Source: Natronorubrum texcoconense (GTDB lineage: Archaea > Halobacteriota > Halobacteria > Halobacteriales > Natrialbaceae). Taken from it: a stretch of 64,000 bases of DNA. Under the pieces are notes generated by a model. The model did not search any database. It saw only the letters and a program-made list of their open reading frames with translations, and was not told the origin of the DNA. The stretch is taken from positions 186,001 to 250,000 of the forward strand of contig NZ_FNFE01000006.1 in NCBI RefSeq assembly GCF_900100335.1, read 5' to 3'. Positions within the stretch are counted from its first letter, which is position 1. Each line of letters begins with the position of its first letter. This document shows positions 1 through 64,000 of this stretch, one piece after another. The position numbers and the translations under genes are program-made.

Positions 1-1382
1 CGCCGGTGGTCGTCACCGCCGGAAACCACAGCACGGACTTCCGCCACGAGGAGCCGATCCTCTCGGGCGGGCTGGTCGAAATGGCCGAGCAATTCTGCAA
101 GTGGTCCGACGAGGTACTGGACGTCGAGGCGCTGCCGACGATGCTCCGGCGCGCGTTCCGCGTCGCGATGACGCCGCCGACCGGTCCAGTCTTCCTCGGC
201 CTCCCGCTGGACGTCATGCTGGCCGAAACTGACGCCGAGCCCGAACGACTCGGCGCGATTCCGAACGCGGGCAGCGGCGATCCAGCCCAACTCGAGCACG
301 CCGCCGACCTGCTCGTCGACGCTGACAACCCGGTGATGGTCGTCGGAGACCACATTGCGCGCTCCGGTGCGGACGCCGTCGCCGCGGCGGTCGAACTCGC
401 GGAGGCGACCGGGGCTCGCGTCCACGGCGAAATCCTCTCCTCCGAGGTGGACTTCCCGACCGACCACGACCAGTGGGTCTCCTACATCCCGCCGAACGAG
501 AACCTCGCGTCGATGCTGATGGACACCGACACGGTCGCCTTCATCGGCTGTTCGACCAACACGACGCTGACCCGCCACGAGGAAGCGCTGGTCGATCCCG
601 AAACGACCTGCATTCACGTTAGCGACGACGACTGGCAGGTCGGCAAGAACCAGCCCGCTGACGCGGCCGTCATCGGCGACCCCGGACTGATCCTCCAGGG
701 GCTCATCGAGCGCGTGCAGGGTCGGCTCTCCGAGGAAACCGTCGGGGAGCGACTCGAGAACGTCGGCGCCATCAAGGAGATGGTCGACGCGAAGATGGCC
801 GGCATGGGCGAGGGCGACGCCGAGGACGACCCGCGGGCCTCGAAGGCCGAACTCGTCGACGCGATGGAACGGGTGGCCGGAGACGCCGCGATCGTCGACG
901 AGGGCGTGACCTCGAAGTACGCCATGCTGACCCGCTGGAACCTCGCGCCCGAGCAGTACATCTCGAACAAGGGCGGCGGACTCGGCTACGGGCTCCCTGC
1001 CTCCGTGGGGGCGGCCATCGCCGAAAGCCAACGCGACGACCCGCGGGACGTCATCGGCTTCATCGGCGACGGCTCCTACCTCTACTACCCCCACTCCATC
1101 TACAGCGCGGCCCGCCACGACGTCGACCTCACGGTCGTCATCTCGGACAACCGCAACTACCGCATCCTGAAGGACAACACGCTCAAGCTGATGGGCGGCG
1201 AGGAGACCGACTACGAGTTCACCGCCATGGACTTCGATCCGGCCGTCGACCTCGTGAAGAACGCCGAGAGCCACGGCGCGCGCGCCGAACAGGTCGAGAC
1301 GCCGGACGGAATTGAAGGGGCGCTCGAGGAGGCGCTGGCCCGCGACGGGACCGACGTGCTCGACGTGTTGGTGCACGACTGA
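1..1382 (+). CDS. Thiamine-diphosphate enzyme (acetolactate synthase / benzoylformate decarboxylase type), 5' end cut off
   Basis: The reading frame is open to the left edge, so the N-terminal part of the PYR domain is outside the window; the GTG at 6 is only an internal codon. The visible 458 residues contain the end of the PYR domain (TAGNHSTDFRHEEP), a central Rossmann-like domain (about residues 95-230) and a C-terminal PP domain with the ThDP-binding signature GDGSYLYYPHSIYSAAR followed by SDNRNYRILK. ThDP enzymes of this superfamily decarboxylate or ligate 2-oxo acids. The family annotation is firm, but the substrate cannot be read from sequence; haloarchaeal copies are often loosely called acetolactate synthase or benzoylformate decarboxylase. 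It is convergent with the lipoprotein gene that follows, 48 bases away. Confidence 0.85.
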   Translation, partial: PVVVTAGNHSTDFRHEEPILSGGLVEMAEQFCKWSDEVLDVEALPTMLRRAFRVAMTPPTGPVFLGLPLDVMLAETDAEPERLGAIPNAGSGDPAQLEHAADLLVDADNPVMVVGDHIARSGADAVAAAVELAEATGARVHGEILSSEVDFPTDHDQWVSYIPPNENLASMLMDTDTVAFIGCSTNTTLTRHEEALVDPETTCIHVSDDDWQVGKNQPADAAVIGDPGLILQGLIERVQGRLSEETVGERLENVGAIKEMVDAKMAGMGEGDAEDDPRASKAELVDAMERVAGDAAIVDEGVTSKYAMLTRWNLAPEQYISNKGGGLGYGLPASVGAAIAESQRDDPRDVIGFIGDGSYLYYPHSIYSAARHDVDLTVVISDNRNYRILKDNTLKLMGGEETDYEFTAMDFDPAVDLVKNAESHGARAEQVETPDGIEGALEEALARDGTDVLDVLVHD

Positions 1383-1430
1383 GGCAGGGTCGCTCGAGGT
1401 GGTTCAGGGCCGGCGACCGTCGAATCCCAG

Positions 1431-1862
1431 TTAGCACTCGATGTTTCCCTTGCTCGATTCTAGGAACACGAACGAATCGTCACCGGTGACGAGCGCGGTC
1501 GCAGCCACCGGATCGGACCGAATGCTCGTCATGTCCATTTCGTGCCACCCTGCGCCGTTCAGTTGGAATTCGAAGGTGAACGCGCCCTCGGTCGGTTCCA
1601 CGTCGGCCGCTTCGACCGTTAGCCACTCGTGTGGCTCGAGGTCTGCTTCCTCGTCGTACAGTCGGTCGTCACCCTCGTGAAGCCGCAGTCGAACGTGGTG
1701 GGTCTCAGTCTCGTCGTCGTTGAAAACCATCGCCTGACACAGTCGGACGGAGTCCGCTGCCTCGTCGTCCGTTTCGCGGACTCGGTCGAGGCAGCTACTC
1801 GTCGTCAGGAGTACGCTGCCGGAGAGTAGTTGGAGGGCAGTTCGGCGAGTGATACGACTCAT
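1431..1862 (-). CDS. Putative Tat lipoprotein of unknown function
   Basis: 143 residues starting MSRITRRTALQLL. An RR motif, a hydrophobic stretch and a lipobox-like TTSSC (about residues 20-24) predict Tat export and lipid anchoring outside the membrane, the usual haloarchaeal route for secreted lipoproteins. I chose the internal ATG at 1862 rather than an upstream in-frame start because it puts the RR pair near the N-terminus and leaves a TATA-like box 27-34 bases upstream. The mature part is acidic and looks like a small beta-sandwich (alternating VRLRLHE / FTFEFQLN strands). I recognise no functional family. Confidence 0.7.
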   Translation of the reverse strand: MSRITRRTALQLLSGSVLLTTSSCLDRVRETDDEAADSVRLCQAMVFNDDETETHHVRLRLHEGDDRLYDEEADLEPHEWLTVEAADVEPTEGAFTFEFQLNGAGWHEMDMTSIRSDPVAATALVTGDDSFVFLESSKGNIEC

Positions 1863-1888
1863 TACTGTACGGAGTGTCACTCGGAGTG

Positions 1889-1896
1889 AATAAATT
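1889..1896 (-). promoter_or_regulatory. TATA-like box of the Tat lipoprotein gene
   Basis: On the minus strand the sequence AATTTATT lies 27-34 bases before the ATG at 1862. This is the spacing of a haloarchaeal promoter giving a leaderless or nearly leaderless transcript. Confidence 0.5.
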
Positions 1897-1951
1897 TGCT
1901 ATCGCACGATCACTTTCGCACCGAACGAGGGGCCGAACAGGCGACCACCGT

Positions 1952-2305
1952 TCAGTACTGATCCCGCACCGTGTCGATCTGACACTCTACGCAGAGATCG
2001 TCGGCGAAACAGGAGATGCTGTCGTAGGGGCAGTCGTGCTCTTCGACGTGGACGGAGAGGCTGCGCTTTTCCCGTTGCCAGACGCCCTCCCAGTCGTCGA
2101 TCTCCATCTCTGCGGAAGTGAAGACGACGGCTCCGTCTCGATCCACGATCTTCGCTACCGTAACCGAGTGCTGTCGCTCTCTGACGAGTTCGATCGCTCG
2201 CTCGTACGACGCACAGTCGATCGTCTCCGTTTCCGCGTCGTCGTCGAGGAGTCGAACCGTGATCGAGCCGTCGTACTCCTCCGTCGGCTCCAACCCGTGA
2301 GTCAC
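1952..2305 (-). CDS. Conserved haloarchaeal protein with C-terminal cysteine cluster
   Basis: 117 residues, GTG start. The N-terminal half alternates short strands (ITVRLLDDD, HSVTVAKIVDRDGAVVF). The last 30 residues carry four cysteines spaced CPYDSISCFADDLCVEC, a likely zinc or other metal site. I recall similar small haloarchaeal proteins annotated only as hypothetical, so no function is assigned. It is transcribed toward the lipoprotein gene on the same strand, 89 bases away. Confidence 0.65.
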   Translation of the reverse strand: MTHGLEPTEEYDGSITVRLLDDDAETETIDCASYERAIELVRERQHSVTVAKIVDRDGAVVFTSAEMEIDDWEGVWQREKRSLSVHVEEHDCPYDSISCFADDLCVECQIDTVRDQY

Positions 2306-2384
2306 GATAGCTACTGACTCAAGGGCCGTAAAAAAGGTAGGGTTCGAGGAGCGGCGTGTTCGGATCTCCTTCGGATCGGTTTCC

Positions 2385-3782
2385 TTAGCACTCTTCGTCC
2401 GGGAAGATCTTCCCGGGATTCAGCGTTCCCGTCGGATCCAGCGCCCGCTTGACTCGTCGCATCGCATCGACCGCACCCGCGCCGTGTTCGGCCTCGAGAT
2501 ACTCGCGCTTTCCCTGTCCGATCCCGTGCTCGCCCGTCGAGGTGCCGCCGATCGCCATCGCCCGCTCGACGATCTCCTTGTACAGTGCTTCGCCGCGCTC
2601 GAGTTGCTCGGGATCGTCCGGATCGACGAGCACGCTGTAGTGGAGGTTGCCGTCGCCCGCGTGACCGAAGCAGGGGACGAGCAGTCCGTACTCCTCCTCG
2701 AGCCGTTTGGCCTCGTGGACGATCTCCGGGTAGGCGCTGATCGGGACCGTCACGTCGCCGGGGTGGAGCGGCTGGAGGTCTGGGTCGTAGCTCTGCACGG
2801 CGTAGGCCAACTCCCGACGGGCCTGCCAGAGCGACTCCATCTCCGCGTCGTCGTCGCTCATCTCGAAGCGGGCTACGTCGTGGTCCTCGAAGATGGTCCG
2901 GCAGAGCTCTATCTCCTCCTCGACGCCGTGGTTGGCGTGGAACTCGAGGAAGACCATCGGGGCGTCCGGCAGGCCGGAGTCTAAGTATTCGTTTGCCATC
3001 CGGGCGCTCAGCCCGTCGACGAGTTCGATCCGGGCGACGTCGACGTCGGTTCGGACGGCGTCGAAGACCGCTGCGGTCGCGTCGTCGAGCGTCTCGAAGA
3101 TCGCTCGCCCGCCGCGGATCTGCTGGGGGCGGCCGGCCAGTCGGAGGGTGGCCTCGGTGACGACGGCCAGCGTGCCCTCGCTGCCGACGAGCAGTTCGGT
3201 CAGGTTGTAGCCGCTCGAGGTCTTGATCGCTCGCGAGCCCGTCCGAACGACCGTTCCGTCGGCCAACACGGCCTCGAGGCCGAGCACCCAGTCGGCGACC
3301 TCGCCGTACTTGACGGTCTGCATGCCACTGGCGTCGGTGGCGATCATGCCGCCGATCGTCGAGATGTCGCCCGAGGAGGGCAGCGGCGGAAAGAACAGTC
3401 CGTCGTCGGCGACGTACTCGTCGACCGCCGAGCCGATGATTCCGGGTCCGACGTCGATCTGGAAGTCGTCCGGCCGGTAGTCGACGACGTCGTCCATTCG
3501 GGTTAGGTCCATGCTGATCCCGCCCTGGGCCGGAACGGCGTTGCCCTCGAGCCCCGTTCCCGCCGCGTAGGGCGTGACTGGCACGCCGTGGTCGGTCGCG
3601 GCGGCGAGAACCGTCGAAACGTCCTTCGTCGTCTCCGGCCAGACGACGGCGTCCGGAAGCACGCCGCGTCCGTCCTGTTGTGCGCCCCAGTCGGCGGCGT
3701 GTGTCTCCCGGCGCCCCTCCGCGAACGATAGCTGGTCGTCCGCGAGGTCGAGGTCCTCGAGGAACGAACAGTCGTGTGTCAT
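2385..3782 (-). CDS. FAD-binding oxidoreductase, GlcD / D-lactate dehydrogenase type
   Basis: 465 residues. The N-terminal PCMH-type FAD-binding domain (about residues 40-220) includes VTPYAAGTGLEGNA and the PSSGDISTIGGMIATDASG stretch that binds the FAD pyrophosphate. A FAD-oxidase C-terminal domain follows, with the HAGDGNLHYSVL and GGTSTGEHGIGQGK motifs typical of glycolate oxidase GlcD and D-lactate dehydrogenases. It likely oxidises a 2-hydroxy acid to a 2-oxo acid, passing electrons to the membrane chain. No separate Fe-S subunit is adjacent. The ATG at 3782 is preferred because the frame upstream of it lacks homology-like sequence and the protein then begins at the usual position before the PCMH domain. 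Confidence 0.88.
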   Translation of the reverse strand: MTHDCSFLEDLDLADDQLSFAEGRRETHAADWGAQQDGRGVLPDAVVWPETTKDVSTVLAAATDHGVPVTPYAAGTGLEGNAVPAQGGISMDLTRMDDVVDYRPDDFQIDVGPGIIGSAVDEYVADDGLFFPPLPSSGDISTIGGMIATDASGMQTVKYGEVADWVLGLEAVLADGTVVRTGSRAIKTSSGYNLTELLVGSEGTLAVVTEATLRLAGRPQQIRGGRAIFETLDDATAAVFDAVRTDVDVARIELVDGLSARMANEYLDSGLPDAPMVFLEFHANHGVEEEIELCRTIFEDHDVARFEMSDDDAEMESLWQARRELAYAVQSYDPDLQPLHPGDVTVPISAYPEIVHEAKRLEEEYGLLVPCFGHAGDGNLHYSVLVDPDDPEQLERGEALYKEIVERAMAIGGTSTGEHGIGQGKREYLEAEHGAGAVDAMRRVKRALDPTGTLNPGKIFPDEEC

Positions 3783-3916
3783 ACGTGGTCGTCGTTCACG
3801 TCCCGTATCAACGTTTCCCACGTAGTTCCCTTCGATCCTCGCGCTCGGATGTTGTGGGGTCGTTCCCGTCGTTTTTTCGAGCAAGCGTCACGAGTCTCGA
3901 GTCCGTAGTCCCAATC

Positions 3917-4297
3917 GTGACTGACGATTCGCACCCAGCCCGCACAGCTAACGGGGCCGAGGACTCGCTCGAGGACCAAACCCAGCAGCTTCACCGTCAC
4001 CTCGAGCACACCGCCGAACTACCGATCGATCGAGACGCCAACCGCTGGCTCGGCGAGGCCGACGCCATCGCCCGTGACGTGGCGACGAGCGACCTCGAGC
4101 GGGAGGTCGTCGTCGAACGCGTCGAGAAGATTCAGCACCTGCTCTCGGAGGTCGACGAGACCGGCCACGTAGCGGGTGACGAGCACCTCGAGGCCCCGAC
4201 AGGGGGCCGGAGTGTGAGACGCAACTTCTGCGCCGCCCGCGACATCTACTACTGGAAGATATTCCACCCACATCGACAACCAGTGTTCAACAAATGA
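3917..4297 (+). CDS. Small conserved haloarchaeal helical protein, C-terminus possibly frameshifted
   Basis: GTG at 3917 gives VTDDSHPARTANG, then a helical segment LHRHLEHTAELPIDRDANRWLGEADAIARDV and VVERVEKIQHLLSEVDETG. From memory this resembles a small haloarchaeal family of about 100 residues with no known function. After HLEA (about position 4195) the frame continues into an arginine- and aromatic-rich tail unlike the rest (PTGGRSVRRNF onward). Skipping one C in the GGCCCCGAC run (4193-4200) would end the protein at a TGA at 4215-4217, near the expected family length. The 3' end is therefore uncertain: either a sequencing or natural frameshift, or a true extension. Confidence 0.55.
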   Translation: MTDDSHPARTANGAEDSLEDQTQQLHRHLEHTAELPIDRDANRWLGEADAIARDVATSDLEREVVVERVEKIQHLLSEVDETGHVAGDEHLEAPTGGRSVRRNFCAARDIYYWKIFHPHRQPVFNK

Positions 4298-4381
4298 TCA
4301 ACTCTCGGAAACGATGGATTTTATGATAACTGATACCGTACTGTCCGCTGATGGTAGATAGCCGAGCGATCCGACCGATCC

Positions 4382-4390
4382 GGAGGGGAG
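4382..4390 (+). promoter_or_regulatory. Shine-Dalgarno sequence GGAGGGGAG
   Basis: A strong match to the archaeal 16S 3' end sits 5-13 bases before the GTG at 4395 and settles that codon as the start. Most other genes here lack such a site, so this transcript probably has a 5' leader. Confidence 0.7.
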
Positions 4391-4394
4391 CACC

Positions 4395-5402
4395 GTGAAC
4401 GCCGATCTCGATCTGCTGGTGCAGCTCAACGACTACGAGCGACCGCAGGACGTCGCCGAGCGGGCCGTACAAGCCGAGGAGCTGGGCTTCGACCGAATTA
4501 CGGTCGGCGAAACGACGGGCTGGAACATCGTCCCGGTGCTCACGCTCGCCGCCGACCGCACCGACGAACTGGGGATCACGAACGACGTCATCTCTCCGTT
4601 CGGCCGCTCGCCCGCGATGCTCGCTCAGACCGCGCTCACGCTGCACGAGGCCTCCGAGGGCCGGTTCCGACTCGGTCTCGGGCCCAGTTCGCCCGCGATC
4701 ACCGAGCGCTGGCACGGCCTCGAGTTCGACCGCCCGCTCCGACGGACCCGCGAGACCATCGAGGTCATTCGATCGGTCTACGAGAACGGCAACCCGGCCT
4801 ACGAGGGTGATATTTTCGACATCGCCGGCCTCAACTACGAGCGCGAGGTCCCCGAAAACCCGCCGCCGATCGACCTCGGGACGCTCGGCCCGAAGGCCAC
4901 CGAAATGGCCGGCCGCTTCGGCGACGGCTGGGCGCCACAGATGTTCACGAAAGAGGGTCTCGAGGAGCGTCTCGAGGATCTCTCCCGCGGTGCCGAACTC
5001 GCCGACAAGACCGTCGACGACCTGCGCGTCGCGCCGATCGTTCGCGGTATCGCGAGCGAGGATCGCGAACTGGCACGGCGAAAGGCCCGCGGCACGATCG
5101 CGTTCATGCTGGGTGCCTACGGCCCCTACTACGGCGACTCGGTCGCCGAGCAGGGCTATCCCGAGGTCGTCGAGAACATCCGCGCGGCGTGGCAGGACCG
5201 CGATACGGAGCGAATGGCCGCCGAGTTGCCCGAGGAATTGCTCGACGAACTCGCACCCGCGGGAACGCCCGACGAGGTTCGCGAGTGGGTCGAATCGTAC
5301 GGCGAGATCGACGGCGTCGACGCCGTCCGCGTCGGCTTCGTCAACGAGACGACCGAGGACGAGAAGGTGACGACGATGGAAGCGGTCGCTGACCTGATGT
5401 AG
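4395..5402 (+). CDS. Coenzyme F420-dependent luciferase-like oxidoreductase (NP1902A type)
   Basis: 335 residues of a bacterial-luciferase-like TIM barrel: AVQAEELGFDRITVGE near the start, the SPFGRSPAMLAQTALTLHEAS segment, GRFRLGLGPSSP, and TLGPKATEMAGRFGDGWAPQ. These match the haloarchaeal F420-dependent family defined around Natronomonas NP1902A. Such enzymes use reduced F420 (or flavin) for hydride transfer to an unknown cytoplasmic substrate. The GTG start is supported by a strong ribosome-binding site. A second, different F420-type enzyme lies at 52446-53405. Confidence 0.85.
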   Translation: MNADLDLLVQLNDYERPQDVAERAVQAEELGFDRITVGETTGWNIVPVLTLAADRTDELGITNDVISPFGRSPAMLAQTALTLHEASEGRFRLGLGPSSPAITERWHGLEFDRPLRRTRETIEVIRSVYENGNPAYEGDIFDIAGLNYEREVPENPPPIDLGTLGPKATEMAGRFGDGWAPQMFTKEGLEERLEDLSRGAELADKTVDDLRVAPIVRGIASEDRELARRKARGTIAFMLGAYGPYYGDSVAEQGYPEVVENIRAAWQDRDTERMAAELPEELLDELAPAGTPDEVREWVESYGEIDGVDAVRVGFVNETTEDEKVTTMEAVADLM

Positions 5403-5492
5403 AGTCAATCGGTCGCTGCTCGAGTCGGCCGCCGAACACGCGTTCCGCTTCGGATCGGCCGGTGATCGATCGTCCGACCGCCGAGCGTTCCG

Positions 5493-5750
5493 TTACCCCT
5501 CGCCTTCGGACTGGTACGGTTCGCCGACGGCGTGCCGGGGGAGGAGGTTGAACACCTCCGTCTCGAGGTCGTCCATCGACGCGAACGTCTCGCCGCTCGA
5601 GTCGGCGACGATCTCGCCGAGGTTCTCCTCTCCGTCCGCGAGGACCAGCGTCACGTCGTCGCACTGCTCGGCGGCTTCGTCCCGTGAAATCGGATACTCG
5701 AGGTTGCCGAGCACGTTCACGAGCCCGTTGAGTTTGACATCTTGTGTCAT
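5493..5750 (-). CDS. DUF5789 family small protein
   Basis: 85 residues starting MTQDVKLNGLVNVLGNLEYPISRDEA, with VTLVLADGEENLGEIV and a C-terminal VFNLLPRHAVGEPYQSEGEG. The pattern (short helix, YPI/DEA motif, glycine-rich tail) is that of the abundant haloarchaeal DUF5789 proteins, related to bacterial DUF2795. Function is unknown. The internal ATG at 5750 gives the usual family length; nine more residues would come from an upstream ATG at 5777. Confidence 0.75.
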   Translation of the reverse strand: MTQDVKLNGLVNVLGNLEYPISRDEAAEQCDDVTLVLADGEENLGEIVADSSGETFASMDDLETEVFNLLPRHAVGEPYQSEGEG

Positions 5751-5908
5751 GGTGCCAAACACGGTTGCCGTCGGCATAGCCGTATGTATACGTCGGATCG
5801 CTGGACGGTCGTAATCGGCCGAGTGACGGCTAAAGTAACCCGTTTCTGAGAACAGATTTCGGGTCGCTGCTCGAACTCGTTACCCGGTCGCAGGCCGAAA
5901 CTGTTCGG

Positions 5909-6874
5909 TTACGGTTCGATGACGAGCTTTCCGAGGAAGCTGTCGTTCATAACGTCCTCCTGGGCCTGTGATGCTTCGTCGAGACCGTAGCTCTCCGCGA
6001 TCTCGATCTCGAGGGCGTCGGTCGCCATAAGATGCGCAACGCCCCGGAGCGGCACGCGCAGATCGGGCGTGTTGAACATACTCATGAACTGGTAGTTGAC
6101 GTCCTTCGATCGAGCCGCGCCGTCGTTCGTGAACGCGGGATCGGGGCTATTCTCGCCGATGCCGACGACGCGACAGCCGGTCGCGGCGACGTCCGCGTCG
6201 AACTGGAGGTAGTCGTCCAGCCGGTGGTCCAGAATCGCGTCGACGCCGCCGTCGCTGGCCTCGAGAACCGCGTCGGCCAGATCTTCGCGCCCGTAATCGA
6301 GGACCGTCTCGGCGCCGAGGGCTTCGAGATCGTCGTGGTACTGTTCCGATCCAGTGGTGACGACTCGAGCGCTGACCGCAGCCCCGATCTGGACGGCCGC
6401 ATGACCGACGCCGCCGGAGCCGCCGTGGACGAGACAGTGCTCGGCGGGATCGAGGTCGGCGTGGTCGATCAGCGCGCGCCAGGCCGTGACGGCGGCGACG
6501 CCGGCCGCACCCGCTTCGGTCAGATCCGCACCGTCTGGGAGGTGGACGACCCGGTCGGTGGGTACCGTCGCGTACTCCGCGTACGAACCCTGGAACCCGC
6601 CGTTGCCGATCCCGGTTCCGAAGACGCGGTCGCCTTCGGCGAAGCCCTCGACGGCCGACCCGGTCTCAGCGACGACGCCGGCGAAATCGACGCCGGGCGT
6701 GAACGGCACGCTGACCGGCTCGTAGGAGCCGTCCCGGAAGTAGGTGTCGACGGGGTTGATCCCCGCGGCGGCCACCTCGACTAGCAACTCGTCCTCGGCT
6801 GGCTCGGGTCGGTCCACGTCGTCTACCTGCAGTACGTCCGCATCACCGTGCTCGTGTAGGCGTACAGCGCGCAT
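5909..6874 (-). CDS. NADPH:quinone reductase-like zinc-independent MDR oxidoreductase
   Basis: 321 residues starting MRAVRLHEHGDADVL. It has a GroES-like N-terminal domain with AAGINPVDTYFRDG and TPGVDFAGVVAETG, then a Rossmann domain with CLVHGGSGGVGHAAVQIG. The catalytic and structural zinc cysteines of classic alcohol dehydrogenases are absent, which fits the quinone-oxidoreductase/zeta-crystallin branch. It likely reduces quinones or enones with NADPH in the cytoplasm. It stands alone between intergenic spaces of 158 and 140 bases. Confidence 0.85.
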   Translation of the reverse strand: MRAVRLHEHGDADVLQVDDVDRPEPAEDELLVEVAAAGINPVDTYFRDGSYEPVSVPFTPGVDFAGVVAETGSAVEGFAEGDRVFGTGIGNGGFQGSYAEYATVPTDRVVHLPDGADLTEAGAAGVAAVTAWRALIDHADLDPAEHCLVHGGSGGVGHAAVQIGAAVSARVVTTGSEQYHDDLEALGAETVLDYGREDLADAVLEASDGGVDAILDHRLDDYLQFDADVAATGCRVVGIGENSPDPAFTNDGAARSKDVNYQFMSMFNTPDLRVPLRGVAHLMATDALEIEIAESYGLDEASQAQEDVMNDSFLGKLVIEP

Positions 6875-7014
6875 GATACTCGAGCACACGCCGTAGAGCC
6901 GTATAAGGGTACAGTTCTCGGCTGATCGGGAGCGGATACGATCTCGAGGCCGTTTGAGAGACGATCCTCGAGGCGTTCTCGAGTCAACAGAGCTGGGCCA
7001 GCCTCCTGACCGAC

Positions 7015-7500
7015 TCAGTCGTCGGCCGGGAGCGGTCCCATAAACGCGAAGCCGTGTTCCTCGCCGACGGCGAACAGCGCCTCGAGGTCGGCGTCGGTTA
7101 CCTCGCGAGGTTCCGGTAGTGTCCGCGTTTGGGTCGGCTCACCGACCGCGCGGAAGAAGTCCTCCGTTCCGGCGGGCGTGAGCGCGACGAGTACGCGAAC
7201 CGGTTCGTCCCCCTCGACGCGGAACCCGTGCGGACGACCTCCCGCGACGTAGCCGGTCATTTGGGGCTCGAGGGTGTGGTTCTCGCCGTCGATGTGGAGG
7301 GCCATCGATCCCTCGAGGACGTGAAACACCTCGCTCGGAGCGTGCGTGTGAAGCCCGTTTTCGAACTCCGGCGGCGCGAGCATGTCGACGACGGTGAACT
7401 CGCCGTCCGTGTCGTCACCGTCGGCCGTGATGGTCATCGTCGAGCCGAGCACGTGGAGGTGTTCGCCGTCCGATCGCGGTGTGAGTTGTTTTCCTGCCAT
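7015..7500 (-). CDS. Cupin-domain protein
   Basis: 161 residues starting MAGKQLTPRSDGE. The cupin motif 1 signature is visible as GLHTHAPSEVFHVLEGSMAL, with two histidines and a glutamate as likely metal ligands, followed by motif 2 around YVAGGRPHGFRVEGDEP. Proteins like this are monomeric or dimeric beta-barrels; roles range from dioxygenases to small-molecule binding, and the sequence does not decide. A GTG three codons upstream is an alternative start. It is divergent from nothing and lies 128 bases after the aminotransferase stop on the same strand. Confidence 0.75.
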   Translation of the reverse strand: MAGKQLTPRSDGEHLHVLGSTMTITADGDDTDGEFTVVDMLAPPEFENGLHTHAPSEVFHVLEGSMALHIDGENHTLEPQMTGYVAGGRPHGFRVEGDEPVRVLVALTPAGTEDFFRAVGEPTQTRTLPEPREVTDADLEALFAVGEEHGFAFMGPLPADD

Positions 7501-7637
7501 TGCTATCACCGACCGTACAGACGCTCTGGTCGGAGATAAAGCGATTCTAGCGATTTCGAAGACGATTCCGGTGACTGTCGGATCGGCGTCTCGGCAGTTC
7601 GGCTGATGTCTCGGCCGCTTCGATGGATGTCAAACCG

Positions 7638-8759
7638 CTATCGTACTGCTCGCGTCGCGTCGTTGATAATCTCGAGAGCCTCCTTCAACTCCTCCATCGC
7701 CGTCGCGTACGAGAGTCGCGCGTAGCCCTCCCCGTTCGCACCGAAGGCGTCGCCGGGGACGACGATCACGCCGCGATCCAGCACCTCGTCACACCAGCCC
7801 GCTGGTACCTTCGGCATGACGTAAAACGCGCCCTCGGGTTTGGGAACCTCGAGACCGGCGTCCGCGAGTCCGTCGAGGACGACGTCGCGGCGCTCCTCGA
7901 ACGCCTCGACCATCTCCGCGACGGGCTCCTGTGGACCGGTCAGCGCGGCCTCGGCGGCGTACTGTGCGGGTGCGGAGGCACAGGCCTGGCCGTACTGATG
8001 GACGCGCAGCATGCGCTCGATGCGGCGATTGGAGCCCGTGACCCAGCCGAGTCGCCAGCCGGTCATCGAGTAGGTCTTCGAGCAGGCGCTGACGACGACC
8101 ACGTTGTCGGTCTCGGCGAACTCGAGCGGCGATCGGTGCTCGCCCTCGAAGACGATGTGTTCGTACACCTCGTCGGAGACGCAGAGCACGTCGTGTTCGT
8201 CGGCGATACGGGCGAACTCGCGCATGTCGGCCTCGCTCTGGACGGCGCCGGTCGGGTTGGCTGGGCTGTTGACGACGAAGACGGCAGTGTCGTCGGTGAT
8301 GGCTTCCTCGACGGTCGCCGGATCGAGCGTGAGATCCTCGCGGAGGCCGACGGGCTTCGGCGTGCCGTCTGCGATGTGAGTCAGCGCGTCGTAGGAGACG
8401 AAGCCCGGATCCGGGAAGATCACTTCCTCGCCCGGATCGACGTGGGCCTGCAGGACGAGGTGGAGGGCCTCGCTGCCGCCGGACGTGGCGATGACGTGCT
8501 CGGGGTCGACCGCGAGGTCGTAGTCGCGGTCGTACTTCGCCGCGATCGCCTCGCGCAGCGTCAGCGTTCCCTTGTTCGACGTGTAAGCGTCGGTCTGGCC
8601 GGCCTCGATCGCCTCGATCGCGCCCCGGCGGGCGTGGGCGGGCGTCGGAAAGTCCGGCTGGCCGATTCCGAGGTTGATCGCGTCGTCACCGGCGGCCTCG
8701 AACACTTCACGAATGCCGCTGATCGACACCTGCTCGACTCGTCGTGCGAACTCGGTCAT
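7638..8759 (-). CDS. Pyridoxal-phosphate aminotransferase, class I/II (aspartate aminotransferase-like)
   Basis: 373 residues starting MTEFARRVEQVSISGIREV. The fold-type I signature is clear: INLGIGQPDFPTP near the N-terminus, VVNSPANPTGAV, the DEVYEHIVF aspartate region and the PLP-binding lysine in VVSACSKTYSMTGWRLGW. It is a cytoplasmic aminotransferase of aspartate, alanine or aromatic amino acids; specificity is not decided here. The ATG at 8759 has a TATA-like AGTTATC about 25 bases upstream, and longer frames to 8816 are not needed. Confidence 0.88.
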   Translation of the reverse strand: MTEFARRVEQVSISGIREVFEAAGDDAINLGIGQPDFPTPAHARRGAIEAIEAGQTDAYTSNKGTLTLREAIAAKYDRDYDLAVDPEHVIATSGGSEALHLVLQAHVDPGEEVIFPDPGFVSYDALTHIADGTPKPVGLREDLTLDPATVEEAITDDTAVFVVNSPANPTGAVQSEADMREFARIADEHDVLCVSDEVYEHIVFEGEHRSPLEFAETDNVVVVSACSKTYSMTGWRLGWVTGSNRRIERMLRVHQYGQACASAPAQYAAEAALTGPQEPVAEMVEAFEERRDVVLDGLADAGLEVPKPEGAFYVMPKVPAGWCDEVLDRGVIVVPGDAFGANGEGYARLSYATAMEELKEALEIINDATRAVR

Positions 8760-8878
8760 GCCTAAAGGCTGGTGCGGATCCCGATAACTCTTGATGTGTC
8801 CGGGACGCCGCTGCAACGATCGATTCGAAAGCCTCTATCTCGTTACAATCTTGTCTACATGAGTAACTGTTCCACAAC

Positions 8879-8888
8879 AAATATACGG
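8879..8888 (+). promoter_or_regulatory. TATA-like box of the DUF6517 gene
   Basis: AAATATACGG lies 22-31 bases before the ATG at 8910, consistent with a leaderless transcript. The 150-base space to 8759 also holds the divergent aminotransferase promoter. Confidence 0.5.
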
Positions 8889-8909
8889 TTTCTGCCGAAT
8901 ACACCGCTA

Positions 8910-9566
8910 ATGACCTACTCTCGACGTGCCATTCTCGCAACAGGAGCGACCGGTACGCTCGCACTGACGGCCGGCTGTCTCGACTTCGTCCTCGGAAACG
9001 GACCGATGGAGCTCACAGCAGAACGCGTCGCCCCCACCGACGCAGCCCTCGAAGCCGCCGGCTACGACGAGTACGAGATCGAGGAGCGCTCCATCGAGGA
9101 GACGATCGAGGTCGGCGTCGAGCGCGACGTCGAGGCCAGGGTGTGGTCGTCGATCTACTCGAAAGACGTCGAGCACCGCGGTATCGAACACGAGGGCGCG
9201 TTCTTCGTCGCCGTCTCGATCCCCGACTTTTCGGTCCTCGGACGGTCGTTCAACCCGATTTCGGAGATGACGAACGACGAACTGCTCGAGGAATTCCTGT
9301 CCGAAATCGATAGCGACCACACCGATGTCGACGACATCTCGAAGGTCGACTCGTTCACGCTCGATATTCTCGGCGACGGTCGAACCGTCGACGTCTTCGA
9401 GGGCGAATCCGAGTTCGAGGGCGAGCCGGTCGACATCGAAATCCCGGTGGCGTCGTTCGGTCACGAGGACGACCTCATCGTCCTCCTCGGGAGCTACCCC
9501 GCGGCGCTGGCCGAAGAATCGGCGAACGCCGAGAAGCTGATGGAATCCGTCGAACACCCGGTCTGA
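8910..9566 (+). CDS. DUF6517 family exported lipoprotein
   Basis: 218 residues. The N-terminus MTYSRRAILATGATGTLALTAGC is a Tat signal (SRRAI) with a lipobox LTAGC, so the protein is probably exported folded and lipid-anchored. The mature part has the DUF6517 layout: an initial LTAERVAPTDAALEAAGY strand-helix, an acidic VEARVWSSIYSKDVE region and a late LDILGDGRTVDVFEGE segment. The family is haloarchaeal and of unknown function. Starting at 8910 places the RR motif at residues 5-6; an in-frame start at 8772 would bury it. Confidence 0.8.
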   Translation: MTYSRRAILATGATGTLALTAGCLDFVLGNGPMELTAERVAPTDAALEAAGYDEYEIEERSIEETIEVGVERDVEARVWSSIYSKDVEHRGIEHEGAFFVAVSIPDFSVLGRSFNPISEMTNDELLEEFLSEIDSDHTDVDDISKVDSFTLDILGDGRTVDVFEGESEFEGEPVDIEIPVASFGHEDDLIVLLGSYPAALAEESANAEKLMESVEHPV

Positions 9567-9805
9567 ACGCTCGCAAACTCGAGAGACGGGTCACTATTTT
9601 CGAACCGCAACCGAGAGACAGAGCGAGCGTTCCGCACCACGTGAGCGAGACCGACGCCGTGGTTATCACTCGAGCCTCGTTTGGAACGCTCGAGCGCCGT
9701 CCGGAGCGCGGTTGTAGACACGGCACTCTCTCGACGGTGACAACAGTGGCTGGTGATCAGTGCTGAGAAAACGAGTACTCGGAGTCGCGTCGAGTGCGTC
9801 GGTCG

Positions 9806-10669
9806 TCAGTAGAACTCGCGGACGAGGTCCATCGCGTCGTCCGGCGCGCCCTCCGGAATATCGGACATATCCTCGGTGACGCCGTGTTGCTCGTGGTACG
9901 GGACGGAGTTTTCGTCCTGGTACATGACGCCCTGATACTCCTTGTCGCTGTCGAGGATGACTTTCTTGGCGTCCTCGTAGTCGTTCGGATCGTGGCCCTC
10001 TTCTTTGAGGTCGACGAGGCTCTCGCGGAAGTAGTCGTACGTGTCGACGTCGTTGAACGTGACACACGGGCTGAAGACGTTGACGAAGCCGAAGCCGTCG
10101 TGCTCGATCGCCTGTTCGATGATCTCCTGGTGGCGCAGCGCGTCGGAGGCGAACGACTGGGCGATGAACGAGGCGCCGGAGGCCAGTGCGAGCGCGAGCG
10201 GGTTGACCGGTGGCTGCTTCGGTCCTTCGGGGGTCGTCGAGGTCTCGAAGTCCGACCGCGAGGTCGGCGAGGCCTGGCCCTTCGTCAGGCCGTAGATGCG
10301 GTTGTCCATGACGACGTAGGACATGTCGACGTTTCGGCGGACGGCGTGGACGAAGTGACCGGCACCGATCGAGTAGCCGTCACCGTCGCCGCCGGAGACC
10401 ATCACTTCGATGTCGGGGCGGGCCATCTTGACGCCGGTGCCGACGGGAAGTGCACGGCCGTGAACCCCGTGAAGGGCGTAGCTGTGCATGTAGGTCCCGA
10501 TCTTGCCGGAACAGCCGATGCCGGCCACCACGAACGTGTTGTCGGGGTCGTTGCCAGTTTCGGCCAGGGCTTTCATCATGCCGTTCATCGTCCCGAAGTC
10601 GCCGCATCCGGGACACCACGTGGGCTGCTTGTCGGATTTAAAGTCGGTGAATCGTACGTCGGAGCTCAT
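9806..10669 (-). CDS. korB: 2-oxoacid:ferredoxin oxidoreductase, beta subunit (KorB type)
   Basis: 287 residues. The ThDP-binding beta subunit of a CoA-dependent 2-oxoacid:ferredoxin oxidoreductase: TWCPGCGDFG near the start, GIGCSGKIGTYMHSY, the ThDP/Mg signature SGGDGDGYSIGAGHF through MDNRIYGLTKGQ, and FSPCVTFND. The conserved cysteines are those that ligate the single 4Fe-4S cluster of short beta subunits. Together with the alpha subunit it converts 2-oxoglutarate (or pyruvate) plus CoA to the acyl-CoA and reduced ferredoxin, replacing the dehydrogenase complex. Its length is close to the Halobacterium Kor beta subunit, hence the symbol. Its ATG overlaps the korA stop by four bases. Confidence 0.9.
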   Translation of the reverse strand: MSSDVRFTDFKSDKQPTWCPGCGDFGTMNGMMKALAETGNDPDNTFVVAGIGCSGKIGTYMHSYALHGVHGRALPVGTGVKMARPDIEVMVSGGDGDGYSIGAGHFVHAVRRNVDMSYVVMDNRIYGLTKGQASPTSRSDFETSTTPEGPKQPPVNPLALALASGASFIAQSFASDALRHQEIIEQAIEHDGFGFVNVFSPCVTFNDVDTYDYFRESLVDLKEEGHDPNDYEDAKKVILDSDKEYQGVMYQDENSVPYHEQHGVTEDMSDIPEGAPDDAMDLVREFY

Positions 10670-12423
10670 TGTGCTGGCACCTCCTCGGAGAGTTTGTCGG
10701 TGATCTGTTCGGCGAGTTCGTCCGCCTTGAAGCGGACGCCGGTGTACTTGTTGATGCGCTTGACGCGGGTAAGTGCGTCGTGTTCGATGAGGTCGGCGAA
10801 CTGGCCGGTCGCGTTACACTCGACGACGATCGTCTGTTCGGCCGCCTCGATCTCGTCGGTGAGGTCCGGCCGCGGGAAGATGTACGGAACCGAGATCACG
10901 CGAACGTCGACGTCCTCGTCCTCGAGGTAGCCGAGGGCTTCGACGAGTGCCCCTTCGTTGGAACCCCACGTGAGAATGAGGTTGTCCGCGTCCTCGTCGC
11001 CGAACTCGCGGCACTCCCACTCTTCTTGCTCCTGTGCGGTCTCGACCTTCCGATACCGTTTGTCGACCTGCTGGACGCGCTCGTCCTGTTCCTCGGTTCG
11101 GCGGCCGAGTTCGTCGTGTTCGAGACCGGTGCTCATGTGTGCACCGTCGATCGTGCCAGGGATGGCGCGCGGACTGACGCCGTCGTCGGTGTCGGCGTGG
11201 GCGCGGAACCGTCCCTGCTCGTCGAGCCACTCGTCGACCTCGTCGTCGCCGACGAGTTTGCCGCGGTCGATCTCGACTGCATCCATGTCGAACGCCTCCG
11301 GGGGGAACGTCTGTTCGGTGACCGACATCGCCAGATCGGAGACGAGGAACACCGGCGTGTTGTACTTCTCGGCGAGGTTGAACGCCTCGACCGTCTTCCA
11401 GAAACACTCGGTGATCGAGGTAGGGGCGACGACGAACCGCGGCACTTCGCCGTGGCCGCCGTACAGCGCCATGTTGAGGTCACCTTGTTCCTGTTTCGTC
11501 GGCATCCCCGTCGAGGGACCGGATCGCTGGACGTCACAGATGACCAGCGGCGTTTCGCTGGTCGCGACCAGTCCGAACGTCTCGGTCATGAGGTCGATCC
11601 CGGCTCCCGACGTCGCTGTCATGGCTCGAGCGCCTGCGCGTGCGCCGCCAAGCGCCATGTTGATTGCGGAAAGCTCGTCTTCGGCCTGCACGACGTGACC
11701 GCCGTAGTCCTCGATACGGCCAGTCAGGTACTCCATGATGGACGTCGCGGGCGTGATGGGGTAGCCAGCGTAGAAGCGACAGCCGGCGGCGATGGCACCC
11801 ATCCCGATCGCTTCGTTGCCGTTCAGGAGGACGTAGTCGTTGTCGGTAACGTCGACGTTGTAGCCGAGGTGGTCGAGATCGTAGTTCTCCTCGACGTACT
11901 CCTGGCCGAGGCGGGCGGCTTCCTTGTTGTTCTCGACGATCTTCGAGCCCTTACCGCCGAAGCGCTTCTCGAGCGCCTCGTCCAGGTACTCGACGTCGAA
12001 GCCGGTGATCTTACACGCGGCGCCGAGCGCGACGATGTTGCGCATGATCGCGCCGCCGGCGTCCTCGGCGAGCGATTTCAGGGGGACGTCGACTGCGGTG
12101 ATCTCGTCGGGAATCTCGGCCTCCCAGGAGCGCTCACCGTCGTAGATGACGGCACTGCCCTCGTGAAGTTCGTCGAGGTTTTCGTCGATGGTGCGCTGTG
12201 TCAGGGCGACCAGGATATCGAGTCGGTCCACGACGCTCTGGACCTGCTCGACCGACGTCCGAATCTTGTAGGCCGTGTAGCCGCCGCGGATTCGGGACGC
12301 GAAGTCTTTCGACGTGAATACGTGCCGCCCGGCTCGGGAAAGTGCCTGAGCGAAGATTTTTCCGGTGGAGTCGATACCGTCCCCGGCCTCGCCTCCGACC
12401 GCCCAGTTGAGATCCTCAGCCAT
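10666..12423 (-). CDS. korA: 2-oxoacid:ferredoxin oxidoreductase, fused gamma-alpha subunit (KorA type)
   Basis: 585 residues. The first 190 are the gamma domain (WAVGGEAGDGIDSTGKIF, GGYTAYKIRTS), fused to the alpha pyrimidine-binding domain (AIGMGAIAAGCRFYAGYPITPATSIMEYL, SGAGIDLMTETFGL, VICDVQRSGPSTGMPTKQEQGDL) and a C-terminal transketolase-like domain (LILTWGSNEGALVEAL). The gamma-alpha fusion and length match haloarchaeal KorA more than the longer PorA. It is cotranscribed with korB through an ATGA overlap. The ATG at 12423 begins at the conserved gamma domain and has a TATA-like box at normal spacing. Confidence 0.9.
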   Translation of the reverse strand: MAEDLNWAVGGEAGDGIDSTGKIFAQALSRAGRHVFTSKDFASRIRGGYTAYKIRTSVEQVQSVVDRLDILVALTQRTIDENLDELHEGSAVIYDGERSWEAEIPDEITAVDVPLKSLAEDAGGAIMRNIVALGAACKITGFDVEYLDEALEKRFGGKGSKIVENNKEAARLGQEYVEENYDLDHLGYNVDVTDNDYVLLNGNEAIGMGAIAAGCRFYAGYPITPATSIMEYLTGRIEDYGGHVVQAEDELSAINMALGGARAGARAMTATSGAGIDLMTETFGLVATSETPLVICDVQRSGPSTGMPTKQEQGDLNMALYGGHGEVPRFVVAPTSITECFWKTVEAFNLAEKYNTPVFLVSDLAMSVTEQTFPPEAFDMDAVEIDRGKLVGDDEVDEWLDEQGRFRAHADTDDGVSPRAIPGTIDGAHMSTGLEHDELGRRTEEQDERVQQVDKRYRKVETAQEQEEWECREFGDEDADNLILTWGSNEGALVEALGYLEDEDVDVRVISVPYIFPRPDLTDEIEAAEQTIVVECNATGQFADLIEHDALTRVKRINKYTGVRFKADELAEQITDKLSEEVPAQ

Positions 12424-12741
12424 GTTATGCTGAGCCTTGCCCCCAGTAAATGAAAAGGCTTCTGAAAACCCAACCGGACCACCGCAACAGTGCGTGATAT
12501 GTCCGCTCTCGATCACCGCGTTCGTTACTCGAATCAGAATAAATCACTGGTGAAATTACGCCCTCGGGAAGCTGTGAGAACACCGGTTGGTACTGTCTCG
12601 AACAGGAAGCCCATCTCTCGAGAACGATCGTTTCCGAGAGGGCCCGGATCGAGCGTATCGGACCGCGGATGTATCGAATCGCGAGCGTAACGACGACGCG
12701 GAACGGAACGCCTTTTCCAGCGGCCCCCGAACGGTTTCGAC
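12424..12741 (+). other. 318-base divergent intergenic region (korAB / FAD-NAD oxidoreductase)
   Basis: No credible gene is present. On the minus strand CTTTTCATTTA (12447-12457) lies 24-34 bases before the korA ATG and is its likely TATA box. The plus-strand CCTTTTCCAG near 12711-12720 is a weaker candidate for the oxidoreductase at 12742. The middle contains AT-richer patches (around 12535-12555) but I see no convincing operator or RNA. Confidence 0.5.
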
Positions 12742-13419
12742 ATGACAATCGAAGGAACACCAGTCGCCGTCGAATCGGTCCGCGAAGTCGGTCCGGGTAC
12801 CGTCGCACTCGAACTCGAGACGCCCGAGGGGTTCGATGCCCGTCCCGGACAGTTCGTCCTGCTTCGGGCCGTCCCCGGGGTCGAGGACCAGACGAGCGGC
12901 GGTCACGACGAGGACGACATCGTCATGCGCCACTACACGCTCTCCTCGCCCGCGGCCGGCGAGACGTTCGAGATCACGGTCGGGATCGATCCCGACGGCG
13001 ACCTCTCACCGTGGCTCGCCGATCTCGAGGGCGGTGAAACCGTCCACGTCGACGGCCCGTTCGGGACGATCACCTACGAGGGTGACGAGGACGTCGTCGC
13101 CGTCGCGGGCGGCCCCGGCGTCGGTCCAGCCGTCTCGATCGCCGAAGCGGCCCACGAGTCGGGTCACGAGGCGGTCGTCGTCTATCAGGACGACGAACCC
13201 GCACACGTCGACCGACTCGAGGCACTGGAGGACGCGGGCGCGAACGTCGTTATTCTCGACGAGGACGATAGCGACGGACTGGCGGAAGCGATCGAGTCCC
13301 ACCGCGCGGACGGACAGCTCTACGCCTTCGGGTTCGAGGACTTCGTTCGGTTCGTCGCCGACACGATCGACGAGGACGGCGGCGATTCCGACGAGGCGTT
13401 GATCGAGAACTTCGGCTGA
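12742..13419 (+). CDS. FAD/NAD-binding oxidoreductase (ferredoxin-reductase superfamily)
   Basis: 225 residues. An N-terminal FAD-binding barrel contains FDARPGQFVLLRAVP and the flavin motif MRHYTLSSPAAGETFEI (RxYS/T type). The NAD-binding half begins VVAVAGGPGVGPAVSIAEAA. There is no ferredoxin domain, so it is a short FNR-like flavoprotein passing electrons between NAD(P)H and an unknown acceptor. It is divergent from korAB, which makes reduced ferredoxin, so a role in re-oxidising ferredoxin is an attractive inference but is not shown. Confidence 0.82.
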   Translation: MTIEGTPVAVESVREVGPGTVALELETPEGFDARPGQFVLLRAVPGVEDQTSGGHDEDDIVMRHYTLSSPAAGETFEITVGIDPDGDLSPWLADLEGGETVHVDGPFGTITYEGDEDVVAVAGGPGVGPAVSIAEAAHESGHEAVVVYQDDEPAHVDRLEALEDAGANVVILDEDDSDGLAEAIESHRADGQLYAFGFEDFVRFVADTIDEDGGDSDEALIENFG

Positions 13420-13634
13420 GAGGGCGTTCAAACGCTGAATTGCGGCTTTTCTGTGGTGCGCCGACGAGACAGGTTCGTCCCGGCTCGACCGATTGCTCAC
13501 CCAGCAGGGCCGAACAGTTGATGACCCAATCACCCCGCGAACGGTCTGCCAAGATACGTGGCCGGCCCGGGGCCTGTCGCGCACCGAGGCTCGCAAGCAC
13601 AGTCACTACGCGTGTCGGATCCCTATCGGAGCCC

Positions 13635-14030
13635 ATGGTTGACGAAGACCTCGAACTCGAGCGAGACATCGGTCACGCGACGATCGTCTACGAAGAACCC
13701 GACGAGGACACCGTCAGAAAGACGGTCCCGAACGAACACATCGCCTACTTTCAGGATCACTGGATCATCAAGACCGACGAGGACGAGGAGGGCCACGACA
13801 TCGTTCGACGGATTCCGGCCCAGCGCGTCCACTACGTCGAGCGCTCCGTCGAGCAGTTCGAAGAGGAGGTCAAGACGCTGGTCGATCAGGTCCAGTCGTT
13901 CGCGGCCGACCTCCGAACCAAGCTGCCGGTCGGGGGCAGCAGCGGCGCCAGCGGCGGCGAGCGCCCCGAACCACACCGCATCGACATCGACCAGGGCGAG
14001 TTCGACGAGAGCGATAATCGAATGGACTGA
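13635..14030 (+). CDS. Conserved haloarchaeal protein of unknown function
   Basis: 131 residues starting MVDEDLELERDIGHATIVYEEP. The N-terminal 75 residues look like a compact beta fold (IAYFQDHWIIKTDED, IVRRIPAQRVHYVERS). A short predicted helix follows (QFEEEVKTLVDQVQSFAADL) and then a disordered Ser/Gly-rich tail with RIDIDQGEFDE. I do not recognise a domain. The upstream frame open to 13440 is not supported: the ATG at 13635 is where acidic, haloarchaeal-type composition begins. It converges with the epimerase gene. Confidence 0.65.
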   Translation: MVDEDLELERDIGHATIVYEEPDEDTVRKTVPNEHIAYFQDHWIIKTDEDEEGHDIVRRIPAQRVHYVERSVEQFEEEVKTLVDQVQSFAADLRTKLPVGGSSGASGGERPEPHRIDIDQGEFDESDNRMD

Positions 14031-14066
14031 GTCGGTCGCTCGCCTCGAGCGGTGGCGACGTTCGGT

Positions 14067-14450
14067 TCAGTGCTCGACGAGTTCGACGAGGATTCCGCCG
14101 GTGTCTTTGGGATGCAAGAAAGCGACCGAATGTCCCCACGCACCGGGCCGTGGCTCCTCGTCGATCAACTGCACACCGTGGTCGCGGACCGTCTCGAGTG
14201 CGCCCTCGAGATCGTCCGTCGCGAGCGCGAGGTGGTGAATCCCCGCGCCGTTTGCCTCGAGATACTTCGCGATAGTTCCCTCCTCGAGCGGTTCGAGCAG
14301 TTCGAAGTAACCGTTTTCGCAGTCGAGGAAGACGACTCGCAAGCCGTCGAACTCCTCTTCGTGGACGACCTCGAGACCGAAGAGCTCCGCGTACAGGGCC
14401 CCGAGTTCGGCGGCGTCCTCGGTCGCGATTCCCGCGTGATCGAAGTGCAT
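14067..14450 (-). CDS. mce: Methylmalonyl-CoA epimerase
   Basis: 127 residues, two VOC beta-alpha-beta-beta-beta modules. Metal-ligand positions are visible: HFDHAGIATED (first His), YFELLEPL (Glu), GIHHLALATDDL (His) and ILVELVEH (last Glu). It interconverts (2S)- and (2R)-methylmalonyl-CoA between propionyl-CoA carboxylase and methylmalonyl-CoA mutase. The mutase large subunit is in this window at 28338-30020 on the same strand but 14 kb away. The ATG at 14450 begins at the conserved first strand; the longer frame to 14510 adds unrelated residues. Confidence 0.88.
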   Translation of the reverse strand: MHFDHAGIATEDAAELGALYAELFGLEVVHEEEFDGLRVVFLDCENGYFELLEPLEEGTIAKYLEANGAGIHHLALATDDLEGALETVRDHGVQLIDEEPRPGAWGHSVAFLHPKDTGGILVELVEH

Positions 14451-14610
14451 GGTTCGCCGTTCGGGATCGAACACAAATATTGATGCGGTTCGTCGATCGT
14501 GGGCTTGCATATCGAGTCTCGCTCGACGTCTGGTATCGGCGCGAGAGTGAACTATTCAACTCGGTGTCGTCTCCGACGAGTATTTGATCCGGCTCTGTGA
14601 AGCCGAGGCC

Positions 14611-14925
14611 ATGCAGATCGCAAACACGGAGACCGTCCCGAACGGCGAGGTCGTCGAAGTCATCGGAATCGCCCGCGGCAACACCGTCGAGGCCAGAAAC
14701 GCCGGCCGCGACATCACGCAAGGGATCCGCAACGTCTTCGGCGGGGAGCTCAAGGCCTACTCGGAACTCCTCTCGAAGGCTCGAGACGAGGCCATCTCCC
14801 GCATGGAGGCCGACGCCGAGCGGATGGGTGCTGACGCCGTCGTCAACGTCCGCCTCGAGACCTCCCAGATCACCGACGGCGGCTCCGAAGTGATGGCCTA
14901 CGGAACGGCCGTTCGACTCGAGTAA
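14611..14925 (+). CDS. YbjQ-type (UPF0145, heavy-metal-binding) protein
   Basis: 104 residues starting MQIANTETVPNGEVVEVIGIARGNTVEARN. It matches the pentameric YbjQ fold: the V(I)G.(A)RGNTV.A.N strand, GRDITQGIRNVFGGELKAYSELLSKARDEA and MGADAVVNVRLETSQI. Family members are called putative heavy-metal-binding proteins, but this copy has no cysteine and only the general fold is secure. The ATG at 14611 follows GAGGCC and gives the standard length. Confidence 0.85.
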   Translation: MQIANTETVPNGEVVEVIGIARGNTVEARNAGRDITQGIRNVFGGELKAYSELLSKARDEAISRMEADAERMGADAVVNVRLETSQITDGGSEVMAYGTAVRLE

Positions 14926-15143
14926 CGAATCGCGAATCGTACGCCGCGAACCGTTCCGACTGCTCCTTTCGGCACGGCCTGTTCTCTGTTGCGACGAGTA
15001 CGTGTTACCCCGAGACGTCGGATCTGAACAGCTGCGGTAGTTCCTGCACCCGGCGGTTTCAGCGCCGGTTTCCTCGAGGTTACCGTCCCGCGTAACTCTC
15101 AACTCGCCATCAGTACTGGAGGTCGTCGGTGCTCTAAACGGGT

Positions 15144-16646
15144 ATGAGCGCCACATATCACCGCCGTTCCGGTATACCCGACGATCGTCTCCGTTCGGGT
15201 CCGAACGAGAGCGACGGACTCGACTACCGCTTCACGGAGACCGATACGGAGGTCGACGGCTCGCCGTCTCCGCTCGGTCCGCATCGTCCCGCGATCGGTA
15301 TCATCGCCCGGGGCGAGGAGGCCGAGTCGATCTACCGAACGATCCTTCGTGCGACCGACCGCCGGCTCGCAGTCTACCTCACCGCAGTCGATACAGACGC
15401 CGAAATCGGTCGCCTCGCCGTCGGTCTCGGCGCCACGGTCGTCGAACCGCGCGGCCCGGCCGCGAGCCGACTCGAACTCGAATCAGCCCTCTTCGCGGCG
15501 GGACGAATCGGCGGCCACGACGGAATCATCTTCCAGCTGGAGGGCTGTCCGCGAATCGACTACGAGCGAACCCTGGCGTCGTTCGAGGAGGACCGGTTCG
15601 AGGTCTACGCGGTGCCGGAGGATCGTTCCGTGTTCGAACGCCAGTCCCACGTCGTCGCGGCGATTCCCGCGTACAACGCGGCCGAAACGATCGATCAGGT
15701 CGTCAGGGAAGCCGCCGATCACGCGGAGACGATCCTCGTCGTCGACGACGGGAGCGCCGACGCGACGGCCGAACGCGCAGAACGCGCCGGCGCACTCGTC
15801 GTCCGCCACGAGCGCAACCGCGGCTACGGCGGGGCGCTCCAGACCATCTTCGACGTGGGACGAACGCTCGACGCCGACCACCTTGTGACCCTCGATGCCG
15901 ACGGGCAGCACGATCCCGCGTCCATCACGACGCTCGTCGCGGCGCAGGAATCGAGCGGCGCCGAGATCGTCATCGGCAGTCGATTCGCGGACGACTCGAC
16001 CACGCGGATGCCCCGCGTTCGGTCGCTCGGACTCGGCGCCGTCAACCTCCTCACGAACGCGAGTCTGGGACGGTTCCGACCGCACACGTGGGTGCGAGAC
16101 ACACAGAGCGGTCTCCGATCGTACACGCGGGACGCCGTCGAATCCCTCGCGACGACCGCCGACCTCGGGAGCGGAATGGGCGCGAGCACGGATATCATCT
16201 ACCACGCACACCGGGAGGGGTTCGACTTCGAAGAGGTTGGAACCACGATCAGCTACGACGTTGAGCAAGGCAGTTCACAGGGCGCGCTCTCTCACGGGGT
16301 CGGTCTCGTGCGGAACATCCTGGGATTCTTCGAGCGACGTCACCCCCTGCTCGCGCTCGGGCTTCCGGGACTGTTCCTCACCGTCCTCGCCGTGTCGTTC
16401 GGCGTCTGGTCGATCGGACAGCTGTTCGTCACCCCGGTGTCGGTGGTCTCGGTGTCCGCGGCCGCCGCGTTCGCGCTCGTCGGGACGACGATGGTCCTGC
16501 TCGCGATGTTCCTTCACACGATCAACACGCATCCGTCCTTCCGAACGACTCCGGACCGGGACCGTTCGACGTCACTCCAGTACCGCGAGCCACCGTCTGA
16601 GACCGTCCCCGACAGTGGGAACCTCACGGTCGTTCGTCGACCGTGA
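15144..16646 (+). CDS. Glycosyltransferase family 2 with extra N-terminal domain and two C-terminal membrane helices
   Basis: 500 residues. The GT-A domain occupies about 165-400: VVAAIPAYNAAETIDQVV, TILVVDDGSADAT, the DxD-type site in VTLDADGQHDP, and DTQSGLRSYTRDA. This is the dolichyl-phosphate sugar synthase / AglJ-like branch. Two hydrophobic helices follow (about 410-430 and 440-465). The first 160 residues are an additional alpha/beta region (GIIARGEEAESIYRTIL, LAVYLTAVDTDAEIGRL) not normally part of this family. The enzyme likely charges a dolichol-phosphate carrier at the cytoplasmic face. It opens the glycan region and converges with the deacetylase. Confidence 0.85.
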   Translation: MSATYHRRSGIPDDRLRSGPNESDGLDYRFTETDTEVDGSPSPLGPHRPAIGIIARGEEAESIYRTILRATDRRLAVYLTAVDTDAEIGRLAVGLGATVVEPRGPAASRLELESALFAAGRIGGHDGIIFQLEGCPRIDYERTLASFEEDRFEVYAVPEDRSVFERQSHVVAAIPAYNAAETIDQVVREAADHAETILVVDDGSADATAERAERAGALVVRHERNRGYGGALQTIFDVGRTLDADHLVTLDADGQHDPASITTLVAAQESSGAEIVIGSRFADDSTTRMPRVRSLGLGAVNLLTNASLGRFRPHTWVRDTQSGLRSYTRDAVESLATTADLGSGMGASTDIIYHAHREGFDFEEVGTTISYDVEQGSSQGALSHGVGLVRNILGFFERRHPLLALGLPGLFLTVLAVSFGVWSIGQLFVTPVSVVSVSAAAAFALVGTTMVLLAMFLHTINTHPSFRTTPDRDRSTSLQYREPPSETVPDSGNLTVVRRP

Positions 16647-16670
16647 GGGGACGGTTGCGACGGCCGACGC

Positions 16671-17516
16671 TCAGGGATACCCGTTCTGATATCTGAACGC
16701 CGTCTTCGCGAGGAAGGCGCCGAGATCGGTGAACTCCCACCGGAGCTGTTTCGGCTCACCGGCCCCGTTTATCCGCGCCAGAAGGTACGGATCCGATTCC
16801 GAGCCAACTCGAATCTCGTTCAGTCCGGCCACCGCGAACCGGTGTGTGTCGCGAACGAGGTCTACAGCCGTCTGCGAGTACTCGCCTTCGGGGTAACAGA
16901 ATCGCGTCACGTCGATCCCCAGCAACTCCTCGAGTTCGTCCTTCGATCCCGCGATCTCTTCTGCTAACTCGTCGTCGGGCACCGCGTCGAGTTTTCGGTG
17001 GGACTTCGAGTGGTTCCCGATGGTGACCAACTCGTCGTCGGCGAGTTCGACGAGCTGGTTCTCAGTCATGTACTCGTAGTCGAACAACTCGTTCTGCCGG
17101 AACGTTCCGTCTCCGATGCTGTCGGTGATGACGAAGACCGTCGCCGGGACGTCGTACTCGCGGAGTATCGGTACCACGTTCTCGTAGAAATCGACGGTTC
17201 CGTCGTCGAACGTCAGCGCGACGCGGGTTTCGTCCGTCTCCGCCGTCACGTCGGGAAGGTCGACGACGGCGTACTTCCGGGTGAGCTGTTCGAGTTGTCT
17301 CCGGAACCGGTCCGGAGAGATGTCGTCGTAAAACCCGCCTCCGACGGAGTGGTACATGAGAATTCGGTTCCCGGAGTCCGGAACCGGCGCCCACGACGAG
17401 ACGTTCGCGTAGTAATCGAGACGGGCTAATCGTATCCACGTGCTCTTCAGAACCCTGTGGCTCAGCTCCGGGGCGTCCGGATTCTCGTGGCCACGTAGAT
17501 TGATATTTTGTCCCAT
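16671..17516 (-). CDS. Polysaccharide deacetylase (NodB domain)
   Basis: 281 residues starting MGQNINLRGHENPD. NodB motifs are visible: ILMYHSVGG, motif 1 VALTFDDGTVDFYENV with catalytic Asp pair, motif 2 TIGNHSKSHRKLD with the metal-binding HxxxH, and motif 3 RFCYPEGEYS. The enzyme should remove N-acetyl (or O-acetyl) groups from a glycan. There is no obvious signal peptide, so it may act on lipid-linked intermediates in the cytoplasm. The frame is open to 17813, but the upstream part has no family character, so the ATG at 17516 is chosen. Confidence 0.82.
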   Translation of the reverse strand: MGQNINLRGHENPDAPELSHRVLKSTWIRLARLDYYANVSSWAPVPDSGNRILMYHSVGGGFYDDISPDRFRRQLEQLTRKYAVVDLPDVTAETDETRVALTFDDGTVDFYENVVPILREYDVPATVFVITDSIGDGTFRQNELFDYEYMTENQLVELADDELVTIGNHSKSHRKLDAVPDDELAEEIAGSKDELEELLGIDVTRFCYPEGEYSQTAVDLVRDTHRFAVAGLNEIRVGSESDPYLLARINGAGEPKQLRWEFTDLGAFLAKTAFRYQNGYP

Positions 17517-17821
17517 TTCGATCGGCTCGCACTCGAGGGGTGCGGTATCGGGGAACCGCGCGTTCGAGAGATTCGGCGTGTCCGTACGAACGCCGCCGCG
17601 ATCCAAATATGGAGCGCATCGTTTCGCCCCTCGAGTCGTCCCGGCTTCGCACTCGAGAGTTCCACCGGCCGCCCCAGCCGTTTCCGCTTCCGTATCGCCG
17701 AAATTCCCTCGTGACAAGCGAGGACTAACGCGGTAACGGTACCCCCACTCTAAACCCGGCGACGGCGTACTCGCGGCCACGAGAGCCGATTCGCCGACCA
17801 TCGGTCCTTCCATCTCACAAC
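17517..17821 (+). other. 305-base divergent intergenic region
   Basis: The region lies between the deacetylase (minus) and the next glycosyltransferase (plus). Its minus strand is an open frame, but the encoded peptide is not protein-like. A TATA-like CCATATTTGG sits at 17604-17613 on the minus strand, which would leave a leader of about 60 bases for the deacetylase. I see no convincing site for the plus-strand gene. Confidence 0.4.
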
Positions 17822-18646
17822 ATGAGCCCCGCGTTTTCGGTACTGATGCCGGTGTACCACGGCGACGATCCGTCGCAGCTAGCGGTCGCCGTTCGGAGCG
17901 TCATCGACCAGTCGGTTCGTCCGGACGAGATCGTGATCGTCGAGGACGGGCCGCTCACTCGAGCGTTGGACGCCGTTCTCGACGCCTTCCAGCGGGAGTA
18001 CGGGGAGCTGATCTCGCGCTACCGATTGCGCGAAAACGTCGGTATCGGGAACGCGCTTCGGGCTGGCGTACAGCGGTGCGAACACGAACTCGTCGCCAGA
18101 ATGGATGCCGACGATATCAGCGTCCCCAACCGGTTCGAGCGCCAACTGGCCGTCTTCGACCGTCGTCCGGACGTCGACGCCGTCGGCGGGTACATCGCCG
18201 AGTTCGACGACGATCCGGCCGATCTCTACGCGCGTCGGATCGTCCCCACGAACCACGCGTCGATCGCCGCTCGAGCCCGGTTTCGGAACCCGATGAATCA
18301 CATCACCGTAATGGCCCGTCGCGGGGCGATCCTCGAGGCCGGTAACTATCGGGACTTCCTCGGCATGGAGGACTACGACCTGTGGGTGCGAATGCTGTCG
18401 AACGGCTCGACGTTCGCCAACGTACCGGCCGTGCTCGCGAAGGCGCGAATCGACCGTCACTACACCCAGCGCGGCGGAATCGCCGTCGCGAGGGCCGAAG
18501 CCCGACTCCAGTGGACGTTCTACCGAGCCGGGTTCGTCGACGCGCCGATCCTCCTGTACAACCTGCTTACCCGAGTTCCCCTTCGGCTGCTTCCCAGGCG
18601 AATCCGCGGCCGACTGATCGCGCGCTACACGAGGACGCCTCCGTAA
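17822..18646 (+). CDS. Glycosyltransferase family 2 (AmsE/WcaA-like)
   Basis: 274 residues. The GT-A domain starts at the N-terminus: FSVLMPVYHGDDPSQLAVAV, EIVIVEDGPLTRAL, LRENVGIGNALRAG, and the nucleotide-sugar/metal site LVARMDADDISVPNRFERQ. GMEDYDLWVRMLSNG is the acceptor-side ED.L motif. It lacks membrane helices, so it is probably a peripheral cytoplasmic transferase adding one sugar to a lipid-linked or soluble intermediate. The donor sugar is unknown. A 296-base gap separates it from the next transferase. Confidence 0.85.
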   Translation: MSPAFSVLMPVYHGDDPSQLAVAVRSVIDQSVRPDEIVIVEDGPLTRALDAVLDAFQREYGELISRYRLRENVGIGNALRAGVQRCEHELVARMDADDISVPNRFERQLAVFDRRPDVDAVGGYIAEFDDDPADLYARRIVPTNHASIAARARFRNPMNHITVMARRGAILEAGNYRDFLGMEDYDLWVRMLSNGSTFANVPAVLAKARIDRHYTQRGGIAVARAEARLQWTFYRAGFVDAPILLYNLLTRVPLRLLPRRIRGRLIARYTRTPP

Positions 18647-18831
18647 CGCGTCGATCGGGTTCGGAGTACGCGGTCGAGAGCGCCGTTCGAAACGAAGCGT
18701 CGTGCTCGAGATAATTTCGGCCTACGGACGTGAACCGTTCGCTAACGGCGTCTTACCGGCTTCCGCTCCCCCATACTGTTTTACCTCGAACGCTGGTAGC
18801 TGCAGTAGCGAACGAAAATGACAGACACCGT

Positions 18832-18841
18832 GTATTTATTC
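18832..18841 (+). promoter_or_regulatory. TATA-like box before the WaaE-type glycosyltransferase
   Basis: GTATTTATTC is the most AT-rich spot in the 296-base gap 18647-18942. It is about 100 bases before the chosen start, so a leader of some 80 bases or a further-upstream start would be implied. The rest of the gap shows no gene. Confidence 0.35.
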
Positions 18842-18942
18842 CGTTCCGGGCGTCGCGAGCAGACGTCGGATCATTGGGATCATTGCCGTGACGTGTGCGC
18901 CGCACGAACGCCGATTCGTCTCCGTCGACGGCGGGTCCTGCC

Positions 18943-19791
18943 ATGAGATCCGCGACGACCGACGAACGGATGGACGAGCGCGAAACCCTCCCGATATCCG
19001 TTTGTATCACGACGAAGGACAACGCCGATATCATCAGACGATGTCTCGAGAGCGTCCACGACTGGACGGACGAGATCGTCGTCGTGGACAGCGACAGTCG
19101 GGACGGAACGATCGAAATCTGCGAGGAGTACGGCGCGAGCGTCTACCAGCACGAGTTCAAGGGGTTCGGGGACATCAAGACGAAGTCGATCGCTCACGCG
19201 ACGAACGACTGGGTGCTCATCCTCGACTCGGACGAAGAGGTGCCACCGGCTCTCCGGCGGGAGATTTTCGACGTGTTCGGCTCGACCGGGATCGTCGGCT
19301 TCTACATCCGAAAACGCGAGCACATCCTGGGCGCCTGGTCCCACCAGTATCACGTCAAGCAGCCGGTGTTAGCGCGCAAAGAGGCGTTGTACTACCAGCA
19401 GGAACACCTGTGGGAGCGCCCGGCGATCAGAGACGAGTACGCCGAACGGACGAGAGACCTCGAGCACGCGCTCAACAACTACACGGTCGATCGGGTCTCC
19501 GAGCGTGAGACCAAGATGATGCAGTACAGCGCGCTTGAGGCCCTCCAGATCGTGGAACTGGACAAGCGCGACGGCGCCGCCGTGCTCCTGGCGAAGGGAA
19601 TCGGCGCGGCGCTCTACCGACTCGTCGTCGGGCGGGCCGTACTGGACGGCTATCGCGGCTTCTACATGGCGTTTACGGACGTCAATCACTACGTGACGAC
19701 GTACGCGAAGATCCGGGACATCGAACGGCTCCGAAACCGACGGCCGGAAGACTGGAAGGAGATCTGGCTCGAGGAAGAATGTGGCCGATGA
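18943..19791 (+). CDS. Glycosyltransferase family 2 (WaaE/KdtX-like)
   Basis: About 282 residues. ISVCITTKDNADIIRRCLESV, DEIVVVDSDSRDGT, GFGDIKTKSIAHATNDWVLILDSDEEVPP and the later LWERPAIRD segment match the WaaE/KdtX group, which adds hexoses to lipopolysaccharide cores in bacteria. The archaeal copies act on other surface glycans. The start is uncertain: ATG at 18943 (MRSATTDERMDERE) or ATG at 18970 both precede the first beta strand, and neither has a good ribosome-binding site. The DUF2206 gene follows after 156 bases. Confidence 0.83.
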   Translation: MRSATTDERMDERETLPISVCITTKDNADIIRRCLESVHDWTDEIVVVDSDSRDGTIEICEEYGASVYQHEFKGFGDIKTKSIAHATNDWVLILDSDEEVPPALRREIFDVFGSTGIVGFYIRKREHILGAWSHQYHVKQPVLARKEALYYQQEHLWERPAIRDEYAERTRDLEHALNNYTVDRVSERETKMMQYSALEALQIVELDKRDGAAVLLAKGIGAALYRLVVGRAVLDGYRGFYMAFTDVNHYVTTYAKIRDIERLRNRRPEDWKEIWLEEECGR

Positions 19792-19947
19792 GCCCCGGAA
19801 CGGTGCCGTCCGAGCCGTCGCCGTTGTGCGTACGGACGCCACACCGGTCGACCGGGAGCGGCGAAACGAGATCGCGTCGTGCTCCGACCGCGGTCGGACC
19901 GGAGCTTCGACTGCAGGATCCGATCGGTCGCGTAACGAGACAGACGA

Positions 19948-22143
19948 ATGCACGAAACTCACGCTGATCGCCGAGGGACACCCCGCGAGTACGCCGGGGC
20001 GCTCCTCTTTTGTTGCCTCCAGGTCGCGTTCCTCGGCTGGATCGGGATGGCCGCGCTCGGCTTCGATCTCCCGATCGTTCGCGCGGCGTTCGTTTTCCTC
20101 TACCTCACGTTCGTTCCCGGATTCGTCCTCGTTCGCCTGCTGAACGTCGACGTCCGGTCCGTCTCGTCGCTGCTCGTGCTCACGGTCGGCTCGAGTCTCG
20201 TCTTCTCGATGGCCCTCGGTGCGATCGTCAACGTCGCGTATCCGCTGTTCGGGATCGCTCGGCCGATGGCGCCGCTCACGCTCGCCCTGACGATCGTCGT
20301 CTCGGTCAGCGCTCTCTACGTGCTCGCCGCGCTGCGGCGGGACGCCGTGCCGTCCGTCCCGCGAGTGGACGGCGTCGTGACCTGGCGAACGGTTCGATAC
20401 GCCGTCCCGCTGCTGACGCTGCCGGTACTGAGCGCGGTCGCCTCGCACTACGGGTCCGCGACCGGGGAGTACCGCATCAATCTCGTCGTTCTGGTAGTGC
20501 TCTGTCTCGTCCCGTTGGTCGCGTACGTCAGCGATCTTCCCGCGTCGGCGTATCCGCTCGCGATCTGGACGGTGTCGCTCGCGATCCTCTTTCAGTTCAC
20601 GATGGTCTCGACGCACGTCGTCGGGTTCGACATCCACTACGAGTACTACACCGCGAACGCCGTTCAGGAGCAGGCCCGCTGGTACCCGCAGGTAACCTCG
20701 ATCGGGAACTCTCTGCTGTCGATCGCGGTTCTCCCGGCGATGTACGCGATTCTCGCGAACGTCGAGGTCGCGTGGATTTTCAAAGCGGTCGTGCCGTTTT
20801 TCTTCTCGCTGGCCCCGCTGTGTGTGTATCACGCGACGATTCACGTGTTCGACCGTCGCGACGTCGGCTTCCTGGCCGCGTTCGTATTCGTCGCCTACTA
20901 CAGTTTCTTCAAGGACATGCCGGACAAACAGCACATGGCCATCCTGTTTCTCGGCTTTCTCCTCGTCGCGGCAACCGACCCGCGTCTCTCCCAGCGCGTC
21001 AAGCTCGTCCTCTCCGTCGCGTTTCTCGGCGGAATCGTCACGTCGCACTACGCGACGAGTTTCATCCTGATCGGCCTCTTCGCGCCGGTGGCGTTCGTCG
21101 ACGTCGTCTCGCGGTACAGATCTGACGCAATACACGTCGAGCGGACCGCTATCTTCGTCGGCGTCGGGCTGTGGGTGTACTTCGTCCTCTTCAACGTGCT
21201 CTGGTACGGCACCGTCAGCGAGGGAACGAACCTCGAGTTGATCCTCGCCGTCTCCGCCGAGACGCTCACGAACGTCGAGGCGTTCATGGCGACGCCCGAG
21301 AGCCGAAGCGGTGTGGACTACGCGACGCGGGACCTCCCGGGCGGCGCGCTCTGGGAGTGGTACCGGCTGTTGAACGTCGTCCTCCTCGGGCTCGTCTCCG
21401 TGGGCCTCCTCGCGACGGCGCGGCGGGTTCTCGTCGAGAGAGTGATCCACCCCTACCACGTTTTCGCGGCGGGGTGTTACGCGCTGATCGCCGTCACGAT
21501 CGTCCTCCCGTTCGATATCGGATTCGACCGCATCCTGCAGTTGGCACTGTTCGTTCTCGCTCCGTACCTGATCGTCGGCGCCGTCGCGCTGGCGACCGCC
21601 ACCGCGAGCGTGCTCGAGTCCACGAGGCGGATCGCGACGGCGAGCAACGCGCGCAAGGCGGCGTGCGTCTTCATCGTCGTCTACCTGCTGTTCAGCACGG
21701 GCGCGGGGTTCGCGCTCGCCGGCGACGAAACCCCGCCGTACGCGATCTACTTGGACGACGATAACTGGGAGGAGTGGAACGTCGCCTATCCGTCCGAACT
21801 GGCCGCCGCGGAGTGGGTAAGCACACATTCCCAGTCAGACGAGATCGCGACCCTTCCCGGCCCGCCGAACCACTGGTGGCACAACAAGGACTTCATGATA
21901 CTCTCCGGCTACTACGAGCAAGAGGAGTTCGTGTGGTTCGAACGGGACACCGATTCGGTTCCGCCGGGGACGTGCATCTACCTCGGGAACGAGATGAGCG
22001 ACGACGGGCGGATGCCGTACTTCGACACCGAGACCGAGACGCTCGAGCACACCGAGTTCGCGGAGACGACCTTTTACGAGGCGGTCGTGGTCGACTCGAA
22101 CCGGGTGTACGATAGCGGCTCCGCGACGATTTACGGCTGCTGA
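19948..22143 (+). CDS. DUF2206 polytopic membrane protein
   Basis: 731 residues with roughly a dozen hydrophobic segments in the first 580 residues (for example LLFCCLQVAFLGWIGMAALG, AAFVFLYLTFVPGFVLVRLL) and an extracytoplasmic C-terminal domain of about 140 residues (YAIYLDDDNWEEWNV, EWVSTHSQSDEIAT). The layout matches DUF2206, a family resembling GT-C or oligosaccharyltransferase-like proteins of archaeal surface-glycan loci. It may transfer or polymerise lipid-linked sugars outside the membrane; this is inference from topology and context. An in-frame TAA shortly upstream makes the ATG at 19948 the first possible start. Confidence 0.75.
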   Translation: MHETHADRRGTPREYAGALLFCCLQVAFLGWIGMAALGFDLPIVRAAFVFLYLTFVPGFVLVRLLNVDVRSVSSLLVLTVGSSLVFSMALGAIVNVAYPLFGIARPMAPLTLALTIVVSVSALYVLAALRRDAVPSVPRVDGVVTWRTVRYAVPLLTLPVLSAVASHYGSATGEYRINLVVLVVLCLVPLVAYVSDLPASAYPLAIWTVSLAILFQFTMVSTHVVGFDIHYEYYTANAVQEQARWYPQVTSIGNSLLSIAVLPAMYAILANVEVAWIFKAVVPFFFSLAPLCVYHATIHVFDRRDVGFLAAFVFVAYYSFFKDMPDKQHMAILFLGFLLVAATDPRLSQRVKLVLSVAFLGGIVTSHYATSFILIGLFAPVAFVDVVSRYRSDAIHVERTAIFVGVGLWVYFVLFNVLWYGTVSEGTNLELILAVSAETLTNVEAFMATPESRSGVDYATRDLPGGALWEWYRLLNVVLLGLVSVGLLATARRVLVERVIHPYHVFAAGCYALIAVTIVLPFDIGFDRILQLALFVLAPYLIVGAVALATATASVLESTRRIATASNARKAACVFIVVYLLFSTGAGFALAGDETPPYAIYLDDDNWEEWNVAYPSELAAAEWVSTHSQSDEIATLPGPPNHWWHNKDFMILSGYYEQEEFVWFERDTDSVPPGTCIYLGNEMSDDGRMPYFDTETETLEHTEFAETTFYEAVVVDSNRVYDSGSATIYGC

Positions 22144-22212
22144 GAGGACGGATTTCGAGAGATGATTCGCGATCCGCGGCGCGACGTCCGATCGAAACCA
22201 CGGCGTCGCGAC

Positions 22213-23646
22213 TCAGTCGGACGGCGAGAGGACGTCGATGACGTCCCGACGGATGCGCTCCGTCAGCGCCAGTAGCGAGACGACGTAGACGACGGTTCCG
22301 AGCCCGACCGCCAGCACGAGACCGACGAGTGTGTCGACGTTGAACGGAGAAAACAGCAGCGCGAGTCCCATGATTCCCGCAGAGACGACCTGCATGCCGA
22401 TCTCGCGCGTCGGGACGGTGATCTCGAGCAGCCGCGAGGAGTAGACGTACACGAGCGCGGTCTTGGTCAGCATCGCCAGCGAGGTCGCGACGGCCGCTCC
22501 CTGCCAGCCGAACGAGGCGATCAACGCCACGTTGAGCACGACCGCCAGCGCGATGAACACGACGTTGGCTTTGAACATCAACACCGGTCGATCGAGGGCG
22601 TGAACGAGCTTCTCGAGGATGATCTCGTAGCTGTGGATCACGCGCGCGAAGATCAGCACGAGCAACACGGCGTAGCCGGCGGTGAACTCCTCGCCGAAGT
22701 ACGAGAGGAGCTCTTCGCCGACGAAGATCGCTCCGACGAAGCCGGGGATCGCGATGATCCCCGCGTAGACCAGCGACGATTCCACGAGCCGTTCGACGCG
22801 GGCGCGCTCGCCGTTGGTCCAGAGTTCGCTCACGTTCGGCAGCAGCGTCGAACTCACCGCCAGACCGACGAAGAAGAAGATCCCGGAGACCTGCCAGCTC
22901 ACCTCGTAGATGCCGATCAGCGCGGATGCGACGAAGAACCCGAGTACGAGCGTGTCCGTCCACACCCAGGAGGTGTCTTTGATGGATGCCAGCCAACTGA
23001 ACCGCGCGAATCGGTAGAGGCTCGCATAGTGACCTCTCGCGGGCGCGCCGGGCGTGACGGGGAGCAGGTACAGCGCCAGAACGATCGCGAGCACCTGTCC
23101 GGCGATGAAGCCGACTAAGATTCCGGTCAGCCCGTACCCGAGAGCGACCAGGACGAACCACAGGGAGACCCGACCGAGCGTCTCCGTGAACAGCAGTAGT
23201 ACTGACCGGCCGACGAGTTTCTTCCCGGCCAGCACCGACGAGAGGGTGTCGACGACGACGTGCAGAAAGATCCCGGCCACCAGGAAGGGGAACACGGCGT
23301 CGCTCCCGATGTACGTCGCGACCGGACCGCGAAACGCGAACAGCGCGGCGAGCACGCCGACGAAGAGTCCGAGCCGAATCGACAGCGAGGCCGTAAAGTA
23401 CCGATCGCGGGTGCCGGCGCCGCCCGCAGACCGCTCGCTGATCCGCTTTCGCGTCGCCTCGGAGAACCCCATGTCGGTCAGCAAGGCGGCGAAGAACACC
23501 GTCGCGGCGAACAGCGCGTAGGTCCCGAACGTCGCAGCGTCGGTCGCTCGAGCGACGTAGAGGACGCCGGCGAACTCGAGTCCGGCGATTCCGACCTGAA
23601 GGAAGAACACGCCGAGAGACGATTTGACGAACCCGAACTCTCTCAT
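22213..23646 (-). CDS. Polysaccharide flippase (Wzx/RfbX-like, MATE-MurJ superfamily)
   Basis: 477 residues with about 14 hydrophobic helices. It begins MREFGFVKSSLGVFFLQVGIA, the usual N-terminus of haloarchaeal oligosaccharide flippases, followed by LLTDMGFSEATRKRISE and AGKKLVGRSVLLLFTETLGR. It should move a lipid-linked oligosaccharide from the cytoplasmic to the outer face, linking the glycosyltransferases here with outside acceptor steps. It is convergent with the DUF2206 gene, 69 bases away, so it is a separate transcription unit. Confidence 0.87.
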   Translation of the reverse strand: MREFGFVKSSLGVFFLQVGIAGLEFAGVLYVARATDAATFGTYALFAATVFFAALLTDMGFSEATRKRISERSAGGAGTRDRYFTASLSIRLGLFVGVLAALFAFRGPVATYIGSDAVFPFLVAGIFLHVVVDTLSSVLAGKKLVGRSVLLLFTETLGRVSLWFVLVALGYGLTGILVGFIAGQVLAIVLALYLLPVTPGAPARGHYASLYRFARFSWLASIKDTSWVWTDTLVLGFFVASALIGIYEVSWQVSGIFFFVGLAVSSTLLPNVSELWTNGERARVERLVESSLVYAGIIAIPGFVGAIFVGEELLSYFGEEFTAGYAVLLVLIFARVIHSYEIILEKLVHALDRPVLMFKANVVFIALAVVLNVALIASFGWQGAAVATSLAMLTKTALVYVYSSRLLEITVPTREIGMQVVSAGIMGLALLFSPFNVDTLVGLVLAVGLGTVVYVVSLLALTERIRRDVIDVLSPSD

Positions 23647-23823
23647 CGGTCCGGAGCCGTGACCGGTGACGAAGGCGCTCGACGACGGCTCGTTGCGGGT
23701 GACGGATGCGTAGTGGACACTCGATTGCGTCTCACCATGCTCATCGACTTAATACCTCTATCCGCCTCGTCGCTGAACGAGTGCAGTGGATCGCTTAAGT
23801 CGATCGGGCGCTCCCTCTCCACC

Positions 23824-24042
23824 ATGACCGAAGACGACCGAACGATTCACCGCCGAGCGATCCTCGCCGCGACGACCGCGACGTCGCTCGTCGCCGCCGG
23901 CGTCACCGGTTCGGCGGCCGCTCATCACCGACCCGATCACGGACGACGGGGGCCACCGTCTCGAGATTCCACGGACGCGACGGACGAGCCCGCGAGTGAG
24001 TGCGGGTTCGGAGTCGAATACGGCCGTCGATACGGGTCATAA
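23824..24042 (+). CDS. Orphan Tat-signal peptide ORF
   Basis: 72 residues: MTEDDRTIHRRAILAATTA, then a hydrophobic stretch ending GSAAAHH, i.e. a typical Tat signal with RR at residues 10-11 and an AxA cleavage site, followed by about 35 polar residues rich in Asp, Arg, Ser and one cysteine. The stop lies 14 bases before the beta-helix gene. The short mature part has no recognisable domain. Either it is a tiny secreted protein or it is the detached signal region of the neighbouring beta-helix protein. Confidence 0.6.
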   Translation: MTEDDRTIHRRAILAATTATSLVAAGVTGSAAAHHRPDHGRRGPPSRDSTDATDEPASECGFGVEYGRRYGS

Positions 24043-24056
24043 CTCCGGAGTAGATC

Positions 24057-25442
24057 ATGCCAACACCATCCGACAACCACGGATTCGACCTCGACTACGA
24101 ACCGGGCGAAACGTGGGACTACAACGACGAGTTCGCGGCGCTCGAGGAGCGGGTGCCGATCGTCGACGACGAGACCGACCGCGACGGATACACACCCCAC
24201 GGCGATTCCGTGTTCATCGCTCGAGACACGGGCGACGTGTACGTCGGCACCGGGTCGGCGTGGACTCACTTAGGTAACGTCGCGGAGACGACGGCCCCCG
24301 TGACCGCGTACGGCGCCGTCGGAGACGGCGTCACCGACGACACGCGGGCCATTCAGAACGCGATCGACGACGCAAGCTACGCCGTCTTCTTCCCCGAGCC
24401 CGAGGACGCGTATCTCGTCTCCGAACCCATCGAGTTCGGTGACGGAGGTCGCGCTCGCCACCTCCGCGGGAGCGGCGCGGTCACCGTTCGAGCGGACCCG
24501 AACGGATCGTGGCCGGCCGGCGCGGGTGTCCTTAATAGGCCGGAGCGGACCGAGTGGACGCCCGGTCACGACCTGATCGTCCGCGACCTCAGCCTCGACG
24601 CCAACGGCGTCGCCGACCACGCCCTCAGCATCAGCGAGGCGGGCGCCGACGTGAACGTCGTGCTCGACGTGACGAACGTTCACGGCGTCCGCGCGAGGAG
24701 CCACGGCTTCGCGATTCACCGGCCGATCGTCTCGCGGATCGCTACCTGTCGCGCCCAGCACAACGGTGGGAGCGGCTTCTTCGTCACCGGTCACGGGACG
24801 TCGACGCAGTTTCACACCTGCTACTCGCTCGACAACGACGGCCACGGCTACGACATCGACGTCATGGACTACACCGGTCTCGTCAACTGCGCGGCCGACA
24901 GAACCCGACGCGGCTACTCTCTACACGGAACGGAGGGCCGACGGAGCATGGCGCTCGAGATTCACCACTGCGGCGTCGAGTGGCCGGCCGAAGAGGCCTA
25001 CTACCTCGAGGGCGTCGACAACGCCCACATCGTCGCGCCGTACGTTCACGACCCGAGCGACGATCACCCGATGCTCTCGTTCAACGCGTTCGCGCGGGTC
25101 ACGGTGTCGAACTTCGTTTCGTTCGTCGAACCCGCGAACGCGCCAGTCGTCTCAGTCAACACAAACGGCGAAACCCACACTCGGTATCCGGACCTAATCC
25201 ACGTCGAGAACTCCCGATTCGCCTCGATCGAGGGCGGCGACCTCGACCTCCGGTGGGTGTTGAGTTACTACGGACTGGAACTCGAGGACGACTCCCAGCT
25301 CGCGGAGTACCGCGTCAACGGCGACCTCTACTGCGGCGGTGCGAACGGCGACGGGGTGATCGTCCGCGACCGGTCGACCGGCGAGCCCTACCGAATTACC
25401 GTCGACGACGGAGAGGTCGTCGCCGATCCGGCAAACGACTGA
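24057..25442 (+). CDS. Right-handed parallel beta-helix protein (pectate-lyase-3-like)
   Basis: 461 residues. A short N-terminal region (YVGTGSAWTHLGNVAETT, as in tail-fibre-type domains) precedes the pectate lyase 3 signature VTAYGAVGDGVTDDTRAIQNAIDDA, then beta-helix rungs to about residue 400 (RDLSLDANGVADHALSI, VTNVHGVRARSHGFAI, YSLDNDGHGYDID). The fold is used by polysaccharide lyases, GH28 hydrolases and phage-type depolymerases. No catalytic set is evident. No signal peptide is present although the fold is normally extracellular; the ORF just upstream is a Tat signal. The frame is closed two codons upstream by TAG; CCGGAG at 24045-24050 may be a ribosome-binding site. Confidence 0.8.
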   Translation: MPTPSDNHGFDLDYEPGETWDYNDEFAALEERVPIVDDETDRDGYTPHGDSVFIARDTGDVYVGTGSAWTHLGNVAETTAPVTAYGAVGDGVTDDTRAIQNAIDDASYAVFFPEPEDAYLVSEPIEFGDGGRARHLRGSGAVTVRADPNGSWPAGAGVLNRPERTEWTPGHDLIVRDLSLDANGVADHALSISEAGADVNVVLDVTNVHGVRARSHGFAIHRPIVSRIATCRAQHNGGSGFFVTGHGTSTQFHTCYSLDNDGHGYDIDVMDYTGLVNCAADRTRRGYSLHGTEGRRSMALEIHHCGVEWPAEEAYYLEGVDNAHIVAPYVHDPSDDHPMLSFNAFARVTVSNFVSFVEPANAPVVSVNTNGETHTRYPDLIHVENSRFASIEGGDLDLRWVLSYYGLELEDDSQLAEYRVNGDLYCGGANGDGVIVRDRSTGEPYRITVDDGEVVADPAND

Positions 25443-25484
25443 CGCCGCCGCCGGCCACGTCAGTCCGCCGCTTCGTTGCCCGCA

Positions 25485-26465
25485 TCAGTCCGCCGCTTCG
25501 TCGCTCGCGTCACCCCAGAGCGAGACGTAGTAGTCCGCGCTCTCGACGGACGGGTCGTCCGGGACGTCTCCGTCGAGGTACAGCAACCAGACGATACGGA
25601 CGTCCGATCCCGACATCGTCGGCTCGAATTCGTTCGACAGAATCCGCGTCTCGCCGTGCTCGAGGCGCGTGTCGAACCGCTCGAGTTCCCGCTGCTCGTC
25701 GACGGTCACCTCGCCGTCGCTCACGTCGACCGCCTGTTCTGCGACGACGACGGTGTACTCCGTCGGTCGGTGCTCGTGGTTGTCGATACCGACGATCACC
25801 TCGCGCTCCTCACCGGGTTCGAACTCGGCCGGGTACTCGTCGGCGACCAGTTCGCCGTCCTCGTCCTCGGTCAGGAGGTAGATCGCCGAGTACGACTCGT
25901 CTTCCGGCGACGTCACGGCGGCGTAACCGACGGTGCCGACGACGAGCAGGGCCGACACCACGAGGAGGAGGGTCAGCGCCGTCTCCCCTCGCGTGCCGGA
26001 CCGAAACGCGTCGCGTCGTCCGGACCCGATCCACTTGCGGACGGGGATGCGAAACCGCTCGTCTTCGGGGACGGTTCGTCGCCTGACGGTCGCGACTGCC
26101 GCCGCGAGGAGCGTGACGGCGGCCGCGACGAGGACGAGCGGAACGAGACGGACACCCCACGGCGTCGCGGCGAGCCCGAGGCCGAGCACCGGCACGATCG
26201 CCAGGCTCAGTCCGACCGAGAGCGCGAGGCGCTCGAGTCCCCCAAGCCCGTCGCGTTCGGGGAAGAGGGCCGAGACGGCGACGTATCCCGGCGCGAAGAG
26301 CAACGACGGGACCGCGAGCGGGCCGAGAATTGCCGCGCCGGAGTACTGCGAGGCGAGAGCCACGACGGCGACGAGAACCGTCGCCGTGGCTACCGCGACG
26401 AGGTCGACCGGGAGGGATCGCCTGCCGCGTGCGCGAGGCGATCCCCGCGACTCGTCGTCGATCAT
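25485..26465 (-). CDS. DUF1616 membrane protein
   Basis: 326 residues. Two pairs of hydrophobic helices (VDLVAVATATVLVAVVALAS, LGPLAVPSLLFAPGYVAVSA; VGLSLAIVPVLGLGLAATP, LVPLVLVAAAVTLLAAAVA), a fifth at about 167-190, and an extracellular C-terminal domain of about 130 residues with beta strands (YSAIYLLTEDEDGELVADEYP, REVIVGIDNHEHRPTEYTV). This is the DUF1616 architecture found in archaeal glycan loci. No enzymatic function is established. A TATA-like CTCTTTTAG (minus strand, 26490-26498) lies 25-33 bases before the ATG. Confidence 0.82.
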   Translation of the reverse strand: MIDDESRGSPRARGRRSLPVDLVAVATATVLVAVVALASQYSGAAILGPLAVPSLLFAPGYVAVSALFPERDGLGGLERLALSVGLSLAIVPVLGLGLAATPWGVRLVPLVLVAAAVTLLAAAVATVRRRTVPEDERFRIPVRKWIGSGRRDAFRSGTRGETALTLLLVVSALLVVGTVGYAAVTSPEDESYSAIYLLTEDEDGELVADEYPAEFEPGEEREVIVGIDNHEHRPTEYTVVVAEQAVDVSDGEVTVDEQRELERFDTRLEHGETRILSNEFEPTMSGSDVRIVWLLYLDGDVPDDPSVESADYYVSLWGDASDEAAD

Positions 26466-26726
26466 CGATCGTAACCACCACGGTCAGCCCTAAAAGAGTG
26501 GATTACGGAGACGCTGACTCTCACGGCCTCGAGAACGCGGCGACGATCGGACTCCCCCTCGTGTCGATTCGCCGCGAAGCGGTCCGAAACCGCGATCGAA
26601 ACCCGGTCAACCGGCGGTCGCCGGGAGACGAAGCCGGACGGTCTCGCCCGATCGAACACCCTCTGCGGACGGTCGGACCGCCTTCGCGGGGCAAAGGAAC
26701 ATACGCTTCTCCGTGGTCCGTTCGCT

Positions 26727-27680
26727 ATGTCGACGCAGGAATTCCGAGACCGAACGGTCCTCGTCACGGGCGGCGCCGGATTCATCGGCAGCCACCTCGC
26801 GACCGCACTCGCCGACGATACCGACCTCAGGGTTCTCGACTCGTTCGCCACGGGACGGCGGGAACGGGTCCCCGACGACGCGACGGTCATCGAGGGCGAC
26901 GTGCGAGACGACGACGCGCTCGCTCGAGCGACCGAGGGCGTCGACCTGATCTTTCACGAGGCCGCCCTCGTCAGCGTCGAACGCTCCGTCGAGGATCCGA
27001 TCGCGAGTCACTCGATCAACGTCGAGGCGACCCTCGCGCTGTTGGAGCGGGCTCGAGAACTCGACGCGCGGTTCGTGCTCGCCTCCAGCGCGGCGATCTA
27101 CGGGCAGCCGGAGCGGTCGGTCGTCTCGGAGACCGACCGAACGATTCCGAGTTCGCCGTACGGACTCGAGAAACTCGCGGTCGACCACTACGCCCGCCAG
27201 TATCACGACCTCTACGGGCTCGAGACCGTGGCGCTTCGGTACTTCAACGTCTACGGCCCAGGCCAGTTCGACAGCGACTACAGCGGCGTCGTCACCGCCT
27301 TTATCGACCGGGCGCTGGCCGGAGAGCCGCTTCCGATCCACGGCGACGGCAGCCAGACACGGGATTTCGTCTTCGTCGAGGACGTCGTGCGAGCGAACCT
27401 CCTGGCTGCCACGACGGGTCACGTCGGCCGCGCGTACAACGTCGGCACGGGACGGTCCGTGACGATTCGGGAACTCGCGGAACTGATCGTCGACGTGACC
27501 GACTCCGACGCCGGGATCGTGCACACCGACGAGCGAGTCGGCGATATCCGCCACAGCAGGGCCGATATCGACGCGGCGCGGGCCGACCTCGACTACGCGC
27601 CCGAGGTCTCGCTCCGCGAGGGACTCGAGCGGACCGCCGAATGGGTGGTGGCGTCGAACCGGCGCGGGGAATTCCGGTGA
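26727..27680 (+). CDS. NAD-dependent sugar epimerase/dehydratase (UDP-glucose 4-epimerase-like)
   Basis: 317 residues of an extended short-chain dehydrogenase: NAD-binding VLVTGGAGFIGSHLATAL, SSAAIYGQPERS, the catalytic YxxxK in SSPYGLEKLAVDHYARQ, ALRYFNVYGPGQ and HGDGSQTRDFVFVEDVVRANL. It should epimerise or otherwise convert a nucleotide sugar in the cytoplasm and thus supply donors to the glycosyltransferases of the same region. The substrate is not determinable. It is divergent from the DUF1616 gene across 261 bases. Confidence 0.88.
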   Translation: MSTQEFRDRTVLVTGGAGFIGSHLATALADDTDLRVLDSFATGRRERVPDDATVIEGDVRDDDALARATEGVDLIFHEAALVSVERSVEDPIASHSINVEATLALLERARELDARFVLASSAAIYGQPERSVVSETDRTIPSSPYGLEKLAVDHYARQYHDLYGLETVALRYFNVYGPGQFDSDYSGVVTAFIDRALAGEPLPIHGDGSQTRDFVFVEDVVRANLLAATTGHVGRAYNVGTGRSVTIRELAELIVDVTDSDAGIVHTDERVGDIRHSRADIDAARADLDYAPEVSLREGLERTAEWVVASNRRGEFR

Positions 27681-27906
27681 CCGACGAGTCGGGATGTCCG
27701 CAGTTCGGGCTCGACGCGCCGGTCGACTGCCCCGCCTCGATTCGAGCGATCCGCGCGGCCGTAAGCGGACCAGCGACGTGACCCGAACACCCGTAGCGGG
27801 AACAACGGGTACTTACCGACGGAAAACAGCCGTTTCGACGATCTGACGCTCACAATCCTTAATCAGCGGTCGGGCGAACCGGCCTCGCACGCACTCGAGT
27901 CACCCA

Positions 27907-28254
27907 ATGTCTCAGGCAATCCTCCACTTCGCCGTCGGCGGAACGCTCACTGCGCTCCTCATCGCTCTCGTCCCGGACGTCCCGTATCCGCGAACGCTCG
28001 TCCTGATCGGCGGTGGATGGGCGATGATCCCCGACGCAGCCAAACTCGCATCGCACCCGGCCCTGTTGGCGCTTCACGACAGTCCGGTCGCCGACATCTT
28101 CTGGTTCCATCGGACCCTCGATCACCTCGACGAGAGCGATTCCGTGCGACTCGCGAGTGTCGCGCTGGTGATCTTTATCGTCGTGACGTCGCTCCTCGAG
28201 CGGCGCTCGTATCGCGCTCCGGAGGTCGTTCGGGAACGGGGCGATGGCGACTGA
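27907..28254 (+). CDS. Small membrane protein of unknown function
   Basis: 115 residues. A hydrophobic start (ILHFAVGGTLTALLIALVPDVPY), a second hydrophobic stretch TLVLIGGGWAMIPDAAKL, a polar middle with FWFHRTLDHLDESD, and a third helix LASVALVIFIVVTSLLE. His/Asp residues at the membrane boundary resemble membrane-bound metal-dependent hydrolase (YdjM-like) fragments, but this is only a resemblance. A TATA-like CCTTAATC at 27859-27866 precedes the ATG by about 40 bases. Confidence 0.65.
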   Translation: MSQAILHFAVGGTLTALLIALVPDVPYPRTLVLIGGGWAMIPDAAKLASHPALLALHDSPVADIFWFHRTLDHLDESDSVRLASVALVIFIVVTSLLERRSYRAPEVVRERGDGD

Positions 28255-28337
28255 GCGGATCGATAATCGCCGTGAACTGAACGCGGCCGGATCGCCCCTC
28301 CCGCGCCGGCGGTCGGCGAGTACGCAAGTCGACTCGC

Positions 28338-30020
28338 TCACACCGCGCTTCCGGGCTGATACTCGCCGAACTCGTCGCGCAGGACGTTACAGATCTCGCC
28401 GACCGTCGCGTACACCTTCACGGCCTCGATGATGTACGGCATCAGGTTCTCCTCGCCCCGTGCGGCCTCGCGCAGCGCCTCGAGTTTCGCCTCGACGGCT
28501 TCGTCGTCGCGCTCCTCGCGGACCGACTCGAGGCTGTCGACCTGGCGCTGTTGGTCTTCCGGTGTCACCTCCTGGACGTCCATCTCGGGATCCTCGTCGA
28601 CCTCGAACTCGTTGACGCCGACGATGATGCGCTCTTTCTCCTCGATCTCCCGCTGGCGGTCGAAGGCGGTGTCCTGGATCTGACGCTGGACCCACTGCTG
28701 TTCGATCGCTTCGCGCATGCCGCCGCGTTCGTCGACCTCCTCGAGGATCTCGTAGGCGTCTTCCTCGACCTCGTCGGTCAGCGACTCGACGTAGTAGCTG
28801 CCCGCGAGGGGGTCGATGGTGTCGGCCGCGCCGGACTCGTGGGCGAGGATCTGCTGGGTGCGCAAGGCGGTGCGGACCGACTGCTCGGTCGGCAGCGCGA
28901 GCGCCTCGTCCTTGCCGTTGGTGTGGAGACTTTGCGTTCCCCCCATCACCGCGGCGAGGGCCTGATAGGCCACCCGAACCACGTTGTTCTCGATCTGCTG
29001 GGCGGTGAGCATCGAACCCGCGGTCTGGGTGTGGAATTTCAGTTGCTTGGATTTGGGGTCGTCCGCGTCGAAGCGCTCGTCGATGATGTCGTGCCACATC
29101 CGGCGGGCGGCGCGGAACTTCGCGACCTCCTCGAAGATGTTGTTGTGACCGTTGAAGAAAAAGGAGAGCTGCGGGGCGAACTCGTCGACGTCCAGTCCGG
29201 CCTCGATCGCCGTCTCGACGTACTCGATGCCGTCGCCGAGCGTGAAGGCGAGCTCCTGGGCGGCCGTCGAACCGGCCTCGCGGATGTGGTAGCCCGAGAT
29301 CGAGATGGTGTTGAACTTCGGCGTCTCCGCGGCGCAGAACTCGAAGATGTCGGTGATGATCCGCATCGACTGCTCGGGAGGGTAGATGTAGGTGTTGCGG
29401 GCGATGTACTCCTTGAGAATGTCGTTCTGAATCGTCCCCCGAAGCTCCTCGCGGTCGACGCCTTGCTGGTCGCCCACGGCGATGTACATCGCGAGCAGGA
29501 CGGATGCGGGCGCGTTGATCGTCATCGACGTCGAGACCTCGTCCAACGGAATGCCGTCGAAGACGGTCTCCATGTCGTCCAACGAGTCGATGGCGACCCC
29601 AGCTTTCCCGATCTCGCCGGCGGCCATGCTGGCGTCGGAGTCGTACCCCATCTGCGTCGGCAGGTCGAACGCCATCGACAGCCCGGTCTGGCCCTGATCC
29701 ATCAGGTAGTGGTAGCGCTCGTTGGTGTCTTCGGGCGTCGAAAACCCCGCGTACTGGCGCATCGTCCACAGCCGGCCGCGGTACCCCGTCGAGTAGACCC
29801 CGCGCGTGTACGGCGGCTCGCCCGGATAGCCGATATCCTCCCGATAGTCCAGATCGGCGACGTCCTCGGGCGTGTAGAGTCGATCGACGTCCTGACCCCC
29901 CGTATCCGTCGTGAACGTCTCCTTCCGTTCGCCGAACCGTTCGACCACCGGCTCGACTTCCTCCTCGTGCCACTCCTCCCGGCCGGCACGGATCTCCTCG
30001 AGATCGTCGGAATCGAACAT
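28338..30020 (-). CDS. mcmA1: Methylmalonyl-CoA mutase, catalytic large subunit
   Basis: 560 residues, the TIM-barrel catalytic subunit without the B12-binding domain, which in archaea is a separate protein not found in this window. Diagnostic stretches: [80 protein letters not shown]. It isomerises (R)-methylmalonyl-CoA to succinyl-CoA, feeding odd-chain fatty acid, branched amino acid or propionate carbon to the citric acid cycle. The epimerase acting just before it is at 14067-14450. Confidence 0.93.
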
Positions 30021-30197
30021 TATCGTTTATCTAGGTTGGGGTGGGGCTTGAAGGTTGATGAAGGCGGCCAGTATCGTCCCGAGTTTCGACCGGTACCAGT
30101 GGGTCGCTTACCGGTCGATGGTCGGGACTGGTACAGATATACGAAAGTCACTCGAGTCGGGACGGCCGCTTTTCACTCGAGCCGTAGTGGAGCCGAT

Positions 30198-30437
30198 ATG
30201 GAGCAGCCGGTACCGAACGACGACGCGACGCGCGACCGACGGCGAGCGGCGCTGTACGTCGCCCCGTTTCTGCTGATCGGACTCTTCAACCTCGCCATCC
30301 TGCTCCGCTGGGGGATCGATCCGCTCTGGGCGTTCGCCATCCTGCCACCGATTCTGGCCGTCACAGCCATCGCGTGGGTCGCGTTCCGTCACGGCTTCGA
30401 CCGCCAGCCACACCAGCCGGACGCGCGTCGCGAGTAG
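30198..30437 (+). CDS. Small membrane protein of unknown function
   Basis: 79 residues starting MEQPVPNDDATRDRRRAALY, with two hydrophobic helices (APFLLIGLFNLAILLRWG and LWAFAILPPILAVTAIAWVAF) and a short charged C-terminus. It is a two-helix inner-membrane protein with no recognised family. The frame is open far upstream only because it is antisense to methylmalonyl-CoA mutase; the ATG at 30198 follows a normal intergenic space. Confidence 0.6.
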   Translation: MEQPVPNDDATRDRRRAALYVAPFLLIGLFNLAILLRWGIDPLWAFAILPPILAVTAIAWVAFRHGFDRQPHQPDARRE

Positions 30438-30497
30438 TCGGTGTCGACTGCGCCGGCCCGGCCCGCGCGTCGACGACCGTCCCTCGGTCGACTCGAG

Positions 30498-31124
30498 TTA
30501 GCGTCCCGTATCGTACTTGTACGTCGCCGACTCGGGGTCGATCCCGAAGTCCTCGGGGGAGTCGTCGTCCGAGGCCTCGTCGCGACCGTCCGGCGCCCGC
30601 TTGAACGCCTCTCGGAGCCGTTCGGGCAGCTGGAACTCGTCGACGTCGATCTCGAGAGGGACCGCGTCGGGATCGACTCCCTCGCGTTTGTCCTCGAGTC
30701 GCTTCTGTAACGGCCCCGGCAGCGCCGACTCCTCGATTCGGCGAAAGCCGAACTGGGCGAGATAGCTCCCTTCGCCGGTCAGGCTGTAGACGGTCTCGAA
30801 TCCCTGATCGCCGGCGTACTCGACGAGTCGTTCGACCACGTGTGCACCGACGCCCTGGCCGCGCCAACTCTCGAGGACGCCGACGCTGGTTAGCTCGCAG
30901 ACGTCGTCTGCGCGCCCCCCGGCGCGACCGGAGTCGGTATCGGTCGACGCGCCGTCGTCTCGCTTGTGTACGCGAATGCGGCCGAACCCCGCCTTCTCGC
31001 CGGAGGTTTCGTCGACGGCGACGACGTAATCGCGCGAGCGGAACGCCGTCTCGTCGAGTTCCATCGCTTCGATGGCGTCGAGCAACCAGACCTCCTCTCT
31101 GTTTTTCGCGTCCCGCACGTACAT
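30498..31124 (-). CDS. GNAT family N-acetyltransferase
   Basis: 208 residues starting MYVRDAKNREEVWLLDAIEAM. The acetyl-CoA binding motif A is ELTSVGVLESWRGQGVGAHVVERLVEYAG (R/Q-x-x-G-x-G/A), followed by YSLTGEGSYLAQFGFRRIEE. A 60-residue C-terminal extension contains ALPGPLQKRLEDKREGVDPDAV, a segment found in other haloarchaeal GNATs that I cannot interpret. The acceptor is unknown. A start nine codons upstream is possible, but the conserved part begins at MYVRDA. Confidence 0.82.
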   Translation of the reverse strand: MYVRDAKNREEVWLLDAIEAMELDETAFRSRDYVVAVDETSGEKAGFGRIRVHKRDDGASTDTDSGRAGGRADDVCELTSVGVLESWRGQGVGAHVVERLVEYAGDQGFETVYSLTGEGSYLAQFGFRRIEESALPGPLQKRLEDKREGVDPDAVPLEIDVDEFQLPERLREAFKRAPDGRDEASDDDSPEDFGIDPESATYKYDTGR

Positions 31125-31255
31125 GATTCGAAGTAGGGGGTGTATCTCCAAAAGCGTTTGCGGGGCAAGCTACTCGAGGGCCCGTTCTTCGGCCGGGATG
31201 TCGTCGCCGTTCGAATGGAGGTTCGACGCGACTCACGTTCGACGCGCTCGAGTCG

Positions 31256-32212
31256 TCACGGCTGGGAATCGTGATCGCCGCGACCGATCCGCCAGCCGAT
31301 CAGTCGCCGGCTGCGACGTTTCGTCGCCGTCCAGAACGCGCCCGTCGGCGCGATCCACGGAACGAGGATGACGGCCGCGAGGAACAGCGCGGACCAGGCC
31401 ACGATGAACGCGCGGTTGCCGATCCCCAGATCGGTGACGAACCACGTTCCGACGACGATGACGACGCCGACGAGGGGGGCCACCGTCTCCCAGAGGGTGT
31501 CTCGCATTCGGTCCGCGATCGCTGGTGCGAACTGCCAGGCGAGCAGTGCACCGATCCCTCCGCCGAAGGCGATGTGCGAGTTTCGGCTCCCGACGTAGAT
31601 GACCGCGACCAGTGCGAAGAGGAAGCCGACAGTGAAGGCAGCCGTCGTCTCGCCGTACGACGTTCGCCGGGGAACGTACCGACGGCCCAGGTAGTAGACG
31701 GCGAGAAAGCCCAGCGCGTAAGCGATGCCGCCGACGACGTCTCCGGGGAAGTGGACGGCGAGTCCGACTCGAGTGAAGCCGACCCAACCGATCACGGCTG
31801 CGCCGGCCACGGCTCGTTTCCAGAGCGTGCCTACCGGCAGGTCGACCACGATCATGCCGACGATGATCGTCGCGGCCATCGCGTGGCCGCTCGGAAAACT
31901 CGTCGTGGAGATGTGCGCGGCGTGTTCGTACCAGGGGACGAACCAGCCGGGGAACGCGCTCCCGTCGACCGGCGGGCCGACGATCGGTCGACTCGCAGTG
32001 TGATACGATTTCGTGATCGACATCAGGCCGTAACAGCCGATGACGCCCCCGAGCCACGGCGCGACGAGGTCGCGATTGGCCCAGTAGGCGGCGATCATGG
32101 AGGGGGCGATCAGGTAGATGCTCCCGAGATACGAGAGGACGACCATGACGACGCCGAGCCACGTCGGAACGGCGTCGCGGACGGCTTCGACGACAGCGGG
32201 GTCAAACCACAT
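31256..32212 (-). CDS. PAP2-superfamily membrane phosphatase
   Basis: 318 residues with several hydrophobic helices. The PAP2 signature is complete: SFPSGHAMAATIIVG (PSGH) and GLAVHFPGDVVGGIAYALG (SRxxxxxHxxxD-like, here R-V-G-L-A-V-H-F-P-G-D). Such enzymes dephosphorylate polyprenyl or lipid phosphates at the outer membrane face; in archaea this includes recycling of dolichol phosphates used in glycan export. The start chosen is the ATG at 32212; a TTG five codons upstream is the alternative. Confidence 0.85.
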   Translation of the reverse strand: MWFDPAVVEAVRDAVPTWLGVVMVVLSYLGSIYLIAPSMIAAYWANRDLVAPWLGGVIGCYGLMSITKSYHTASRPIVGPPVDGSAFPGWFVPWYEHAAHISTTSFPSGHAMAATIIVGMIVVDLPVGTLWKRAVAGAAVIGWVGFTRVGLAVHFPGDVVGGIAYALGFLAVYYLGRRYVPRRTSYGETTAAFTVGFLFALVAVIYVGSRNSHIAFGGGIGALLAWQFAPAIADRMRDTLWETVAPLVGVVIVVGTWFVTDLGIGNRAFIVAWSALFLAAVILVPWIAPTGAFWTATKRRSRRLIGWRIGRGDHDSQP

Positions 32213-32368
32213 CGCCGGAAACTTCAAATGAGTAATAGGTATTTCTTACGATCGAGATCGAACGCTACCGAAAGCGCAAAACCGGTGCTGCTCGCACCAG
32301 ACGATCGAGGCAAACCGACCGACGTGAGACGCGTTTCCGAAAACCGAGGTCGTCTCTTACCCACACAC

Positions 32369-33304
32369 TCAGTTCGCCGTAAGCGCCTCCTCGAGCCGAT
32401 CCTCGATCGCCTCGAGTTCGTCCTGTAGCGACTCCCCCTGGGCGTCCTCGAGGTCCTCGATACGGTCGGCGAGCCCCTGCAACCGCGAGTACTTCTCGTC
32501 CTCGTCGACGCCGATTTTCTGGACGTAGACGTCCTCGCTGGTGTCGTAGACGTCATCGTCGGCGAGGTCCGTGACGGAGAGGACGACGTCCAGTTTGTCC
32601 CGATCGACCCCCAGAACCCACTCGCGGGGGATGCCGTGTTCGTCGAGCGCGGCGAGGACGGTCTCGTCGTCCTTCGGCCGGCGACGCTCGCGGGTCGTTC
32701 GCCGAACCGTGCCGAAGCGACCGTGGAGTTCCTGGTCGGGTCCGAGGCGCTCGAGCAGTTCGTCTCGCGCCGCCGACCGCACGCCGTCGGCGCCGCGCTG
32801 GACGTCCGAGGCGAGGACGTAGTAGTCGGTTAGCGAGTCGGTGTCCAACGAATCGAGGGATTCGAGGTCGTCAATTTCGAGTCGCTCGACGAGGTGGGCC
32901 AACAGGATGGCGTCGTCGTGGACGCGCTCGGGCGGCGTCCGCGCGTCGGCCGCGGTGACGAGGAACGGACTCTCGCCGCCGGTGGCGTCCTCGGGGGCGA
33001 TGGTGATCGCCCCATCGTCGACGGTGTAGGACTCGGAGAGCGTGATCACCGCGGCGTAGGGTTCGACGCCCGGCTGGAGGTCGTCGATGGCCATCGCACC
33101 GCCCTCGAGTTGCTCGTCGAAGACGCCGAACTGCTCGCGCCAGAGGGGTCGTTCTTCGGTGCTGTCCGCAAAACGGACGAGGATCCGGTCGTCCGCGGTC
33201 GCCTCGAGCCTGAACGGCCGCTCGGAGAGCGGCGTCAGCAGTTGCGCGCCGGCCGGGACGTCCTCGCATCGCGACCGAAGTTCGGTCCAGTTCTCGTCGT
33301 TCAT
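32369..33304 (-). CDS. Conserved haloarchaeal protein of unknown function
   Basis: 311 residues starting MNDENWTELRSRC. The acidic N-terminal 110 residues alternate strands and turns (RPFRLEATADDRILVRFAD, YAAVITLSESYTVDD). A helical middle follows (DAILLAHLVERLEIDDLESL), then a segment with GRFGTVRRTTRERRRPKDDETVLAALDEHGIP, and finally a coiled-coil-like C-terminus (SRLQGLADRIEDLEDAQ, LQDELEAIEDRLEEAL). I do not recognise the family. The palindromic element at 33425-33508 lies 120 bases upstream of its start. Confidence 0.65.
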   Translation of the reverse strand: MNDENWTELRSRCEDVPAGAQLLTPLSERPFRLEATADDRILVRFADSTEERPLWREQFGVFDEQLEGGAMAIDDLQPGVEPYAAVITLSESYTVDDGAITIAPEDATGGESPFLVTAADARTPPERVHDDAILLAHLVERLEIDDLESLDSLDTDSLTDYYVLASDVQRGADGVRSAARDELLERLGPDQELHGRFGTVRRTTRERRRPKDDETVLAALDEHGIPREWVLGVDRDKLDVVLSVTDLADDDVYDTSEDVYVQKIGVDEDEKYSRLQGLADRIEDLEDAQGESLQDELEAIEDRLEEALTAN

Positions 33305-33424
33305 GCGATCCACTCCCACCGTCTCCCGCAAAAAGCGACGGCTGGAATCTGCCCGGTCGTCCCCGCTACCGGATCGTGCGGGGCACGTAACACACGCGAG
33401 GGGGGTCCCCAGTGGCCGTCGTAT

Positions 33425-33508
33425 TATAGTAGACGCTGAAAGTCAATGCACACCCGATCGCAGGACGGCGTTGCGATCGGTGTGTAAATCGTTTCAGTGT
33501 CTACTATA
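33425..33508. repeat. 84-bp palindromic element A (two-stem structure)
   Basis: Outer arms of 17 bases (33425-33441 and 33492-33508) match at 16 positions; the one difference is a G/T pair. An internal loop follows: GTCAATG at 33442-33448 opposite TAAATCG at 33485-33491. The inner stem is CACACCCGATCGCA (33449-33462) against TGCGATCGGTGTG (33472-33484) with one bulged C, closing on the nine-base loop GGACGGCGT. The element fills most of the space between two minus-strand genes. It looks like a dispersed non-autonomous palindromic element. A second structure with the same plan is at 43058-43138. Confidence 0.8.
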
Positions 33509-33543
33509 CATCGTCGAAACGTCCTCGCTGATCGAGAGTCGGA

Positions 33544-34209
33544 TCACTCGAGGAGCGGCGGTACCTGCGTGAGCGACGTACAGTGATACGTGGGTGCCAC
33601 GTCGAGGGCGTCGTCGACAGACTCGTCGTTCGAGGACTCGCGGGAGAGCAACACCGAGTCGATACCCGCGTTGTCGGCGGCCCGGACGTCGACCGATCGA
33701 TCGCCGACGTAGAGCGCAGACTCGGCCTCGAGGGTATCCATGGCGGCTTCGATGTTCGCCGGGTCGGGCTTCCGACGGGCAAGGCCGTCCGGCGTCAGGG
33801 CACAGCCGTAGACGGTCTCGAAGAGCGGTCGGAGCCGGATCCGGTCGAGGACGGTCGTGACCACGGTCGGATGGTTGTCGCTGACGATGCCCAACGGCAG
33901 GTCGAGCGATCGAACGACGCTCACGTCGTCGTAGACGGAGCGCAGTCCGCGCTCGATTTCGCCGAGTTGGGTACGGATCAGTTCGCGGGCGGCCCGCGTG
34001 CAGAAGACGTCGGTGTCGATCTCGAGGGTTCGACACCGGTCGGCGATCGACTCGAAGTCGCCGCGGACGAGTTCCTGAAGCGTCTCCGCTGCCGGTCCCG
34101 AGCGATCGAACTGCTCGTACGTGCGGTCGAGCGCATCGGACAGCCGTCGGGACGAGGGCGTCTCGACGACGACCCCGTCGAAGTCGAACAGAACCGCGTC
34201 GTACTGCAT
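33544..34209 (-). CDS. HAD-superfamily hydrolase
   Basis: 221 residues. HAD motif I YDAVLFDFDGVVVET, motif II LGIVSDNHPTV, motif III RRKPDPANIEAAM and motif IV ALYVGDRSVDVRAADNAG are all present, with a helical cap inserted after motif I. It is a cytoplasmic phosphatase of the phosphoglycolate phosphatase-like group; the substrate is unknown. It is divergent from the aldehyde oxidoreductase gene across 114 bases, and its transcript would run into palindromic element A. Confidence 0.87.
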   Translation of the reverse strand: MQYDAVLFDFDGVVVETPSSRRLSDALDRTYEQFDRSGPAAETLQELVRGDFESIADRCRTLEIDTDVFCTRAARELIRTQLGEIERGLRSVYDDVSVVRSLDLPLGIVSDNHPTVVTTVLDRIRLRPLFETVYGCALTPDGLARRKPDPANIEAAMDTLEAESALYVGDRSVDVRAADNAGIDSVLLSRESSNDESVDDALDVAPTYHCTSLTQVPPLLE

Positions 34210-34286
34210 CGCTGGATGGGTATCTGCTCCGGGACGATAACTCTACTGAGGCGACGCGCTCGCTGCTACTCGCGTGTGTTGGCGTA

Positions 34287-34295
34287 CCATATCTT
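34287..34295 (+). promoter_or_regulatory. TATA-like box of the aldehyde:ferredoxin oxidoreductase gene
   Basis: CCATATCTT lies 29-37 bases before the ATG at 34324, consistent with a short or absent leader. Confidence 0.45.
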
Positions 34296-34323
34296 GAAGA
34301 CCCCCAGAATACAACTTCGTGAC

Positions 34324-36000
34324 ATGCTTCACGCCACAGGGCCACTGCTCACTGTCGACGTCGGCAAACGAACTGCGGACGAGACGGCGATAGACGAGGT
34401 GCTCGAAAAGACGATCGGCGGCCGAGCCACCGCGACCGCGCTCGCTCACGAACGGATTCCGTTCGACGCGGATCCGTTCGGACCCGAGAACCGGGCGTAC
34501 CTCTCGACGGGACCGCTCCAGCAGTCCCAGATGTCCTTTACCGGACGGATGAACATGACCGGGCTCTCGCCGCTGACCGACGGCCTGGTCTCGACGAACG
34601 CCGGCGGCTACCTCTCGCGAAACTTCGTCGCGACGGGCTACAGCGTCCTCGAGATCGCGGGCCAGAGCGACGAGTTGCTCGCCGTCCACGTCACGGACGA
34701 CGGCGTCGAGTTCGAGGAAGTGCCGGAACTCGAGGGCGCGACGGTGCCGGAGACCTCCGACTACGTCGAGAATCAGCACGATCTCGGCCCCGAACACTGC
34801 ATCGCGATCGGGCCCGCGGGCGAGAACCGCGTTCGGTTCGCGTCGGTGATGACGTTCGACTCGCGAGCCTTCGGTCGCGGCGGTCTCGGGGCCGTGCTGG
34901 GCTCGAAGAACGTCAAGTGCGTCACGTTCGACGGGGACGTGGAGCCGCCGCTCGAGATTCCGAACCCGCCGAAGTCAGACATCCACCGGGAAGCGGCCAC
35001 CTCGGACGACCGGATGCGCCGTCAGGGAACCACGGGCGGGACGGAGTTCATCAACGACAACTTCTCGCTGCCGACCCGGTACTTCCGAGAGTACGAGTTC
35101 GAGGGCGCGGCCGACATCGGCGGCAACGCCGTCGAGGAGAAAAAGTACAAGAAGGGGGCTTGCTCGGCCTGTGCCTACGCCTGCAAACTCCCGACGCGGG
35201 ACGAAGCGAGCGGCGTCGAAACCGAAGGGCCGGAGTTCGAGACCGTCTACTCGTTCGGCTCCCAGCACGGCGTCGACGATATCGTCGACGTCATGCGGGC
35301 CAACGAACTGTGTGACACGCTCGGGATGGATACGATCTCGGCGGGCGTGACGGTCGCAGCCTACCTCGAGAGCGAGGACGAGTTCGGCAACGCCGAACTC
35401 GCCCAGGAGATTACCGAAAAGATCGCCCGTCGGGAGGGCGTCGGCGACACGCTCGCGGAGGGCGTCGCCCGCTGTCACGACGACCTCGGTGTCGAGAACT
35501 ACACGGTCAAGGGGATGGAGTTCGCTGCCCACGACGGTCGCGTCCTCCACGGACAGGGGCTCTCCTACGCCGTCGCGAACCGCGGCGCCGACCACATGTA
35601 CGCGAGCATGCTGAGCCTCGAGTACGCCGGCCAACTCGATCCCGAAGGCACCCTCGGCAAAGCCGAGACGCTCGTCGACCGGGAGAATCACAACGCGTTC
35701 CGCGACACCGGAATCGTCTGCGCCTTCGGCGACGACTACGTCACCGAAGAACGCCTCGAGAGCCTGTTCGACACCGACTACGAGGACCTCATGCTCGTCG
35801 GTGCCCGGACCGTCGAACTCGAGCGCCACTTCAACAATCAGCGCGGCTTCGACCGCGACGACGACGGCGTCCCGTACGACCTGCCGGACATCGAGGACGC
35901 GATCCCGGAGTACTACGACGCCCGCGGTTGGTCCGAAGAGGGAATCGTCTCCGACGCGAGACTCGAGTCCGTGACCGGGACTGCGCTCTCGGACGATTAG
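34324..36000 (+). CDS. aor: Aldehyde:ferredoxin oxidoreductase (tungsten-bispyranopterin)
   Basis: 558 residues. The N-terminal pterin-binding domain contains NRAYLSTGPLQQSQMSF and LSRNFVATGYSVLEIAGQ. The 4Fe-4S ligands are C280, C283 and C287 (GACSACAYACKLP), with the fourth, C466, in GIVCAFG. DGRVLHGQGLSYAVANRGADHMYAS is the family's second pterin/active-site region. It oxidises an aldehyde to the acid with ferredoxin as acceptor. The protein is somewhat shorter than hyperthermophile AORs. A MoaD-like gene follows 3.6 kb downstream (39622-39903, opposite strand), and pterin assembly needs such a protein. The in-frame sequence upstream of 34324 is antisense to the HAD gene and is not part of it. 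Confidence 0.9.
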   Translation: MLHATGPLLTVDVGKRTADETAIDEVLEKTIGGRATATALAHERIPFDADPFGPENRAYLSTGPLQQSQMSFTGRMNMTGLSPLTDGLVSTNAGGYLSRNFVATGYSVLEIAGQSDELLAVHVTDDGVEFEEVPELEGATVPETSDYVENQHDLGPEHCIAIGPAGENRVRFASVMTFDSRAFGRGGLGAVLGSKNVKCVTFDGDVEPPLEIPNPPKSDIHREAATSDDRMRRQGTTGGTEFINDNFSLPTRYFREYEFEGAADIGGNAVEEKKYKKGACSACAYACKLPTRDEASGVETEGPEFETVYSFGSQHGVDDIVDVMRANELCDTLGMDTISAGVTVAAYLESEDEFGNAELAQEITEKIARREGVGDTLAEGVARCHDDLGVENYTVKGMEFAAHDGRVLHGQGLSYAVANRGADHMYASMLSLEYAGQLDPEGTLGKAETLVDRENHNAFRDTGIVCAFGDDYVTEERLESLFDTDYEDLMLVGARTVELERHFNNQRGFDRDDDGVPYDLPDIEDAIPEYYDARGWSEEGIVSDARLESVTGTALSDD

Positions 36001-36033
36001 GGACCGGCCAGTTCTTCCCTTGCTACTTCTCGA

Positions 36034-36042
36034 AGTATTAAG
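36034..36042 (+). promoter_or_regulatory. TATA-like box of the S9 peptidase gene
   Basis: AGTATTAAG lies 25-33 bases before the ATG at 36067, the leaderless spacing. It gives the peptidase its own promoter despite only 66 bases from the aor stop. Confidence 0.5.
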
Positions 36043-36066
36043 TCAGTGCGTTGTCACGGTGGACCA

Positions 36067-37977
36067 ATGAACGACTCAGACGACAGCGTCCTCGCGGAAC
36101 TCGCGGGGCTGCCGACGATCGCCCATCCGACCGTCTCGCCGTCCGGCGACGGGGTCGCGTGCTACTACGACGTCACCGGCCGAAACGAACTGCACGTCGT
36201 CGACGTCGAGAACGGCGACGTCGAGCGCTGGTCCGACGGCGAGGTGCCGCGCAACGCCCGCTGGTTCGTCGCGTGGGGCGCCGACGGCGACCGCGTCTTC
36301 TTCCACCTCGACGACGCCGGGGACGAGCAGAACGATCTCTACGCGCTGTCCCGCGACGGCTCGGTGGAACCGATCGTCCAGATGGACGGCCAGGTCGTCC
36401 TGCAGGAGGTCGGCGAGGACGGCGAGACGCTCCTCGTTGGCTCGAACCGGGACGGCCAACTGAACGTCTACCGGCACGATCTCTCGAGCGGCGAGACGTC
36501 CAAAATCACCGACTACGAGCGAGCCGTCTGGGACGCCCACCTCTCACCCGACGGCGAGCGGATCGCGTACGCGACCAACGAGACCGAGGATTTCGACAAC
36601 CGGGACGTCTACGTCGCGAACGCGGACGGCTCGGACCCCCGGAATCTCGAGATCGGCGAAACCGGTGCGGAAGCTATGCCGACGGACTGGGGTCCGGACG
36701 GCGAGTGGCTGCTCGTCGGCGACAACACGACCGACCTCGGCCGCGTCGGCGTCTACGACTTCGGTGCCGATGACGTGACCTGGTACGGCGACGACGAGTA
36801 CGACGAGCAGCCGATCGCAGTGCTCTCCGGCGGCGACCGACTCCTCGCCAGTCGCAGTCGGAACGCGAACGCCGTTCCGGTCGTCTACGACCGGGAGTCG
36901 GGCGCCGGCCGGGAACTCGAGCTCCCCGAGGGCGTCACCTCGTTCGGGATGGGACCGACCGGACTCAGCGTCGACGAAGATCGGATTCTCCTCGAGCACA
37001 CCAGCCCGACGCGCCGTCCGGAACTGCTGGTCTACAATCTCGAGAGCGACGAGTACGAAGTCCTGCTCGAGGCCGAGTACGGGCCGTTCGATCCCGACGA
37101 CTTCGCCGACGCGGAATACCTGACGTTCGACTCGGACGGCATTCCCGAAACACCCGCGAGAGCCGTCGAACACGAGCCGTACGACGAGTTCGAGATCGGC
37201 GCGCTCCTCTACGACTCCGGCGAGCGGCCCTCGCCGCTGATCGTCAACCCCCACGGCGGTCCGCGCAGTCGCGACGACACGTCCTTCGACCTCTACGCGC
37301 AGACGCTGGTCTCGCAGGGGTTCTCGGTGCTACAGGTCAACTACCGGGGATCGACTGGACGCGGCCGCGAGTTCGTCGAGGAACTGCTCGAGGACTGGGG
37401 CGGCGCCGAACAAGGAGACGTCGCGACGGCCGTCGAGTACGCCCTCGAGCGCTACGACTGGCTCGACGAGGACCGCGTCGTGGTCTTCGGGGGCTCCTAC
37501 GGCGGCTACTCGGCGTACTGGCAACTCGTCCAGTACCCCGACCTCTACGAGGCCGGAATCGCCTGGATCGGTCTCACCGACCTCGAGGAGATGTACGAGA
37601 CCACGATGGACCACTACCGTATCGAACTGATGGAGAAGTACCTCGGCACGCCCGCGGAGAATCCGGATCTCTACGAGGACCGCTCACCGCTTACGCACAT
37701 CGAGAATCTCGACGCCCCCATCTGCATCGTCCACGGGGTCAACGACCGACGCGTTCCCGTCTCGCAGGCGCGGCTGTTCCGCGAGGCGCTCGAGGAACGC
37801 GGCCTCGATGAAGCGAACGGTAAAACCGCCGAAGCGGGCGAGAACGGCGCATTCGAGTACCACGAACTCGGCGAGGAGGGCCACGCATCCTCCGACCAAG
37901 CGCAGAAGCTCCGGCTCTTTCGGCTGCTGACGGATTTCCTCGAGCGGCGGGCTGACGGGGAACGAGCGGACGCCTGA
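36067..37977 (+). CDS. S9-family peptidase (prolyl oligopeptidase/acylaminoacyl-peptidase type)
   Basis: 636 residues. Residues 1-360 form a beta-propeller of repeated DG-containing blades (LSPDGERIAYATNE, DWGPDGEWLLVGDNT). The rest is an alpha/beta-hydrolase with NPHGGPRSRDD as oxyanion region, the nucleophile serine in GGSYGGYSAYWQL, aspartate in VHGVNDRRVPVSQ and histidine in EEGHASSDQ. It cleaves oligopeptides in the cytoplasm; no signal peptide is present. Start ATG at 36067 is placed by the promoter spacing. Confidence 0.92.
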   Translation: MNDSDDSVLAELAGLPTIAHPTVSPSGDGVACYYDVTGRNELHVVDVENGDVERWSDGEVPRNARWFVAWGADGDRVFFHLDDAGDEQNDLYALSRDGSVEPIVQMDGQVVLQEVGEDGETLLVGSNRDGQLNVYRHDLSSGETSKITDYERAVWDAHLSPDGERIAYATNETEDFDNRDVYVANADGSDPRNLEIGETGAEAMPTDWGPDGEWLLVGDNTTDLGRVGVYDFGADDVTWYGDDEYDEQPIAVLSGGDRLLASRSRNANAVPVVYDRESGAGRELELPEGVTSFGMGPTGLSVDEDRILLEHTSPTRRPELLVYNLESDEYEVLLEAEYGPFDPDDFADAEYLTFDSDGIPETPARAVEHEPYDEFEIGALLYDSGERPSPLIVNPHGGPRSRDDTSFDLYAQTLVSQGFSVLQVNYRGSTGRGREFVEELLEDWGGAEQGDVATAVEYALERYDWLDEDRVVVFGGSYGGYSAYWQLVQYPDLYEAGIAWIGLTDLEEMYETTMDHYRIELMEKYLGTPAENPDLYEDRSPLTHIENLDAPICIVHGVNDRRVPVSQARLFREALEERGLDEANGKTAEAGENGAFEYHELGEEGHASSDQAQKLRLFRLLTDFLERRADGERADA

Positions 37978-38132
37978 CTTACGAGCGAAACGCAAAACCG
38001 GGCCACGCGGGTACTGTCGGCGTGCAGTGCGTGACCCGTTATCGTGCTTGGACACGACGCGACCAGCCAACCGTCGGACTTGCTATCGCCCGACCGCACG
38101 GAAACGTCGCCCCCTCAGCCACATAAAATCAC

Positions 38133-38253
38133 GCCAGTCAATCTCATGCAAGGTGTGGTGGGGGCTGGATTGACCTCGAGTTGCCGGAACCACGCGCAGA
38201 ACCATACTGGAGGATTTTCGGAACAGTCGAGCGAACAGATCGGCCAGTCAATC
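38133..38253. repeat. 11-bp direct repeat flanking a 99-base non-coding stretch
   Basis: GCCAGTCAATC occurs at 38133-38143 and again at 38243-38253, the second copy overlapping the MFS stop. An inverted GATTGAC lies between (38168-38174). The enclosed stretch has no gene. It could be an insertion-site duplication around a decayed element, but chance cannot be excluded. Confidence 0.3.
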
Positions 38254-39472
38254 AGTCGTGCCGCTTCGTCATCGCGAGGAAACCGGCTAGCAGGAGTCCG
38301 AGCGCCGGGAAGAGGGCGAGGACGAGAAAGAGGAGGGACGTCCCGCCGTAGGTGAGGGCGATGCCGGCGATGGACGCCCCCGCAGCGCCGATGCCGAAGA
38401 CGCCGAGATACGTAACGCCGAAGGACAGCCCGTGAACGTCCGCAGTGGCGTATTTTCCGATCAGCGCTTGATGGATCGGGGCTTCCACGTAGACGAAAAA
38501 GCCGAGCGCCGCACAGATCAGCAGCGTCGCGACGAGTCCGGCGTTCGTGGCGACGGGAAAGAGCAACGAGACGACGATCAACGCGACGAACGCGCCGACG
38601 ATGGCCCACTCGGGCGAGCGGTAGTCGCTCACCCGTCCGCCGACGTACTGCCCGACGGCACCGATCAACAGCAGGCCGGCGTAGACGTACTGACTCGGTT
38701 CGAACGTCTCGCCGGCGACGATGACGGGATCGAAGACGGGGAGCTCCGCGAGGACGTCCGGGAGGAACGTAAAGACGCCCCGGTAGTACGTCCCCGCGAG
38801 CATCGCGATGACGAACACGACGGCGAAGCTGCCGACGAAGAGGAGTTTCGTCCGCTCGAACAGGGCCGTTATTCCGACGCTCGAGTCGGTAGTCGACGTG
38901 GCTTCGGCGTCGACACCCGCCCGTTCGTCGAAACGAAAGACCGAAGCCGCGAAGACGGCGACGAGCGCGGGGACGGCGAACAGCGCGGCCACGAGCCGCC
39001 AGTCCAGTAGGGTTAGTGCGATCGCCGCCGCGAGCGGGCCGACCGCCGTCCCGACGTTGCCCGCGACGCCGTGGTACGCGAGGACGGTTCCCTGCTGTTC
39101 CGAGCCGCGAGTAATCAGCGAGAGTCCCGCAGGATGGTAGAGGCTCGCCGCGGCACCCCAGAGCACGAGCGCGACGCCGAGCAGCCAGACGGTCGGCGCG
39201 AGGCTGACGAGCACGAACCCGGCGCCCATGCCGACCATCGAGAGGACGACCAGCCGTCTCGAGCCGTATCTGTCGGCCAGCGCGCCGCTCGGCAGCGCGC
39301 CGAGCCCGATGAGCCCGTAGCCGACCGCGACCACCGTCCCGAGGACGGCCGGCGAGACGTCGAAGGTGTCCAGCCAGACGACGACGAACAGCGGGATCGT
39401 GAGCTCGTAGAGGTGGAACGTCGCGTGCCCGATCATCGTGAATCGAGCGATTGCGCGATCGTTCCGGTCCAT
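38252..39472 (-). CDS. Major facilitator superfamily transporter
   Basis: 406 residues with about 12 hydrophobic helices. The loop 2-3 MFS motif is seen as ALPSGALADRYGSRRLVVLSM (G-x-x-x-D-R-x-G-x-R-R). ATFHLYELTIPLFVVVWL forms helix 1. A hydrophilic central loop carries the acidic insert DERAGVDAEATSTTDSS. The substrate is unknown; it resembles the FsmR/NarK-neighbouring sugar-or-drug efflux branch only in general terms. It lies 149 bases downstream of the MoaD-like gene on the same strand. Confidence 0.85.
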   Translation of the reverse strand: MDRNDRAIARFTMIGHATFHLYELTIPLFVVVWLDTFDVSPAVLGTVVAVGYGLIGLGALPSGALADRYGSRRLVVLSMVGMGAGFVLVSLAPTVWLLGVALVLWGAAASLYHPAGLSLITRGSEQQGTVLAYHGVAGNVGTAVGPLAAAIALTLLDWRLVAALFAVPALVAVFAASVFRFDERAGVDAEATSTTDSSVGITALFERTKLLFVGSFAVVFVIAMLAGTYYRGVFTFLPDVLAELPVFDPVIVAGETFEPSQYVYAGLLLIGAVGQYVGGRVSDYRSPEWAIVGAFVALIVVSLLFPVATNAGLVATLLICAALGFFVYVEAPIHQALIGKYATADVHGLSFGVTYLGVFGIGAAGASIAGIALTYGGTSLLFLVLALFPALGLLLAGFLAMTKRHD

Positions 39473-39621
39473 AGCGTGGCTAATCAGGTGTACTGGTTAG
39501 TCGTTCCGATCGGCACGAGGTGGTGGGTACTCGAGGACGAGTACGCCCTCGCTGACCGGTTCGGATGGCGATTCGGCGCTCGATCGCGATGTCGGTTCGG
39601 CGCTTCGGTTCCGTCGACAGG

Positions 39622-39903
39622 TTAGCCACCGTACACCGACGGCACCAGCCGAATCACGTCGGTCTCCTCGAGTTCCGTCTCGAGACCGTCGATATGCGTC
39701 ACGTCTCGTTTGTTCTTCGTGACGACCGTTTTTCCCACCGGTTCGTTCCCGTCGTCGGACACGAGTCGTCCCTCGAGCTCGGGGTACGTCGACTCGAGAT
39801 CGAGGAGGAGTTTTCCCACACTCTCGGCGTCCGTCTCGTAGCGGACGGTCTTCTCGCCGACGGCGTCGCGAAACGGGCCGAAGAAGACGCACTCGAGTTG
39901 CAC
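39622..39903 (-). CDS. MoaD/ThiS-like ubiquitin-type small modifier protein (SAMP-like)
   Basis: 93 residues with a beta-grasp pattern (MQLECVFFGPFRDAVGEKTVRY, helix SVGKLLLDLESTYPELEG) and the C-terminal glycine pair VIRLVPSVYGG. Haloarchaeal proteins of this type are activated by an E1-like enzyme and either carry sulfur for molybdopterin/tungstopterin synthesis or are conjugated to target proteins as SAMPs. The length is near that of Haloferax SAMP3 (from memory). Its position near aor suggests the cofactor role, which is inference. A TATA-like CTCTTAAATC on the plus strand (minus GATTTAAGAG) lies 23-32 bases upstream. Confidence 0.85.
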   Translation of the reverse strand: MQLECVFFGPFRDAVGEKTVRYETDAESVGKLLLDLESTYPELEGRLVSDDGNEPVGKTVVTKNKRDVTHIDGLETELEETDVIRLVPSVYGG

Positions 39904-39925
39904 GACTCGAGGTTCGGCGTAGCTC

Positions 39926-39935
39926 CTCTTAAATC
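39926..39935 (-). promoter_or_regulatory. TATA-like box of the MoaD-like gene
   Basis: Minus-strand GATTTAAGAG, 23-32 bases before the ATG at 39903, suits a leaderless transcript. Confidence 0.5.
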
Positions 39936-39961
39936 GACGGTGTCGAGTTCGGCAGGTGACC

Positions 39962-40001
39962 GATCGACGGAGGCGGAGATGGATCGACGGAGGCAGCAGA
40001 T
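39962..40001. repeat. Two-copy 20-bp tandem repeat
   Basis: The 13-mer GATCGACGGAGGC starts at 39962 and again at 39982, followed by similar but not identical bases, giving a period of 20. It lies just beyond the permease stop and has no obvious function. Confidence 0.45.
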
Positions 40002-40011
40002 AAGACGGGAG

Positions 40012-41391
40012 TTAGTCGTCGCTCGGGCCGACCGCTGGCTCCGGTTCGGCGGACTCATCTGCAGGGGTGTCGAACAGCGGACTCTGCTCGCCGGGCACGA
40101 ACGTGTTGAGCAATAGGGCCGACAGCGCGGTCATGATGACGGGTTCGCCGAAGAACGTCTCGGCCGCGTTCGGGAGCCCGGAGAGCGCTTCGGGGGTCGT
40201 CGCGACGCCGAGTCCGAGGCTCAGCGAGACCGCGACGATGACCATATTCCGGCGGTCGAACTCGGTATGCAGGACGATCAGTCGGACGCCGCTGGCGGCG
40301 ACCATGCCGACCATGAGCAAGACGGCACCCCCGAAAACCGCGCTGGGAATCGTCGTGACAGCCGCCCCCACCTTGGGACTGAGTCCGAGAATCGCGAGGA
40401 TCACGCCGCTGATGCCGACGACGTGACGGCTCATCACGCCCGTAAAGTTGACGATGCCGACGTTCTGGGAGAACGACGTGATCGGGAACGCCGAGAAAAC
40501 GGCGCCGATCGAGCTCAGCAGTCCGTCGTTGAACAGCCCGCCGCGGAACTCCCTGTCCGTCGGGTTTCGCCCTTCCGCAGCCGTAACACCGGACATGTCG
40601 CCGACGGTCTCCATCGCGGAGACGAGAAAGAGGAAGGCGAAAACGACGATGGCGATCGGTTCGAACTCGAAGCCGAACCTGGTCGGCGAGGGGACGGCGA
40701 CCCAGGCGGCGTCGCCGATCGGCGAGAAGTCGACCAGCCCGAACGCGACGGCGACGACGTAGCCGATAGCGATCCCCGCGAGGATGCTCAGCAGTCGCGC
40801 GATGCCTCGAGTGAACAGGTTGAGGCCGACGGCGATAGCCAGAACGAGCGCGGCCAGACCGATGTTATGAAGCGCGCCGTAGTCGTCGGCTCCGACGCCG
40901 CCGGCAGCGTAGTCCATGGCGACGGGAATGAGGTAGAGACCGATGATGACGACGACGAGTCCGGTGACGAGCGGCGGGAAGAAGGGTTTGATGCGTTTGA
41001 ACTGCCAGCCGATGAGACCCTCGACGGCGAAGCCGGTGACGAGAATCGCCCCGAAAACGGCGGCCATGCCGTAGTCGATCCCGATCGTCACCGCCGCGCC
41101 GACGAACGTAAAACTCGAGCCCATCACGATCGGCAGGCGAGCCCCGACGGGACCGACGGTGTACGCCTGTACGACCGTCGCCAGCCCCGAAAACAGGAGA
41201 ACCATCTGGACGATGTACGCCGTGTCGGCGACGCTGAGGCCGACGTCTCCCGCCACGATGAACGCGACGGCCGTCGCCGGAACGATCATCACCGCGACGT
41301 GTTGAAGGCCGAGTAAAAGCGACTTCGGCCACGGCGGCCTGTCGTCGAGTCCGTACTCCAGTTGAATACTCCCGTCCGTTTCGTTCGACAT
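40012..41391 (-). CDS. Nucleobase permease, NCS2 family (uracil/xanthine)
   Basis: 459 residues with about 14 hydrophobic helices, starting MSNETDGSIQLEYGLDDRPPW. NCS2 landmarks: LLLGLQHVAVMIVPATAVAF at the start, LPIVMGSSFTFVGAAVTIG, and the central SAMETVGDMSGVTAAEGR with the substrate-site glutamate, followed by FPITSFSQNVGIVNFTGVMSR. It imports xanthine, uric acid or uracil, driven by cations. It lies 163 bases downstream of a phosphoribosyltransferase gene on the same strand, so the pair likely forms a salvage unit. Confidence 0.9.
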   Translation of the reverse strand: MSNETDGSIQLEYGLDDRPPWPKSLLLGLQHVAVMIVPATAVAFIVAGDVGLSVADTAYIVQMVLLFSGLATVVQAYTVGPVGARLPIVMGSSFTFVGAAVTIGIDYGMAAVFGAILVTGFAVEGLIGWQFKRIKPFFPPLVTGLVVVIIGLYLIPVAMDYAAGGVGADDYGALHNIGLAALVLAIAVGLNLFTRGIARLLSILAGIAIGYVVAVAFGLVDFSPIGDAAWVAVPSPTRFGFEFEPIAIVVFAFLFLVSAMETVGDMSGVTAAEGRNPTDREFRGGLFNDGLLSSIGAVFSAFPITSFSQNVGIVNFTGVMSRHVVGISGVILAILGLSPKVGAAVTTIPSAVFGGAVLLMVGMVAASGVRLIVLHTEFDRRNMVIVAVSLSLGLGVATTPEALSGLPNAAETFFGEPVIMTALSALLLNTFVPGEQSPLFDTPADESAEPEPAVGPSDD

Positions 41392-41416
41392 GCTATGGCC
41401 GCCACGTTGCGGATCG

Positions 41417-41427
41417 CCCACTAAAAA
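41417..41427 (-). promoter_or_regulatory. TATA-like box of the NCS2 permease gene
   Basis: Minus-strand ATCTTTTTAGT lies 26-36 bases before the ATG at 41391, indicating that the permease has its own promoter besides any readthrough from hpt. Confidence 0.45.
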
Positions 41428-41477
41428 GATTCGTATATGAGTGTATATTGGTGTTCCAGATCGCTGTGTTTACCCAC

Positions 41478-41495
41478 ATTCGTGTATACCTGAAT
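41478..41495. promoter_or_regulatory. Candidate operator in the hpt-permease space
   Basis: ATTCGTGTATACCTGAAT has ATTC/GAAT ends around the self-complementary GTATAC. A related GTGTATA occurs about 40 bases nearer the permease promoter. The two could bind a dimeric regulator upstream of the TATA-like box at 41417-41427. The evidence is symmetry and position only. Confidence 0.3.
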
Positions 41496-41554
41496 GCGCC
41501 GTGGCGACACACGACAAGCACTCGGTTTCGTCGTCAGTTCTCGCTCACAATCGG

Positions 41555-42100
41555 TTAGTGAACGACGACTTCTCCGTCTTCGACCGTGATGTCTATGAGG
41601 CTCGTCGCTTCGAACTCGGTCTCGTCCAGCGCGGACGGTCCGACTTTTCGCATCACGACGACGATATCCTCGATTTCAGCGCCGATATCGTCCAGTGCGG
41701 TACAGATGGCGGCTAGCGTGCCGCCCGTCGAGAGCATATCGTCGACGATGAGGACGCGATCTCCCGCCTCGACGTCGTTGATGTACATCTCCGACTCCGA
41801 GTAGCCGGTCTGCTGGTGCAACGAGACCTCGCCCTCGAGCCCGTACGGTCGTTTGCGGATCACGACCAGCGGAATGTCGGTCTGGAGCGAGAGCGCGGTC
41901 GCGAGGTGGATGCCCATCGCCTCCGGAGCGACGATCTTGTCGACGTCCAGATCGGCCGTCTGCATGACCTCGATGACGACCTCCCGCAGGAGGGCCGGAT
42001 CGAGCATCGGCACGCCGTTACTGATCGGGTGAACGAGGTACTCGTAGCCGTCTTTGTCGATGATCGGCGCGTCGTCGAGCGAGGCGAGAAGTTTCTCCAT
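41555..42100 (-). CDS. hpt: HGPRTase-like purine phosphoribosyltransferase
   Basis: 181 residues starting [25 protein letters not shown]. The PRPP-binding loop is [38 protein letters not shown] and [14 protein letters not shown] are the other conserved blocks. The length matches the haloarchaeal HGPRTase-like family, whose true purine substrate (hypoxanthine, guanine or adenine) has been debated. It acts in cytoplasmic purine salvage, probably on bases imported by the adjacent permease. The ATG at 42100 starts at the conserved N-terminus; the open frame beyond overlaps the next gene. Confidence 0.87.
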
Positions 42101-42203
42101 GTGGCCGATTGGCGCAATCGGGGGAAAAACGGTTCGTTCTCGCGTCTGTTCGAGACCGATCACCTCTCGCGTCCTCGAGGCTGACCCGTCCGCCCGCGGC
42201 GGC

Positions 42204-42950
42204 TCACTCGAGGGAAACGTCGTGCAGTTCGATCCGGGTCGGCTCCGGCACCGACTCACTCGAGAGCCCGTACTCGCCGCGTTCGGCCGTCGTCTCGTCC
42301 TCCTCGCCGGTGAGGACGATCACGCCGTCTGCGAGCATCGGTGCGAGAACGCCCCCGATCACGGCTCGAGGGTCCGCGAGCGACTCTCGAACGACGACGC
42401 GGTCGCCGGCCTCGAGGCCGTACGATTCGACGATCTCGTTGGCCGCCTCGAGCGCCTCCCCGTGGCTCACGTCCCGTTCGCCGTCGGTCAGCAGTACCGT
42501 CTCGGGATCGATGTCCAGCGGCGGGAAGGCGGGGTTCTCGCTCCAGACGCCGGCGTCGAAGTGGTGAATGTCAGGTTCGTCGGGTTTCTGCCCGTAGCCG
42601 ACCCGTTGGGCGCCCCGCGGGAGGGTGTACTCGCCGGACTCGAGGGTCACAACGGGAGCGACGAGCGCGCGGAAGTTCTCCTCGTCGGCGAGATCCATCG
42701 GCGGCTCGAACCGCGTCGTCCCCTCGAGCAGCGTCGTGCCGAAAGAGGCGAGCAGGGGAAGCGGTCCCTCGCCGACGATGCCGACGGTGACGTCCCTGCG
42801 GACGCCCGCGTGCCGCAGGAAGTTCCCGGCCTTCCAGGACGTCGTACACAGCCAGTGATTGTCGAACTCCCGACCCGTCGCGTCCACGAGCGCAGTGCGG
42901 TCGTCCCGGAGTTCCCGCGTGAGTAGATCGTCCACTGTCTCGGCGGTCAT
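42204..42950 (-). CDS. AMP-binding-enzyme-like haloarchaeal protein, N-terminal part only
   Basis: 248 residues starting [21 protein letters not shown]. The course of the sequence ([47 protein letters not shown], then [35 protein letters not shown]-like blocks) recalls acyl-CoA synthetases. However, the P-loop-like [STG]SGTTGxPK and the C-terminal ligase domain are missing. Haloarchaeal copies are sometimes annotated acetyl-CoA synthetase, but an adenylating activity is doubtful. It is 103 bases upstream of hpt on the same strand. Confidence 0.7.
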
Positions 42951-43057
42951 GTGCGTAACTCGAGGCCCGGTCGAAAAAAGGACGCCGACTCGAGGCGGCA
43001 CAGTTGCGGTCAGTGGCCGCCATACGACGGGGCGTTCGTCTGATAGCCGCTGTTATC

Positions 43058-43138
43058 ATACGGTCTGCTGTACGTCATTTCCGGTGCAACCACGATCGTC
43101 CCGCGGTTGCACCGGTAAATCGTCACAGCAAACCGTAT
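43058..43138. repeat. 81-bp palindromic element B (two-stem structure)
   Basis: Outer arms of 14 bases (43058-43071 and 43125-43138) match at 13 positions. The internal loop is ACGTCATTT (43072-43080) opposite TAAATCGTC (43116-43124). The inner stem CCGGTGCAACC (43081-43091) pairs perfectly with GGTTGCACCGG (43105-43115) around a 13-base loop. The right arm runs into the stop codon of the DJ-1/PfpI gene (43138-43140). The plan and the internal-loop bases match element A at 33425-33508, although the stems do not. Confidence 0.8.
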
Positions 43139-43734
43139 CAGTCGTCCGCCGCCGCGGGAGCGGCGTCCTGGTGATCGATCTCGGTCCCGAGACTCTCGAG
43201 GAACTCGGCGAGCCACTCGGGGTGGTCGGGCCAGGCCTGGCCCGTCACGAGGTTCCCCTCGCGCGTGACGCCGTCCGCCCAGTCGCCGCCGGCGATTCGG
43301 ACGTCGGCCTCGAGCGCGGGATAGCCGGTACAGGTTCGGCCCTCGAGGACGTCCGCGGCGGCGAGGATCTGGACGCCGTGACACAGCGCGGCGACGGGTT
43401 TGTCTTCCTCGAAGAAGTGACGCGTGATCTCGAGCACCTCGTCGTACGTCCGGAGGTACTCGGGCGCGCGGCCGCCGGGAACCACGAGCGCGTCGTACTC
43501 GGCGGGGTCGACCGCGTCGAAGTCGTGGTTGAGTTCGAAGTTGTGCCCCGGCTTTTCAGTATACGTCTGATCGCCTTCGAAGTCGTGGATCGCCGTCGGA
43601 CAACTGTCGCCGGCCTCCTTTTCGGGGCAGACAGCGTGAACCTCGTGGCCGACCATTTCGAGCGCTTGGAACGGGACCATCACTTCGTAGTCCTCGACGT
43701 AATCGCCAGCGAGGAGCAGGATCTGGTGTGTCAT
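43138..43734 (-). CDS. DJ-1/PfpI family protein
   Basis: 198 residues starting [22 protein letters not shown]. The nucleophile-elbow cysteine is in [16 protein letters not shown], preceded by [16 protein letters not shown]; the conserved glutamate is in the DYVEDYE segment. Family members are glyoxalase III/protein deglycases, stress proteins or proteases; the exact activity is undetermined. Its stop codon is contained in palindromic element B, so the mRNA would end in or pass through that structure. Confidence 0.85.
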
Positions 43735-43874
43735 GGGAATTCCCACGTGTTGGTTCGACGACAGCCGTCATAGATTATGTTGGATGACACCACGACACTC
43801 ATGCTGTCGATTATGATCGATCTCTCTGCATTTGATTCGCCGAGAGGGCGCTCAAAGCCGGGTATGCTCGAGGC

Positions 43875-44255
43875 TTACTCCGTTCGGGACGCTCGGTAAC
43901 CGTCGATGGACTCGGCGAGGAGGTAGGCGACGAGCACGAGACCGATGATCGCAGTTCCGATCGACTCGAGTTCGACGGTGGCGACGGTTCGGTCGCCCCA
44001 GTAAGCAATCACCGCCCCCGTGGTGAAGAGCACCGCGAGCAGCGTCACGTACCGCCACCGTGACGCGACCGGCACCATCCCGTCTTCGCCGCGAACGGCG
44101 AGATAGAAGTGCGCCCCGCCGAGTACGACTCCGTAAAACAGCAGAAACGCCGGGACCGACGGGACTGGACCCTCGGTGGCGGCATCAACTGCGAGCAGGC
44201 TACCGAACGCCAACCCGACGGCGACGAGGTGGACGGCCGTCTCGCGGGCTATCAT
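43875..44255 (-). CDS. Small membrane protein of unknown function
   Basis: 126 residues with four hydrophobic helices (AVHLVAVGLAFGSLLAVDA, VPAFLLFYGVVLGGAHFYLA, YVTLLAVLFTTGAVIAYW, GTAIIGLVLVAYLLAESID) joined by short polar loops. No family recognised. It lies between the DJ-1/PfpI and dnaJ genes on the same strand with gaps of 140 and 123 bases. Confidence 0.7.
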   Translation of the reverse strand: MIARETAVHLVAVGLAFGSLLAVDAATEGPVPSVPAFLLFYGVVLGGAHFYLAVRGEDGMVPVASRWRYVTLLAVLFTTGAVIAYWGDRTVATVELESIGTAIIGLVLVAYLLAESIDGYRASRTE

Positions 44256-44378
44256 ACTCCAACAGTACCGACGAACAGAATAACTGTTGTGGAATAGTCA
44301 GGCCAGTATCAGTCTCTCGTCTCGAGCAGCGGCACGAAATCACGGAGATGAGATCCGGCGAACTCACGAATTCACGGC

Positions 44379-45545
44379 CTAAAACGCCCGCTTGATCTTC
44401 TCGAAGAAGCCTTCTTTGACCTCGATCTCGTCGCCGCCGGCCTCGGCGAACGCCTCGAGCGCGTCGCGCTGGTCCTCGTTCAGGCTGTCGGGCGTGACGA
44501 TCTGGACCTGCACGAAGAGATCGCCGTGTCCCCGTCGGCGGAGGCGGGGCATGCCCTTGCCCTCGAGGCGGAACGTCTCGCCGCTCTGGGTTCCTTTCGG
44601 AATTTCGAACTCGGCAGCGCCGTCGAGGGTAGGCACTTCGACGGTGTCGCCGAACGTGGCTTGCGGGAACGAGATGGGCAGTCGATACTGGAGATCGTCG
44701 CCGTCGCGTTCGAACTCCTCGTGATCGCGGATCGAGACGTCGATGAGCAGGTCACCGTGGCGCCCGCCTTCGGGGCTAGGTGCACCTTCGCCTTCCATCC
44801 GGAGCGTCTGGCCCTCCTGAATCCCCTCGGGTACGTCGACGGTCAGCGAGGCCTCGTTCCGGACGTAGCCCTCGCCGCGACAGTCGTCGCAGGTCTCGGA
44901 GTACAGCGTCCCGTCGCCCTCACAGCGGGGACAGGCCGTCGTCTGCTGGACGCGACCCAGCGGCGTCTGCTGGACCTGCGTCACCTGGCCGCGACCCTGA
45001 CACTCGGGGCAGGTTCGCGAGTCCGCATCGGGCGGGTGCCCCTCCCCGTCGCAGGTATCACACTCCTCCGGCCGTTCGACGGTAAACTGCTTTTCGACGC
45101 CGTCGTAGGCTTCCTCGAGGTCGATCCGGAGTTCGGTTCGCAGATCCCGTCCCTTTCGCGGCCGACGACGACCGCGGCCGCCGCCACCGCCGCCGAAGAC
45201 CTGTTCGAAGATATCGCCGAGCCCGCCGCCCATGCCACCGCCGCCACCGCCCATGCCGCCGAACGGTCCGCCACCCATCCCGCCGGCGCCCGCTTCGCCG
45301 GCGTCGAAACCGTGCTTTTCGGCCTGTTCGTAGCGGTCGTGGCCCATCCGATCGTACGCCTTGCGCTTTTCCTCGTCCGTGAGGACCTGCTTCGCCTTCT
45401 GGATTCTCTTGAACTTCTCCTCGGCGTCGGGGTCGTCGCTGACGTCCGGATGGTACTCGGTGGCTTTCTTCCGGTACGCCTGTTTGATGTCCTCGGTCGA
45501 CGCATCGGGGCTCACGCCGAGTGCGTCGTAGAAGTCCTCGCTCAT
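44379..45545 (-). CDS. dnaJ: Chaperone DnaJ (Hsp40)
   Basis: 388 residues. J domain 1-70 with the DnaK-stimulating HPD at residues 32-34 (YHPDVSD). A Gly/Phe-rich linker (GGMGGGPFGGMGGGGGGMGGG) follows, then a zinc domain with four CxxCxGxG repeats (CDTCDGEG, CPECQGRG, CPRCEGDG, CDDCRGEG), then two C-terminal substrate-binding sandwiches (DLLIDVSIRDHEEFERDG, DTVEVPTLDGAAEFEIP). It delivers unfolded proteins to DnaK. The ATG at 45545 begins MSEDFYDALGV as usual. Confidence 0.95.
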   Translation of the reverse strand: MSEDFYDALGVSPDASTEDIKQAYRKKATEYHPDVSDDPDAEEKFKRIQKAKQVLTDEEKRKAYDRMGHDRYEQAEKHGFDAGEAGAGGMGGGPFGGMGGGGGGMGGGLGDIFEQVFGGGGGGRGRRRPRKGRDLRTELRIDLEEAYDGVEKQFTVERPEECDTCDGEGHPPDADSRTCPECQGRGQVTQVQQTPLGRVQQTTACPRCEGDGTLYSETCDDCRGEGYVRNEASLTVDVPEGIQEGQTLRMEGEGAPSPEGGRHGDLLIDVSIRDHEEFERDGDDLQYRLPISFPQATFGDTVEVPTLDGAAEFEIPKGTQSGETFRLEGKGMPRLRRRGHGDLFVQVQIVTPDSLNEDQRDALEAFAEAGGDEIEVKEGFFEKIKRAF

Positions 45546-45737
45546 TCGTTGTCGAACCGATACTCGGTTGAGCCACTTGAAACGAACGTTCCGTCCGTCG
45601 CGGCGTCGGATTCGATACCACCCGGTGTCGATGGGCAGCAGCCGGGGTGGATTCGACCCGGTAGTCCGAACGGTTTCGCGCCTCGACACGATCCGTATCG
45701 AACGGGTGATCTCGGCGCCGTGACGCCGTTGCCGGAG

Positions 45738-46325
45738 TCAGCTCACATCGGCGCGAAGCGTCTCCTCGTTCTCGCGACCGTCGACGACCGTCATCTCGAG
45801 TTCCACCGGTGGATCGTCTTCGACGGTGACGCGAACGAGCGCAACCGGAAAGGACGGCGCGTCGTCGCCCGCCTGTTTGCCGGTCGCTCGCGCGGTGGCG
45901 ACCAGTCGATCGTCCCGTCGCTCGAGGGTCTCCACTTCGACCGCCGCGTCGCTCGTGTTCGGCCACGTGGTGACGACTGAGCACAGCAGGTCCCGCTCGA
46001 AGTCGGTCTCCGTGACGAACTCCTCGGTCGCCGACGGATCGGTGGCGTCGATCTCCTCCAGCGGCGCCCGGTCGTGTGCGTCGGCTGCCGATTCGAACAC
46101 CTCGAGCGAACCGACCGCGTCGTCCTCGAGCGGGTCGTAGGTCGCCCGAAAAAATCCGACCTGATGCACGTCGTACTCGAGGGTATCGTCGGCCGTCTCC
46201 GGCGGATCGCCGTCTTCCGCTCCGTCGTCTGGAGCGCTCTCGCCGGCGTCGTCCTCGCTCAGACACCCGGCCAGCGGTGTTGCGAGTGCGATAGCCGTGC
46301 CGACGAGCATGCTGCGTCGGTCCAT
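45738..46325 (-). CDS. Putative exported lipoprotein lying between dnaK and dnaJ
   Basis: 195 residues: MDRRSMLVGTAIALATPLAGC is a Tat-type signal (DRRSM) with lipobox LAGC. An acidic linker follows, then a domain of about 130 residues with strands such as YDVHQVGFFRATYDP, LLCSVVTTWPNTSDAAVEVE and VALVRVTVEDDPPVELEMTVVDG. No known family. It is on the same strand as the chaperone genes, 94 bases after dnaK and 192 bases before dnaJ. A secreted protein in this position is unexpected. Confidence 0.75.
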   Translation of the reverse strand: MDRRSMLVGTAIALATPLAGCLSEDDAGESAPDDGAEDGDPPETADDTLEYDVHQVGFFRATYDPLEDDAVGSLEVFESAADAHDRAPLEEIDATDPSATEEFVTETDFERDLLCSVVTTWPNTSDAAVEVETLERRDDRLVATARATGKQAGDDAPSFPVALVRVTVEDDPPVELEMTVVDGRENEETLRADVS

Positions 46326-46419
46326 ACTCGATGCGACGAGAAAGCGTGTGAAAAACGTCCGGGTAGCTCAAACGCGGCTGTTACCGCGGTGGCGAGAGCA
46401 ACCGTCGTCGCCGACTCGT

Positions 46420-48339
46420 TCAGTCCTCGTCCTCGTCCTCGACTTCGTCGGCGATATCCTCGAAGTCAGCGTCCACGTACTCCTCGCCTTCGCCGCCGGC
46501 TGCGGCACCGTCTGGACCTGGGTTCGGACCGCCGCCCATGCCGCCTGGGCCTGCGCCAGCTGCGCCGCCCGCAGCACCGCCAGCGCCCGCCGCGCCGGCT
46601 TCCTGATAGATCTGCTTGCCGATCTCTTGGAGCTCCTTGCTCAGGTCTTCGGTCGCGGCTTCGATATCGTCGGCGTCCGCGTCGCCGTCGTCGATGGTCT
46701 CCTCGAGATCCTCGACGGCCGCCTCGATGTCGCCGCGGAGGTCGTCGTCGACGTCCTCGTTCTCCTCGAGCAGGGTCTCGGCGCGCTGGATCGTGGCCTC
46801 GGCGGTGTTGCGGGCCTCGATTCGCTCGCGCTTCTCCTTGTCCTCTTCGGCGTGTTTCTCGGCTTCGGCCTGCATCTTCTCGATCTCGGTGTCGGAGAGG
46901 CCGGCGCCGCCCTCGATGGTGATCTCCTCGCTTTCGCCGGTGCCCTTGTCCTCCGCGCTCACGTTGACGATCCCGTTCTCGTCGATGGAGAACGTGACCT
47001 CGATCTGCGGCGTGCCCGCGGGGGCCGGCGGGATACCGGTCAGGTGGAACTCGCCGAGCATCTCGTTTTTCTCGGCCAGTTCGCGCTCGCCCTGGAAGAC
47101 CCGAACCTGCACCGAGGTCTGGTTGTCCGCCGCCGTGGTGAAGATTTTCGACTCCTCCGTCGGAATCGTCGTGTTCTTCTCGATGAGGCGTTCGAAGAGA
47201 CCGCCCTTGACCTCGATACCGAGCGAGAGCGGCGTGACGTCGAGCAGGACGATGTCGTCGACCTCGCCGCCGAGGACGCCGCCCTGAATCGCCGCGCCCA
47301 GCGAGACGGCCTCGTCGGGGTTGACGTTTTTCTGGGGCTCCTTGCCGGTCAGGTCCTCGACCTTCTCTGCGACCTGTGGCATTCGCGTCGAGCCACCGAC
47401 GAGGAGCACCTCGTCGATGTCGTCTTTCTCGTAGCCCGCGTCCTCGAGTGCCTGCTCGGTCGGCTCGACGGTGCGGTCGATCAGCTCCTGCGTGAGCGAC
47501 TCGAACTTGGCTCGCGTCATCGACTCCTCTAAGTGGATCGGGCCGTCGTCGGTCGCCGTGATGAACGGCAGGTTGATCTCGGTCTCTTTCCGGCTCGAGA
47601 GCTCGATCTTGGCCTCCTCTGCGGCGTCTTTGAGCCGCTGGAGCGCCTGTCGGTCGTCGCGGAGGTCGATGCCGTGTTCGGCCTCGAACTCGTCGGCGAG
47701 CCAGTCGATGATGGCCCCGTCCCAGTCGTCGCCACCGAGGTCGTTGTCACCGTTGGTCGCGACGACTTCGTAGACGCCGCCGCCGAGATCGAGAATAGAA
47801 ACGTCGAACGTCCCGCCACCGAGGTCGTAGACGAGCACGGTCTGGTCGGAGTCGTCGTCGAGGCCGTACGCCATCGACGCGGCCGTCGGCTCGTTGATGA
47901 TGCGCTCGACCTCGAAACCGGCGATCTCGCCGGCGTCTTTGGTCGCCTGGCGCTGTCGGTCCGAGAAGTACGCGGGGACCGTGATGACGGCCTTCTCGAC
48001 TTCGTCGCCGAGGTAGTCTTCGGCGTCGCGTTTGATCTTCTGGAGGATCATCGCCGAGATCTGTTCCGGCGTGTACTCCTCGTCGTCTACCTCGACGGTA
48101 TACTCTTCCTCGCCGATGTGGCGTTTGATCGAGGCGATCGTCTTTTCGGGGTTCTGAATCGCCTGATTCTTCGCCGGCTTGCCGACGAGTCGCTCGTCGT
48201 CGTCGGTAAAGGCGACGACGGAGGGTGTCGTCCGTTCGCCTTCGGCGTTGACGATGATCTCCGGATCGCCACCTTCCATCACCGCGAACGCGCTGTTCGT
48301 CGTCCCAAGGTCAATTCCGAGAATCTTGTTGCTCGCCAT
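46420..48339 (-). CDS. dnaK: Molecular chaperone DnaK (Hsp70)
   Basis: 639 residues. Nucleotide-binding domain 1-360 with [31 protein letters not shown] and [13 protein letters not shown]; interdomain linker [16 protein letters not shown]; substrate-binding domain to about 500; helical lid; and a Gly/Ala-rich disordered tail ending in [20 protein letters not shown]. It refolds proteins with DnaJ and the nucleotide-exchange factor GrpE, encoded on either side. Transcription likely starts from the TATA-like box at 48365-48373 with a palindrome just upstream. Confidence 0.96.
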
Positions 48340-48364
48340 CGTGGCAGGCTATTGTGCGCACTTT

Positions 48365-48373
48365 GTTTTAAAG
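48365..48373 (-). promoter_or_regulatory. TATA-like box of dnaK
   Basis: Minus-strand CTTTAAAAC lies 26-34 bases before the dnaK ATG at 48339, giving a leaderless or short-leader transcript separate from grpE. Confidence 0.55.
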
Positions 48374-48393
48374 GTTACTAGGCAGTATCGTGA

Positions 48394-48410
48394 GGCGAAT
48401 AAAATTCGCC
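48394..48410. promoter_or_regulatory. Perfect palindrome upstream of the dnaK TATA box
   Basis: GGCGAA and TTCGCC flank a five-base AT-rich centre (TAAAA on the plus strand). The 17-base site begins 21 bases upstream of the TATA-like box, an activator-type position, and is a candidate heat-shock or stress operator. It is also the 3' trailer of grpE, so a role as a weak terminator stem is the alternative. Confidence 0.5.
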
Positions 48411-48529
48411 AAAATGGCCGTAGGCGCCACGCTCAGCGGCTGAAACAGCTCGAGTCGAATTGACTTTGGCGGCGATAATATGGTGTCGATTACCGTGAAC
48501 GATGGGGCGACGAGTGAGCGATCGATTCC

Positions 48530-49666
48530 TCAGTTTGCAGTTCCGTCGGACTCGGTGGCACCGTCCGTGTCGGCGTCCGCGGACTCGTCGCTCGCGACGT
48601 CGCCACCGAGTTCGATCGCTGCCTCCTCGTCCTCCTCATCCGCCGATTCTTCGGCGTCGTCGGCAGCCGCATCGTCACCGCTCGAGTCCGCATCCGCGTC
48701 CGACGCTTCTGACGCTTCGTCGGTCACCTCGGCGCCGTCGTCCTCACCGTCGGCGTCGCTCTCGTCCGTCGTCCCTTCCTCGGCTTCGAGTTCGCCGTTC
48801 GAAACCGTCACCTGTGCGTTCTGGATGACCTTATCGCCCATCTCGTAGCCGGGCGTGTAGACGTCGGCGACGGTCCCCTCCGGCTGTGCGCTGTCGACCT
48901 GCATCATGACCTCGTGGCGCTGCGGGTCGGTCGCGGTGCCGGGGTCGGGATCGATCTCCGAGACGTTCTCGTCCTCCAAGATGCGGTCGAACTCCCGTTT
49001 AGTCATCTCGACGCCCTGCCGGAGGCTCTCCGCGTCGTCGCTGTCCTCCTCGAGGGCGCGTTTCAGGTTGTCGCGAACGCCGAGCAGCCGTTCGACGAGG
49101 TCCTCGGTCGCCCGGTCTTTGATCTGCTGTTGGCGCTTCTTGGCTCGCTTCTTGTAGTTCTGGAAGTCGGCCTGCTTACGCTTGAGGCGACTTTTCAGAT
49201 CCTCGACCGTCTCCTCGCGCTCCTCGACCTGTTCCTCTCGCGTCTCGAGTTCGTCCTGTAACTCGCCGATGGTCTCGGCCTGTTCCTCGACGCGCTCGGA
49301 GAGGTCCTCGAGCTCCTCGCGCTGGTGGGCGACGGTGCCGTTCAGGTCGCGGGCCTCGTCGACGATGGCGCTGACCTGGTGGGCGAGGTCGTCGTCGTAC
49401 TCGGTCACGTCGTCGAGCAGCTCCTGAATGTCCTCGCTCGTCTGGGGCGCTGCGGACGGTTCGCCGTCGGATTCGTCGTCGGCGTTCGACGCACCGATGC
49501 TCGAGTCGTCTCCGTCCGATTCGGCGTCGCCAGCAGGGACGGGTTCGGCGTCCGACTCGTCCGTAGCTGAAGCGGCGGATTCGCCGTTGGCCATCTCGCC
49601 GTCGTCGGATTGCTCCTCGGACGGGACACCCTGGGCCGTGGAGTTCGTGCCCTCGTCTTCGCTCAT
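48530..49666 (-). CDS. grpE: Nucleotide exchange factor GrpE with long acidic extensions
   Basis: 378 residues. The GrpE core (about 105-300) is a long coiled coil (LEDLSERVEEQAETIGELQDEL, EEQVEEREETVEDLKSRLKRKQADFQNYKKR) followed by the beta domain (MMQVDSAQPEGTVADVYTPGYEMGDKVIQNAQVTV). The first 100 residues and the last 80 are low-complexity Asp/Glu/Ser/Ala segments, nearly doubling the size of bacterial GrpE. It releases ADP from DnaK. The ATG at 49666 starts MSEDEGTNSTAQG, and a TATA-like CTTTTATTA lies 22-30 bases upstream. Confidence 0.92.
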   Translation of the reverse strand: MSEDEGTNSTAQGVPSEEQSDDGEMANGESAASATDESDAEPVPAGDAESDGDDSSIGASNADDESDGEPSAAPQTSEDIQELLDDVTEYDDDLAHQVSAIVDEARDLNGTVAHQREELEDLSERVEEQAETIGELQDELETREEQVEEREETVEDLKSRLKRKQADFQNYKKRAKKRQQQIKDRATEDLVERLLGVRDNLKRALEEDSDDAESLRQGVEMTKREFDRILEDENVSEIDPDPGTATDPQRHEVMMQVDSAQPEGTVADVYTPGYEMGDKVIQNAQVTVSNGELEAEEGTTDESDADGEDDGAEVTDEASEASDADADSSGDDAAADDAEESADEEDEEAAIELGGDVASDESADADTDGATESDGTAN

Positions 49667-49687
49667 GTGCCAGTCAAGGAACAGCGG

Positions 49688-49696
49688 TAATAAAAG
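49688..49696 (-). promoter_or_regulatory. TATA-like box of grpE
   Basis: Minus-strand CTTTTATTA lies 22-30 bases before the grpE ATG at 49666. Confidence 0.5.
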
Positions 49697-49815
49697 GGTT
49701 GAGGTAGGGGGCCGACGGCCCTCGATTTGCCATCGGCCGTCGATGCCTTCCGACCGTATTCGCGGACTCGTTTCGACTGCGTTGGTTGTCCTCTCTACCC
49801 CGTCGAATTCCCGAC

Positions 49816-49824
49816 AGTATTTGT
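49816..49824 (+). promoter_or_regulatory. TATA-like box of the XPB-like helicase gene
   Basis: AGTATTTGT lies 24-32 bases before the GTG at 49848 and supports that codon as the start. Confidence 0.5.
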
Positions 49825-49847
49825 CCGCCCCGCTCGGATCAGTCACC

Positions 49848-51311
49848 GTGACGCGGCCACGCGAGGAGCGGACGGATCCGGAACCGATCACGCTCCGCTA
49901 CGAGAACGGCACCGTCCGAATCGACGGACTCGAGGAGACGTCCGTCTCCCCGTCGTCCCTTCGGGAGTCGGTTCCCGACCTCGAGCGCGACCCGCGGACC
50001 GACGGCTGGCGCGTGCCGGCGTTTCGGTACGCGCCGCTCCGCACCGCCCTGCTGGACGCCGTGACCGAACCGAATCGAATCGACGACCGCGTACTCGCCC
50101 TCGACTCGCTCCCATCGCTTCGGTCGGCGTACGAACTTCGCGCGTATCAACGGGAGGCGCTCGAAACGTGGCTCGAGACGGATCGCTGGGGTGCGGACGC
50201 GGCGGACGGCGGTTGGGTTACCACCGCGCCCGCGGGCGTCCTCGAACTTCCGACGGGCAGCGGAAAAACGGTCATCGCCCTCAAGGCGATCGAACGGCTC
50301 TCGACTCCCACGCTCGTCGTCGTCCCGACGATCGACCTGCTCGAGCAGTGGCAGCGCGAACTCGAGCGCGAGTTCGACCGCGATATCGGGCGGTTCGGCG
50401 GCGGCGAACAGCGCCTCGAGCCGATCACGGTCTCGACGTACGACTCGGCGTACCTGAAAGCCGATTCGGTGGGCGACCGCTTCGGGCTGGTCGTCTTCGA
50501 CGAGGTCCACCACCTCGGCGGGGAGGGCTACCGCGAGATCGCGCGCCTGCTCGCCGCCCCCGCACGGCTGGGGCTCACGGCGACGTTCGAGCGCCCCGAC
50601 GACGCCCACGAAATCATCGAAGAGATCGCCGGCCCGCTCGTCCACCGCGTCGACGTCGACGAGTTGGCGGGCGACCACCTCGCGAACTACGACCTGAAGC
50701 GACTCGAAGTGGCGCTCACGCCCGACGAACGCGAGGCCTACGAGCGAGCACAGGAGACCTTCGCGAACTATCTGGCACGCACGGGGATCAGCATGCAAAG
50801 CGGCTCGGACTACCAGGAACTCGTCAAACGCTCCGGGAGCGACCCCGAGGCGCGCGAGGCGCTGCTCGCCCGCCAACGCGCCCGCGAGATCATCTACGGC
50901 AGCGAAGCCAAACTCGAGGCGCTCGAGGAGATTCTCGACGATCATCGCGGCGAGCGAACGATCGTCTTTACGGCCCACAACGACCTCGCCTACGAGGTCA
51001 GTGAGCGGTTCCTGATCCCAACGATTACCCACCAGACGGGCGCGGCAGAGCGCCGCGAGATGCTCGAGCGATTCCGCGAGGGGACCTACAGCCGAATCGC
51101 GACCTCAAACGTTCTGGACGAGGGGGTTGACGTCCCCGATGCTTCGGTCGCGGTCGTCCTCTCGGGCAGCGGCAGCGAACGCGAGTTCACCCAGCGCCTC
51201 GGGCGGATTCTGCGGCCGAAATCCGACGGAAGCCGTGCCCTGCTATACGAGGTGGTCGCCGCGGATACGAGCGAAGAAGGCGTCTCGAGTCGTCGACGGG
51301 ATGGGACATAG
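49848..51311 (+). CDS. XPB/Rad25-like superfamily 2 DNA helicase
   Basis: 487 residues, GTG start. An N-terminal damage-recognition-like region of about 100 residues (RYENGTVRIDGLEETSV) precedes Walker A VLELPTGSGKTVIALKA (about residues 130-145), Walker B VVFDEVHHLGG (DEVH), motif III GLTATFER, and motifs V and VI (ATSNVLDEGVDVPDASV, QRLGRILRP). This is the archaeal XPB layout, a 3'-5' helicase acting with the nuclease Bax1 in repair. A Bax1 homologue is at 56614-58158. It is divergent from grpE. Confidence 0.87.
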   Translation: MTRPREERTDPEPITLRYENGTVRIDGLEETSVSPSSLRESVPDLERDPRTDGWRVPAFRYAPLRTALLDAVTEPNRIDDRVLALDSLPSLRSAYELRAYQREALETWLETDRWGADAADGGWVTTAPAGVLELPTGSGKTVIALKAIERLSTPTLVVVPTIDLLEQWQRELEREFDRDIGRFGGGEQRLEPITVSTYDSAYLKADSVGDRFGLVVFDEVHHLGGEGYREIARLLAAPARLGLTATFERPDDAHEIIEEIAGPLVHRVDVDELAGDHLANYDLKRLEVALTPDEREAYERAQETFANYLARTGISMQSGSDYQELVKRSGSDPEAREALLARQRAREIIYGSEAKLEALEEILDDHRGERTIVFTAHNDLAYEVSERFLIPTITHQTGAAERREMLERFREGTYSRIATSNVLDEGVDVPDASVAVVLSGSGSEREFTQRLGRILRPKSDGSRALLYEVVAADTSEEGVSSRRRDGT

Positions 51312-51489
51312 CTGTTCGACGTCTACAGCGGTACTGGATGCGGTCCACTACTCCGCCATCTTCCGGAGTGGCGGCGGATCCGATTCGACAGCCACCCGGT
51401 GTTTCCGGGTCACGAAGGCGATTCCCGTTCGGATGCCGTTTCGACACTAAATCGCCTATCTTCTTACCGCAGTAGAGCAAAATCCGACC

Positions 51490-52413
51490 ATGTCACAACC
51501 CAGTTACGTCATCGGTCACCAGCAGCCGGATACGGACACCATCATCTCTGCGGTCGCCTACGCGCGATTGAAGCAGGCGCAGGGAGAGGACGCCGCCCCG
51601 GCTCGAGCCGGAGCGATAAACCCGGAGACGCAGTTCGTCCTAGATCGGTGGGAGGTCGAGAAACCGGCACTCCTCGAGGATGCCGCGGGAGAACGATTGG
51701 CCCTCGTGGATCACAACGAGCACAGTCAGACCGTCTCCGGCGCACGGGAAGCGGAGATCACCGATATCGTCGACCACCACCGGATCGGCGACGTGGAGAC
51801 CAGTTCCCCGATCTTCTTCCGGAACGAACCGGTCGGCTCGACGGCGACGATTCTCACGCGGCTGTACGACGAAGCGGACGTAGAGATCGACGCCCAGACC
51901 GCGGGCCTGCTGCTCAGCGGCCTGCTCAGCGATACGGTCGTCCTCCGGTCGCCGACGACCACCGACACGGACCGAACCGTCGCCGAGCGACTGGCCGATA
52001 TCGCCGATGTGGACTACGAAACGTACGGAAAGGAACTGCTCCAGCAGAAGAGCAAACTCGGTGAGAAGGAGCCTCGAGAGATGGTCCTCGGCGACTTCAA
52101 GGAGTTCGAGTTCGGCTCCCACGACGTCGGCATCGGACAGATCGAAACTGTCGAACCGGACACCGTGTTGGAACAGCGCGAGGCCGTGCTCGAGGCGATG
52201 GACGAGGTCGTCGCGGAACGGGAGTACGCCGTGCTCGTCCTACTCGTCACGGACCTCCTCGAGGAGGAATCCACCGCTCTCGTCGCGGGCGACCACGCGG
52301 AGACCGTCGAAGCGGGACTCGACGTTACGCTGACGGATCGAGAGGCGTTCCTACCCGGCGTGATGTCCCGCAAGAAGCAGGTCGTGCCGCCGCTCGAGGA
52401 CGCGTTCCAGTAG
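51490..52413 (+). CDS. ppaC: Manganese-dependent inorganic pyrophosphatase (DHH family)
   Basis: 307 residues. Family II PPase motifs: YVIGHQQPDTDTIISAVAYA (H-x-x-P-D-x-D), LALVDHNEHSQ, the DHH box ITDIVDHHRIGDV, STATILTRLY, LLSDTVVLRSPT, and the C-terminal DHHA2 substrate motif SRKKQVVPPLE. It hydrolyses pyrophosphate in the cytoplasm with Mn, pulling biosynthetic reactions forward. It lies alone after the helicase, 178 bases downstream, and converges with the F420 oxidoreductase. Confidence 0.93.
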   Translation: MSQPSYVIGHQQPDTDTIISAVAYARLKQAQGEDAAPARAGAINPETQFVLDRWEVEKPALLEDAAGERLALVDHNEHSQTVSGAREAEITDIVDHHRIGDVETSSPIFFRNEPVGSTATILTRLYDEADVEIDAQTAGLLLSGLLSDTVVLRSPTTTDTDRTVAERLADIADVDYETYGKELLQQKSKLGEKEPREMVLGDFKEFEFGSHDVGIGQIETVEPDTVLEQREAVLEAMDEVVAEREYAVLVLLVTDLLEEESTALVAGDHAETVEAGLDVTLTDREAFLPGVMSRKKQVVPPLEDAFQ

Positions 52414-52445
52414 TCGACCGTCAGTCGCACGGCTCCACGTCACTT

Positions 52446-53405
52446 TCACTCGAACGCTGGCAGTACCTCGTCGCCGAACGCCTCGATGAACGCCTTTTGA
52501 TTCGTGTTGACGTTGTGGACGAACACCCGATCGACGTCGAGTTCGAAATCAGCCTCGAGCCACTCGACATGGTCCTCGAGGTCCGACGAGATGCGGACGT
52601 TCTCCGCGACGACCTCCTCGTCGACGGTCTCCGAGAGGTCGTCGAACTGCTCGGGGGTCCGAAGCTCCTGGGTCACCGGCCCCGGAACGCAGTTGGTGTG
52701 CCACTGCTCGTAGGCGCCCTCGAGTGCGGCGTCGTCGCTGTCGGCGTAGGAGTGCTGGGCCTTGAGGAAGACCGGTTTCTCCGGGGCGTTCTCCCGAAAC
52801 GCTTCGACGCGAGCCGCGTCGTCCTCGTGGTCCGGTGTCGCGATGGTGATCATCCCGTCGGCCCACTCGGCGAGCCACTCGGCGGTCTCTTCGGAGAGCG
52901 CGGGGCCGATCAGCGGCGGGGCCGTCTCGGGTCGCGAGTAGAGTTGGGCCTGTTCGACGTCGACGCGGCCGTGGTGGGTTACCTCCTCGCCGTCCCAGAG
53001 CCGACGCATGATCTCCGCACACTCCCGGAGACGGGCGTTCCGTTCGCGCTTGACGGGCCAGTCGGTCCCCGTGATTCCCTCGTTGAGCAACTGGCCGCTG
53101 CCGACGGCCAGCCAGAACCGCTCGGGGTACATCTCGCGCAGCGTCGCCGCGCCCTGGGCGATGATCGCGGGATGATAGCGGTAGCCGGGCGCGTTAACCG
53201 TCCCGAAGGTCAGGTCGGTCGCCTCGAGCGCGGAGCCGAGCCACGACCAGACGAACCCCGACTCGCCCTGGCGTTCGCTCCAGGGGTGGAAGTGGTCCGA
53301 CGCGAGTGCGTGGTCGAACCCCCGCTCGTCCGCGAGCGTGGCGTACTCGAGGAGGTCACTCGGCGCGAACTGTTCGTGCGAAACGTGGTAGCCGATCTCG
53401 GTCAT
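52446..53405 (-). CDS. F420-dependent luciferase-like oxidoreductase, glucose-6-phosphate dehydrogenase-like group
   Basis: 319 residues starting MTEIGYHVSHEQFAPSDLLEYA. TIM-barrel landmarks: GFDHALASDHFHPWSERQGESGF, FGTVNAPGYRYHPAIIAQGAATL, PERFWLAVGSGQLLNEGITG and VTHHGRVDVEQAQLYSRP. This is the G6PDH/hydroxymycolic-acid-dehydrogenase-like F420 family, common in haloarchaea. The real substrate is unknown. It shares only the superfamily with the F420 enzyme at 4395-5402. Confidence 0.86.
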   Translation of the reverse strand: MTEIGYHVSHEQFAPSDLLEYATLADERGFDHALASDHFHPWSERQGESGFVWSWLGSALEATDLTFGTVNAPGYRYHPAIIAQGAATLREMYPERFWLAVGSGQLLNEGITGTDWPVKRERNARLRECAEIMRRLWDGEEVTHHGRVDVEQAQLYSRPETAPPLIGPALSEETAEWLAEWADGMITIATPDHEDDAARVEAFRENAPEKPVFLKAQHSYADSDDAALEGAYEQWHTNCVPGPVTQELRTPEQFDDLSETVDEEVVAENVRISSDLEDHVEWLEADFELDVDRVFVHNVNTNQKAFIEAFGDEVLPAFE

Positions 53406-53521
53406 GATCTGTCTCCCTCGTCTGGAGTACGAGTCTCATCGCGACCGTGCGTGATCGTCGTCGCGACTTCGGTTGCTCGGTGCGGTGAGTACGGCTTCCC
53501 GGTTGCAACTCGTCTTATCCG

Positions 53522-53550
53522 TACGTGAACCCGCAGAGGTCGGGTTCGTA
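53522..53550. terminator. Hairpin downstream of the GH15 gene
   Basis: GAACCCG (53527-53533) pairs with CGGGTTC (53541-53547) across a seven-base loop, and TAC/GTA can extend the stem past one bulged base. It lies in the 296-base space 53406-53701, which has no gene. It is downstream of the minus-strand GH15 gene and upstream of the F420 gene. Termination is a guess. Confidence 0.3.
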
Positions 53551-53701
53551 GCCTGCACGGTCGATACCTCCACAAAACGCTACTTAGTTCCACGGCGTGG
53601 TGCTGCCTGACTCGCTGTCGACAGTCAGTCACGGTCGCCCGACCGAGCGTACGGCGGCCGACTGGAGCGTTCGGCGATCGACGTCGGTGGAGCGGACAGG
53701 C

Positions 53702-55720
53702 TCAGGTCTGATGCCGTCGGAACAGCGGCGTCGCCGCGCTGCTCTCGCGTTCCTCGGGCGTAGTGTCCTCGAGATCGCTCGCGCTCGCGAGGTAGATCGC
53801 GCTGTTGAGGAGGCCGATGTGGCTGAACGCCTGCGGGTAATTTCCGAGGAAGGTTCCGTCCTCGACGTGGATCATCTCCGAGAGGAGACCGAGCGAGGAG
53901 GTGTGCTCGAGGAGCTGTTCGAAGATCTCGTTGGCCTCCTCGAGTCGTCCGGAGAGGACGAGTGCGTCGACGAGCCAGCACGAGCAGATGACGAATCCGC
54001 CGGGTTCTTTCGGCCGCGCGGGGCTGTCGGCGAACCGGTAGACGAGTCCGTCGTCGGTGGTCAACTCCTCGAGGATCGTATCGATCGTGTTCTGGACGCG
54101 CTCGTCGTCGGCCGGCAGGAAATCGTAGATCGGGAGGAGCAGCGCGGTCGCGTCCAGCGCGTCGTCGGCGTCGAAGAACTGGACGAAGCTGCCGCGCTCC
54201 TCGTCGTAGCCGCGCTCCTCGATCGCCGTCCGAATCGCCTCGCGTTCGCGCTCCCAGCGTTCGATGGGGCCGTCGCGGTCGTACTCCTCGGCCAGTCGGA
54301 GCGCGCGGTCGAGGGCGACCCAGCACAGCAGCTTCGAGTGGACGAAGTGCGCCTCGAGGTCGCGAAACTCCCAGAGGCTCTTGTCCTCTTCGTCCCAGTG
54401 CTCGCAGACGTAGCCGGCGAGGGCGCGGATCGACTCCCAGTCGTAGTCCGAGAGCCCGTTCTCGTAGCGGATCGTCTCGTAGATCCCTTGGATGATCGTG
54501 CCGTAAATGTCCAGTTGTTCCTGGGTCGCCGCGGCGTTGCCGATTCGGACCGGCGTCGACTCCCGGTAGCCCGAGAGGTGGTCGAGACACTCCTCCTCGA
54601 GATCCGACTCGCCGTGGAGTCCGTACAGCGGCTGGATCTCGTCGGGCGTCTCGTGGCCGATCTCCCGGAACCACTCGAAGTAGCGGTGGGCCTCCGTGGA
54701 CTGGCCCGCGTTCTGGAGCGCCTGAATCGTGAACTTCGCGTCCCGGATCCAGTTGTACCGGTAATCCCAGTTGAGTTCGCCGCCGATCTCCTCGGGGAGC
54801 GACGTCGTCGGGGCGGCCACGATCGACCCGGTCTCGTCGTGGATCAGTAGCTTGAGGGTCAGCGCGGACCGAACGAGGGCGTCTCGCCACTCCTCCTCGA
54901 ACTCGAAGATGTCCGTCGCCGACTCCTCGCAGCCGTCGAGCCACGTCCGCCAGTAGTCGATCGTCCCCTCGAGGAGTCCCTCGTACTCCTCGACGGATCG
55001 CTGGTTCGGGTCTCCGTACTGGAGAGAGAGCCACCGCGTCTCGCCCGCCTCGAGCGTCACCGTCGCCGTCGCGACCGAGTCGTCCGGGTCGATCTCGAGG
55101 TCGATGTCGCCGTGGAGGGAGAGTTCTCCGGCCTCGTGATCGTGCAGTCGGTCGTCCTCGGGAGCCGGTTCCTGACGCTCGTCCGTCGCCGTATCGTCAT
55201 CGCCGCTCGCTTCGGTCGCGATGACGTCGCCGCGATCGGTTCGCTCGAGGACGGTCGGCACCCGCGCGTAGCCGAATCGCGGTTCGAAGATAACATCTAC
55301 CTCGACGGTCCCCGACACGGCCTCGACCTTGCGACAGATGGCCTGCTGTAGCCGTTCGTCGGTCGCGCCGTCGCTAGTTTCGCCGTTCGCTCCCTCGTCG
55401 TCCGGATCTCCGTCGCGCACCGCATCGGGTCCCGGCAGGGGCATGAAATCGGTTACCGTCGCGGTTCCCTCGTCGGTCTCGAACGTCGTCTCGAGGACGT
55501 TCGTCCGCTCGACGTACTCGTGGCTCGCCTCGTACTCCGTTGCCGGCCGAACGGCAAATCGGCCGCCACCGTCGTCGTCGAGGATCGCCGCGAACACGCT
55601 GGGGGATTCGATGTGGGGAACGCAGTACCAGTCGATCGAGCCGTTTCGACCGACCAAGGCACATCGATCGTCGTTACCGATAACACCGTAGTCGTCGATC
55701 GGGAGAAATTCATCGTCCAT
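53702..55720 (-). CDS. Glycoside hydrolase family 15 (glucoamylase / trehalase type)
   Basis: 672 residues starting MDDEFLPIDDYGVIGNDDRCALVGRNGSIDW, the usual N-terminus of archaeal GH15. An N-terminal beta-sandwich domain to about 270 is followed by an (alpha/alpha)6 barrel with the signature ELNWDYRYNWIRDAKFTIQAL and the late catalytic region LLSEMIHVEDGTFLGNYPQAFSHIGLLNSA. It hydrolyses alpha-glucosidic bonds of starch-like glucans or trehalose; no signal peptide, so the substrate is internal. Trehalose is a compatible solute of Natrialbaceae, so trehalase activity is plausible but not shown. Confidence 0.9.
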   Translation of the reverse strand: MDDEFLPIDDYGVIGNDDRCALVGRNGSIDWYCVPHIESPSVFAAILDDDGGGRFAVRPATEYEASHEYVERTNVLETTFETDEGTATVTDFMPLPGPDAVRDGDPDDEGANGETSDGATDERLQQAICRKVEAVSGTVEVDVIFEPRFGYARVPTVLERTDRGDVIATEASGDDDTATDERQEPAPEDDRLHDHEAGELSLHGDIDLEIDPDDSVATATVTLEAGETRWLSLQYGDPNQRSVEEYEGLLEGTIDYWRTWLDGCEESATDIFEFEEEWRDALVRSALTLKLLIHDETGSIVAAPTTSLPEEIGGELNWDYRYNWIRDAKFTIQALQNAGQSTEAHRYFEWFREIGHETPDEIQPLYGLHGESDLEEECLDHLSGYRESTPVRIGNAAATQEQLDIYGTIIQGIYETIRYENGLSDYDWESIRALAGYVCEHWDEEDKSLWEFRDLEAHFVHSKLLCWVALDRALRLAEEYDRDGPIERWEREREAIRTAIEERGYDEERGSFVQFFDADDALDATALLLPIYDFLPADDERVQNTIDTILEELTTDDGLVYRFADSPARPKEPGGFVICSCWLVDALVLSGRLEEANEIFEQLLEHTSSLGLLSEMIHVEDGTFLGNYPQAFSHIGLLNSAIYLASASDLEDTTPEERESSAATPLFRRHQT

Positions 55721-55831
55721 GTGTCAAAGAACCTGTTGAGATTCAATCTGCTACTGGTCGACTCCGTTCGATCGGGCGATACTACTCATTCGACGCGGAT
55801 CGAGAAAAGAGTAATTCCAGTCAGAATTCAC

Positions 55832-55847
55832 TGTTCAGTATCGAACA
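55832..55847. promoter_or_regulatory. Palindrome TGTTC-N6-GAACA between dacZ and GH15
   Basis: A 16-base site with five-base arms 112 bases upstream of the GH15 start and 54 bases after the dacZ stop. It could be an operator for GH15 or a structure at the dacZ 3' end. Symmetry is the only evidence. The rest of this 180-base space has no gene. Confidence 0.3.
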
Positions 55848-55900
55848 CTGTTCCGATCGATTCAGCAGCGTCGGTAGCCTGCTCGAATCGCCCCGCCGCG

Positions 55901-56473
55901 TCACGAGTACGCATGTGGATTCCACTCCCCACCGAGTTCCGTCCGCTTGCTGGTCTCGAACGACCCACTTTCGAAACTCGTGACGCGGCCGGTCTCCTCG
56001 CTCAGCGTCAGCGTCGAAATCACGTTTTGTCGCCGCGAGGTATCCAGCGCGCTCATGTGGCGCGATCCCATCCAGTCCTCGTACTCGGCTCCGGCTTGGT
56101 CGACGGTCTCGAGTTCGCTCGGCAGGAGATCCGTAAACCGGACCATCTGCTCCTGGACGACCCCGTCGACGCTGACGACGAGCGCTCCGTCTCGGTTCAT
56201 CGCGATCTCTCGAGCCGTCTCGAAGAAGTTCTGGAGGTCCAGACAGACGTCACGACAGCGGTCCGTCGGCCACCGGTTACGGCCCATCGGATCCGCGAAC
56301 TCCGCGACCGAGGGACCCGTAACGACCGCGACGTACATTCCGGGCCCCTTGACGTACTGCTCGCCCCAGCGGTCGAAGCTCAGGCTGATCGATTCGAGCG
56401 TGTGGGTGAGACAGTCGATCAACTCCTGGACGCCCTCGTGGTCCTCGTAGGCGATCCGGAGGTCGTCGTCCAT
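55901..56473 (-). CDS. dacZ: Diadenylate cyclase (DacZ type)
   Basis: 190 residues. A helical N-terminal half leads into the DAC domain: MNRDGALVVSVDGVVQEQMV with the DGA motif at residues 95-97, and WMGSRHMSALDTSRR where the second ATP-binding motif (RHR in characterised enzymes) reads R138-H139-M140. ISTLTLSEETGRVTSFESG follows as in other DAC domains. The enzyme joins two ATP into cyclic di-AMP, in haloarchaea linked to osmotic and potassium homeostasis. The adjacent GH15 gene on the same strand could be functionally linked. The divergent Bax1 gene begins 140 bases upstream. Confidence 0.8.
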   Translation of the reverse strand: MDDDLRIAYEDHEGVQELIDCLTHTLESISLSFDRWGEQYVKGPGMYVAVVTGPSVAEFADPMGRNRWPTDRCRDVCLDLQNFFETAREIAMNRDGALVVSVDGVVQEQMVRFTDLLPSELETVDQAGAEYEDWMGSRHMSALDTSRRQNVISTLTLSEETGRVTSFESGSFETSKRTELGGEWNPHAYS

Positions 56474-56613
56474 ACCGTTCGTACGTCCCGGGTCCCCGTA
56501 ATGTCGCTGCCTGAACGGGGGCGGACCGCCGCGGATACCCGACGAACGTCCGCGCGGCGCAGGTCGCCGGCGAGCGAGCGACTTTTGAGCGGGCCGCGCC
56601 GATACCGAGACGG

Positions 56614-58158
56614 ATGCTGACGAAGGACCTGCTGCGCGTCTCGCGGGCCGGCGGCGGCTACCACCCCCAGTTCGCCGACCGGGAGCACCGACCGCTGGCC
56701 GCCCGCGTTATCGGGACCTATCAGGGCCACGTCGGCGAACCTCGCTCGGCGCTCGAGGACTCGCTCACCGACCTCGAGCGCGACGCCGAGGACTTCAAAC
56801 TCGTCCGCGGCTTTTCTGCGCTGCTCGAGCGCGAAGCGACGTTCGAGACGCATGCAGTACTCGAACCCGAACGCGCCCGAAAGGCGGCGTTCGAGGCCGC
56901 CGAAGCCGTCGGCGTCGTCACCGAAGACGAGCGAGCGATGGCGCTCGTTCGCGCCGGCGAGTCGCTCGGAATCTCGGCGGACGACCTCGAGTCGGCGCTC
57001 TATGCCGACCTCGAGGAACGACAGCTTCTGACCGAACTCGATTCGCCGTGGGATCCCGACGGCCTCGTCGCGCAGTACAACCTCTCGTTGGCCCAGACGG
57101 CGCTGTTCGATGCGACCGAGATTCGCGTGCGCTCGAGCGATCCGAAGGCACTGATCTCGGCGATCAAACGGCTGCGACTGATGTACGAGATTCGGCGACT
57201 CGAAAGCGAGGGGACGAGCGACGGCGACGACGGGTCCGGAACTATCGTCGAACGCGAGGTGATCGTCACCGGACCCACACGGCTCTTCCGAGCGACTCGC
57301 CGGTACGGCACCCGTTTCGCGCGACTCCTGCGAACCGTCGCGAAAGCCGACGAGTGGCACCTCGAGGCGACCGTCGACGATCGGAGGACCGAACGTACGC
57401 TCGCGCTGTCTCACGAGGATCCCGTTCGCGTCCCCGACGCAGATCCGGTCGCCGAGGTCTCCTTCGACAGCGGCGTCGAGGCCGACTTCGCCGCTCGGTT
57501 CTCGAATCTGGGTCTCGAGTGGGACCTCGTACGGGAACCGGCACCGCTCGCGACCGGCACTCGAGTGATGATCCCGGACTTTGCCTTCGACTACGAGCAC
57601 GGGGATTTCCGCGTCTACTTCGAGATCATGGGCTTCTGGACGCCCGAGTACGTCGCGAAGAAGCTCTCTCAACTCGAGGAACTCGAGGACGTCGAACTGC
57701 TCGTGGCGGTCGACGAATCGCTGGGCGTCGGCGAAGAGATCGCTGCTCGGGACTTTCGAGCGATCCCCTACAGCAACACCGTCCGTGTCAAGGACGTCGC
57801 CGACGTCCTCCGGGAGTACGAACGTCAACTCGTCGCCGAAAGCGCTGCCGCGCTGCCCGACGAACTGCGGCCCGACGCGGATGTCGTCCCGCTCGAGACC
57901 CTCGCTCGGGACCACGGCGTGAGCGAGGACGCGCTCGTCGACGTTTCGACGCCCGAGCACCAGCGAGTCGGCCGGACGCTCGTTCGCCCGGCGGTCCTCG
58001 ACTCGCTCGCCGCCGATCTCGAGAGCGGAATGGATCTCGCGGAGGCCGAGGACGCGCTCGAGGACGTCGGGATCACCGACTCGAGCGCGCTCCTCTCGGC
58101 GCTCGGCTACCGCGTCGAGTGGGAGGGGCTGGCGGGTGGGACGCTGGTCGAACGGTAG
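56614..58158 (+). CDS. Bax1-type nuclease (DUF790), XPB partner
   Basis: 514 residues starting MLTKDLLRVSRAGGGYHPQF, the DUF790 N-terminus, continuing with FKLVRGFSALLEREATFE, DPDGLVAQYNLSLAQTALFDATEI and a C-terminal nuclease-like region with VMIPDFAFDYEHGDFRVYFEIMGFWTPEYVAKK, which contains the PD-(D/E)xK-type core (P-D, E-I-M-G-F and K). Bax1 is a structure-specific endonuclease that binds XPB and cuts near bubbles in DNA. In many archaea the two genes are adjacent; here XPB is about 5.3 kb upstream. Confidence 0.88.
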   Translation: MLTKDLLRVSRAGGGYHPQFADREHRPLAARVIGTYQGHVGEPRSALEDSLTDLERDAEDFKLVRGFSALLEREATFETHAVLEPERARKAAFEAAEAVGVVTEDERAMALVRAGESLGISADDLESALYADLEERQLLTELDSPWDPDGLVAQYNLSLAQTALFDATEIRVRSSDPKALISAIKRLRLMYEIRRLESEGTSDGDDGSGTIVEREVIVTGPTRLFRATRRYGTRFARLLRTVAKADEWHLEATVDDRRTERTLALSHEDPVRVPDADPVAEVSFDSGVEADFAARFSNLGLEWDLVREPAPLATGTRVMIPDFAFDYEHGDFRVYFEIMGFWTPEYVAKKLSQLEELEDVELLVAVDESLGVGEEIAARDFRAIPYSNTVRVKDVADVLREYERQLVAESAAALPDELRPDADVVPLETLARDHGVSEDALVDVSTPEHQRVGRTLVRPAVLDSLAADLESGMDLAEAEDALEDVGITDSSALLSALGYRVEWEGLAGGTLVER

Positions 58159-58216
58159 CGTGAGCCGGCGTGATGCCGAACAGTTATTCTATCGATAGAG
58201 AGTAGTCGGATTTCCC

Positions 58217-58250
58217 ACACCCGCCGATTCCCGCTCGTGAGAGCGGGTGT
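58217..58250 (+). other. Two mutually exclusive hairpins in the response-regulator leader
   Basis: ACACCCGC (58217-58224) can pair with GCGGGTGT (58243-58250), or CCCGCTC (58230-58236) can pair with GAGCGGG (58241-58247) around the tetraloop GTGA. The right-hand strand is shared, so only one stem can form at a time. It lies between the Bax1 stop and the response regulator start. It may be a terminator for Bax1 or a leader structure. Confidence 0.4.
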
Positions 58251-58343
58251 CGTCCCAACGATATTAGTGGGTAGCCTTAACCTGTTTAGGTGTCAACGTC
58301 CGTATGTGCACGACTTGTGAAGGATTCTCGCTCAACCGAACCC

Positions 58344-58769
58344 ATGCATATCCTGCTCGTCGAGGACAATCCCGGCGACGTCCGCCTCATAGAGGAGGCG
58401 TTCCGTGAGGCGGACGTCGAAACGACGTTCCATACGGTTCACGACGGCGATGCGGCCCTCGAGTTACTTCGCGAGCGACAGCGATCCGGTTCGACCACCG
58501 AACTCGACCTCGCGCTGCTCGATCTGAATCTTCCGCGAATTAGCGGATTCGAGGTCTTAGCGGAGATCAAGAACGACGACGAGCTGACCGCGCCGCCGGT
58601 GCTCGTCCTGACGAGTTCGAAGGCCGAAGAGGATATCGCCCGGAGCTACAGACTCTGTGCGAACGCGTATCTCACAAAGCCGAGCAACCCCGACGAGTTC
58701 ACCAAACTGGGAAAAGCGGTCGAAGCGTTCTGGTTCGAGGAGGCGACACTGCCCCCGGCCCCGGCCTGA
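58344..58769 (+). CDS. Single-domain response regulator
   Basis: 141 residues, a CheY-like receiver and nothing else: MHILLVEDNPGDVRLIEEAF with the acidic pair, phosphoacceptor aspartate in LALLDLNLPRISGFEVL, threonine/serine in VLVLTSSKAEEDI and lysine in AYLTKPSN. The NPGDVRLIEEAF form is typical of haloarchaeal receivers paired with bacteriophytochrome- or PAS-type kinases. No kinase or output domain is adjacent. The frame is open to an ATG at 58290, but the receiver begins at 58344. Confidence 0.9.
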   Translation: MHILLVEDNPGDVRLIEEAFREADVETTFHTVHDGDAALELLRERQRSGSTTELDLALLDLNLPRISGFEVLAEIKNDDELTAPPVLVLTSSKAEEDIARSYRLCANAYLTKPSNPDEFTKLGKAVEAFWFEEATLPPAPA

Positions 58770-58856
58770 TCTGGCGATTCCTGGTATCACACGTTCTGAC
58801 CGTTCGAACTCTCAGTCGGCCCCAGCATTATCCCTGCAGGCGGTGTAGAGACGAGT

Positions 58857-59783
58857 ATGCCCGACGACACGCCCGGCATCCACCACGTCACCGCGATCGC
58901 GAGCGATCCGCGAGGGAATTACGAGTTCTACACGGAGACGCTCGGTTTGCGACTCGTCAAGCGGAGCGTCAATCAGGACGACGTCTCGGTCTACCACCTG
59001 TTCTACGCGGACCACGAGGGAACGCCGGGGACGAGTATGACCTTCTTCCCCTACACCGATGCCCGACCCGGGCAAGTCGGTTCAGGCCAGGCCAGCGCCG
59101 TCTCGTTTCTCGTCCCCACCGGCTCGATCGACTACTGGCGCGACCGACTCGCAGACGCCGACGTCGACCTCGAGGAACCCCGCGAGCGATTCGGCGACAC
59201 CGTTCTGCCGTTTACCGATCCCGACGGACTTCCCCTGGAGCTGGTCGCTCGCGAGGACGCGCCGTCGGCGAACCTTCCCGAGAGCCCGGTTCCTCACGCC
59301 CACGCGATTCGCGGCTTCTTCGGCGTCACGCTTTCCCTGACCAGCGGCGACGCCACCGGCGAGCTTCTGAAAGAGATGGGGTATCGTCAGACCGACCGCG
59401 ACGGGAGCCGATACCGCTACGAATCCGCTGGTGAACTGGGATACGTCGTCGACGTGCTCGAGGATCCGCAGGCGCCCCGCGGAATCCCTGGCGCGGGAAC
59501 CGTCCACCACGTCGCGTTCCGAGTCACCAGCGACGATCAACCCGACTGGCGTCGGCTCCTGATGGACCGAGGGCTCCGCCCGACCGAGATCATCGATCGC
59601 AAGTGGTTCGAGTCGGTCTACGCCCGCGAACACGGCGGCGTACTCTTCGAGTTCGCGACCGCCGAACCGGGGTACACGGTCGACGAAGAACTCGACGAGT
59701 TAGGTGAGCGGCTCGTCCTCACCGAGTGGCTCGAGGACAGACGCGAGGAGATCGAAGCCGGCTTGCCGGCACTGTCCCCCTAA
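58857..59783 (+). CDS. VOC-superfamily ring-cleaving dioxygenase (MhqO-like)
   Basis: 308 residues, two glyoxalase-fold halves. First half: GIHHVTAIASDPRGNYEFYTETLGLRLVKRSVNQDD and TSMTFFPYTDARPG. Second half: VHHVAFRVTSDDQPDWRRLL and GGVLFEFATAEPG, giving the metal-binding His and Glu positions. This is the group named ring-cleaving dioxygenase or hydroquinone-specific dioxygenase MhqO in Bacillus. It probably opens an aromatic ring or detoxifies quinones. A short hairpin follows its stop. Confidence 0.86.
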   Translation: MPDDTPGIHHVTAIASDPRGNYEFYTETLGLRLVKRSVNQDDVSVYHLFYADHEGTPGTSMTFFPYTDARPGQVGSGQASAVSFLVPTGSIDYWRDRLADADVDLEEPRERFGDTVLPFTDPDGLPLELVAREDAPSANLPESPVPHAHAIRGFFGVTLSLTSGDATGELLKEMGYRQTDRDGSRYRYESAGELGYVVDVLEDPQAPRGIPGAGTVHHVAFRVTSDDQPDWRRLLMDRGLRPTEIIDRKWFESVYAREHGGVLFEFATAEPGYTVDEELDELGERLVLTEWLEDRREEIEAGLPALSP

Positions 59784-59785
59784 TC

Positions 59786-59800
59786 GGCCGATTTTCGGCC
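59786..59800 (+). terminator. Short hairpin immediately after the dioxygenase stop
   Basis: GGCCGA, loop TTT, TCGGCC form a compact six-base stem two bases beyond the stop codon. It is a plausible transcription terminator or mRNA end structure, since the next gene is convergent. Confidence 0.4.
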
Positions 59801-59889
59801 TGTCGACGGCTGAATGTCCGACTCTCGATTTGTCGACAGCTGATCCTCCGACTTCCCGACTTCCGATCGGTCGGAGCTGATCGTCCGGC
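59801..59889. repeat. Degenerate tandem repeat with about 30-bp period
   Basis: TGTCGACGGCTGAATGTCCGAC at 59801 recurs in changed form at 59831 (TGTCGACAGCTGATCCTCCGAC), exactly 30 bases on, and a third partial copy GCTGATCGTCCGGC begins at 59876. The repeats sit between two convergent genes and encode nothing. Confidence 0.5.
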
Positions 59890-59914
59890 CGATCGCGTGC
59901 TCGTCAGCGCCGGC

Positions 59915-60973
59915 TCACGACGACTCCATGATCTCGGTCTCCTCCTGTGGAAGCTCCTGTTGCAGCACGAACGGACCGAAGTCCGCGGCCGTCCGCCGGG
60001 CGATGGTCGCGATCCGAAGGACGTAGACGAGCAGGACGGCGAAGGGGCTGAACAGGGCCGTCACCGTCGCGCTCACGACCAATACGTAGACGTACGGGTG
60101 AAGCCCCATCGCCAGCAGGTTTCCGTAGGAGACGATGACGAACGCGCCGCCCAGCAGCGTCGGAAAGCCGACGTACAGCAGGATCTTCGACAGGTCGGCG
60201 AGCTCCTGTTGCATGTACACCGTCTTGAAGTACTGTCGAGCGATGTGGATGTCGCCGAGCAGTTCCTCGAGCCGCTCGAGTTGTCCGTCAGCGGCTTCCG
60301 AGAGGTCGTCGCGATGGCCCTCCCGAAGCTGGCGAACGATCTGTAGCTGCCAGGGATCGTTGTAGTGCAAGATGACGGAGATGACGGTGAACGAGCCGAA
60401 CGTGGCTCCCTCGAGCGTCTCGATCGCGTCCCGATCCCGCGGATCGGTCTGCGAGACGAACGCGTCGACCCGCGACTTGAGATCGTCCGGCCCGTCGTGA
60501 CAGATGGTCTGCAACCCCCGCGCAGTCCGTCGCTTCGATTCGATCAGGACGCGAAGAAACGACGACGGCTCGGCCGGCGTGGGGCGATAGCCGGTGTGGT
60601 CTTCGATCCGTTTTCGGTACTCGCGAGTCTCCTCGAGTCGCTCGAAGAAGGCGCCGGTCGAGCCGAACTCCTCGGAGAGAATGAGCTGGTTGATCGCGAG
60701 GACGACGGTGATAAAGGGGAGCATCCCGCCAACGAGCGCCGCGCTGATGGCCGTGATGTCGCCGGCCTCGGCGGGCGTGATCAGCCCGCCACGAATGAGC
60801 AACAGCGAGGCGGCGAACACCGCGAGCAGTAGGAGTCCGGAGATGACGCGGCGGTCACCGTAGAGGAACGTCCAGCGGACGAACTCCTCGGCGTTGAGGC
60901 GTGCGAAGACGGACGTATCGTCCAGCGAGGCGGACGGCGGATCCGCATCGTCGACGACGTCCTCACCGCCCAT
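59915..60973 (-). CDS. Membrane protein of unknown function with large cytoplasmic loop
   Basis: 352 residues starting MGGEDVVDDADPPSASLDD. Two hydrophobic helices (about 40-65 VISGLLLLAVFAASLLLI and 75-100 ALVGGMLPFITVVLAINQLIL), a polar loop of some 170 residues rich in charged helices (FFERLEETREYRKRIEDHTGYR, RQLREGHRDDLSEAADGQLERLEELL), then two or three helices near the C-terminus (FPTLLGGAFVIVSYGNLLA, VVSATVTALFSPFAVLLVYVL). The layout recalls proteins with a bestrophin- or DUF4239-like plan, but no family is assigned. Confidence 0.75.
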   Translation of the reverse strand: MGGEDVVDDADPPSASLDDTSVFARLNAEEFVRWTFLYGDRRVISGLLLLAVFAASLLLIRGGLITPAEAGDITAISAALVGGMLPFITVVLAINQLILSEEFGSTGAFFERLEETREYRKRIEDHTGYRPTPAEPSSFLRVLIESKRRTARGLQTICHDGPDDLKSRVDAFVSQTDPRDRDAIETLEGATFGSFTVISVILHYNDPWQLQIVRQLREGHRDDLSEAADGQLERLEELLGDIHIARQYFKTVYMQQELADLSKILLYVGFPTLLGGAFVIVSYGNLLAMGLHPYVYVLVVSATVTALFSPFAVLLVYVLRIATIARRTAADFGPFVLQQELPQEETEIMESS

Positions 60974-61061
60974 CGTGATCACTCGCGGTACGTTGCACGT
61001 GTTCTCGATACTACGTAGCCAGCGGCAAAACGACGCTGCCGGCATATCACCGGTTGGTCCG

Positions 61062-61571
61062 CTACAACTCCCGTTGACGTCCCTTCGGCACCATCGAACG
61101 CAGTTCGCCGTGGACGTAGAGGCCGACGCCGAGCGGCTCGAGTTCGCCGGCTATTCGATGGGCTCCGATGAGGTAGCCCCAATCGCCGTCCCACCACTCG
61201 AGTTCCTGATCCTCGCCCGTCGCGAACGCGCGCGCCTGCTCGCGGTCCAACTCGATCACGCACTCCGTGGCCTCGCGGCCGAACCGCTGGGCGAAGTCCG
61301 TCGTCGGCTTCCAGTGTTCCTGCCGGGTTCGCAGGCAGGTCATCCCGATGGCCTCGATCTCGAGCGGCGTCTCCGCCTCCCCGGCGTAGATCCAGATCTT
61401 GCCGGCGCCTTTCTCCCAGAACGTGTAGTCGTCGAACGTCTCCGGCGGAATGGCGAACCGATCCGCGAAGTAGTCGACGACCTCCTCGCGACTGGCTCGG
61501 CCCTCGACGGTCCGTTCGTCGGGCGTTTCGGGGAGTCGATCGAATCGCTGGCCGTCGTTCTGCTCGGTCAT
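61062..61571 (-). CDS. PUA-like RNA-binding protein coupled to the methyltransferase gene (DUF7122-type)
   Basis: 169 residues starting MTEQNDGQRFDRLPETP. The C-terminal part reads ELDREQARAFATGEDQ, WGYLIGAHRIAGELEPLGVG, then LRSMVPKGRQREL, closely resembling the terminal PUA-like domain of bacterial RsmF methyltransferases (G-x-x-L-V ... G-x-P-L-G ... x-x-Y-P-K-G-x-R). The N-terminal 70 residues contain VVDYFADRFAIPPETFDDYTFWEKGAGKIW. Its ATG overlaps the methyltransferase stop by four bases, so the two halves are made together. Role inferred: RNA binding for the adjacent methylase. Confidence 0.8.
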   Translation of the reverse strand: MTEQNDGQRFDRLPETPDERTVEGRASREEVVDYFADRFAIPPETFDDYTFWEKGAGKIWIYAGEAETPLEIEAIGMTCLRTRQEHWKPTTDFAQRFGREATECVIELDREQARAFATGEDQELEWWDGDWGYLIGAHRIAGELEPLGVGLYVHGELRSMVPKGRQREL

Positions 61572-62479
61572 TCTGCGGTCACCTCCAGTTTCGCGACGAA
61601 AAAGCCGCCCGTGTCGTTCTGGTGCGGGTAGATCCTGATCGCTCGCTCGAGACTCTCGTCGAAGGTTTCGTCCTTCCACTCCGTGAGTCCCGGCGAGTGC
61701 TCGAGTCCGATATCGAAATCGACGACGCGACAGGATTCCGCCTCGAGGGCGTGCTGAACGACGGCCTCGTTCTCCTCGGGGGCGAAGGTACACGTCGAGT
61801 AGACGACCGTGCCGCCCTCGCGGGTGGCCTGGATCGCTCGTCGCAGGATGCCCTTCTGAATGCCCGCGATCGAGGAGATGTGACCCTCCGACCAGTTGTC
61901 GAGCGCGTCGGGATTCTTTCGGATCGTCCCCTCGCAGGAACACGGCGCGTCGACCAGCGTTCGATCGAACTCGTCGAATGGAAACCGCTTCAGCGAGTAG
62001 TTGCGCGCGTCGTCGACCGTCACGGCCAGATTCGTCGCCCCGAGTCGCTCCGCGTTGAATCGCAGGGCCGAGATCCGACCGAGGTTGTTGTCGTTCGCGA
62101 CGACGGTCCCGCGGTCGTCCATCAGCGCCGCGATCTGGGTCGCCTTGCCGCCCGGCGCGGCACAGCAGTCCCAGACCCGCTCGCCGGGTTGGGGATCGAG
62201 GACGACCGGCGGCACCGCCGACACCTCCTCCTGGCCGTGGGTAAAGCCGTGGAACGAGGTCCACGTCGACCCCGGTGAATCGGTCTCGAGCCGCAACACT
62301 CGCGGGTTCCAGTCCGCCTGTTCGTACGCGACGCCGTCCTCGTCTAGGGTCTCGAGCGTTCGCTCGACGGACGCCTTGATGGTGTTAACGCGCACGGCGT
62401 TGCCGAGCGGTCGCTCGCAGGCCGCGAGAAACGCCTCGAAATCGTCGACGATGGGTCGATACCGCTCGAATGGCTCCAT
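61568..62479 (-). CDS. RNA cytosine-C5 methyltransferase (NOP2/Sun, RsmB/RsmF-like)
   Basis: 303 residues. SAM-binding VWDCCAAPGGKATQIAALMDD, motif IV LVDAPCSCEGTIRKN with one catalytic cysteine (about residue 178) and motif VI VVYSTCTFAPEENEAVV with the TC cysteine (about 230). The enzyme makes 5-methylcytosine in rRNA or tRNA. It lacks the C-terminal PUA-like domain of RsmF, which is encoded by the overlapping next gene. It is divergent from the PAC2 gene across 104 bases. Confidence 0.92.
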   Translation of the reverse strand: MEPFERYRPIVDDFEAFLAACERPLGNAVRVNTIKASVERTLETLDEDGVAYEQADWNPRVLRLETDSPGSTWTSFHGFTHGQEEVSAVPPVVLDPQPGERVWDCCAAPGGKATQIAALMDDRGTVVANDNNLGRISALRFNAERLGATNLAVTVDDARNYSLKRFPFDEFDRTLVDAPCSCEGTIRKNPDALDNWSEGHISSIAGIQKGILRRAIQATREGGTVVYSTCTFAPEENEAVVQHALEAESCRVVDFDIGLEHSPGLTEWKDETFDESLERAIRIYPHQNDTGGFFVAKLEVTAE

Positions 62480-62550
62480 TAGCCCGGAATTCGGACGCCC
62501 CGCGTTTGTGGGTTTCGAAGCGCCCGGAGCCGGTCGAGACGGACGCCCTC

Positions 62551-62559
62551 GATTTTAAG
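62551..62559 (+). promoter_or_regulatory. TATA-like box of the PAC2 gene
   Basis: GATTTTAAG lies 25-33 bases before the ATG at 62584, supporting that start and a leaderless transcript. Confidence 0.5.
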
Positions 62560-62583
62560 CCGCCGCCAGCAGTGCACTCACAC

Positions 62584-63324
62584 ATGGCACAGATCTGTTT
62601 ACAGGATTCCGCGGCCGATCTCGAAGAACCGACGCTGATCGAAGGGTTTCCCGGGCTGGGTCTCGTCGGTAAGATCGCGACCGACCACCTCGTCCGCGAA
62701 CTCGACATGCGCTATTACGCGGGCGTCGACTGCGAGGGACTGCCACGAATCGGCGTCTATCGCGGCGGCGACCGGACGGCTCGCCCGCCGGTACGGATCT
62801 ACGTCAGCGAAGAGCACGATCTGTTCGCACTCCAGAGCGACGCGCCGATCAGGTCCGAGGCCGTCGGCACCGTCGCCGACTGTGTGACGAAGTGGATCGC
62901 CGCTCAGGAGGCGACGCCGATCTATCTCAGCGGACTGCCGTCGGAGCGAGAGGAGCGGCCGGATATCTACGGTATCGCGACCGGCGACGCCGGCGAGACG
63001 CTCGAGACCCACGATATTCCGGTCCCGCCCGAAGACGGCGTCATCACCGGGCCGACGGGGGCGCTCATCAACCGCGCCGCACACCGCGATCTCGACAGCG
63101 TCGGCCTGGTCGTCGAGTCGAGTCCGCAGTTCCCCGACCCCGAAGCGGCGAGCGTCCTTCTCGAGGAGGGGATCGCGCCGATCGCCGACCTCGAGATCGA
63201 CGTCCAGGACCTCCTCGACCGCGCCGAAGAGATCACGGAGAAACGCGAGCAGTTCGCCCAGCAGATGCAACAGATCGGACAGGAAGAGAGCTCGCAGGCC
63301 CAGCCGCTGCGGATGTACCAGTGA
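62584..63324 (+). CDS. PAC2-family protein (proteasome assembly chaperone-like)
   Basis: 246 residues starting MAQICLQDSAADLEEPTLIEGFPGLGLVGKIATDHLV, the archaeal PAC2/DUF75 signature (G-F-P-G-x-G-x-V-G). Further conserved parts are PIYLSGLPSEREERPDIYGIATG and the GPTGALINRAAHRDL loop. A helical C-terminus (LDRAEEITEKREQFAQQMQQIGQ) ends in QPLRMYQ, an HbYX-like end (hydrophobic-Tyr-Gln) of the sort that could dock on proteasome rings. Archaeal relatives are proposed assembly chaperones or ATP-independent proteasome activators. Confidence 0.85.
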   Translation: MAQICLQDSAADLEEPTLIEGFPGLGLVGKIATDHLVRELDMRYYAGVDCEGLPRIGVYRGGDRTARPPVRIYVSEEHDLFALQSDAPIRSEAVGTVADCVTKWIAAQEATPIYLSGLPSEREERPDIYGIATGDAGETLETHDIPVPPEDGVITGPTGALINRAAHRDLDSVGLVVESSPQFPDPEAASVLLEEGIAPIADLEIDVQDLLDRAEEITEKREQFAQQMQQIGQEESSQAQPLRMYQ

Positions 63325-63458
63325 CGTCACTCACGTCTTAGGCGATACCGCGAGGACTATCGCTCACCGGACCCGTCGTCGGGGCGTTCGTGTCACTGTT
63401 CACGATCGTTTTCCTCGGACAGACGCCCGACGGCTGCTCGCCGATTCGAGGCGGCGTT

Positions 63459-63470
63459 TGGTTATATAGC
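63459..63470 (+). promoter_or_regulatory. TATA box of the universal stress protein gene
   Basis: TGGTTATATAGC lies 23-34 bases before the ATG at 63493. It is the best TATA match in the window and predicts strong, leaderless transcription. Confidence 0.6.
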
Positions 63471-63492
63471 GTCGTTCGTCGTTGGTACAGGT

Positions 63493-63909
63493 ATGCACGT
63501 TCTGGTTCCGACCGACGGCTCCGAACCCGCGCGAGCGGCGCTCGAACACGCTATCACGACGTTTCCGGACGCCAACGTAACGCTGTTGCACGTGATCGAT
63601 CCGGCACTAACGATGTACCGCGGCGAAATGTCGTACGACTACCAGCGGCTTATCAAACTCGAGACGGAACGCGCCGAAACGTTCCTCGACGCGGCCCGAG
63701 AGTTCGCCGACGAGCGCGACGCGTCGGTGACGACGGAGATCCTCCTCGGGACGCCCGTCCGCAGTATCGTCGAGTTCGCGACGGAGAACGACGTCGACCA
63801 GATCGTCCTCGGCAGCCACGGGCGGTCGGGGGTCTCGCGCGTCCTGTTGGGCAGCGTCGCCGAGCGGGTCGTCCGTCGCGCATCGGTTCCCGTGACGGTC
63901 GTTCGATGA
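63493..63909 (+). CDS. Universal stress protein (UspA family)
   Basis: 138 residues: MHVLVPTDGSEPARAALEHAI at the N-terminus, VTLLHVIDP, and the ATP-binding C-terminus IVLGSHGRSGVSRVLLGSVAERVVRRASVPVTVVR (G-x2-G-x9-G-S). It is an ATP-binding cytoplasmic stress protein, probably dimeric. A second Usp gene starts beyond the right edge and runs toward it. Confidence 0.92.
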   Translation: MHVLVPTDGSEPARAALEHAITTFPDANVTLLHVIDPALTMYRGEMSYDYQRLIKLETERAETFLDAAREFADERDASVTTEILLGTPVRSIVEFATENDVDQIVLGSHGRSGVSRVLLGSVAERVVRRASVPVTVVR

Positions 63910-63926
63910 TCGGTCGGTCGTCGCAC

Positions 63927-64000
63927 TCAGTTGACCGTCAACACCGGTATCGACGAGCGCCGAACGACGCGAGCCGTAGTACTCCCCAGTAGACGACCGG
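63927..64000 (-). CDS. Universal stress protein, C-terminal fragment cut by the window edge
   Basis: Read on the minus strand from the right edge, the last 23 residues are GRLLGSTTARVVRRSSIPVLTVN followed by a TGA at 63927-63929. The G-x-x-x-G-S-x-x-x-x-V-V-R-x-S-x-x-P-V-L-x-V pattern is the ATP-binding end of a Usp domain. The rest of the gene is outside the window. Only 17 bases separate its stop from that of the first Usp gene. Confidence 0.75.
   Translation of the reverse strand, partial: GRLLGSTTARVVRRSSIPVLTVN

Follow-up and report, generated by a model that had tools for sequence, protein, structure and literature searches.

Evidence that an 84-bp haloarchaeal palindrome is a MITE of the IS630/Tc1-mariner kind

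Introduction

The closest known system to the element described here is the repeat unit of pneumococcus (RUP), for which mobilization by IS630-Spn1 has been proposed (PMC2229807). Insertion into TA with duplication of the TA is established for IS630-family elements (PMC2170065). In the haloarchaea, the nearest described elements are the MITEs, SMRs and PATEs of Haloquadratum (PMC3119063).

Here we analyze a palindrome of Natronorubrum texcoconense that is very probably a MITE of the IS630/Tc1-mariner kind, a non-autonomous element that a DDE transposase of the IS630 family would mobilize in trans. We found no description of this element in the open literature and report its family as new, although its kind is well known; ISfinder or a subscription paper may hold a description. 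Its recognition explains a large set of equal-length palindromes in haloarchaeal genomes that are blank in annotation, and provides a well-documented example of an IS630-type MITE from archaea.

The palindrome and its fold

The window (the whole stretch of DNA analyzed, 64,000 nucleotides) holds one copy, at exactly the coordinates given for a palindromic element by the first-pass annotation and, as it also had it, between a HAD hydrolase gene and a hypothetical gene. The copy lies about 35 bp past the stop of the former and upstream of the latter. Its features are:

33425-33508, palindrome of 84 bases including both TAs, between two minus-strand genes
33425..33426, left TA, target-site duplication as judged from the single TA at empty sites of two other copies
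33507..33508, right TA, target-site duplication on the same basis (single TA at empty sites of two other copies)
33427..33506, plus strand, the putative MITE proper, 80 bp without coding capacity, with conserved ends TAGTAG...CTACTA
33425..33454, plus strand, left terminal inverted repeat with TA, like the transposase-3' end of a haloarchaeal IS630-type IS
33479..33508, minus strand, right terminal inverted repeat with TA, like the transposase-5' end of the same IS630-type IS
33425..33441, plus strand, left arm of the outer stem, pairing with 33492-33508 (RNA fold)
33492..33508, plus strand, right arm of the outer stem (RNA fold and 17-mer search)
33447..33486, plus strand, inner stem-loop of 16 bp with one bulge and a 7-nt loop (RNA fold)
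33544..34209, minus strand, neighboring HAD-family hydrolase gene (Pfam HAD_2, 1.1e-16)
32369..33331, minus strand, neighboring hypothetical protein gene, without Pfam or NCBIfam match

The outer arms are 17 bp long (TATAGTAGACGCTGAAA / TTTCAGTGTCTACTATA) with one G.T wobble, matching the earlier description. The 17-base end occurs twice in the 64-kb window, both times within the element (0 occurrences expected by chance), and the left and right ends were recovered as an inverted-repeat pair. RNA folding gave the window copy an energy of -53.7 kcal/mol, whereas shuffled sequences averaged -25.9 (z -9.2) and none of 200 folded as well, bearing out the claim that such pairing is unlikely by chance. 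In the minimum-energy fold 33 pairs form, with an internal loop of 5/5 and an apical loop of 7 bases; the single bulged base that had been described in the inner stem is there, but the 7/7 internal loop, 13-bp inner stem and 9-base loop described with it are replaced by 5/5, 16 bp and 7 bases.

Copies and distribution

Searching its own genome with the element returned 50 matches, which reduce to about 40 distinct places because some matches were the opposite strand of one place or the halves of a longer copy. Elsewhere in Natronorubrum we found at least 22-47 matches in seven of the nine congeners, two in G004 and none in G001, and two further Natrialbaceae genera had at least 5 and 10; per-genome match counts in relatives are lower bounds. 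The observation named by the first-pass annotation as speaking against its reading, a single genomic copy with nothing related in close relatives, is therefore not what these genomes hold. Plasmid carriers included Natrinema, Natrialba, Natronococcus, Haloterrigena, Haloarcula, Halomicrobium, Halostella, Halomontanus, Salinibaculum and others, with up to 19 places on one plasmid. Length is highly uniform, exactly 84 bp in 104 of the 120 copies extracted with flanks. In annotated plasmid records the best copy overlapped an annotated gene in 3 of about 43 cases and lay outside genes in about 40 of 43; a typical plasmid has around three quarters of its length in listed genes, which gives the intergenic bias a binomial p of ~ 4e-21.

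The element was absent from the phage records searched. In IMG/VR its core pattern had zero matches; its end pattern had 26, mostly on AT-rich contigs and none with the partner end at 84 bp, for which reasons we attributed them to chance.

At one locus (L135, G007:C40:16848-17047) two identical copies stand 117 bp apart with identical right flanks and N beside one of them, reflecting either local duplication or an assembly artefact.

In eight own-genome copies the apical loop contains an array (40-340 bp) of GC-rich hairpin modules (CGCGGTTCGGAGCGAACGAAGTGAGCGAGAACCGCG, GCGAACGGGGAGCGCAAGCGACCCGTGAGC). Such long forms measure 124-420 bp (L067-L074, L333, L334 and L301; e.g., G000:C2:1297641-1298060) and occur in Natronorubrum, Natrialba magadii (L333) and Natrialba chahannaoensis (L301). 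Across these several genera the arrays are always in the apical loop, in one orientation and at the same point. The same modules also occur without MITE ends (L328, G000:C2:866000-866800; L329; L330), and these are possibly an independent haloarchaeal repeat family.

Insertion sites

Among the extracted copies the base 5' of the left end was C in 65%, and the base 3' of the right end was G in 57%, a bias that pointed to an arrangement of TA, 80 bp and TA within a CTAG target. We found no target duplication longer than TA; in the flanks, direct repeats of at least two bases did not exceed chance. Targets reconstructed on this arrangement read CTAG for 25 of 80 copies (31%), against 1.0% of the TA sites in the window (p=7e-30). 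A CTAG preference of IS630 itself was reportedly described by Tenzen and Ohtsubo in 1991.

Empty sites confirmed the duplication at individual copies. Copy L016 of the window genome (G000 C8:154641-154724) interrupts a reading frame that we take, from its sequence, to be DsrE-like, with a stop codon inside the insert; the gene is uninterrupted in relatives. Joining the L016 flanks through a single TA restores the frame; its alignment with 14 relatives is gap-free at the junction, and in 13 of the 14 the target TA is present as a TAC codon. For copy L010 the empty site, CTGCTACG with one TA, is present in G003, and at L132 two head-to-tail copies have one TA in common. The window site is also empty in G003, where spacer lengths become equal once 82 bp are removed; the exact junction is unreadable there because the spacer has diverged. 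The earlier reading of the palindrome as a mobile element is upheld by these single-TA empty orthologous sites, the syntenic empty window site and the dispersed copies. Separately, the DsrE-like orthologue in G011 (G011:C129:14403-14458) has about 54 extra bases elsewhere in the gene, possibly another small insertion.

A palindrome with GTAG near its left end, in a group of archaea where PATEs have been described (from Haloquadratum; PMC3119063), could also be a REP/RAYT or IS200/IS605-derived, PATE-like sequence that a Y1 transposase moves in single-stranded form. PATEs have near-terminal palindromes and are without terminal inverted repeats or target duplications (PMC3119063), whereas this element has true terminal inverted repeats, a TA duplication and CTAG targeting. 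We dropped this reading because of the duplicated TA at empty sites, and regard it as extremely unlikely.

IS630-family relatives and the transposase

Matches to PF13358 (DDE_3) were found in six of the 10 Natronorubrum genomes. One group of these is an IS630-family IS (NF033545 and PF13358 above cut-off) with ends TATAGTARNNNTTAGAA..., whose transposase consists of two overlapping ORFs (16-nt overlap at L167:1438-2453), a split that resembles that of frameshift-expressed transposases. The conserved part of the transposase found 116 loci in the genome collection, of which we kept 80, from many haloarchaeal genera; a clear end pair about 1059 bp apart was present at 55-56 of these. The IS flanks are RRC, with C at 80-89% at both ends.

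The IS consensus ends (5' TATAGTAnCCGTTAGAACTTTCnGCTCA, 3' TATAGTAGnCATTAGAAATAATTGCTCA) resemble those of the MITE (left TATAGTAGCCACTGAAAGTCAATGCACA, right TATAGTAACAACTGAAACGATTTACACA) in an end-specific way. When the TATAGTA common to both is left out of the scoring, the left MITE end fits the IS 3' profile best (p 2e-4) and the right end is closest to the IS 5' profile (p 1.3e-3); the likeness includes a G/A difference at position 8. Single ISs reached up to 22 of 28 positions identical with the MITE, at either end, and one (L366, TATAGTAGACGCTGGAAATAATTGCTCA) has its first 14 bases in common with the window copy.

Our search for the parent covered the IS630 loci of 10 Natronorubrum genomes, those of 61 Natrialbaceae genomes (about 50 loci read) and the 80 genome-collection loci. 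At none of the more than 100 IS630 loci examined did an autonomous IS carry the inner repeat of the MITE exactly (CTGAAA...TGCACACC), and the other IS630 groups at the loci read had no TATAGTA ends. Mobilization in trans by the TATAGTA IS group or a close relative is therefore what we infer; the exact autonomous parent would be an IS630 element ending TATAGTARNNNCTGAAA. That no exact parent appeared is also what one would expect if the element were a MITE of some other TA-duplicating transposon family. The CTAG preference and the IS630-group likeness of each end, position 8 included, speak against such a parentage, which we consider highly improbable.

The window genome gave no IS630 transposase match, and G009, with 47 element matches, likewise had no DDE_3 match, so the mobilizing enzyme is now either absent from these two genomes or unassembled. 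For the window genome this suggests either copies that have become stranded or a transposase located in an assembly gap.

Near-identical IS630-family frames with six in-frame TGA codons were seen in G032 (13-14 copies, e.g., G032:C1:136916-137701) and G056 (four copies); they may belong to a non-autonomous IS that has spread in trans, or may be an artefact of the frame.

The family is short, non-coding and multicopy, with terminal inverted repeats and empty sites in relatives, which are the general marks of a MITE, and its 2-bp TA duplication, CTAG preference and IS630-like ends are those of the IS630/Tc1-mariner type. The SMR-A reading was also dropped because of the TA duplication; the ends are IS630-like, and the element falls outside the SMR-A definition. 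In the mechanism that we propose, an IS630-family transposase would bind the TATAGTA-type ends of terminal repeats that pair over the 80 bp with only the hairpin loop between them, excise the element and paste it into a TA, preferably within CTAG, thereby duplicating the TA. The chemistry would be cut-and-paste.

Compensation and decay of hairpin pairing

Across 97 distinct copies, 93.6% of the cells in the 33 pairs are paired, and double changes occur at 12 pairs; pair 31-55 is seen as C-G, T-A, G-C and A-T, and pair 32-54 as G-C and C-G. Parsimony on a FastTree tree placed 13 events in which both sides changed along a branch and the pair was kept; permuting the partners gave 0-2. One-sided changes on terminal branches kept the pair in 58 of 185 cases (31%), near the 27% expected from unpaired sites. 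Compensations and breaks stood at 8:25 on internal branches and 5:127 on terminal branches (Fisher p=7e-4). Branch assignment is rough, the tree being built from 84 sites, and some compensations could stem from strand-switch repair of palindromes. Repair of that kind, however, should remove the conserved internal loop and the C.T mismatch in the consensus of the family as well, and both persist.

These data bear on the other option that the first-pass annotation had offered, a conserved RNA structure. A host RNA or regulatory hairpin (3'-UTR stabilizer, processing site or terminator), repetitive by happenstance, would account for the very stable fold (-53.7 kcal/mol), the intergenic placement of copies and the excess of compensatory changes on branches (13, with 0-2 in mispaired controls). 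A host function would, however, protect the pairing after insertion, and what we see is near-neutral decay on terminal branches, with compensation relatively concentrated on internal ones; moreover, the insertion sites are not common to the species checked, and an Rfam search with the element gave no family match up to E=1. We therefore judge a host RNA very unlikely. Compensation on internal branches together with approximately neutral terminal decay is better explained by selection during spread, dead copies then decaying, and the role of the fold appears to lie in mobility, not in any service to the host. Pairing would be kept because both ends must stay recognizable, or fold, for transposition. 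A stronger version, in which spread depends on the full-length hairpin (an extruded cruciform or a folded strand) beyond the two end-binding sites, is rather doubtful in our view; it would explain both the inner-stem compensations, which have no counterpart seen in related ISs, and why long forms grow nowhere but at the apical loop. The family offers a test of whether mobility or the host is what maintains hairpin pairing in a MITE, since here pairing is compensated on multiplying lineages and decays once a copy has landed.

Comparison with known systems

Also close to the element are the TATAGTA haloarchaeal ISs of about 1059 bp (L167, L179, L223-L302), which have in common with the MITE the outer TATAGTA and terminal TA, an RRC flank (CTAG preference) and the left/right end asymmetry. 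They differ in encoding a transposase and in the inner repeat, TTAGAA...TGCTCA as against CTGAAA...TGCACACC in the MITE. The MITEs and SMR-A of Haloquadratum share with our element a haloarchaeal host, short length, lack of coding sequence and terminal inverted repeats (PMC3119063); SMR-A is described as without target duplication and with ends unrelated to any transposon (PMC3119063), and the new element is set apart from it by that description. The Correia/NEMIS and ERIC elements are likewise TA-bounded inverted-repeat elements in many copies, but bacterial and, compared by description, of other lengths and repeat sizes (PMC2229807). RUP, present in about 100 copies, is likewise a short non-coding intergenic repeat with TA targets and IS630-family-like ends (PMC2229807), and the palindrome can be regarded as its archaeal counterpart. 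Comparing again by description, RUP is bacterial and 107 bp long whereas the present element is archaeal and 80 bp; here, unlike in RUP, the exact parent IS was not found, and almost the whole length pairs into one hairpin.
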